30,151 nt of DNA from a virus: IMG/VR virus record IMGVR_UViG_3300008952_000214, positions 1 through 30,151 of that record; one strand, 5' to 3'. The notes beneath the pieces are model-generated. The model was not told the origin of the DNA. It worked only from the letters and a program-made list of their open reading frames with translations, and ran no database searches. A program made the position numbers and the translations under genes. Below, piece after piece: positions 1 to 30,151 of this stretch (position 1 is the first letter of the stretch; every line of letters starts with the position of its first letter).

Positions 1-155
1 CCAGGCCAAGTTGGTTTATACCCAGACGCCTCTATACCAGTTACAACCGTAGATGGAATATCAGTGTTTTCATCTCCAGAAGAATCAAACCTACCATTCA
101 AAGCTCTCTTCAACCAAAATGAATTAAAATATTTTATTTGTAATCTAGCTGCCAT
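1..155 (-). CDS. Virion structural protein, N-terminal part (runs off the window)
   Basis: An open frame starts with ATG five bases after the stop of the tail stabilisation gene and stays open to the window edge, giving 51 residues and the start of another codon. It begins MAARLQIKYFNSFWLKR. This opening, with a basic segment around an NSFWLK motif, resembles the start of structural proteins that follow the P22 gp10-like gene in uncultured marine phages; that is recalled family knowledge, not a search result. There is no ribosome binding site, only a short A/T stretch, as for its neighbours. The frame, spacing and strand fit the late structural operon. Its C-terminus and function cannot be judged here. 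Confidence 0.75.
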   Translation of the reverse strand, partial: MAARLQIKYFNSFWLKRALNGRFDSSGDENTDIPSTVVTGIEASGYKPTWP

Positions 156-160
156 AATAT

Positions 161-3100
161 TTAGTTTTTAACAGAAACGTTAAAGTCTTTTTCTATAAAA
201 TCACCATTACCATTAGCATCTGATATTTTTAAAGTAAAATTAGCTTCTGCTTCAAAAAAACCAATGTTTAATAGATTTAATGTTACACTTCCATTTGATG
301 AAGTAGTTAGTGAAAAGTTTGGAGAATAATTTACAAAAAACCCTGGAGGATTTTCTATATTGGTTCTAAAATCACAACTATATACTAATTGTTTAAAATT
401 TTCACTATTAGCTATAGACCCATTAAAAAAGTCATTTGCTTCAACTATAACAACAGAACCTGAACCTCCACCCCATCTTCCAGCTATTTCAAAAGCATCA
501 CCTGCTGGAAACGTTGGAGGATTAATACTTCCTCCATTATATCTTACATCTGGCCAATTAACTTGAGCTACCGGTGGTTCGTTACTTAATTGCCCTTTAA
601 ATCCAAACGTGTTAGTTTGTCCATTAGCAGTGCCTTCTAAAGTAAAATCATATCTTTCTCTAGTATTTGCATCTGATAAAAATACAAATTCTTTTTTACT
701 TTTTATCTGCCAAAGAGTGTCGCTAGAACCATTAGGGTTTTGTTTTAATTCAAAATCAAATTTTCTTTCATTCCCATTACCATCTAGAACACTTAGAATT
801 GTCATGGTATTTCCAGTATCATTACAGGGATTACCATCTGATTGAAGCATCTCAAATATATCAGTTACAAATGTGCCTATAGGATCACTCTCTTTTAGAT
901 CAAAGTTTAGTTCAGATAAAGAAAATGGACCATTGTTTCCAGTTTCATTGTCAATTAGAGTATTTAAAGCTTCATATTGATTAGTTCCAGACGTATATCC
1001 ATCATTTTCTATCAAACCAGCCGTAGATGTCTCCCAGAATAATTCTAATAAAGATTCTACTGGATTTGTTTCGTACACACCTAAGGTAGTGTCACCTAAT
1101 CTATTTTCACCTGTATTAACATAATAATAATTACCTGCATTCTGTGACTGCTTAGGATTTACTCCTGTTTTAAATTGAGTTGATATACTCGCTATAAATG
1201 GATTCTCATTAGATTTATACAGTGGATCCTTGAATATAATATCTTCCGCACTGCCTCCACTAGCGTCAATTCCACCTGTAAACGGGTACCAAGGGTCAGC
1301 AAAAGGCGGAACTCCAAGAACGTTATTTTGCTCTGGATAGGCATTACCTTTAGTAGTCGTCCATTTCCCAAGTTGTTTAAATGGTTTTATAAAGTCTATA
1401 GTATCTGAAGTGTTATTAACACTTGATTGAGTATTATATGGTAATCCACTAACTAACGCGCCGCTAGCGTCAACAATTTCGCTATCCCAACTATTTGGAT
1501 TTACTCTATTAAACAACTCGACGCTGCTACCAAAATCTATATCAGTTGCCCCTACGTCATTTAGATTTCTAGGTATTTTATTTATGTTATCACCAAATAA
1601 AGATATTAAAGAAGTTTTTGTGCTATTTATATACATTGGTTGATTAGTAGCTGTTTCACCTGCAATTACATCATAATCATCTCTACCTCCGTTTAGACCA
1701 AGTGGTGTAGTAGTCCAAGTTATTTCACCAGCTAATATACCAGGTAAGTAAACATTATAGTACTCTTGCTCTTGCTGTTTAACAACTATTTTGTAGCTAT
1801 ACCAACCAAGAGGATTTGTTTCACTATATAAACCAGGATATCCTTCTGGTCCGCTATTGCTTATTGGATTGTTAAATTGTATTTCTAAAACATTACCAGG
1901 CCAATCAATAACGTCGTCAGTTCCAAAGTTAGTGTAACCAGAGTATATAGTTGAGACTTTATCTGAATTAACTGTAACATTTTGTTTAGATAATATAACA
2001 TTAGATGATCTACCGTATCTGTCAACTAAAACTACACCAACAGTGTAACTCCTGTTTTGTTTTAAAGTATGTGTTGGATATTCTCTTCTTACTTGACTAA
2101 AGACATCAGTGGGATCACTCGGTGTGGGTCCAACGTTTAATATGTTTTTTCTGTTGATTTTTAGTTGATAATCTAGAAAATCCGGAGAAGTATGCTTATC
2201 CACAAAGTTACCATACAAGACTCTATTAGAAGTAACCTCTTGACACTTAGCTCTTATAGGAACTTTATCATGTACTCTAGTTAAATCGTTTTCTGGAAGT
2301 GTTTTATATGGTTTTATAGAGTTATATTCATAAATATAATCTTGAGTGTTTGTTAAGTCACTTGTTGGAATGTCCTCTATAACTTTCACGGCTTGTTCAT
2401 TAGAAGCTTTAGATACTATTTGTATTTCTTTTACTTTTAGTATATCTTCTATGTTAGTACCGACGTAAGGAAGTCTTATGTTGAATTTAACTTTATCAAC
2501 TAGGTTTTCCATAAAACTAACTATACCACTCTTACCAGCTTTCTCTTCATCGTCATCTACGAAATAACCAAATTGTTTAGGTATAAATACTTCCTGAGTG
2601 AACGGGGCAAATAATGAATATTCGTTATCGTCATACTTAAATCTATAACTAAATCTAGTAAATTTATCTTTTAATACATTCTCGTCGCCTATGTAATTAG
2701 TGTCATAAAAAGGGTTTGGTCTTTGTACTTTAACGGTCCACCCAACCTCTACGTCTACAGTGAAAGCTGGAGTTATGTTGAATTGATTTGCTCCAACTAC
2801 AGCTATTATTTCATGATCATACTCATTACCACTGTTATCCTCTATAATAACTTTATCTCCAACGTTTATCATCGAATCATTAGTTCCAAGGCTAAAGGAT
2901 CTTTTTAATTCTACACCTATATCACCCACTACCTTACCAACGCTTATAGTATCTATTAAATGTATTGGTAAATGTTCTTGAGTGACAGATTGCATTGTAC
3001 TTTCCCATATGTTACTAGCTACTTCCTCGATTAATGATATAGGAAGCACAGGCGCGAACTTAGCTACGGATATATGATCTTCGTTGTAATAGTAAGGATC

Positions 3101-3739
3101 ACCAGATGAAAAAGGTTGATTATAAGCTCTATTAATATTTATTTTTCTTGGTTGATTTCTATCGTCAGTCCAGAATAATAAATCCTCAAGTAAGTTTATG
3201 TTTAATATTTTATGTGTTTTGGAAAAGTTTAAGAAGTTACCACCAACGAGAACCGAGGTGGTATTACCGTTTATATCTAACATGTATATATAACACCCAG
3301 CGCCTTTGTAAACAAAGTCTGTATTTATAGAACCAGGAGAAACCTCTTCATAATGATCTGGGTTTGCGAAGTTAGAAAGTCTGTTAGCTGAGGTATCAGT
3401 GTAATTTGTTAGCATTATGAATATCCTATTATTCTTGACATCCATAAACTGACCTATTATCTCTAAACCATATAAAGATTGTTCTATTTGAGTCTCAGTT
3501 GGCTTAGTGACTATAGTAGAGTCACTGTTCGCGTAATTCAATTCCGCTTGAACTACATCTGTTTTTATATCTGATACTTGTATATTACTAAGAACATTCT
3601 CTAATGAACCAACATCATCTCCTTCAGATTTACTTACATTAACATTTTCAGCATCTCTATATTCTCCATTAGGTAATATCCTAGCGTCTAAGTCTTTATT
3701 CATCTTAGACTTAAGAAAGGTATTTTTAACTTCTGGCAT
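161..3739 (-). CDS. Tail stabilisation protein, P22 gp10-like (crAss-like 'muzzle/Tstab' type)
   Basis: A 1192-residue virion protein expected to close the end of the short tail, where P22 gp10-like proteins bind the tail tube. Near the N-terminus (about residues 14-52) it carries MNKDLDARILPNGEYRDA followed by NVNVSKSEGDDVGSLENV, the hallmark opening of this family in crAss-like and uncultured marine phages. The long middle is beta-rich and full of Asn, Gly and Thr. The last 130 or so residues, after a PPVAQ segment, look like a separate Ig-like or jelly-roll beta domain. The start codon overlaps the stop of the preceding connector gene by one base (TAATG), implying translational coupling. 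Family assignment rests on the N-terminal motif, the length and the position directly after the P22 gp4-like gene. Confidence 0.8.
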   Translation of the reverse strand: MPEVKNTFLKSKMNKDLDARILPNGEYRDAENVNVSKSEGDDVGSLENVLSNIQVSDIKTDVVQAELNYANSDSTIVTKPTETQIEQSLYGLEIIGQFMDVKNNRIFIMLTNYTDTSANRLSNFANPDHYEEVSPGSINTDFVYKGAGCYIYMLDINGNTTSVLVGGNFLNFSKTHKILNINLLEDLLFWTDDRNQPRKININRAYNQPFSSGDPYYYNEDHISVAKFAPVLPISLIEEVASNIWESTMQSVTQEHLPIHLIDTISVGKVVGDIGVELKRSFSLGTNDSMINVGDKVIIEDNSGNEYDHEIIAVVGANQFNITPAFTVDVEVGWTVKVQRPNPFYDTNYIGDENVLKDKFTRFSYRFKYDDNEYSLFAPFTQEVFIPKQFGYFVDDDEEKAGKSGIVSFMENLVDKVKFNIRLPYVGTNIEDILKVKEIQIVSKASNEQAVKVIEDIPTSDLTNTQDYIYEYNSIKPYKTLPENDLTRVHDKVPIRAKCQEVTSNRVLYGNFVDKHTSPDFLDYQLKINRKNILNVGPTPSDPTDVFSQVRREYPTHTLKQNRSYTVGVVLVDRYGRSSNVILSKQNVTVNSDKVSTIYSGYTNFGTDDVIDWPGNVLEIQFNNPISNSGPEGYPGLYSETNPLGWYSYKIVVKQQEQEYYNVYLPGILAGEITWTTTPLGLNGGRDDYDVIAGETATNQPMYINSTKTSLISLFGDNINKIPRNLNDVGATDIDFGSSVELFNRVNPNSWDSEIVDASGALVSGLPYNTQSSVNNTSDTIDFIKPFKQLGKWTTTKGNAYPEQNNVLGVPPFADPWYPFTGGIDASGGSAEDIIFKDPLYKSNENPFIASISTQFKTGVNPKQSQNAGNYYYVNTGENRLGDTTLGVYETNPVESLLELFWETSTAGLIENDGYTSGTNQYEALNTLIDNETGNNGPFSLSELNFDLKESDPIGTFVTDIFEMLQSDGNPCNDTGNTMTILSVLDGNGNERKFDFELKQNPNGSSDTLWQIKSKKEFVFLSDANTRERYDFTLEGTANGQTNTFGFKGQLSNEPPVAQVNWPDVRYNGGSINPPTFPAGDAFEIAGRWGGGSGSVVIVEANDFFNGSIANSENFKQLVYSCDFRTNIENPPGFFVNYSPNFSLTTSSNGSVTLNLLNIGFFEAEANFTLKISDANGNGDFIEKDFNVSVKN

Positions 3740-4875
3740 TAGTGTTTGATTATTTTAGATTTATTCCTGAATACTTGAGCTATTTCTTCTATCTTAATAT
3801 TAGATAATCTAATTTTAGCATTTCTAAGAGCTGCTCTTCTATCCTTCTTAAATCTGTTTATCACATATTCAGGTATATTTGATCTTACGGATAAGATAGC
3901 ATGTGCAATATGCATGTATATAGCTTCTTCAGCGAATTTAGGTATTTTCATATCTTCATCTGTAGCTAAACCATCAGATATATATTCTAGTATGATTAAC
4001 TTACCATTAAGGTCACTACTAAAAGACATCTTACCTAATCTCTCATTAATAGTGAATTTGCCGTTTATTTGAGCTTCTTCCGGTTCCAACCCGTATCTTT
4101 GACCAAAAACAAACTCTGCTTCAGGATATCTGTAATCATCAAAACCGTCATAAGCTGTATTGTTTTGTTCAGCCCATCTTTGTTCTGTTACAGAATTAGG
4201 ATCTTCCACGTTACTTCCAACTGAATCTTGAGTTGGTATACCAGCTGCATCTTGTATTGGTAACTCTGTAGGATTAGAAGTAACTCTAGTTGGGTATACA
4301 ATGTGTTTAGCTCCTACATCATCAACCCAAGAGCACTTAACATAATTAACATAGTCCTGAGGTATAACCACTGATAAACTAGGTGGCACTGTTAATTCTT
4401 GAGATTTTATACTCTTTAAAGTATCGTAACTAAATTCTTGTAATCCACGCTTTGCGTGAAACATTACATCTGTTCTTTTTATATCTGGTATTATCTTATC
4501 TTTACCTACGTATGCTACAATAAAGTTATTAATAACATCATGTAGAGATATGTATTCGTAACTTCCATAGTTGTTGTTTATTGCTGGTTGAGTGAGAGTT
4601 ATTATTAATTTTTCTTGAACAGACGGAGCGCCATAAAGACCATTTAAATTAACTATATTACCCGGTAATAAGGTGTAATCAGTAGCTTCGACTAATGGAG
4701 TTGTAACGTTTGTAATAATATTTAATACACTCGCTTCAAAGTTTGCGTTAGTTGTCGATGTGTCTACTGTGAGATCAGTATTAAATGTGCAAGTAAATTT
4801 ATCAACAATAGCGTCACCTTGAAACGTTTGTTGACCATTGTAATATTGTGCGTTATTTTCTGTTAATAGTCCCAT
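3739..4875 (-). CDS. Tail tubular / head-tail connector protein, P22 gp4-like (Ttub type)
   Basis: A 378-residue protein predicted to form a ring below the portal and join head to tail. The diagnostic core is about residues 105-185: YISLHDVINNFIVAYVG, then KRTDVMFHAKRGLQEFSYDTL, then VPPSL and IPQDYVNYVK. This pattern is shared by tail tubular proteins of crAss-like and uncultured marine podoviruses. The first 100 residues are an extra beta-rich domain rich in Thr, Asn and Val. The last 50 residues form a basic helical tail with RFKKDRRAALRNAK. It begins three bases after the stop of the previous gene and shares one base with the next, so the three connector and tail genes are probably translated together. 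Role inferred from motif and order. Confidence 0.8.
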   Translation of the reverse strand: MGLLTENNAQYYNGQQTFQGDAIVDKFTCTFNTDLTVDTSTTNANFEASVLNIITNVTTPLVEATDYTLLPGNIVNLNGLYGAPSVQEKLIITLTQPAINNNYGSYEYISLHDVINNFIVAYVGKDKIIPDIKRTDVMFHAKRGLQEFSYDTLKSIKSQELTVPPSLSVVIPQDYVNYVKCSWVDDVGAKHIVYPTRVTSNPTELPIQDAAGIPTQDSVGSNVEDPNSVTEQRWAEQNNTAYDGFDDYRYPEAEFVFGQRYGLEPEEAQINGKFTINERLGKMSFSSDLNGKLIILEYISDGLATDEDMKIPKFAEEAIYMHIAHAILSVRSNIPEYVINRFKKDRRAALRNAKIRLSNIKIEEIAQVFRNKSKIIKH

Positions 4876-4878
4876 ATT

Positions 4879-5661
4879 TTATGAATTTTCCTGTGCTGTT
4901 TCTTGTTGATCCATTTGACCAGCGGTTTGAACTATACTTGGATCGCGTATTACTACACCACTGTACATTAGTATTTTTATAATTAACTCTGTTTGCTCTG
5001 TTTCGTGTAGTTCAAAGTCGGTTGAACCCCAATAAGTAGGGTTAGGAATACTAGGGTCAGGATAAGGTGGAATTCCAGTTGGGTCATACTCAGTGTCATC
5101 GTAAATATATCCACCAGTGCCGCCATCAACTTTGTAACCCCATCTAGGATCTTTTGGTTTCCTTAAATAACTTACTTTTATTTCTGTATCTAAAATATTG
5201 TCATTCGGCTTAACATATATTCTGTTATTCCTGTATAAATAAATAGGATATTTCTCTGAGGGTTTTGTTAACGGAGACATGTCAACATATAGGAAATCGT
5301 TTTGTTGTGATTTCTGGACTTCTATTTGATTTCCTTTAGCATCTGTATAGATAACAGTACCTAATTTGTAAAGATCTGTTGGTTGTTCAAAATAATCTTC
5401 ACCTACGGGTTTAACTAACCCGTCACTTAATTTCTTAAATATGGCAATTTTTTCATCCACATTCTTATATCTATCACTATACTCAGATTCGTTATCTGGT
5501 AAGCGATATTGTCTATTTTCATATTGAAAATAATTCTCAAATATTTCTAATTGAACTTGAGTAGCTAATTTATTGAACTCGGCTGGTGTTATGTAACCTC
5601 TTTGTTCTTTATTTAGTATTAGCAATACAGTTTTATATACGTCATCTACGCTAATTGCCAT
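4879..5661 (-). CDS. Virion ring / head-tail connector protein
   Basis: A 260-residue protein whose N-terminal 45 residues carry VDDVYKTVLLILNKEQRGYIT and PAEFNKLATQVQLEIFENYF. I recognise this helical opening from structural proteins that precede the P22 gp4-like gene in crAss-like and marine phages, where they act as ring or connector subunits. The middle is beta-rich with an IYLYRNNRIYVKP segment, then a Pro/Tyr-rich loop (about 185-210), then a final helix beginning FELHETEQTELIIKILMYSG. It is the first gene after a strong intrinsic terminator, so it depends on read-through or on a promoter within the 56-base gap, of which I saw no clear example. The leader is AT-rich with no Shine-Dalgarno sequence. 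Confidence 0.7.
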   Translation of the reverse strand: MAISVDDVYKTVLLILNKEQRGYITPAEFNKLATQVQLEIFENYFQYENRQYRLPDNESEYSDRYKNVDEKIAIFKKLSDGLVKPVGEDYFEQPTDLYKLGTVIYTDAKGNQIEVQKSQQNDFLYVDMSPLTKPSEKYPIYLYRNNRIYVKPNDNILDTEIKVSYLRKPKDPRWGYKVDGGTGGYIYDDTEYDPTGIPPYPDPSIPNPTYWGSTDFELHETEQTELIIKILMYSGVVIRDPSIVQTAGQMDQQETAQENS

Positions 5662-5673
5662 AATAATAGTTTT

Positions 5674-5702
5674 AAAAAAAAAGGCGGCGTAATTGCCGCC
5701 TT
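5674..5702 (-). terminator. Intrinsic terminator
   Basis: On the minus strand a perfect 8-base-pair stem, AAGGCGGC / GCCGCCTT around a six-base loop, is followed by an unbroken run of T that begins inside the stem end (nine A on the plus strand). It lies directly after the 258-residue protein gene and before the ring protein gene. This is the strongest terminator in the window. Confidence 0.9.
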
Positions 5703-5717
5703 ATATATAGTCACATA

Positions 5718-6494
5718 TTATTTGAGCTTTTTCTGTATAGACTTGAAAACTTCTACGCCTTCATCTGTTTTGAAGAAAGCCGCCATCGCAGAAAATGGGT
5801 TTTCGTCAAATGGTATAGTCATTAACTTCTTACCATTACTTGCCCAATTAAATGTTCTTTGATCAGGTGATAAACTTATTATATTCGCTTCAGTTGCTTT
5901 AATAGCAACATTCCTTAATTCTACATTCTCATCGTTAGCTAAATCAATAAATAACTCTGGATTACTTCTAGCAAATAATATTAAATCTCTTTTTAGTTCT
6001 TTTGAACTTAATCCACTAACGCTCGTTCCTTGTTCAACTCTTAGTATTGCCTCAGCTTGATCAACATCCATTTCAAAAGCAGCATTTAATGCTTGCATTT
6101 CCATTTCTAAATAATCTAACTGATCTGTAGCAACGACAATCTCATCTCTTTCAGAGTAAAGTTTGTTTTTATTTGGGTGAAAAAGAGATAGCATCTTTTG
6201 TAAGACAATGTTTTCTTTAGGTACTCTAAGTACGCCATCTTGAAAAACTATCCTACCAATCGTAACTGGCCCAACTTGCTCATCCGCAAAACAACTCTTT
6301 TGATTAGTTGCGTATCTAAGTTCTCTATTATAACCTTTTTCTTCATCAAAATAAAGTAAAGGTTTTCTATTTGAATGTCTACTAGAAATAGTAAACGTTA
6401 ATGGTGATTTACCATGTGATAAATGGTAAAATCTATCTTTGTACTCCCAAGTATCTTTTTTTACTTTAGGAGATTTTGTTTTTGTTTCTTCCAT
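5718..6494 (-). CDS. Conserved phage protein between capsid and connector genes, function unknown
   Basis: A 258-residue protein with two visible parts. Residues 1-110 are beta-rich and basic at the start (MEETKTKSPKVKK, then a WEYKDRFYHLSHGKSPLTF segment). Residues 115-258 are mostly helical and end with a block containing DLANDENVELRNVAIKA, LSPDQRTFNWAS and PFSAMAAFFKTDEG. Proteins with this C-terminal block are familiar at this position in uncultured marine phages but have no assigned function that I know. It is a single-gene unit bounded by terminators on both sides. A head-completion or capsid-associated role is plausible from position only; it could equally be an early-acting protein that has settled here. 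Confidence 0.6.
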   Translation of the reverse strand: MEETKTKSPKVKKDTWEYKDRFYHLSHGKSPLTFTISSRHSNRKPLLYFDEEKGYNRELRYATNQKSCFADEQVGPVTIGRIVFQDGVLRVPKENIVLQKMLSLFHPNKNKLYSERDEIVVATDQLDYLEMEMQALNAAFEMDVDQAEAILRVEQGTSVSGLSSKELKRDLILFARSNPELFIDLANDENVELRNVAIKATEANIISLSPDQRTFNWASNGKKLMTIPFDENPFSAMAAFFKTDEGVEVFKSIQKKLK

Positions 6495-6513
6495 GATATA
6501 ATATAATATAATT

Positions 6514-6546
6514 AAAAAAAATAAGACCCCACCGAAGTGGGATCTT
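6514..6546 (-). terminator. Intrinsic terminator with UUCG tetraloop
   Basis: On the minus strand a ten-pair stem with one mismatch (AAGA, then CCCAC, closing on TTCG) is followed by T-A-T and a run of eight T. The C(UUCG)G tetraloop is an unusually stable RNA turn. It follows the 96-residue gene stop by about a dozen bases. Confidence 0.85.
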
Positions 6547-6557
6547 AATTATTTATT

Positions 6558-6848
6558 TTAGCTATAAACAATACCGCTTACTGCTAATGAAGGGTTTAGT
6601 TCAATAACTTTACCTTCAGATTGTTCAGCTTGCTTTACTACAGCGTTTAAAAGCTCTTCAACAATACCAGCTCCAGAACCACCGTCTGTAGCGTGAGTTA
6701 TAGTTAATAAGTCATTTCCAGCGCCAACGATAGCAGAATAATCTATAGTAGTAGTAGTTGCACTAGCTCTTTCAATATCTAAAATGTTGTCACAATTGAT
6801 AAGTTTATAAGCTGTACCTACTTTTAGTTTTATATAAGGTATATTCAT
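6558..6848 (-). CDS. Small protein after the major capsid gene, possible capsid accessory protein
   Basis: A 96-residue protein, MNIPYIKLKVGTAYKLINCD at the start, rich in Thr, Ala and Gly, with alternating hydrophobic residues suggesting a small beta fold. It has an acidic helix (EELLNAVVKQAEQSEG) near residues 64-80. I do not recognise a named family. It lies immediately downstream of the major capsid gene, between two intrinsic terminators, and so is transcribed by read-through from the capsid gene or from its own promoter. Small genes in this place often encode head decoration or stabilising proteins, but nothing in the sequence proves that here. Confidence 0.55.
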   Translation of the reverse strand: MNIPYIKLKVGTAYKLINCDNILDIERASATTTTIDYSAIVGAGNDLLTITHATDGGSGAGIVEELLNAVVKQAEQSEGKVIELNPSLAVSGIVYS

Positions 6849-6870
6849 TTTCTTATTTTTAAAGATTTAT

Positions 6871-6897
6871 AAAAGCAGGGTAGCGAACCACCCTGCT
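6871..6897 (-). terminator. Intrinsic terminator after the capsid gene
   Basis: On the minus strand a perfect 8-pair stem AGCAGGGT / ACCCTGCT encloses an eight-base loop and runs into TTTTATAAA. The T-run is short, so some read-through into the two following genes is likely. It lies eleven bases past the capsid stop. Confidence 0.8.
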
Positions 6898-6907
6898 AAA
6901 TTAGTTG

Positions 6908-8389
6908 TTATACAGTTGACTTCATTAACACGAAGTTATTAGCCCCTTGTACACATAGACATCTTTCAGATAAGAAATGGATTTGCATCGCATCTAATCC
7001 TGAAGTGTAAGCTCCACCAACGGAACCAACAACCCATGATTTCATTCTTCTGTCATCAGCTTCAGAAGCTCTATATCTTACATGTAAGAAAGGACGTCTG
7101 ATGTTTTGACCTAACATTTGATCATAAACTGTAGATGTTCCAGCAGGAACCATAACACCATCAATGTCACCAATTAAACCTCTAGTAGCGTGATCATTTA
7201 GGTATTTCCAATCAGTCTTGTAAAAGTCGTAAGAACCTCTTCTAAACCCAGAAAACCCAAAGTTTAATGCCATTTCAGCTTCATTGTTGAAAAGACCGTA
7301 AGATGCTGATTGAGTAGAAGAATAACCTCCACCTGCCATAGCAGCAATCATGTCATCAAAATCAAGAGCTGTTGACCTAGATAAGAACAACATGTTTTCT
7401 TCAATTGCACCTTGTGTATCTAATTGCTTAAGGATAGTATCGAAATCACCCATTGCGCCTGAACCAGGAGCAGCAGCGCCAGAAAAATCGTTATAAACAT
7501 TTCCTCTAGATTCGATAGCAGCAAAAAGACCTTCAGTTCCCTTTGGTGCAGTTCCAGATGCACCTACTTTTTCACTCTCAATCATTGACATCTCAAGATA
7601 ATCTTCAAATCTCAATCTTGTTTCAGATTCAGCTTTTAAATACCACAGATATCCAGAAGTACCATCTTCAGTGGCAACTTCAACCCAACCAATTTGAGCG
7701 GTATCAGATCCATTAACTTCATAGAAATCTTTAAGGATTATTGGTGAATTGCTGAATTGAGTGAAATCAGGTGAAATTGCTTTTACATTAGCTCCTCCAG
7801 TTTGAAGAGTCTCCATTCCTTCAGTACCTTTACCAAACTCAGAACCATATACAAATACCTTAACAGCATCTGTTGCTGATAAACCAGTGCCAGTAACTAG
7901 ATCAGCAACTTGATATGTATCAACTTCTATGCTACAAGTGTCTGTAGGAGGACCGCCCGTAGCAGCATCTACGTCAACAACATAAGCTTTAACGGTGTTT
8001 ATTCCATCAGACACTACAATAGTAGCCCCAATTCTTATGACACACTCCTTGTTGTCTTCTAAAGCAATAGCTATATCTGTTCCGTTAGTAACGGTACAAT
8101 CAGCATAAGAAATATGCAATCTATTTTGCTCAGACCAAATAACTTGATCAGAACTCATCGGCATTTCAGCGCCGACCATTCTTAAAAATGCAGATACGGT
8201 TCTATTACCATATCTCTCAACTTCAGCTTCGTAAAGCTCTGGCAAATATTGTTGAGCAAAGGAGTCGCTATCTCCTGTACCAGACCCACCGTTAAAAGAC
8301 AAGTAGTTGCTTTCTAAAGCAGCCTTTTTTTGGTGAGGTATTAAACTTGGGGGAAAGGCATTGCCTAATCCCGTTTGAAAACTTCCCAT
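6908..8389 (-). CDS. Major capsid protein (HK97 fold expected)
   Basis: A 493-residue protein expected to form the icosahedral shell. It opens MGSFQTGLGNAFPPSLIP and has a long alpha-helical segment around QQYLPELYEAEVERYGNRTV (about residues 46-66), which fits an N-arm and the spine region. An inserted beta domain follows (about 95-190). The C-terminal third contains RRPFLHVRYRASEADDRRMKS and LDAMQIHFLSERCLCVQGAN, blocks I recognise from capsid proteins of uncultured marine phages. Length matches crAss-like capsid proteins, which are close to 490 residues. The gene follows the scaffold gene directly and ends in an intrinsic terminator. The fold is inferred from family; the identity is well supported by motif and order. 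Confidence 0.85.
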   Translation of the reverse strand: MGSFQTGLGNAFPPSLIPHQKKAALESNYLSFNGGSGTGDSDSFAQQYLPELYEAEVERYGNRTVSAFLRMVGAEMPMSSDQVIWSEQNRLHISYADCTVTNGTDIAIALEDNKECVIRIGATIVVSDGINTVKAYVVDVDAATGGPPTDTCSIEVDTYQVADLVTGTGLSATDAVKVFVYGSEFGKGTEGMETLQTGGANVKAISPDFTQFSNSPIILKDFYEVNGSDTAQIGWVEVATEDGTSGYLWYLKAESETRLRFEDYLEMSMIESEKVGASGTAPKGTEGLFAAIESRGNVYNDFSGAAAPGSGAMGDFDTILKQLDTQGAIEENMLFLSRSTALDFDDMIAAMAGGGYSSTQSASYGLFNNEAEMALNFGFSGFRRGSYDFYKTDWKYLNDHATRGLIGDIDGVMVPAGTSTVYDQMLGQNIRRPFLHVRYRASEADDRRMKSWVVGSVGGAYTSGLDAMQIHFLSERCLCVQGANNFVLMKSTV

Positions 8390-8408
8390 AATTTATAATT
8401 TTTGTAAT

Positions 8409-9575
8409 TTATTTTTTCTTAACTCGTAGTTTAGAACTGTCAACACCTGTTATTGCTTTCACTCTTAAACCATTTAAATAAACATCACCAGTGGACGTAG
8501 TCCTTGGTTCATTGCTTATATTTTTAGATTTAGCAACTATATCTTTAGTAGCATCGGATTTACCTTGCTCGTAAAAATGTTTAGCTATAGTGTCCGCATT
8601 ACGTGCGGTGTAGAGAGCTTTATGATAACCTTGATGGTCATTAACACTACCGTCTTCGTTCAAGAACTTCTTTACAAAATTGGTTATGTCACTTTGAACA
8701 TCCGCAACCTCATTTGGATTTTGTACTCCGTATCTAAATTTCTTTTCTCCTAGATTAAAATCAAAACCTTTGAATTCATTTGAGAAAAAATGTTTAGTTC
8801 GAGCTTTAAAATCACTATGTTGCTGATTTGCTCTTTCTTGTTCTTCGTTGTATCTATTGAAAAAGTCCATAGCTTTTTGTTGATCTTGGGTAACACCTGG
8901 TCTCAACTTGATCTCATCGTAATATTTACCCTTTAAATCGTCCAAAAATCCTTTGGCTTTAGCAATCTCTTCTTTATACGCAAGTTTCTTTTTACGTATA
9001 GTTTTCTCATCATCATAATCTTCATCAAATAGGAAATTGTCTTCCATGATGAAACCTATTTCTTCATTATCAAGATGAGGTTTAGTATTTTTATAATATT
9101 CTTTTAACAAAGCTTCATCACTCACATTGGAGTAATCAGCGTTTAATCGAATATAGTCCTCAATTGTTCCACCAGTTTCGTTCATGAAGTTAACTAACTT
9201 TTCAACATTCTCTGGTAAATTTAATTGTGGATCTTCTTTAATTTCTTTGTTTATGTTTCCAGTGGCAGTGGATTCACTCACTTCTTCCCCTGTAATCTCT
9301 TGTATTACACTTATTTCTTCTTTTTTACCCTCTTCGGCAACTTTTTCTTCATTGAGGTGTGTTTCTCCCACTTTTTCGCCATCTGCGTGAAGTTCTTGTA
9401 CATCCACCTTCTCTGTTGTTGGCTCTTGAGTGGCATCTTCTTTTATTTCTACTTTTTCCACTTCATCTTTCTTTTTAGAAAGATCTACTTTTATTGTTTC
9501 AGGTGCTTTTTTATTAGCTAGTTTTTTAGGTTTCTTTTTAACTTTTAAACCCTCTACATCTTCTTTTATTGACAT
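8409..9575 (-). CDS. Head scaffolding protein
   Basis: A 388-residue, highly charged protein between portal and capsid genes, the usual place of a scaffold. Residues 1-120 are a low-complexity Lys/Glu/Val tract (KKKPKKLANKK, then many EE and KK pairs) that is probably disordered. Residues 125-290 are helical, with VNFMNETGGTIEDYIRLN and EALLKEYYKN, a pattern known from scaffold-like proteins of marine phages. The C-terminus ends in LRVKKK, a basic tip like those with which scaffolds contact the capsid protein. I saw no protease motif. The charged composition also explains several spurious open frames on the opposite strand. Confidence 0.75.
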   Translation of the reverse strand: MSIKEDVEGLKVKKKPKKLANKKAPETIKVDLSKKKDEVEKVEIKEDATQEPTTEKVDVQELHADGEKVGETHLNEEKVAEEGKKEEISVIQEITGEEVSESTATGNINKEIKEDPQLNLPENVEKLVNFMNETGGTIEDYIRLNADYSNVSDEALLKEYYKNTKPHLDNEEIGFIMEDNFLFDEDYDDEKTIRKKKLAYKEEIAKAKGFLDDLKGKYYDEIKLRPGVTQDQQKAMDFFNRYNEEQERANQQHSDFKARTKHFFSNEFKGFDFNLGEKKFRYGVQNPNEVADVQSDITNFVKKFLNEDGSVNDHQGYHKALYTARNADTIAKHFYEQGKSDATKDIVAKSKNISNEPRTTSTGDVYLNGLRVKAITGVDSSKLRVKKK

Positions 9576-9599
9576 AATATAATATTATAAAATTATTGG

Positions 9600-12023
9600 T
9601 TATCTTGGTTCAAACTGACCTAAGTCAATCCCACCCATTACATCATTACCCGCAGATTCAAAATTCTTAGGTAATGAATTATTTTGTCTTTGATCTATCA
9701 ACTCACTTTGTTGACTTGCTTGCATTTTAGTTCTTTCGTCTTTCCTATCTTCCTTACTGCTTTCTGCACTCATTTTAGCATTAGCTTCCACTTGTGCTAA
9801 TTGCATATTGAACTGGAACTCCAACTCCATTAGTTGTTTCTTAATTTCAGCTTCTTGTTGTAGTTTTTGAATCTCAAATTGAGATTTACCTTGCTCAACT
9901 TGTAAGGTTGTTTCAGCTATTGCTTGCTGTTTTTGAACTTCATTCATCGCTGCTCTCTCCGCTTGTTCAGCGTTGGCTTGTGCTTGCGCTTGTATGTTAG
10001 CTTGTTGAGCAGCTTGATCTTGTTCTAATTTCCTTGATCTTCTTTGCTTTAATAGTTGATTAGCTAATTTTAGATTCTTAACTTCTCTTATGTCTAAAGC
10101 GTCTTCTAAATATATAGACTGTTGTTGTAATGCTATTTGTATACTTTGTTCTAACGTAGCTTTTTCTTCTTCATCTGGCTCTAACTCTAAGAATATACCA
10201 AAATCATGTAAATTTAAACCCATTAACTCGTCTAATGTCCCAACGTTATACCTTGATATACTAGATTGTATTGAATCTCTTAATAGTGGAAACTGTAAAC
10301 AATCAGCTATTCTTAAGGCTATGTTCTCACAAGTTCTTAGTGTTAAGTACAAACTAGACTTTAATATATGTCTTGTAGCAGTATTTGAATTAGCCGCCGC
10401 AAGTTTCTGTAGACCAACCAAGGCATCTTGATCAGGCATACTACCATCTCTAGCTTCATTAAGTCCAGTCACATCTCGCATCATTTGTAAATAGTACTGA
10501 TACGTTTGTATTAAAGCTTGTATCTTAGCCCCACTAGCAGAGGTCTGCAATTCTTGTATTGGCACTTTACCTCTATTCAGGGCACCGTCTTGAGGCATTG
10601 ATCTACCAACTATACTACCAGTTTGGAAGTACATGTTTAACGCTTCAGCTGGATTATAATTAGTACCATTACCAAGATCAACTTCAGCTAAACCATCAGC
10701 GTCTAAGAAAACACCATCAGGCACCATTCTAGATAACACTTGCTGTAGCTTTAAATGAGTTATTTGTATCATATCAGCAAAACTCATCATTCTACCAACT
10801 AAAGATTCTATTCTACCTTTATACATTCGAGGTGCACATATATTGTAGTTCATATTAACTTTAGTAGAATTAGCAAATGGTCTTGTCATGTTCTCTGACA
10901 TCTTCCACTCTAACATGTCGTCGTGCCCTAATATTTTAGCTCCTGTATATAAAACTTCTATTGATCTACTTACCTTCTTAAAAGAGTCAGCTTCCGGTGG
11001 ATTGAACGTGTCTTGTTTTTCTAATGCTTTTTCTAAACCGTATGGAGTTTCTTTTATTTTCCATGTTTGGTTAGTGTATGTTTTATATTCAAAATATAAT
11101 ACCTGAACGGTATCGTTACTGTCTCTACCATTCCAATTCCTTGTGTAATTAGAGTTGCCGGGGTATTTTTGTATTTTCTCTATTTGCTCAGGCGTTAGAT
11201 GAGGAAATCTTTTAACTAATTCTGGTACTGTTGTAGGTTTTACTTCTCCTACGTAATACAGATCTTCAAAGTTTGGATCCTCAGTATATGACCAAACTAT
11301 GCTAGCTGGATCCACGTATTCAGCCGTTATTCCATTAGCTCTATTAAAAGAGGTTTTGCTTGCTCCAATACCTAATACGGTTAAATCGTAATTAATTCTT
11401 CTTTTAGTTAACTCGTATTTGTTCCTATCTAATGTATCGTTTATAACTTCTTCTTCAGCTATTTCTATAGCTTGCTTGTAATTAAGCTGCATGTGGACAG
11501 ATAGTTCTTCTTCTGTCCTTATGTCTAAATCTCTCCCTTGAGCACTCATTAAATCTATACCCGTATTCTGAGCTATCATCTCTATAAGTTCTCTCTGCTT
11601 TAGATCTCTATATAAACCGTCAGCGTATTGAGTTCTTTTGAATATTGATTCTGGATCTTGGGCATAAGCTTTGATATCATATACTTTATCAGACATACCA
11701 TTAACCACTATATCTACAAACTTAGGTATAATAGGTACAGGTTTCCAATCTAAATTTAAATAAGATAAATCTCCATTTATAGATAATTCATCTTTGTATT
11801 TTTGTATTGATTGCTCTCCTCTAGCGTATAATCTTCTTTGATGGAAATCGTTGTAGTAAGTGGAAAATCTCCCACCGGTTCTACCGTAAGATCCATTGCC
11901 ACTACCACCGAACCATTCGTATTCTATGGCTCTCCCAACTTGTTTACCGTACTCTAAACTCTGTTTCTCTACATCTGGTACCACCTGATCTGGAAAAGAG
12001 CTATTGATATTAGTATAAATCAT
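9600..12023 (-). CDS. Portal protein
   Basis: An 807-residue protein expected to form the dodecameric ring at one head vertex through which DNA enters and leaves. The core (about 50-650) includes KPVPIIPKFVDIVVNGMSDK, then PASIVWSYTEDPNFEDLYYVG, and a wing/stem part with MMRDVTGLNEARDGSMPDQD and LVGLQKLAAANSNTATRHIL, all portal-like. From about 660 to 770 lies a Gln/Ala/Glu-rich coiled coil, which fits the barrel of long portals. Its length matches crAss-like portals, about 800 residues. The start codon directly abuts the stop of the terminase gene, with no spacer. Identity is strong from size, motif and order. Confidence 0.85.
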   Translation of the reverse strand: MIYTNINSSFPDQVVPDVEKQSLEYGKQVGRAIEYEWFGGSGNGSYGRTGGRFSTYYNDFHQRRLYARGEQSIQKYKDELSINGDLSYLNLDWKPVPIIPKFVDIVVNGMSDKVYDIKAYAQDPESIFKRTQYADGLYRDLKQRELIEMIAQNTGIDLMSAQGRDLDIRTEEELSVHMQLNYKQAIEIAEEEVINDTLDRNKYELTKRRINYDLTVLGIGASKTSFNRANGITAEYVDPASIVWSYTEDPNFEDLYYVGEVKPTTVPELVKRFPHLTPEQIEKIQKYPGNSNYTRNWNGRDSNDTVQVLYFEYKTYTNQTWKIKETPYGLEKALEKQDTFNPPEADSFKKVSRSIEVLYTGAKILGHDDMLEWKMSENMTRPFANSTKVNMNYNICAPRMYKGRIESLVGRMMSFADMIQITHLKLQQVLSRMVPDGVFLDADGLAEVDLGNGTNYNPAEALNMYFQTGSIVGRSMPQDGALNRGKVPIQELQTSASGAKIQALIQTYQYYLQMMRDVTGLNEARDGSMPDQDALVGLQKLAAANSNTATRHILKSSLYLTLRTCENIALRIADCLQFPLLRDSIQSSISRYNVGTLDELMGLNLHDFGIFLELEPDEEEKATLEQSIQIALQQQSIYLEDALDIREVKNLKLANQLLKQRRSRKLEQDQAAQQANIQAQAQANAEQAERAAMNEVQKQQAIAETTLQVEQGKSQFEIQKLQQEAEIKKQLMELEFQFNMQLAQVEANAKMSAESSKEDRKDERTKMQASQQSELIDQRQNNSLPKNFESAGNDVMGGIDLGQFEPR

Positions 12024-14249
12024 TTATTCTATTATTTTTGAAACAAAACCTTTATTGTCGTATCTTTTTATACCTAAATTAATTTTCTTTACTGTTCTAT
12101 CAGCAACTGGCTTGTATAGATTCCTATTGCATGCCATAACAGCTAAACCTGAACTTATAGTAGCATCAAACTTTGTTCTACTATTTATATCAAATCTAGC
12201 CCAATCTTCTAATGTTTCTTGGAAATACATATCTCCATATTGATCATTAAAAAAACCAACGTAATTTTCTATATAAGACTCTACAGCAGCAGCGTGAGCT
12301 TGCTTAATATCTTCACTCGAATTAGGTATACCACCAATTTCTTTCTCTGTAACTGATAACTTATTCCAAGTTTTATCTGGACGATTCATCGAAAACCCTC
12401 TATAACCTCTACGCTTTAAGTAATAAAGCAATCTTGGTTTGTTGTTCTCGATCAATATTGGCATTCCGTAGAAAACTATCGCCATTAGCATATCTTCAAA
12501 AAACACTTCAGCTGTTGGAGGTCTTTGCACATATTCCAAAAAAAAGTGATTTGGTGGCGCGTCTTCCATACTAAACTTAGTCAATCCATGAAGTGCTCCT
12601 TTGGATCCTTTCCCATCAACAGTTCCCGAAATATCATAACTATCACAACCAAAAGCCCCAATATGCTCATTACCAGGATATTTAAACCCATCCTTTAGTA
12701 TCACTCGATTTTGTAGATTTTTAGGTGGAACCCACGATATTTTAAATCTACCTTTCTTTACAGGGTGAAAAACAACCCTTGTATCTTTAATCCCATTCTC
12801 CCATTGGAAGTTACCTTCTGTTATATTAGCAGCGTTGTTTATATCTTCGTTGTAATCTATCTGCTCATATATTTTAACAAGGTTAAATAGACTCTCCTTT
12901 GTTTCATCTCTGAAGGCGTGTTGCTCTGTTCTAGGAAATTGCCTGTATAATTCGTTTAATGCGTCTTGATCATTCTTTAAACCATCAACTTCATTTTGCC
13001 AATGTTCTATAACACCTACTTCTATAAGTTCCCCATCAATGCCAAGTACGGGTTTTTCTGGTGTATCGAATACAGGTATTCCAAAAGAATCAATGAATCC
13101 TTCGTAGGACCACTCCATAGGTATGAATAAAGAATATAGTCCCGAGCCTGTTTGGCCATTGCGATTTCTATTGGTGACATCTGATCCATAAAATATATCT
13201 TTAAAGTTTTGCCCTCCTTTGTCAAGTGCATTTGAAGTACTACCCATCATACACTTACCAACAATCTTACTACCTAATCTTAAACAAGTTTTTGTAACTT
13301 TCCAGTTATTCTTAATATTATCAGGTCTCTCCCACTTACCGCTTTCATCGTGAGCTAATAGTTTTAATTTTTCACCATCATAACTATTGTCTCCAGTATT
13401 CTTCCAATCTATTGTCGTGTCGAGTCCATCAAGCTCTTCCACCTGCTCCCCAGTATCGAGCTTTCTTCTGGTGAGTTTAGAAGCTGGGACTCTATAAGCC
13501 AATTCGGTTTTAGGGCGATCCATACCATCCTGGATCGGTTTGAAGAAGAATGGATAATTAACTGAGATCGGTACGACTTTGTCTGTAAACATTTTTTTAG
13601 CATCAGCCCCTGTTTTAGATAGTACGCCGAATCTAGAGTCGCTTGACATAGTTGCATTGTTAACAAGTTCTGCTGACGCCATGAAAGAGAATCCTGAACG
13701 TCGATTTTTGAGGTAACACATTCCGTAACACCTTCTATCTGCTTTACAGGCCTCCCAAAAGTAGAAGAATAATTTATTTGATTCTCTATAGTCGGGTGCT
13801 CCAACATCAATTTTTGACCACTGTAAGTACATGTAATGAGTGCCAGTGATATAATTAGGAGTACCATTGTTATAGTACCAATAACCTTGCTCTCTATAAT
13901 TAAATTCTTCATTTATATAATCAAACCATTTTTCTTTAAAGTCTCTAGGATATTGATCCCAGTCATGTGTACTCTTTATTCTTGAGAGTTCTTTTGGGTA
14001 TTCTTGCCTTTCCCAGAATTGTTCCTCTTTTTTTTCGCTGCGTTTATGCGGTTCATGCTCTGCTGGTAAAGCGATGCGGAGATTCTGTATTTCAATGATC
14101 TTTCCAATCTTTCCAGTTTTACTTATGACAATGAAATCGTAATCTTCATTATATCCATACTCCCACTTCTTAAACCTATTGTTCTTTTTTAAGATCTTAG
14201 GGTTTACAACATCCTTAACTTCTTTCCAAAGTGTCTGCTCGTAACTCAT
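12024..14249 (-). CDS. terL: Terminase large subunit (packaging ATPase and nuclease)
   Basis: A 741-residue packaging motor. The ATPase half has a deviant Walker A loop, NRRSGFSFM (about 182-190), where the usual GK[ST] is replaced by GFS; a Walker B, LKLLAHDES, with D301 and E302; and a coupling motif, MGSTSN (335-340). The RNase H-like nuclease half shows the first acidic residue at D536 in GCDSYD, a second at E601 in ILIENNK, and likely third ones at D687 or D695. The large insert around 255-300 is family-typical for marine phages. Its start overlaps the preceding 91-residue gene by four bases (ATGA). The motor would cut concatemeric DNA and thread it through the portal encoded next. Confidence 0.9.
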   Translation of the reverse strand: MSYEQTLWKEVKDVVNPKILKKNNRFKKWEYGYNEDYDFIVISKTGKIGKIIEIQNLRIALPAEHEPHKRSEKKEEQFWERQEYPKELSRIKSTHDWDQYPRDFKEKWFDYINEEFNYREQGYWYYNNGTPNYITGTHYMYLQWSKIDVGAPDYRESNKLFFYFWEACKADRRCYGMCYLKNRRSGFSFMASAELVNNATMSSDSRFGVLSKTGADAKKMFTDKVVPISVNYPFFFKPIQDGMDRPKTELAYRVPASKLTRRKLDTGEQVEELDGLDTTIDWKNTGDNSYDGEKLKLLAHDESGKWERPDNIKNNWKVTKTCLRLGSKIVGKCMMGSTSNALDKGGQNFKDIFYGSDVTNRNRNGQTGSGLYSLFIPMEWSYEGFIDSFGIPVFDTPEKPVLGIDGELIEVGVIEHWQNEVDGLKNDQDALNELYRQFPRTEQHAFRDETKESLFNLVKIYEQIDYNEDINNAANITEGNFQWENGIKDTRVVFHPVKKGRFKISWVPPKNLQNRVILKDGFKYPGNEHIGAFGCDSYDISGTVDGKGSKGALHGLTKFSMEDAPPNHFFLEYVQRPPTAEVFFEDMLMAIVFYGMPILIENNKPRLLYYLKRRGYRGFSMNRPDKTWNKLSVTEKEIGGIPNSSEDIKQAHAAAVESYIENYVGFFNDQYGDMYFQETLEDWARFDINSRTKFDATISSGLAVMACNRNLYKPVADRTVKKINLGIKRYDNKGFVSKIIE

Positions 14250-14521
14250 TTAGATCTTTTTTCAGGCGATATAGAGAACGACTTCTTAGGTTTATCTTCT
14301 TTAGGTTTATCTTCTAATAACCTTTCCTCTTCTTCAATTCTCGCTAATATTTCAAAAGCGTCAAATATTGCTAATTTCTTTGTTGCTGCAGCGTTCTTTA
14401 ATCTGTCAGCTGATATATCATCATCACTATCTACAATTGGTTCTTTAGCAACTTTAATTAATTCATCAACTGCTTCTTGCCCAGCTTGGATTATATTCTT
14501 CTTCGTTTTCTTTGTGTCCAT
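14246..14521 (-). CDS. Small protein before terL, candidate terminase small subunit
   Basis: A 91-residue helical, charged protein with DSDDDISADRLKNAA and KKLAIFDAFEILARIEEEE in the middle and a Lys/Pro/Glu tail. It is coupled to the large terminase gene through an ATGA overlap. Its first 56 bases overlap the end of the tandem GroES-like gene in another frame. The size, the helical character and the place directly upstream of terL fit a small terminase subunit, which would recognise phage DNA, but I see no helix-turn-helix and do not recognise a named family. An alternative is a packaging accessory protein. Confidence 0.6.
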   Translation of the reverse strand: MDTKKTKKNIIQAGQEAVDELIKVAKEPIVDSDDDISADRLKNAAATKKLAIFDAFEILARIEEEERLLEDKPKEDKPKKSFSISPEKRSK

Positions 14522-15071
14522 GGTTTATTACAATATCATTAGATTTCATACAATATAAACGCTCATCACCAACTATAAACTCAAATTCGCTCATTGGTCT
14601 AAACGTCACAACACTACCTTTTGTTATTCCCTGATCTTCTAAGAAACTATTAGGGTATTTCATAATCCCAATTAGGGGTTTTTCTACTCCTGTTCTTAGA
14701 TCGTTTCTATTTAACAATGGTTTAACAAAACAATAGTTTAAATTGGGTTTGTATTGGTTATTTTCTTTATACAAGTATATTTGATCTATATTACAAAAGT
14801 ATTTATCGTCTTCAAAATACTGAGAGCTGTTTTTTTCAATCCCCCTCACGTCATACCATCTTCTAAAGATATTATGATGCACGATCACTTCATCCCCTTC
14901 TTTTATATCAGTATTAAATGCAATCGGTACACTTAACACTTTAGCTCTTTTACTTATGAATTTATGATCTTCTATACTTGTATTTACAATCAATTTCTTA
15001 TCACCAACCTCAACTTCATTTTCATATCTTTCGTTGAGTGGTGTTATTATAAAATTATAAATAGATTTCAT
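14466..15071 (-). CDS. Tandem GroES-like (co-chaperonin fold) protein
   Basis: A 201-residue protein that reads as two GroES-type beta barrels in a row. Repeat one (about 4-105): an FIITPLNERYENE opening strand, a flexible stretch ending in KKLIV that recalls the mobile loop and its IVL tripeptide, KRAKVLSVP, then IKEGDEVIVHHN and a closing CNIDQIYLY. Repeat two (about 110-182): CFVKPLLNR, LIGIMKYP, ITKGSVVTF, then ERLYCMKSNDIVI. The same strand order appears in GroES: opening strand, loop, G-V strand, GD-V strand, Y and ILxxxDI end. It is distinct from the ordinary GroES encoded elsewhere in the window. It sits just upstream of the packaging genes, so a head-assembly role is possible. The fold is inferred from pattern. 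Confidence 0.55.
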   Translation of the reverse strand: MKSIYNFIITPLNERYENEVEVGDKKLIVNTSIEDHKFISKRAKVLSVPIAFNTDIKEGDEVIVHHNIFRRWYDVRGIEKNSSQYFEDDKYFCNIDQIYLYKENNQYKPNLNYCFVKPLLNRNDLRTGVEKPLIGIMKYPNSFLEDQGITKGSVVTFRPMSEFEFIVGDERLYCMKSNDIVINHGHKENEEEYNPSWARSS

Positions 15072-15298
15072 TAGTATTCTAAATCGTACTCTACAGCGAT
15101 CGCCATATTAGAGTTAAATTTCTTCCAAGGTATTACCTCGTCTTCTTTCTGTATATATATTAAATATTCCCCATCTCCTTCAGCACCTATAATATCACAA
15201 ATAGTGTGACCACCATAAACTTGCTGACCAATGGAGTAATGCATCGCGTCGTTTTTATAATCTGACCCAATACTAATCTTTCTTATTATATTAGACAT
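15071..15298 (-). CDS. Small conserved phage protein, function unknown
   Basis: A 75-residue protein, MSNIIRKISIGSDYKNDAMH at the start, with a beta-rich remainder (YLIYIQKEDEVIPWKKF) and an acidic end. The opening RKISIGSDYKNDAMHY is familiar from small genes next to terminase genes in marine phages, always without a function. It shares one base with the following gene (TAATG) and overlaps the preceding one by eight, so it is part of a coupled chain of small genes leading to terL. No motif points to an activity. Confidence 0.65.
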   Translation of the reverse strand: MSNIIRKISIGSDYKNDAMHYSIGQQVYGGHTICDIIGAEGDGEYLIYIQKEDEVIPWKKFNSNMAIAVEYDLEY

Positions 15299-15533
15299 TT
15301 TCTTCTACTTTTTCCTCTACAGGTGTATATGTACCATCTTCAATATTTATATTAATAGCACCATATTCTTCTTCTAGAACCTTTCTTATTTCAGCATCTT
15401 TCTCGTTGATAGTTTTAATCTTATGAAGTAATGCATGTTTCTGAGATTCTATATAACCTATAGTATTTAATGTTTCATTTAATTCTGATTGAATTTCTCT
15501 TATTTCACTTAACTGTTCTTCTTTAATTTTCAT
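15291..15533 (-). CDS. Small coiled-coil protein
   Basis: An 80-residue protein predicted to be one long coiled coil over residues 1-55, with heptad-spaced Leu and Ile (EEQLSEIREIQSELNETL, IGYIESQKHALLHKI), followed by a short acidic tail with NINIEDGTYTPVEEK. The IGYIESQKHALLHKI block is conserved in small genes near terminase in marine phages, to my recollection. There is no catalytic motif. It could be an oligomerising adaptor in head assembly or packaging; this is conjecture from place and fold. Confidence 0.65.
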   Translation of the reverse strand: MKIKEEQLSEIREIQSELNETLNTIGYIESQKHALLHKIKTINEKDAEIRKVLEEEYGAININIEDGTYTPVEEKVEENV

Positions 15534-15550
15534 TTGATTTTATTTAATTG

Positions 15551-15739
15551 TTATTTACCTAAAAAGAATCCTTCTACAAAAGTGCCAATACCAATAAAGA
15601 AAGTTCCTAAAGCAACCCAAAACTTTTTCTCTAAACCCCTGATTCTTTTTTCATGATCGTTTTTCTGCTTATACATTTGCTCTATTTTAGTTTCAAGTCT
15701 TACTTGGCCTTGTATTAGTTTGTCTATTTTTTCCTCCAT
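15551..15739 (-). CDS. Coiled-coil membrane-anchored small protein, XhlA-like
   Basis: A 62-residue protein with an N-terminal coiled coil (about 1-38, KIDKLIQGQVRLETKIEQMY) and one C-terminal membrane segment (about 41-60, FWVALGTFFIGIGTFVEGFF). The arrangement of a charged amphipathic helix then a single membrane helix is that of the haemolysin XhlA family, small proteins that assist holins and endolysins in some phages. It lies about 4 kb from the main lysis cassette but on the same strand and presumably the same transcript. A membrane accessory in lysis is the likeliest reading; tail-associated membrane anchoring is an alternative. Confidence 0.6.
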   Translation of the reverse strand: MEEKIDKLIQGQVRLETKIEQMYKQKNDHEKRIRGLEKKFWVALGTFFIGIGTFVEGFFLGK

Positions 15740-15743
15740 GATC

Positions 15744-15992
15744 TTATTCTTCTATAGGTTCTTCTGGTGTCCATTCTGGAGTGGCTAATAAAGCTAACGC
15801 TTCCTCGTGATTTAAAGTTTGTAATGGAACTAACCTACCATTTGTAATAAATGAAGGTTCTACATCATAACTAATCATCGCCTCAGTGTTAGCTACATTT
15901 CTTCTCATAGTTTGGGCACTCGATGTATTAACCTGACTAAAGTCTACTAAACTTGTCTGAGTGTCTATGTCTATTACTATGTATGTACGCAT
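15744..15992 (-). CDS. Small protein of unknown function
   Basis: An 82-residue acidic protein, MRTYIVIDIDTQTSLVDFSQ at the start, with a middle segment VNTSSAQTMRRNVANTEAMI and a Glu/Pro-rich end. The pattern of an I-V-I strand followed by DFSQV and a TMRRNV helix is common in short genes after tail-fibre-like genes in marine phages, but I know no assigned role. It follows the long LamG gene by thirteen bases and precedes the XhlA-like gene by four, in one transcription unit. Confidence 0.6.
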   Translation of the reverse strand: MRTYIVIDIDTQTSLVDFSQVNTSSAQTMRRNVANTEAMISYDVEPSFITNGRLVPLQTLNHEEALALLATPEWTPEEPIEE

Positions 15993-16005
15993 TTTATATT
16001 TATTT

Positions 16006-18975
16006 TTAAGGTGTATCTGTTACTCGTGCTGTTGGACCCATGTTTATACTATAAGCATTCTTATCACTGAATCCTGCATTTCCTACTAAGTTTGTTGGTA
16101 TATCCATATTTGTACCTGTTCCATTAGCTTCACTTCTTGGTGCATCTCCTACTAAACTATCTACTCCCATATTTGCTGAAGTTCCATCATTACTACCAAT
16201 CATATCTCTAACTATCCAATCACCATTCCAGAAACTCTCTTTACCTAGGGTCCACCAATGTGCAGGTTGAGGTGTAAAGTTGGTTAAATCTTGTGGCATA
16301 CCGTTAGCGTATAATTTCTGTACTTCTGTTGAGGTTAGTACTTCATTAAATATAGATACATTACATATATTTCCAGAAAATGGCCATGCTCCTGTTACCT
16401 GTAAACTTCCAATGTATACCCCAAGAGTATCGGTGGTTATAATACCTGTGCTAGTAGTTTGAAAACTTTCAAGATTACCACCATCAACATAAGTTTTTAA
16501 ACCATCAACATTAGCTGTTCCATCATAAGTAAATACAATTTGGTGCCAATTTCCATCCTGAACCTCTAATGCGGTACTTCTTAATTTGTTATTAACAGTA
16601 CCATCAGTATTTACAATTACTACTTGTATTTTATTTCCAGGTTCAAGTAATAAATTCCAATTTCTAGTACCAGCACCGCCAGCTTGATCTTCATTTACAA
16701 TAGTTTGTATTCCCGTAGTTGATGTTTTTATCCAAACACTAACAGTAATTGTACTTGATATACTTGTAGGACTTGCACCAATATAATCAGGACTAGCGGA
16801 ATCAAAATCTAATGAATAATTCTCATAAGGTAAATTCCTTGTTAGATCACTTAATACTAAATTACCTGAAGTCATACCTGAGCTTTCACCATTTAACGCA
16901 GAAACATTATTGTTAACTAGAGATTGCTCTGTCATACCTGAACTCGTACCATCATTTCCATTTCCTGATGCATCTGGAATACTCCAATTAGTTGAGAATG
17001 TAGCTGTATCATCTAACTTCCACCACGCTGTTGGAGTATTTGTGTAAGATATAGCAGGTGTACCTGAATTGTAAATATCATCAATATTTTGTACACTGTC
17101 CCATACAGCTATGTTGCTAAGGTTACCATTCCACCACCACGCATTACCATTTGTTAAACTTCCAATATATGGTTCTACACTTGCCGTACTATTTATTCCT
17201 GTGCTTCCAGCAGTTGCACTTTCTAAATTTCCGTCAATATATAATTTAATGCCATCTGCATTAGCAGTTCCGTCATAGGTTGCTAAAATATGATGCCAAT
17301 TTCCGTCATTTATTTCATCTAAAAATACCCTTGTAATTGAAGTAAATGTTCCGTTTGTATGCCAAACAATAAATTGAACTTTTCTACTACTATTTAGAAC
17401 TAATAACCAATTTCTTTGTCCACTAGTTGATGTATCTTCACAAGCAATAACCTTATATGATGCTAATATATCAGTTGTTTTAACCCAAGCAGAAACAGTG
17501 ATTGCACTTGTAATTCCTAAAGATGTTGTTCCTATAGGCACGTATTGATTTGTACCATTAAAACTAAAACTCTTTGGATATGCTGACACTGCGTCTGGTA
17601 TTTGCCAGTTGCCTGCTGTATCTGCCTCCCAATTTGCTGACTGGTCTAGTTTCCATCTTGCTTTTAAACTTGTAAATGAAGTTAAATCATTTAATGGAAT
17701 ACCATCATTATAAAGCGTTAATATATCTGGTGCTGATAATTCTGATTCAAAATACATAGCATTAGACATATTTTGATTACTACCAAACCTTGTATTGGAA
17801 TTATTATGGTAACCACCTCCAACAACAAAAGGAGTGTTATAGTCTGTTGTAGTACCAGTGAAAGTATTTACCAAAACTTGTCTAAGGGTATCTTCATAAC
17901 CATCTACATAAAGCTTAACTCCAGAAGCATCTAAACTTCCATCATAAGTAAAAGCAATAAAGTGCCATAAATCATCTTGTAAAGTATGAGATAAACACTT
18001 AACTCTTAACCAACCTTGGCTAGGGTCATTTCCACGTATTTCAAATTCTGGATCACCTTGAGCACCCCCAGAGCCAGTTGTTCCAAAATGCCATCCTGGA
18101 TATGTGCCATTAGATAACCTACCTCTTTGCCTTGACATTGTAGTAGCATTAACACCCGCACCTATATTTACCCAAGCGGCACCACTAAAAGCATTTGTAC
18201 CGTCTTGAAAACCTAATTTAGAAGAAACTTCTATACCTAGAGGATTCATATAAAAAACACTTGCATCATCCACTGAAGCATTTGGTTGTGTTAGTATACT
18301 TGTAGGACCTACGTCTATACCTCCTGATGAGTTATCTCCTAAAGGATAGTAAGCTACAGGTGTAGGTTTTAATGCCATAGGATTCCCTGCTCCTGAATTA
18401 GCATCTCCGTATAGATCATCTACTTGTAATGAATCTAAAGCATAATCAAAGAAAGATATATCAGATAAATCACCAATAAATATACTTCCATAATTTGTTA
18501 TACTCTCCCCTGTTCTTGTTAAGTAAAAAGGTGTTGTTAACGAACCTATAGCAGCATCATTAGTTTTATTTACATTATCAATATATATTGTTCCTACAGT
18601 ATCATTTCTTACAACTACTACATGATGCCAATCTCCATCAGTTAATATAGCTCCAACATCGTTAGTTGTATCTAAAGTTCTACTTCCAGTAGAAAACACA
18701 TCAATATAAGTAATTCTACCTGACCTTAGATATATTCTTCTAACTGGCGCGGTTCCAGGTGCGTAGGTTGTGTCAATTAAAATAGTTCTATAGTCAGTGG
18801 ATAAACCTCCCATTTTCACCCAAAAAGATATAGTGTGAGCAGCGGGAAGATCTGTTTGACCCCACGTTAACACATCTGAGCTACCATCAAAACTTAAACT
18901 ATAATTATCATTCTTTGATGAGTTACTGTTTTCAGGTACTCTCCAATTTGATGCTATGTAATTTGTTCCACTCAT
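16006..18975 (-). CDS. Multi-LamG (concanavalin A-like) receptor-binding/tail protein
   Basis: A protein of 989 residues made of four LamG-type sandwich domains, at roughly 23-195, 247-427, 467-640 and 719-893. Each shows the family signs: an YSLSFDG-like first strand, an SxWVK strand, DGxWHHxxxTYDG, then LYVDG, IGSL and a closing FxxxLxxxEVxxLY helix. Domains three and four are the most alike (GTANADGIKLYIDG against GTANVDGLKTYVDG), suggesting a late duplication. Such domains bind sugars, so a host-surface adhesin is the likely role. I place the start at ATG 18975 rather than an in-frame TTG nine bases upstream that overlaps the previous gene. The last residues (NAYSINMG) look like the first strand of a fifth, unfinished domain. 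Confidence 0.75.
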   Translation of the reverse strand: MSGTNYIASNWRVPENSNSSKNDNYSLSFDGSSDVLTWGQTDLPAAHTISFWVKMGGLSTDYRTILIDTTYAPGTAPVRRIYLRSGRITYIDVFSTGSRTLDTTNDVGAILTDGDWHHVVVVRNDTVGTIYIDNVNKTNDAAIGSLTTPFYLTRTGESITNYGSIFIGDLSDISFFDYALDSLQVDDLYGDANSGAGNPMALKPTPVAYYPLGDNSSGGIDVGPTSILTQPNASVDDASVFYMNPLGIEVSSKLGFQDGTNAFSGAAWVNIGAGVNATTMSRQRGRLSNGTYPGWHFGTTGSGGAQGDPEFEIRGNDPSQGWLRVKCLSHTLQDDLWHFIAFTYDGSLDASGVKLYVDGYEDTLRQVLVNTFTGTTTDYNTPFVVGGGYHNNSNTRFGSNQNMSNAMYFESELSAPDILTLYNDGIPLNDLTSFTSLKARWKLDQSANWEADTAGNWQIPDAVSAYPKSFSFNGTNQYVPIGTTSLGITSAITVSAWVKTTDILASYKVIACEDTSTSGQRNWLLVLNSSRKVQFIVWHTNGTFTSITRVFLDEINDGNWHHILATYDGTANADGIKLYIDGNLESATAGSTGINSTASVEPYIGSLTNGNAWWWNGNLSNIAVWDSVQNIDDIYNSGTPAISYTNTPTAWWKLDDTATFSTNWSIPDASGNGNDGTSSGMTEQSLVNNNVSALNGESSGMTSGNLVLSDLTRNLPYENYSLDFDSASPDYIGASPTSISSTITVSVWIKTSTTGIQTIVNEDQAGGAGTRNWNLLLEPGNKIQVVIVNTDGTVNNKLRSTALEVQDGNWHQIVFTYDGTANVDGLKTYVDGGNLESFQTTSTGIITTDTLGVYIGSLQVTGAWPFSGNICNVSIFNEVLTSTEVQKLYANGMPQDLTNFTPQPAHWWTLGKESFWNGDWIVRDMIGSNDGTSANMGVDSLVGDAPRSEANGTGTNMDIPTNLVGNAGFSDKNAYSINMGPTARVTDTP

Positions 18976-18976
18976 A

Positions 18977-19666
18977 TTATTCAAATCTATACCAAGCTAC
19001 AGGTGCTCCTTCAGGTGTTTCTGAAAGATCTGCTGCTTTACCTGGGTTATCGTTTGTAGTATTGTAAATTGCTTCTATTGTTTCTTCTGATAGTATAGTG
19101 TTCCATATTCCCACTTCGTCAATACTTCCATTTATATAATAATCATTAGCCCCCCGTCCACTAATACGAACATTAGCTGGGTCATTGTCAATAGTAGCAG
19201 GTATGCCTGTTGTGTTTTCAGCACTTAACCCACCATCAATATACATTCGTAAAGCAGTTGAAGGTTCAAAAACTACTGCAATATGATGCCACAACCCATC
19301 GTCTATTTGTGTTGTTCCTTGTACTGTATATATAGAGCCAGAACTCCAAATATAAAAACCTGGATTATTTGTTGTACCTACATCATCTGCCCATATAGCC
19401 CAACACCTATTACTGCCGTCATCTTTTGATATAAGAACCATATTATTTCCTGTGAATTTTACCCAAGCAGAAACGCTTAAAGCTCCAGTTATTTGTAATT
19501 CAGTAGGATTGCCACAATCAATGTAGTTAGTGCCATCAAACTCCATAGAATAGTTATTGTCTATAGGAGTGTATTCGAATGGAACACTACCGCCTCCTCC
19601 ACCTGGTCTAGAAGGACCTGGTAGATTAGCAATTCTAGGTATTGTACTTCCTATACCGGTAAGCAT
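18977..19666 (-). CDS. Single-LamG-domain tail/adhesin protein
   Basis: A 229-residue protein with a short N-terminal segment, a Gly/Pro hinge (RPGGGGGSVP, about 22-31) and one LamG domain (about 38-203) with YSMEFDG, SVSAWVKF, DDGLWHHIAVVF, MYIDG and EVGIWNTILSEETIEAIY. It ends APVAWYRFE, which is the same linker that ends each LamG unit in the next gene (compare PTAWWKLD). One base separates its stop from the next ATG. The two genes together read like one five-domain array cut at a linker. The short N-terminus before the hinge may be the piece that attaches it to the virion. Confidence 0.7.
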   Translation of the reverse strand: MLTGIGSTIPRIANLPGPSRPGGGGGSVPFEYTPIDNNYSMEFDGTNYIDCGNPTELQITGALSVSAWVKFTGNNMVLISKDDGSNRCWAIWADDVGTTNNPGFYIWSSGSIYTVQGTTQIDDGLWHHIAVVFEPSTALRMYIDGGLSAENTTGIPATIDNDPANVRISGRGANDYYINGSIDEVGIWNTILSEETIEAIYNTTNDNPGKAADLSETPEGAPVAWYRFE

Positions 19667-19669
19667 ATC

Positions 19670-19951
19670 TTAATATAATGCTAAAATTTCTGAAGCAGTA
19701 GTATCTGTAGACCAAACTCTAGTAGCTAATATAGGTAGAAAAGAACCAGCAGTGACACCTTTAAATGTAACTACAGATCCACTTTCCATAGTAACTTTAA
19801 TGTCAGATCCACCAGCTATACTACCAATATATATACAAACTCCTCTATTTTCTGTTCCACTTATATCAACAGAATCATTTGGAGCTACAGTTGCAGCATC
19901 ATGAGCAAAAACCCTAACTTCATCAGCTTGTTTAATTTGAGTACCTCTCAT
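19670..19951 (-). CDS. Spike-base-like small virion protein (RCAP_Rcc01079-type)
   Basis: A 93-residue beta-rich protein: DAATVAPNDSVDIS, RGVCIYIGS, DIKVTM, VVTFKGVTAGSFLPI, then RVWSTDTTASEILALY. This string (ring of short strands, GD/SD-IKV, VTFKGV, LP, TTAS-I-ALY) is typical of the small spike-base family first named in the Rhodobacter gene transfer agent and widespread in marine phages. It would sit at the base of a head or tail spike. It is placed just before the two LamG genes, which could provide the spike or adhesin carried on such a base. Family assignment is by recall of the pattern. Confidence 0.65.
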   Translation of the reverse strand: MRGTQIKQADEVRVFAHDAATVAPNDSVDISGTENRGVCIYIGSIAGGSDIKVTMESGSVVTFKGVTAGSFLPILATRVWSTDTTASEILALY

Positions 19952-19952
19952 T

Positions 19953-20426
19953 TTATTCTTTTTTATTTTTATTTATAAATACTTTTTCAGCTCCTCTAGA
20001 ACCAAAGTAAGCTACATATACTGTAACTAACAATGTTTGTAGAAGATCTATCCAAGCGTCTTTCATATCAAATACTATCTGCAGTGAATCTAATACTATG
20101 TATAAAGTCATACAAAGTGTTAGGTATATCAATGTTAGTGGTCTAGTATTCTTAGATAACCAAGAATCTGATTTCATGTCATATTGCCACCTGTCAGATA
20201 TACTTTGCATCTCTGCCATATCCATCTCTAATAATTTCATCGCGGTTTCTTTATCCGCTGGAGTCATTTCTTTATCCGTAGTTATTAAATTCTTAACCAC
20301 CCCATAAACTCCATTGTCAGGTAATATATTTCCAATACCATCCAATATTTTAGGAGCTTTCTCTTTCAAGAAAACCCCTACTTTAGTTTCTTTAAACTTC
20401 TTTCTTTGCTTCTTCTCTCTAGGCAT
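19953..20426 (-). CDS. Holin, GTA 3TM-type
   Basis: A 157-residue membrane protein. A basic start (PREKKQRKKFK) and a hydrophilic helical region are followed by SISDRWQYDMKSDSWLSKNTRPL (in part, about 75-97), then two clear membrane segments at about 97-118 and 126-142, and a basic tail. The ISDRW, DSWLSKNxRPL and YFGSRGxEK motifs are those of the holin family named after gene transfer agent release. It would make inner-membrane holes that let the neighbouring cell-wall enzyme out. Its start shares one base (TAATG) with the stop of the 52-residue membrane protein before it, in a compact lysis cassette. Confidence 0.8.
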   Translation of the reverse strand: MPREKKQRKKFKETKVGVFLKEKAPKILDGIGNILPDNGVYGVVKNLITTDKEMTPADKETAMKLLEMDMAEMQSISDRWQYDMKSDSWLSKNTRPLTLIYLTLCMTLYIVLDSLQIVFDMKDAWIDLLQTLLVTVYVAYFGSRGAEKVFINKNKKE

Positions 20427-20584
20427 TACTTACCTCTTGCAGCTTTCATAAACATCATAACAGCAGCGCCAATTGCGATACCACCATACATATCTAATCC
20501 TTCCATTAATAATAAACCTCCTGAAACACCAGCCATAGCTGATCCAACTAAAGGTGACATCATAATTTTCTTAATCTTATCCAT
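20426..20584 (-). CDS. Small membrane protein in the lysis cassette (52 residues)
   Basis: A short frame, MDKIKKIMMSPLVGSAMAG at the start and ending MKAARGK, with two hydrophobic Gly/Ala/Met-rich stretches (about 8-27 and 33-47) and basic ends. It is linked at both sides: its ATG overlaps the stop of the cell-wall enzyme gene by eight bases, and its stop overlaps the holin ATG by one. That tight packing and the membrane character argue that it is a real gene. A second holin, an antiholin or a small spanin-like helper are all possible; nothing in the sequence chooses between them. Confidence 0.65.
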   Translation of the reverse strand: MDKIKKIMMSPLVGSAMAGVSGGLLLMEGLDMYGGIAIGAAVMMFMKAARGK

Positions 20585-21185
20585 TGTATAAGTCTTTTTC
20601 GTTAATCAAAGTATAGGTAAATTTATTACCCCATATCTCAGCTGCTTTATTTGCGATCTCCATGTGAATTTCAAATTCATTAGGATCTTGTATTACTTGA
20701 CAACCAGCTGAATTCCTGTCAACATCATCTAATTCTTTATAAGCGGAAGCCCTGTGTAGGTTTATCCCAAACATACCTGTCTGCTCTGTGCCTTCTAACA
20801 TATCGTATTCAGTGTCTTTATCATCATCACGATACACGGTAACATCCCCTAATCTCTGACAAATTGCCTCGTATTTTCCGTTATGTAAATCTATTTCATA
20901 CGCCCCGCTGTATTGCCCTTCTTTTAATATAGCGCAACCCTTGCTGTTCATTGGATTTTCCAACCAATATAAACCGGGTAAAGTAGTGCATTGCATTTTA
21001 TACATATTCCACTGTCCTTCGTATTTCCAGAACACGCACATTAAATCGTTAAACTTGTTCGTTGTAGGTTCAGAAGCTCTAACGCCAACTATGTTTAAAT
21101 TGTATGGCTTAGTATCATTCTTAAATACACTAAATCCCCTACTTTCAACCGCTCCAATGATAGTGAATACATCTATATCAATCAT
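20577..21185 (-). CDS. Cell-wall enzyme of L,D-transpeptidase-like type, putative lysis protein
   Basis: A 202-residue protein without signal peptide or membrane segment. Residues 55-165 show a pattern like the YkuD/L,D-transpeptidase fold: LPGLYWLENP, GCAILKEGQYSGAYEI, then GINLHRA with H144, and NSAGCQV with S159, G161 and C162. The His plus S-x-G-C pair matches the catalytic arrangement of these cysteine enzymes, which act on peptidoglycan peptide stems. Similar proteins are common and unnamed in marine phages. It stands between a single-span membrane protein and the holin, so release from the cell is the likely context. I saw no lysozyme or amidase elsewhere in the window, so this may be the endolysin. 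Confidence 0.6.
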   Translation of the reverse strand: MIDIDVFTIIGAVESRGFSVFKNDTKPYNLNIVGVRASEPTTNKFNDLMCVFWKYEGQWNMYKMQCTTLPGLYWLENPMNSKGCAILKEGQYSGAYEIDLHNGKYEAICQRLGDVTVYRDDDKDTEYDMLEGTEQTGMFGINLHRASAYKELDDVDRNSAGCQVIQDPNEFEIHMEIANKAAEIWGNKFTYTLINEKDLYNG

Positions 21186-21333
21186 CGTTCTTCTTTCTTT
21201 TGCATTTCCAAATAGTATAACCTATAGCTGATAATAAAAGGATAATACGTAGTATATCCCCTATGTCTGCTAAAGATAAAGTAAATGCTGTTATATTCAA
21301 AGAATATAACTTAAGATCTGCTAAAGTCCACAT
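21178..21333 (-). CDS. Single-span small membrane protein (51 residues)
   Basis: A 51-residue protein, MWTLADLKLYSLNITAFTLS at the start, with one membrane segment (about 24-43, IGDILRIILLLSAIGYTI) and a strongly basic cytoplasmic-type end, KCKRKKNDD. The ATG overlaps the stop of the gene before it by one base, and its stop overlaps the start of the cell-wall enzyme by eight. Short single-span proteins with this LKLYxLN...FTxS opening recur beside lysis genes of marine phages. A role in lysis timing is inferred from place only. Confidence 0.65.
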   Translation of the reverse strand: MWTLADLKLYSLNITAFTLSLADIGDILRIILLLSAIGYTIWKCKRKKNDD

Positions 21334-21488
21334 TACTTATTGGCGTTTAGCACAGCGTTACCTTTGTATTCAGGTGAAACTATTTTAAATCCTTTAACTT
21401 CTCTTCTCATAGATTTTACTGTACTGCACTTAGGCATGTCAGCTTTCTTAACCCCAGCGGGTCTTTGACTTTCTCCGTAACTTGGCAT
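21333..21488 (-). CDS. Small basic protein of unknown function (51 residues)
   Basis: A 51-residue frame starting MPSYGESQRPAGVKKADM, with a single Cys, a basic SMRREVKGFK block and an end rich in Asn and Lys. No family is recognised. It fits exactly between the glycine-zipper gene and the membrane protein gene, with a TAATG junction to the latter, and fills what would otherwise be an empty 320-base stretch together with it. Its coding nature rests on this tight packing and on the A/T leader before its ATG. Confidence 0.55.
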   Translation of the reverse strand: MPSYGESQRPAGVKKADMPKCSTVKSMRREVKGFKIVSPEYKGNAVLNANK

Positions 21489-21506
21489 AATTTCTTTTTT
21501 TAATAT

Positions 21507-21950
21507 TTAAACTACTGATGTTTTTTGATTTGGATCAAATACACTTTGTATTGTGTTAGATTGTTGTGGATTAAAAACAGGTGAACCATAAGCTGGATTC
21601 ATAGACGCTTTAGCAGATATATCATTACCAGTGTTAGCTTGTTGCATAGACGCATTATTAGCAGAAATGGCATCTGATATAGATTTCTGCTTAACTGCAG
21701 CTTCGTTAGCAGCTAATCCTTCTTTTTGTGCTCTTTTACCTTGAACAAGACCTCCAATAGCACCTATACCACCACCAATAGCTGCGCCCCATGGTCCAAA
21801 CGCCATTCCAGCGGCTGCTCCTTTAGCAGCTCCACTTAAAGCAGCTTTCCCAACAGAACCTTTATCGGTTGGGTCATCATCTTGTAATAGACCTGAAGCT
21901 TCATTAACACCACTACTAATAGCACTTGATTGACTAGCTGTTATTGACAT
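21507..21950 (-). CDS. Glycine-zipper protein, possible internal virion/ejection protein
   Basis: A 147-residue protein with an Ala/Gly-rich amphipathic or membrane-active segment at about 36-70: KGAAAGMAFGPWGAAIGGGIGAIGGLV, spaced as a glycine zipper and flanked by Lys. The rest is polar, rich in Ser, Asn and Gln, with a repetitive QSNTIQ/FDPNQ end. Glycine zippers of this kind occur in phage proteins that enter the host membrane during DNA delivery and in small tail-tip proteins. It is located between a winged-helix gene and the lysis genes, outside the usual position of ejection proteins. Function therefore is a guess from composition. Confidence 0.6.
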   Translation of the reverse strand: MSITASQSSAISSGVNEASGLLQDDDPTDKGSVGKAALSGAAKGAAAGMAFGPWGAAIGGGIGAIGGLVQGKRAQKEGLAANEAAVKQKSISDAISANNASMQQANTGNDISAKASMNPAYGSPVFNPQQSNTIQSVFDPNQKTSVV

Positions 21951-21952
21951 TT

Positions 21953-22399
21953 TTATACTATTTTGTCTTTGTTTAATTCCAAAATACTTCTTGATAAAAC
22001 TTTATCACTATATGTTTTACCTTCCATTATTTTATTTCTTTTAGGTGAGGTTGGTATTTCCTCTTCCCCTAACATTATACGGTACATTCTACTTATTAGC
22101 TGTTTACACTTGAAGGAAACTTTATATATATGATATTTCTGTGTTGTCCTGTTTCGCTTTCGCCAAACTACTATCCAACCTTTCTTCAATAATTTGTTCC
22201 AGCGTCTGTTGTCCCAACTGTAAGAATAAGTACCGGTTTTAAAATCTTGTTTTGTGAAAAGATCTAGAGCATCTAAATATATTAAAAGCTCTAAATCCGC
22301 ATCATTAAGATTACACGTTTTACACGCCCATTTACGTATAATTCTGTAATGCTTTAATAAATTTAACTCTTTTAGATCAGATGAGGTTAATTTCCTCAT
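21953..22399 (-). CDS. Winged-helix (MarR-like) DNA-binding protein
   Basis: A 148-residue protein when started at the ATG five bases after the upstream stop; a longer in-frame start exists but would overlap the previous gene by 40 bases. The fold is readable: helix LNDADLELLIYLDAL, helix FTKQDF, recognition helix NRRWNKLLKKGWI, a basic beta wing VVWRKRNRTTQKYHIYKVS, and a final helix FKCKQLISRMYRIMLGEE. This is the MarR-type winged helix layout. The Cys pair in KTCN/ACK near residue 26-29 is too sparse for a zinc site. A DNA-binding protein in the late block could regulate late genes or bind packaged DNA. Fold confidence is moderate, role unknown. Confidence 0.6.
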   Translation of the reverse strand: MRKLTSSDLKELNLLKHYRIIRKWACKTCNLNDADLELLIYLDALDLFTKQDFKTGTYSYSWDNRRWNKLLKKGWIVVWRKRNRTTQKYHIYKVSFKCKQLISRMYRIMLGEEEIPTSPKRNKIMEGKTYSDKVLSRSILELNKDKIV

Positions 22400-22404
22400 T
22401 TTTC

Positions 22405-23100
22405 TTAAGGTGCATTTTCGTAATTCCCCGCGCCTTGATTCCACTTAAAGCCTGACAAGCCTGCTTTATTACCGTGATCTCTGCCTTGCTTGTAACTTCT
22501 ACTAGATACTCCAAATGCACCTAAAGTAGCCACTGCTATTCCCGCACCTACTTTTCCAATTGTATTAGCCTCTTTATTAGGACCTTTTGTTTTATATTTA
22601 GTTGGCTTCTTTTTCGTATAAAATCTAGGCGTGTCATATTTTGTTTTATCAATTTTAGCCATATATGTACCTGAATTTATCCCAGTATTTGACATTGGAC
22701 TAACTTGCTCTTGCGTTTTCACACTTTTAATTTTTCCTTTTCTATTATATCTGGTTGTAGTAAATTTTTCAGTGCCTTTATTATAATTACCAGTGCGTGC
22801 TGTTTGGCGTCTCGTGAAATAACCATCATCAAAAGCTGGACGCCCTTGTTGATTTGTATTTATTCCTTTTGCACCTAATTCTTCAGCTCTACTAGTCCTT
22901 TTTTGAGCCCTACGCTTTTTACCTTCACTAGCGTATTCTACTTTATGGAGTTGTTTACCAGTTTCTCTACCATGCTCTGAAATTAATTCAGATTTTCTTG
23001 TTCGTTTTTCAGCGCGATGTTGTTTGCCAGCTTTTATTTTAGCAGCTAATCTTTTACCTGGACCTATACTTTTTGCTTGACCAAATGGATATTCTATCAT
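22405..23100 (-). CDS. Basic protein with a C-terminal hydrophobic segment, function unknown
   Basis: A 231-residue protein very rich in Lys, Arg, Gly and Thr. Residues 1-80 are helical and basic (KRLAAKIKAGKQHRAEKR, then GKKRRAQKRTSRAEEL). The middle is Thr/Tyr/Lys-rich, and about 182-200 is a Gly/Ala hydrophobic stretch (IGKVGAGIAVATLGAFGV) followed by a Gly/Asn-rich tail. Charge suggests nucleic acid contact, and the Gly/Ala segment suggests membrane or core interaction, together resembling proteins packed in the head and ejected with DNA. No named family is recognised. It follows groES by 12 bases. Confidence 0.6.
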   Translation of the reverse strand: MIEYPFGQAKSIGPGKRLAAKIKAGKQHRAEKRTRKSELISEHGRETGKQLHKVEYASEGKKRRAQKRTSRAEELGAKGINTNQQGRPAFDDGYFTRRQTARTGNYNKGTEKFTTTRYNRKGKIKSVKTQEQVSPMSNTGINSGTYMAKIDKTKYDTPRFYTKKKPTKYKTKGPNKEANTIGKVGAGIAVATLGAFGVSSRSYKQGRDHGNKAGLSGFKWNQGAGNYENAP

Positions 23101-23112
23101 TTTGTATTTTTT

Positions 23113-23376
23113 TTATATTACTATTACTACGTCACCTTCTTTAATTATAGTGTAAATATTATTTTCTAACTCTATATTAAATCCAGCTCTTCTATCGTAG
23201 TATATTTTATCATCGTTTTTTACACCAACTACATCGGCTCCAGTTTCAATAACCTCACCTTTCCTGTATCGTATATCTTCTCTATGAGTTTCTGCTAACA
23301 ACAAACCTCCCTTTGTTGTAGTACCATTTTCCTTAATGGCTTTTATAACTATGTTCTTACCTATTGCTTTCATCAA
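23113..23376 (-). CDS. groES: Co-chaperonin GroES
   Basis: An 87-residue lid protein for the chaperonin, about ten shorter than cellular GroES (97). Visible parts are the opening strand GKNIVIKAIKEN, the mobile loop with TTKGGLLLAETHRED, where GGLLL corresponds to the GGIVL tripeptide that touches GroEL, then RKGEVIETG, NDDKIYYD and the closing NNIYTIIKEGDVVIVI. The gene overlaps the end of groEL by 20 bases in another frame and comes after it, whereas bacterial operons usually have groES first. The start is ambiguous between two consecutive ATG codons. Translational coupling with groEL is likely, which would link the dosage of the two partners. Confidence 0.88.
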   Translation of the reverse strand: MMKAIGKNIVIKAIKENGTTTKGGLLLAETHREDIRYRKGEVIETGADVVGVKNDDKIYYDRRAGFNIELENNIYTIIKEGDVVIVI

Positions 23377-24913
23377 CCCTAAGATTATTAATTACACAAT
23401 CAGTTGACAAAATAGTAGTTGCTACGGAAGCCGCGTTTCTTAAAGCACTCTTAGTAACTAGTAGCGGGTCTATAATCCCCGATTTCACCATATTAACTAC
23501 TTTTCCTGTAACCACGTTTAAACCTTTTCCTTTACCAGTGACTTCATCAGTCTCTATACCAGCGTTATCAAGGATGGTTTTATAAGGTGCTTTAATTGCC
23601 TCTAACAATATCTCTTCACCTACAGATTTAGGTTTAATTGTTTGCGAAGCATTTAAAAGAGCTATTCCACCTCCTGGAACAATCCCTTCTTTAATCGCGG
23701 CTTTTGTAGCACAAATAGCATCTTCAACTCTATCTCTCTTCTCTTTTAATTCAACTTCTGAATTAGCCCCTACTTTTACTATTGCAACTTTAGCAGATAG
23801 CATAGCTAACCTTTTCTCTAGTCTAATGACTTTATTAGGATTTTTCTCTTTTAAAATATCTTTTTTTAGTTTCTCAACAATCTCTTTAGCTGCGTCAGGT
23901 ATGCTCTCCACTTGTAAGATAGTCTCATTTGCCGATGTAATTGATCTAAGGCAACCACCTAATTGCTCTGGCTGTATAAGATCTATATCATCACCTAACT
24001 CTTCATTGATTAAAGTAGCTCCGGTTAACATAGCTAAATCCATTAGTTTAGTCTTCTTATTCACGCCGTATATAGGTGCATCTATAACATTAACCTTTAT
24101 ATTGCCTTTAACCTTATTCATCGCTAAAGCTGTAGTAACCTGTGGTTCTACATCAGCTATTATCAATAAGGACTTACCATTCTTGATAACGTACTCTAAC
24201 ACCCCTTGAATCTTTCTAATGTTTTCAACCTTGTTCTCTATGATCAAGATTAAAGGATTGTCAAGTTCAGCCGTACCTTTGTCCTTATTTGTGACAAAGT
24301 GTTGATTCTTCAAACCAACATCGTATTGTATACCTTCTATATTTTCCACTGTTGTCTCTGGTAATTCATGAGTTTCCATTATAACAACACCAGTCTCATC
24401 TACATTCTTAAAGGCTTCACTTATTATTTCCCCTAGTTCTTTATCGTTGTTTGCAGATATAGTAGCAACTTGCTTAATAACGTCTCCACGTACATCTGAT
24501 GAGTTTTTATCTAAATAACTTATAACTTTTTCAACACCACTGTTTATCCCGTCTTTTAATGACCTAGATCCATGTTCATCTAAATACTTATATGCTTCTT
24601 CTAATATAGCGTAAGCTAATACAGTTGCAGTTGTTGTTCCATCACCAGCTTCACGTACAGTTTTTCTAGCTGCTTCTTTTAATAGTTTGGATCCCATGTT
24701 TTCCACTGGATCCAGTAATATCACTGAGTCGGCTACAGTTACACCATCTTTGGTTATAACTGGATTACCGGTGCTATCTTCTAGTATCACACATTTACCG
24801 CTAGCCCCTAAAGTGGAACTAACAGCTTTAGTGAGTTTTTGTATTCCATTGAATACTTTGTCTTGAGCATCTGAACCGAAGTTCAAATGCTTGACAATCA
24901 TCTCGTTTTGCAT
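23357..24913 (-). CDS. groEL: Chaperonin GroEL (60 kDa)
   Basis: A 518-residue chaperonin expected to form a ring that folds proteins with ATP. ATP-site signatures are complete: ITKDGVTVAD with D56, AGDGTTTATVLA with D91, VEDA with D398 (the position of the hydrolytic Asp in E. coli), and VPGGGIALL. The apical domain is more divergent: the segment equivalent to RGYLSPYF is VGLKNQHF (199-206), so two of the aromatic substrate/GroES-contact residues are changed. The C-terminus ends DESNR without the Gly-Gly-Met tail that lines cellular chambers. The likely clients are the phage's capsid and tail proteins encoded on the same strand. Identity is certain; altered client choice is inference. Confidence 0.97.
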   Translation of the reverse strand: MQNEMIVKHLNFGSDAQDKVFNGIQKLTKAVSSTLGASGKCVILEDSTGNPVITKDGVTVADSVILLDPVENMGSKLLKEAARKTVREAGDGTTTATVLAYAILEEAYKYLDEHGSRSLKDGINSGVEKVISYLDKNSSDVRGDVIKQVATISANNDKELGEIISEAFKNVDETGVVIMETHELPETTVENIEGIQYDVGLKNQHFVTNKDKGTAELDNPLILIIENKVENIRKIQGVLEYVIKNGKSLLIIADVEPQVTTALAMNKVKGNIKVNVIDAPIYGVNKKTKLMDLAMLTGATLINEELGDDIDLIQPEQLGGCLRSITSANETILQVESIPDAAKEIVEKLKKDILKEKNPNKVIRLEKRLAMLSAKVAIVKVGANSEVELKEKRDRVEDAICATKAAIKEGIVPGGGIALLNASQTIKPKSVGEEILLEAIKAPYKTILDNAGIETDEVTGKGKGLNVVTGKVVNMVKSGIIDPLLVTKSALRNAASVATTILSTDCVINNLRVDESNR

Positions 24914-24936
24914 TTAATTAAATTTAATTGATTTAC

Positions 24937-25227
24937 TTATTTAAAAGTCTTTACTACTTTTGGTCCATCTGAGAATTCAACTTTCTTAGCATAATGCTCT
25001 ATTGATCCATCAATTGCAGCTTCTGCTCCATCCATTGTTTCTCTCCTGGTAACATCGATCCATTTTCCTTTGTTATCGATGTCTTCGTATTCGGTTTGAT
25101 AGAATCCATTTGGTAATTGTACTATTCTCCAGTTAGCTTTATCTGCTAAATGTTTCCATAGGTTAATGGTTCTTTCGCTTAATTGTGGTTGACTACTCCA
25201 CGATCTAGTCTTTAAATAAAACGTCAT
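24937..25227 (-). CDS. Small conserved phage protein before groEL, function unknown
   Basis: A 96-residue protein with a recognisable core: LADKANWRIVQLPNGFYQTEY, then WIDVTRRETMDGAEAAIDGS and IEHYAKKVEF. This NWRIVQLPNGxYQTEY ... DVTRRETxxGAExAIDGSIxHY string recurs in small proteins of uncultured marine phages with no known role. The fold looks like short strands followed by a helix. It precedes groEL by 23 bases of pure A/T leader and follows the tail fibre gene by 57 bases containing only a weak ACCAC/GTGGT hairpin. Confidence 0.65.
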   Translation of the reverse strand: MTFYLKTRSWSSQPQLSERTINLWKHLADKANWRIVQLPNGFYQTEYEDIDNKGKWIDVTRRETMDGAEAAIDGSIEHYAKKVEFSDGPKVVKTFK

Positions 25228-25284
25228 AGTATTTGGTTTTATGTTTTATTGGTTCACCTTTCGGCTGGTTACCACTACTTGTGG

Positions 25285-27669
25285 TTATTCTCTTATTACT
25301 AACTGTAAATCTTTTACTAGCATATCATCTGATCCGCCAGAATTTCTTTCAATGTATATTTCTATGTAATCATTTTGCTCCATTAATACGCCATATACCA
25401 TTGATAAAGCACTAGACGCTTCATCATCAGCATTTATTTCAGATACGGAATCCGTTAGAGCTACACCGTTCTTATAGAAAAAGAAACTATATGGATCTAC
25501 TCCACCTCCTTGTTTTTCGTATGACAACGCTGCATGTATTGATACATATTTTTGCTTAGTTCCATTATAAGTGCATCTTCCAGCTGTTGTGGCTGTATAT
25601 CTTACTGATGATTGAGCCACTGCTAATCCACCTGAATTCATAATTGCTGGAATACCTGACCCGCCTAAACTGGTAGAAGTGGTATTACCCGTGAATGTCA
25701 TGACTACGCCAGCTGTTGAATTTAAAATACCTTGGTTAGCAAATACATCATAATTATATGTAGCTGTTTGTGAATAATCTGGTAATCCTGTTGCCACTGG
25801 TGAGAAAACTTCACCAGTTGTTAATCCATTATTAACAAAAGCGTTAGAAGATATTGTACCAAAGCCTGTGGTAGATCCTGTACCTATATTAATACCATTT
25901 TGTGTTTGTTGTGGATGTATAATGCATCCGTTGATATTAACGGCTCCAAAAGAAGTTAAATTATTGTTCTGCAACTCAATCATTGATGCTGTTGAATACT
26001 CCGTTGCGCTCCAATCGGTTGGATTTAAGTTTGGTGGAGTATTAGTATTGTTTGTTAAAGCTATGTAAAAAGATGAATTATATTCTACTTTATCACCTAT
26101 AACGTAACTGGTAGCTATGTCCCAACTAGGTAAACTATTATTAGCTTCATCGTACCATCTGATGAATTCGCATGATGAAATTTCTAGTTTTGATACGTCT
26201 CTAAATCTACAACCTATAGTTGATCTTGCTACATAGAAAAATAATGTATTTGATATGTCTACTAGGTCGAAACCATCGATGTCCATTACATTGGAACAAT
26301 TCCTAATTTGACAGTTAACTATTTCTAAAACCTTATCTCTACCATTATTTAATCCAGATGCTGCGACATTAGACCCTCTTATTAATAAAGATCCTAATGT
26401 TGTTGCTGATAGCCAAATATTTTGAAGAGTAAAGTCTACATCTGTTACTGTAATAAAATTGCCAGATCCACTATATATAAGTTTATCTAAATTTCTATTT
26501 AACCCAACTATAGCCGTACCATCACTATTAGCAGTTAGTGTATTAGAACATGTAACATTACCTCTAACTATATATGTAGTGTTTCCAGCGAGATTTATAT
26601 TTCCCAATGAAACTATACCAAAATCACTTTCTTGTGCTACTTCTATTACTTTTATAGAATTTACGTTTCTTCTTATTGATCCTCCACCCCAACTTAAAGT
26701 ATCTGTTATTGTTGCGGTTCTACCTGATAAAATAGTACCGTTACTAGCATATAAATTACTAATACCTACCGCTTGCCATACTGGATCAAAACCAGCGCCT
26801 TTAGTTGTTAATACGTGGTCTACTGTTCCTGGTGATAATTTAGATAATCCCGCGGAAGAATTTCCATAAAGTATATCTCCTTGATTGTAACTAGTTAGTC
26901 CAGTGCCGCCATTAGCAGCGCTTAACTCGGTTCCACTCCAATTAGAGTTGTTAACTGCTAACGCCTGCCAGGAGGGTAAGCCGCCTGAAACCATCAACAC
27001 TTCACCTGTGGCGCCTATACCTAATTGTGTTAAAGTTGTTGGTGTAGTGGTATTGTAATAAAGTATATCACCCTGTGTGTAACTAGAAGTTAAACCAGTA
27101 CCACCGTAGGTTAATCCTACTTCTGTACCATTCCATGTACCAGTACCAATAGTTCCTAAAGTTGTTATAGAAGCTTGTCCTACATAATTGGTAGGATCTA
27201 TATCTATCACTGGATTAGCACCAGCGGTTACAGTTACTCTATTAGGTGTACCACTTACTGTAATTATAGGTGATGCCGCAGGGGCTTGCCACGTCGCGTT
27301 GCCTGAACCATCAGATGTTAATACATGACTAGCAATAGCACCTGTAGATATTTGTAATGTAGAAGATAATACAACAGCACCACTTAGCGTTGTTGGACTT
27401 GCAACTGTAAATAAACTTAATCCAGTGAATGTTAACGAGTAATTGGAATCGCCGTATAAACCACTTAATGTTCTGTTTCCTGTAATAGATCCATTAGTTT
27501 GATATATGGTGCTAGTTGCACCACCCCCACCATAAGTTGCGTTTATATACGCACCATAAGTAGCGGTAGTAACAGTTTTAGTATTATTCTCATCACTACC
27601 ATCAGATACTAATAACTTCTCTGTACCATCTACAGCACCTAAATCAGGGTATGTATATATTATTGCCAT
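25285..27669 (-). CDS. Tail fibre / adhesin with beta-helix and chitin-binding-type module
   Basis: A 794-residue receptor-binding protein. Order of parts: an N-terminal attachment region (1-60, YPDLGAVDGTEKLLVSDG); shaft with two repeats (about 180-236 and 243-300) of the form GGTGLTSY..GDILY...L..L..G..G.VL..G..P.WQAL; a right-handed beta-helix-like region (about 305-515) with periodic N and V strands; a short module about 514-554 (PSWDIATSYVIGDKVEYNSSFYIAL, quoted in part) typical of carbohydrate-binding family 5/12; more helix to about 660; and a C-terminal jelly-roll (about 690-794, C1q/TNF-like, with NGVALTDSVSEIN and NDYIEIYIERN). The last domain is the likely trimerising receptor tip. 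All are pattern-based. Confidence 0.75.
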   Translation of the reverse strand: MAIIYTYPDLGAVDGTEKLLVSDGSDENNTKTVTTATYGAYINATYGGGGATSTIYQTNGSITGNRTLSGLYGDSNYSLTFTGLSLFTVASPTTLSGAVVLSSTLQISTGAIASHVLTSDGSGNATWQAPAASPIITVSGTPNRVTVTAGANPVIDIDPTNYVGQASITTLGTIGTGTWNGTEVGLTYGGTGLTSSYTQGDILYYNTTTPTTLTQLGIGATGEVLMVSGGLPSWQALAVNNSNWSGTELSAANGGTGLTSYNQGDILYGNSSAGLSKLSPGTVDHVLTTKGAGFDPVWQAVGISNLYASNGTILSGRTATITDTLSWGGGSIRRNVNSIKVIEVAQESDFGIVSLGNINLAGNTTYIVRGNVTCSNTLTANSDGTAIVGLNRNLDKLIYSGSGNFITVTDVDFTLQNIWLSATTLGSLLIRGSNVAASGLNNGRDKVLEIVNCQIRNCSNVMDIDGFDLVDISNTLFFYVARSTIGCRFRDVSKLEISSCEFIRWYDEANNSLPSWDIATSYVIGDKVEYNSSFYIALTNNTNTPPNLNPTDWSATEYSTASMIELQNNNLTSFGAVNINGCIIHPQQTQNGINIGTGSTTGFGTISSNAFVNNGLTTGEVFSPVATGLPDYSQTATYNYDVFANQGILNSTAGVVMTFTGNTTSTSLGGSGIPAIMNSGGLAVAQSSVRYTATTAGRCTYNGTKQKYVSIHAALSYEKQGGGVDPYSFFFYKNGVALTDSVSEINADDEASSALSMVYGVLMEQNDYIEIYIERNSGGSDDMLVKDLQLVIRE

Positions 27670-27927
27670 TTATTTACGTTTTTTTCTTTTGCAACCTTCT
27701 TTCTTAGTACCTTTACCATCATTGCCTCTGTTTGCCTTCACAGATTTAAATCTACCAGACTTATGATCGTAATCTTTACCTTTTATGTTAACACCCTTCT
27801 TTTTAGCAGCTCTACGTTTTCTCTGGTTTTCAGCACGCATCTTCTCTCTCCTACGAGTGTTAGCTGCCGCTAAATCCCTTATTCTTTTAGCTTTCCTTGC
27901 TTTAGCACTTAGCTTTTGCTTAGGCAT
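27670..27927 (-). CDS. Small highly basic protein, possible DNA-binding virion protein
   Basis: An 85-residue protein of which well over a third is Lys or Arg: AKARKAKRIRDLAAANTRRR, then KMRAENQRKRRAAKKKGVN, with a basic, probably disordered end KEGCKRKKRK. The first 40 residues form an amphipathic helix. It overlaps the end of the preceding gene by eight bases and abuts the tail fibre gene. Very basic small proteins in late operons can neutralise packaged DNA or bind RNA; no named family is recognised. The helix block occurs in other marine phages as far as I recall. Confidence 0.6.
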   Translation of the reverse strand: MPKQKLSAKARKAKRIRDLAAANTRRREKMRAENQRKRRAAKKKGVNIKGKDYDHKSGRFKSVKANRGNDGKGTKKEGCKRKKRK

Positions 27928-28645
27928 TTTTTCCTCTCCAGTTAAATCTTCCTCCTAAATTACCACCGCTTTTGCCCACATATCCTCTAGTTCTTTTACC
28001 TTTTCCTTTATGTCCTTTTTGCGCGTTATATCTACCTTTACCAGGTGATTTGCTTATTTTAAATTTTCTATTACCTCTATTGATTTTCCATTTTTCTGGA
28101 GAATCTGGATCTTTAGGTGTCCTTGAACGATCAGTTTTACCTGGATTGGCGGAAACTTGAGAGTACATATATTCTCCCTTCGCGTCAAACATATTCTGAT
28201 ATCTTAATCCACCAGTTCCTTGCGTTTCAGCTGCTTTACTACCTGATTTTATTCCACTAACGGTGGCTCTATCGCTATCATATCCCGCTTCGTATAAAGA
28301 CTTACCTTCTTTTGATACAGCTTGAATGGGTTTATCCATCAAGTTCACGTCTTTTCTAGCTCCCACGTTGACTCTCTTTTTAGTAGACCAATCTTTAATG
28401 TCTGCTTTTCTTTTAGTTAACTGTTCTTTTCTTGATTGAGATGCCATATATTTGTTTATACTAGCTTGATCACCCGCGTCTAGAGCTACATCGAAGTCTA
28501 CACTCTTCATATCTCTCCTTACATCTCTTAAACCTTTCCTTATTTGCCGCATTTCTTTCCTTTCCTCACCACCAGCCTTTATAGCTGCTGAAGTAGTGCC
28601 GGCTGTAGCATCCTTGAGATCTTGACTTCTTAATTTATACGCCAT
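27920..28645 (-). CDS. Basic protein of unknown function, first gene of the late block
   Basis: A 241-residue protein with a helical first third (LRSQDLKDATAGTTSAAIK, then EERKEMRQIRKGLRDVRRDM), a polar middle with ALDAGDQASINKYMASQSRK, and a low-complexity Gly/Lys/Arg tail from about 180 on (GRYNAQKGHKGKGKRTRG). There is no membrane segment and no catalytic motif. It is the promoter-proximal gene of the minus-strand block. Its leader is TTACAAAAATAAATAATT before ATG, without a Shine-Dalgarno sequence, a Bacteroidota-type start. The charge and the RG/KG-rich tail suggest nucleic acid contact, perhaps within the virion. Confidence 0.6.
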   Translation of the reverse strand: MAYKLRSQDLKDATAGTTSAAIKAGGEERKEMRQIRKGLRDVRRDMKSVDFDVALDAGDQASINKYMASQSRKEQLTKRKADIKDWSTKKRVNVGARKDVNLMDKPIQAVSKEGKSLYEAGYDSDRATVSGIKSGSKAAETQGTGGLRYQNMFDAKGEYMYSQVSANPGKTDRSRTPKDPDSPEKWKINRGNRKFKISKSPGKGRYNAQKGHKGKGKRTRGYVGKSGGNLGGRFNWRGKNA

Positions 28646-28814
28646 AATTATTTATTTTTGTAATATTGTTAGTTTTTTGCGCATTTTACGCACTTTTCTA
28701 GTCAAAAGGCGGTACGCTAATGTGTTTATCTTGATATTTGATTTAATTTTATTCCCCATGGGAATATTATTCACATGTAAAAGTAGTAATTTACAAATAA
28801 TTTTCCCTAAAACT

Positions 28815-28869
28815 GTGACATTAGCCCATTACTCCCCTATATAATACCCTAATGTCATAGTATAATACC
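28815..28869. promoter_or_regulatory. Inverted repeat with paired TATAATACC direct repeats (operator/promoter-like)
   Basis: TGACATTAG (28816-28824) and CTAATGTCA (28849-28857) form a perfect 9-base inverted repeat across a 24-base spacer. TATAATACC occurs at 28840-28848 and again at 28861-28869, exactly 21 bases apart, or two helical turns. On the plus strand GTGACA (28815-28820) lies 19 bases before the first TATAAT, which resembles a -35/-10 pair with a long spacer. The combination suggests a repressor or activator site over a promoter. Confidence 0.45.
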
Positions 28870-29122
28870 GGATATATATAAAATAAATTTATTTATTTTA
28901 CTTAAGGGTACATATTAGATATGGAGGAGTGGAGTACTATACTCTAAAAATAAAAAAAGTTTTTCAAAACCGAAATTCGTTTCATTTTGCCGGGTCCCCC
29001 TTTTTTATTTTGAATTTCTCCATATTTTTTGGGTTTAAATATAATTTTCCTCCAAGTATTTAGCAAATTACTTTCACCTTTTACCTCATCATCCATCCAT
29101 CCATCACCACACAGCAGCGGCG

Positions 29123-29137
29123 GCCCCGTGCGGGGGC
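29123..29137. other. GC-rich hairpin in the control region
   Basis: GCCCC-GTGCG-GGGGC is a perfect five-pair GC stem inside a 40-base island that is nearly all G and C, in otherwise very AT-rich DNA. It lies just ahead of the promoter-like cassette. It has no T-run, so it is not a normal terminator. Confidence 0.5.
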
Positions 29138-29149
29138 GGGCAGGCTAGT

Positions 29150-29209
29150 GTGTATAGCATTCCCCCCTCCGACAATCTCAATACGACCGTTGTTAGATAA
29201 TATATATGA
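29150..29209 (+). promoter_or_regulatory. Promoter-like cassette A with T7-class core
   Basis: The cassette is GTGTATAGCAT, 11 bases, ACAATCT, one base, AATACGAC (29180-29187), five bases, then TTAGATAATATATATGA (29193-29209). AATACGAC is identical to positions -16 to -9 of the T7 promoter, and TAG falls at the positions equivalent to -2 to +1, so the predicted first base is G29196. Fifty bases of A/T leader follow before the 72-residue gene. The second copy near 30.0 kb keeps the spacing from ACAATCT onward base for base. Confidence 0.6.
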
Positions 29210-29247
29210 GTTTAAAATAAATTATTAACTAAATTAAATTAAGTATT

Positions 29248-29466
29248 ATGAAAAAGAATGTAGTAGTAAAGAAGAGATTCATTATCTCTAAAGGAATGTT
29301 AGGTAAAGGTTTAACAGTGAAGTTCACTAATAAGAAGGGTGAAACGTATGAATACAATCACGATGAAGTATTCGCAGCGAATCAAGAGAAGTTACTGAGT
29401 ATGGCGTGCTTTAATGAGTATGGTAACTACACTAACACTAACAAATTGCCAAACTGGGCTAAGTAA
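29248..29466 (+). CDS. Small protein of unknown function, plus-strand region
   Basis: A 72-residue basic protein: MKKNVVVKKRFIISKGML, then a strand-rich GLTVKFTNKKGETYEYN and HDEVFAANQEKLLSMACFNE, ending NTNKLPNWAK. The layout of two short strands with a turn followed by a helix suggests a small alpha/beta fold; no family is recognised. It is preceded by promoter-like cassette A and an A/T leader without a Shine-Dalgarno sequence, and followed by a strong RNA stem-loop ten bases past its stop. Small early proteins that act on the host are often of this kind, but that is only an analogy. Confidence 0.6.
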   Translation: MKKNVVVKKRFIISKGMLGKGLTVKFTNKKGETYEYNHDEVFAANQEKLLSMACFNEYGNYTNTNKLPNWAK

Positions 29467-29475
29467 GCTCAGTAA

Positions 29476-29529
29476 GCTGTCACCACACCTCGCTCTGTAA
29501 CTGGAGCGGGGATTTGTGGGTAGGACAGC
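29476..29529 (+). ncRNA. Long structured stem-loop after the 72-residue gene
   Basis: Three stacked helices can be drawn: GCTGTC (29476-29481) with GACAGC (29524-29529), CCACA (29483-29487) with TGTGG (29515-29519), and CCTCGCTC (29488-29495) with GAGCGGGG (29504-29511), closing an eight-base loop. Only small bulges (A, ATT and GTAG) interrupt about 19 pairs. No T-run follows, so it is not a standard terminator. Its last two bases are also the first two of the tRNA-like element, so the two foldings compete at that junction. Confidence 0.5.
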
Positions 29530-29616
29530 CAGTGTAAGCTAAGTAAGTATCGCGTTATGCTTAGTGAACTAAGGAGCTCGGTAGCCGAGGTGTGAGTTCG
29601 AATCTCACCACTGGTT
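29528..29616 (+). tRNA. tRNA-like element, class II layout, degenerate (tRNA-Leu-like)
   Basis: The acceptor stem GCCAGTG pairs with CACTGGT over seven base pairs (the first is G-U). The T arm is perfect: GTGAG, loop TTCGAAT, CTCAC. A long variable arm, CTCGG-TAG-CCGAG, makes it class II, and the segment CGCG..TATGCTTAGTG aligns by eye with a Leu (TAG) anticodon region. However, a normal five-pair anticodon stem cannot be drawn, the D loop lacks the GG pair (AAGTAAGT instead), and no CCA is encoded. A seven-pair CTAAGTA/TGCTTAG hairpin can form in place of the D and anticodon arms. It may be a decayed tRNA gene or a genuine tRNA-like RNA. Confidence 0.45.
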
Positions 29617-29637
29617 CTAAACCATAAAATATAAATT

Positions 29638-29775
29638 ATGTCACCAAAAGAATATAATGCACTATTAAAAGAATTAGCACAGCCATGTGTAATTTTACCG
29701 ATCATATTATCAATGGAATTACTTGTTGACATATCTCTTGATCTGTATGAGTATGATTTAAAACACCCGAATTAA
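29638..29775 (+). CDS. Small protein of unknown function (45 residues)
   Basis: A short frame, MSPKEYNALLKELAQPCVIL at the start, continuing PIILSMELLVDISLDLYEYD. It is mostly hydrophobic and could be helical, with a central stretch (17-33) that might touch a membrane. The leader AAATATAAATT before the ATG matches the leaders of neighbouring genes. It begins 22 bases after the tRNA-like element. No family is recognised; its reality rests on start context and strand consistency, so confidence is moderate. Confidence 0.5.
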   Translation: MSPKEYNALLKELAQPCVILPIILSMELLVDISLDLYEYDLKHPN

Positions 29776-29796
29776 TAACCACTAAAATATAATATC

Positions 29797-29907
29797 ATGA
29801 AAACTATTGAATTAGCACTATTCGCAGCAGGTGTTGCTGCAATGATCATCTTATCAGCTGTAGTAATCTGGCAAATGTCAGTTGGAAACTATTACATGAC
29901 TTTCTAA
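29797..29907 (+). CDS. Small single-span membrane protein (36 residues)
   Basis: A 36-residue frame, MKTIELALFAAGVAAMIILS at the start, that is almost entirely one membrane helix (about 5-27) with a short polar end NYYMTF. The upstream AAAATATAATATC leader is of the same type as the other plus-strand genes. Such tiny membrane proteins are common in early regions of phages, and this one could alter the host membrane or superinfection, but the sequence does not say which. A chance frame cannot be fully excluded at this length. Confidence 0.5.
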   Translation: MKTIELALFAAGVAAMIILSAVVIWQMSVGNYYMTF

Positions 29908-29921
29908 CCCATTGGTTAATA

Positions 29922-29957
29922 GTCAGCGCCAAGCGGCCGCGCAAGCGGCACGCGGGC
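29922..29957. other. GC-rich island before cassette B
   Basis: A 36-base stretch dominated by G and C follows the 36-residue gene. It contains AAGCGGC twice (29931-29937 and 29943-29949) and a GCGGCCGC palindrome at 29933-29940. It occupies the same place relative to the promoter-like cassette as the GC-rich hairpin does for cassette A. Confidence 0.5.
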
Positions 29958-30033
29958 GTGTATAGCATGTGTGTATAGCATCACTCGTCCCCGCAACAAT
30001 CTGAATACGACTACATTTAGATAATATATATGA
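29958..30033 (+). promoter_or_regulatory. Promoter-like cassette B with T7-class core
   Basis: Second copy of the cassette. GTGTATAGCAT is present twice here (29958-29968 and 29971-29981), then 14 bases, ACAATCT, one base, AATACGAC (30004-30011), five bases, and TTAGATAATATATATGA (30017-30033). The five bases after AATACGAC differ from copy A (TACAT against CGTTG), as does the single base before it, while all flanking blocks are identical. The predicted first base is G30020. It leads into the gene starting at 30067. Confidence 0.6.
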
Positions 30034-30066
30034 AATTAATTATTAATCTTTAAACTATAATTATTA

Positions 30067-30151
30067 TGCCAAATCACAAATCAAAACAATTATCAACAAG
30101 AACTCTAAGAGTTAATGGAAGAGTATTAATCGGATTCAAATACGATGACGT
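30067..30151 (+). CDS. Small protein, N-terminal part (runs off the window)
   Basis: An open frame starting MPNHKSKQLSTRTLRVNGRV and continuing to FKYDD at the window edge, 28 residues so far. It is basic at the start. It is preceded by cassette B and by a leader TTTAAACTATAATTATT without a Shine-Dalgarno sequence, just like the 72-residue gene behind cassette A. No family can be given from this fragment. Confidence 0.55.

Follow-up and report, generated by a model that had tools for sequence, protein, structure and literature searches.

An anticodon-armless tRNA-like element downstream of a small phage gene: a probable extended member of a covarying minihelix family and candidate cut site

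Introduction

Mimicry of tRNA has already been described at the 3′ ends of RNA viruses, in tmRNA and in organelles. In mitochondrial tRNA punctuation and in the t-elements of plant mitochondria, tRNA-like folds lie between genes and ends are set by tRNA-processing enzymes; nematode and mite mitochondria have armless tRNAs, very short folds in which linkers replace arms (for a review, PMC7609411). The TYMV-type 3′ structures mimic the acceptor and T arm and can be cleaved by RNase P (PMC12710915, PMC11143913). For bacterial RNase P a minihelix of acceptor and T stem is enough, the remaining tRNA being dispensable for binding (PMC11221534), and its P RNA base-pairs with the RCC that follows the acceptor (PMC12710915). 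The enzyme is known to act on several phage RNAs (PMC11143913), and phi80-induced RNA, C4 RNA and the T4 tRNA precursors are all cut by the host enzyme. For tRNase Z, C74 is reportedly the strongest single inhibitor (PMC3161902). Phages also carry intergenic hammerhead ribozymes, which cleave themselves (PMC3088659).

Here we describe a locus in a marine phage record of IMG/VR, whose whole stretch of 30,151 bases was analysed (hereafter the window). Its tRNA-like element has the 7-bp acceptor, the 5-bp T arm with a TTCGAAT loop and the variable-arm hairpin of a canonical type II (Leu/Ser) tRNA as modelled by RF00005, but lacks the anticodon arm, has its D arm replaced, encodes no CCA and is not called by ARAGORN. 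It shares with minimal RNase P model substrates an acceptor/T-stem helix, a 5′ leader and a 3′ extension. Punctuation and t-elements are organellar, whereas the present elements belong to phage DNA, go down to 41 nt and are predicted to be cleaved. The nematode and mite tRNAs decode and keep the anticodon arm, precisely the one that the window element misses. The tRNA-like domain of tmRNA likewise combines acceptor and T arm without an anticodon stem, but the window has neither a tag reading frame nor a tmRNA architecture. The TYMV-type structures occupy the 3′ ends of RNA genomes, with a CCA end and a pseudoknotted acceptor, whereas this element is internal to the sequence of a DNA phage. Hammerheads occupy the same position in four related loci, and differ from the window element in that they have a ribozyme core. 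In size, the predicted stem-loop that precedes the element would suit a T7-type RNase III processing hairpin. The literature that we searched yielded no armless tRNA-like element of a phage and no description of a covarying family of intergenic minihelices.

A sequence-only reading of the window had noticed a long stem-loop fused to a tRNA-like cloverleaf without a normal anticodon arm, and had offered two interpretations, a decaying tRNA-Leu gene or a dedicated tRNA-like RNA such as a processing signal. Our data favour the dedicated RNA or processing signal over the decaying gene, and the tRNA-Leu identity found no support.

Results

Genomic context of the element

The terminase, portal and further virion proteins of the window match phage families, and the phage encodes GroEL and GroES. 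Isolates related by terminase are the Flavobacterium elemo phages and Cellulophaga phages, and one uncultured phage from Manatee Spring has a terminase 63% identical to that of the window phage. The element lies at the far end of the window, past the minus-strand late genes and amid small plus-strand genes; all features of this region given below are on the plus strand. It is preceded by a gene of 72 amino acids (29248-29466), for whose product Pfam and PHROG searches gave no match, and followed by a 45-aa ORF (29638-29775) ahead of which an A-rich leader, CTAAACCATAAAATATAAATT, was read in the sequence.

A promoter-like motif, TACGA-N9-GATAAT, stands 5′ of the 72-aa gene (29182-29201) and again at 30006-30025. 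At exactly this 9-nt gap it occurs 197 times on the gene strand of 78 related loci and not once on the opposite strand. The motif resembles the T7 promoter TAATACGACT; a search for a T7-like RNA polymerase in 18 related records gave no match, the control being equally silent. The window also holds, at 28812-28865, a copy of a recurring, structured-looking element (TGACA..GCC..TTACT..TAATGTCA) that is present in many of the related loci (L095-L172), with 73 gene-strand and 21 opposite-strand matches in the 78 loci, often directly 3′ of the 72-aa gene or of a hammerhead.

A stable stem-loop overlapping a tRNA-like fold

The best fold of the segment 29474-29531 has an energy of -29.6 kcal/mol and joins 29476-29529 by 19 to 20 pairs, in agreement with the approximately 19 that had been read there. 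None of 200 dinucleotide shuffles folded as well (mean -16.6, sd 2.6), giving a z-score of -5.0. The tRNA-like part follows at 29528-29616. Its seven-pair acceptor is formed by GCCAGTG (29528-29534) and CACTGGT (29609-29615), the first pair being G-U. Between the two strands, the fold places a hairpin at 29538-29565 that replaces the D and anticodon arms, a linker AAGGAG (29571-29576), a 5-bp hairpin CTCGG-TAG-CCGAG in the position of a variable arm (29577-29589, pair probabilities 0.97-1.0) and a 5-bp T arm, GTGAG-TTCGAAT-CTCAC (29592-29608). The acceptor is followed by TCTA (29616-29619), which corresponds to N73-C74-T75-A76, and there is no U-run 3′ of the element. The seven-pair acceptor, perfect T arm and five-pair variable arm of the sequence-only reading were all located, and the anticodon arm is indeed missing, being unmatched in the RF00005 alignment, with a different hairpin folding in its place. 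The same reading had found no D-loop GG: the D stem is broken and its arm replaced, but a GG does occur in the AAGGAG linker, where relatives keep it, and could possibly be the equivalent of G18 and G19 of the D loop.

The stem-loop and the acceptor have G29528 and C29529 in common, as had been pointed out. Keeping both structures in one fold costs the stem-loop its two outer pairs and raises the ensemble energy by about 4 kcal/mol relative to the free fold. In the isolated 89-nt RNA the acceptor is highly probable, and the T arm forms only about a third of the time under this energy model.

ARAGORN, one of the programs that the sequence-only reading had proposed, reported no tRNA gene and no tmRNA in the window. 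The Rfam tRNA model RF00005 matched exactly 29528-29616 with 29.4 bits, 0.4 above its gathering threshold of 29 (E 0.02 over the window, 0.0008 over the last 1.15 kb). A T arm combined with an upstream 7-bp acceptor occurs once in the window and three times in total across 300 shuffled windows, and the window by itself is therefore moderate evidence. The hammerhead core pattern (CUGANGA, stem II, GAAA), which was found in related loci, is absent from the window. Elsewhere, the tRNA array of a 160-kb phage contains an 89-nt type II tRNA-like gene (L002, 7885-7973, minus strand), missed by ARAGORN, with the acceptor and T arm of the window element; we leave this as coincidence or distant kinship.

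The position downstream of the 72-aa gene in related phages

No match to the region was returned by BLAST from 50,697 phage records, and a direct DNA search of 50 TerL relatives gave only pieces of 15-23 nt that were judged not to be homologues. Relatives were reached through the 72-aa gene, which has counterparts of 44-81% identity in 78 viral loci; the 241-aa neighbour yielded none. In these 78 loci a T-arm motif (a 5-bp stem closing TTCGANY) was found 43 times on the gene strand and never on the opposite strand, compared with 1 to 6 times, both strands summed, in ten shuffles of the loci. Many of the matches consist of a tRNA top with a short linker and nothing more, as in L169 (GGTAGT-AATGGTTTAA-GTGAG-TTCGATT-CTCAC-C-ACTACC-A-CTAAAA).

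Besides the window, 13 loci (L097, L107, L109, L110, L113, L116-L121, L123 and L124) have a tRNA-like element directly 3′ of the 72-aa gene, and four more (L099, L106, L122 and L154) have one somewhat further downstream. The stop codon of the gene overlaps the acceptor in L107 and others. The window element occupies this same slot: it is intergenic, on the gene strand and directly 3′ of the 72-aa gene. In four other loci (L126, L133, L135 and L165, each at 3222), the slot holds the core of a hammerhead ribozyme, with stem I closing it and the layout CTGANGA, stem II, GAAA, stem III and GTC. Further hammerheads lie outside the slot in L106 (1755 and 2047), L112 (4043), L116 (1854) and L166 (4482). 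All are on the gene strand, and their stem I covaries (GTAATA/TATTAC, GTTTAA/TTAAAC, GTTATA/TATAAC). Rfam at its threshold did not report the hammerheads in the loci tested, and a relaxed Rfam search of L126, L133, L140 and L165 returned only that of L133 (27 bits, E 0.007, below the gathering score), the others being recognised by manual reading of the core and stems. The exchange of the tRNA-like element for a self-cleaving ribozyme in one slot points to cutting.

An intact tRNA at this position in relatives, which the sequence-only reading had named as a sign of simple decay, was sought in the 78 loci with ARAGORN and not found. The program called tRNAs in only 4 of the 78, all tRNA-Arg(TCT) and all more than 1.3 kb past the 72-aa gene, so that a tRNA decaying in place is unsupported. 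Six loci (L098, L101, L103, L106, L122 and L154) have a conserved block, GTCCAGTTAGTT..ACTGGTAAATCAAATATGAA, directly 3′ of the 72-aa gene, which is probably a structured RNA.

A minimal, covarying family

The minimal form of the element measures 41 nt and consists of a 6-bp acceptor, an AANGGTT linker and a 5-bp T arm. From seven such elements RNAalifold recovered acceptor and T arm unaided, with 9 of the 11 pairs compensated and none broken. IMG/VR was then searched with a pattern blind to the acceptor, AANGGTTN7GTTCGATTC, and the figures that follow hold among the matches listed. Of 82 distinct elements among those matches, 62 had 6 bp or more of perfectly paired acceptor in register, compared with 1.7% when 5′ and 3′ halves were swapped between elements. 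For 60 elements, selected by linker and T loop rather than by a perfect acceptor, 90.6% of pair cells were paired (52.9% shuffled, 40-50% slid) and the covariation score was 0.96 (0.24 shuffled, at most 0.22 slid); in these elements the one-base-offset acceptor register fits at least as well as the zero-offset one, a mild selection that the slid control removes incompletely. Compensatory changes were seen in 10 of their 11 pairs, and at least five pair types at nearly every acceptor position; kinship among the sequences inflates such covariation counts, and the slid control preserves this relatedness. The compensatory changes that the sequence-only reading had suggested looking for are thus found in the related minimal elements; the search turned up no close homologue of the extended window version, with its own hairpin and stem-loop, in which to look for them.

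The 3′ end of the elements has a signature of its own. Among the matches listed, 86 of 94 elements have C74 and 73 have A76, and position 75 is C in 2, T in 61, A in 22 and G in 9; the neighbouring true tRNA-Arg genes are likewise followed by CTA or CAA. The elements avoid ORFs (73 of the 94 listed lie outside, compared with 30% at random), are preceded by a same-strand ORF in 80 of 89 listed cases, and are flanked by same-strand ORFs on both sides in 59 listed cases and followed by an opposite-strand ORF in 14 of the 94 listed. Their carriers are unlike in genes, encoding an integrase and a primase (L366), RecE (L357), anti-restriction and Cas4-like proteins (L377) or DNA methyltransferases (L354 and L368). 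Three consecutive elements, each between genes, occur in L372, one copy following an intrinsic terminator, and in L364 (800-2100) six tandem minihelices follow one another at intervals of approximately 150-200 nt, in non-coding DNA with many repeats of the AACATAAC type.

In the loci tested, neither Rfam nor ARAGORN reports the minimal elements. Three MAGs reached via the 72-aa gene gave one match to the minimal model in total, and a similar element was also read in L295, the locus of the relative of the 72-aa gene in the MAG that gave this match. A model search of the isolates phi38:1, phi19:3, phi18:3, Calle_1, Gundel_1 and elemo gave no strong full-length minimal element, so that no laboratory phage carrying one was found among these terminase-related isolates; two T-arm matches read in phi38:1 both lie inside annotated tRNA genes. 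In this Cellulophaga phage ARAGORN also calls a tmRNA (L340, 1500-1859, minus strand) with the tag AQIEANMEAVNAILNLEVAVGV. In MW202828 (L335, 520-700), two tRNA-like elements were seen that ARAGORN does not call, the second of which has a D arm and no anticodon arm, and is followed by a terminator-like hairpin and a T-run.

Place of the window element in the family

Compared with the minimal form, the window element is extended: its GG linker stands between two additional hairpins, one of 28 nt on the 5′ side and the variable-arm hairpin on the 3′ side. It has the acceptor and 5-bp T arm of the family, a TTCGAAT loop that fits TTCGANY, and a TCTA end with the conserved C74, a position 75 other than C, and A76. 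The minimal covariance model R1, which has no room for extra hairpins, matched only the T arm of the window (17.5 bits, E 0.64, not significant), as it did in L118, L159 and L163, and the case for membership is therefore made by its slot, its anatomy and its TCTA end. Among the relatives, a hairpin just 5′ of the T arm also occurs in L110, L118, L120, L161, L163 and L168, and the element at 3988 of L172 has an acceptor-to-T distance of 65, against 64 in the window.

Discussion

A candidate cut site between messages

Both the structure and the family have good support, and we consider cutting to be their best explanation, a proposed role to which we give slightly better than even confidence. 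With the same degree of belief, we regard the window segment as an extended member of an anticodon-armless tRNA-like family, found at phage gene 3′ ends or between genes, that would serve as a cut site. The element would act in cis, the host RNase P, perhaps with RNase Z, separating the messages on either side, a proposal that we hold to be a little more probable than its negation.

We infer that the region is transcribed as a single unit: one RNA starting from the motif near 29182 would run through the 72-aa gene, stem-loop and tRNA-like element into two small downstream ORFs. Host RNase P would cut it just 5′ of the acceptor (29527/29528). Such a cut is proposed because bacterial RNase P recognises its substrates by a coaxial acceptor/T-arm helix, and the prevalence of C74 in the listed elements (86 of 94) fits the pairing of RCC with P RNA. 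The 72-aa message would then end in the stem-loop minus its two outer pairs, a 3′-terminal structure that should shield it from 3′ exonucleases. A second cut, perhaps made by RNase Z behind base 73 (29616/29617), would free the next message with a CUAAA leader. This cut is possible because CCA, the usual block to RNase Z, is absent, and uncertain because C74 is reportedly so strong an inhibitor by itself. The RNase BN of E. coli is reported to be blocked by the two C residues only in combination. In sister phages, the hammerheads of the same slot probably punctuate the transcript as well.

Alternative explanations

Plain punctuation between genes leaves the tandem array of L364 and the post-terminator copy of L372 unexplained, which suggests that in some phages it may be the element's own RNA, or the spacer RNAs, that matter. 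Both cases would be accounted for if the element were released as a stable small RNA acting in trans, either as a decoy or sponge for tRNA enzymes (RNase P or Z, the CCA-adding enzyme, EF-Tu or a tRNA-targeting defence) or as an aminoacylated minihelix, a reading that we consider rather unlikely, if less so than the other rivals. Alanyl-tRNA synthetase accepts acceptor/T minihelices as substrates, and such minihelices have been used with EF-Tu (PMC11221534), and L167 contains a G3-U70-like pair (GGGCAT/ATGTCC). However, the freely varying acceptor, with its many pair types at nearly every position, argues against a single aminoacylation identity; the elements do not encode CCA (2 of 94 among the matches listed have C75), and without an anticodon the element could not be a decoy for anticodon nucleases. 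The hammerhead exchange within one slot, moreover, suits cutting better than it does a product acting in trans. The conserved parts also count against a 3′-end structure for stability or termination, blocking exonucleases or pausing the polymerase, in which the tRNA likeness would be incidental: for a plain hairpin the near-constant TTCGATT loop, the GG linker, the acceptor/T stack of 11-12 bp and C74, all of them tRNA features, would be superfluous, and the window element lacks a 3′ U-run. Even with the very stable stem-loop (z -5.0), the copies beside terminators and the opposite-strand ORF downstream in 14 of the 94 listed elements, such a structure seems improbable to us.

Equally improbable is a decaying tRNA gene that has lost its anticodon arm, the remaining interpretation of the sequence-only reading. 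It would agree with the 29.4 bits still scored by RF00005 and with the odd 89-nt gene in the tRNA array of another phage, which shares the acceptor and T arm and scores 24 bits. On the other hand, the armless relatives show compensatory changes in the acceptor, the 78 loci have no intact tRNA in the slot, and the acceptor and T stem of the window are still perfect, with the N73-C-(not C)-A end retained; for the family, decay already fails as an explanation. For the window alone one could also invoke a chance resemblance without function, given that its R1 score is not significant and that three equally good combinations of T arm and acceptor arose in 300 shuffled windows, but we find this very improbable for an element that shares its slot with those of 13 relatives, on the right strand, with a variable-arm hairpin and a TCTA end. 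We also rejected an attP reading, in which the element would be a tRNA integration site, since the 5′ acceptor strand belongs to the element and covaries.

Conclusions

Neither tRNA mimicry nor tRNA punctuation is new, and the armless phage form is a variant of them and not a decayed tRNA; within DNA-phage genomes, covarying anticodon-armless tRNA tops were found neither in Rfam nor in the literature searched. In its widest form, our interpretation is that a class of approximately 41-nt anticodon-less minihelices, spread across unlike phages, recruits the tRNA-processing enzymes of the host to cut polycistronic RNA, that it is exchangeable with hammerheads in one lineage, and that the window has a larger form of it, joined to a 3′-protecting stem-loop; we give this interpretation an even chance. 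If the elements are cut sites, phages would have arrived anew at the tRNA punctuation of mitochondria, using a tRNA of almost the smallest size possible, and phage gene regulation would come to include host RNase P. The elements also offer compact natural minihelix substrates of RNase P, and they serve as a warning that the tRNA 'remnants' of phages may be functional.
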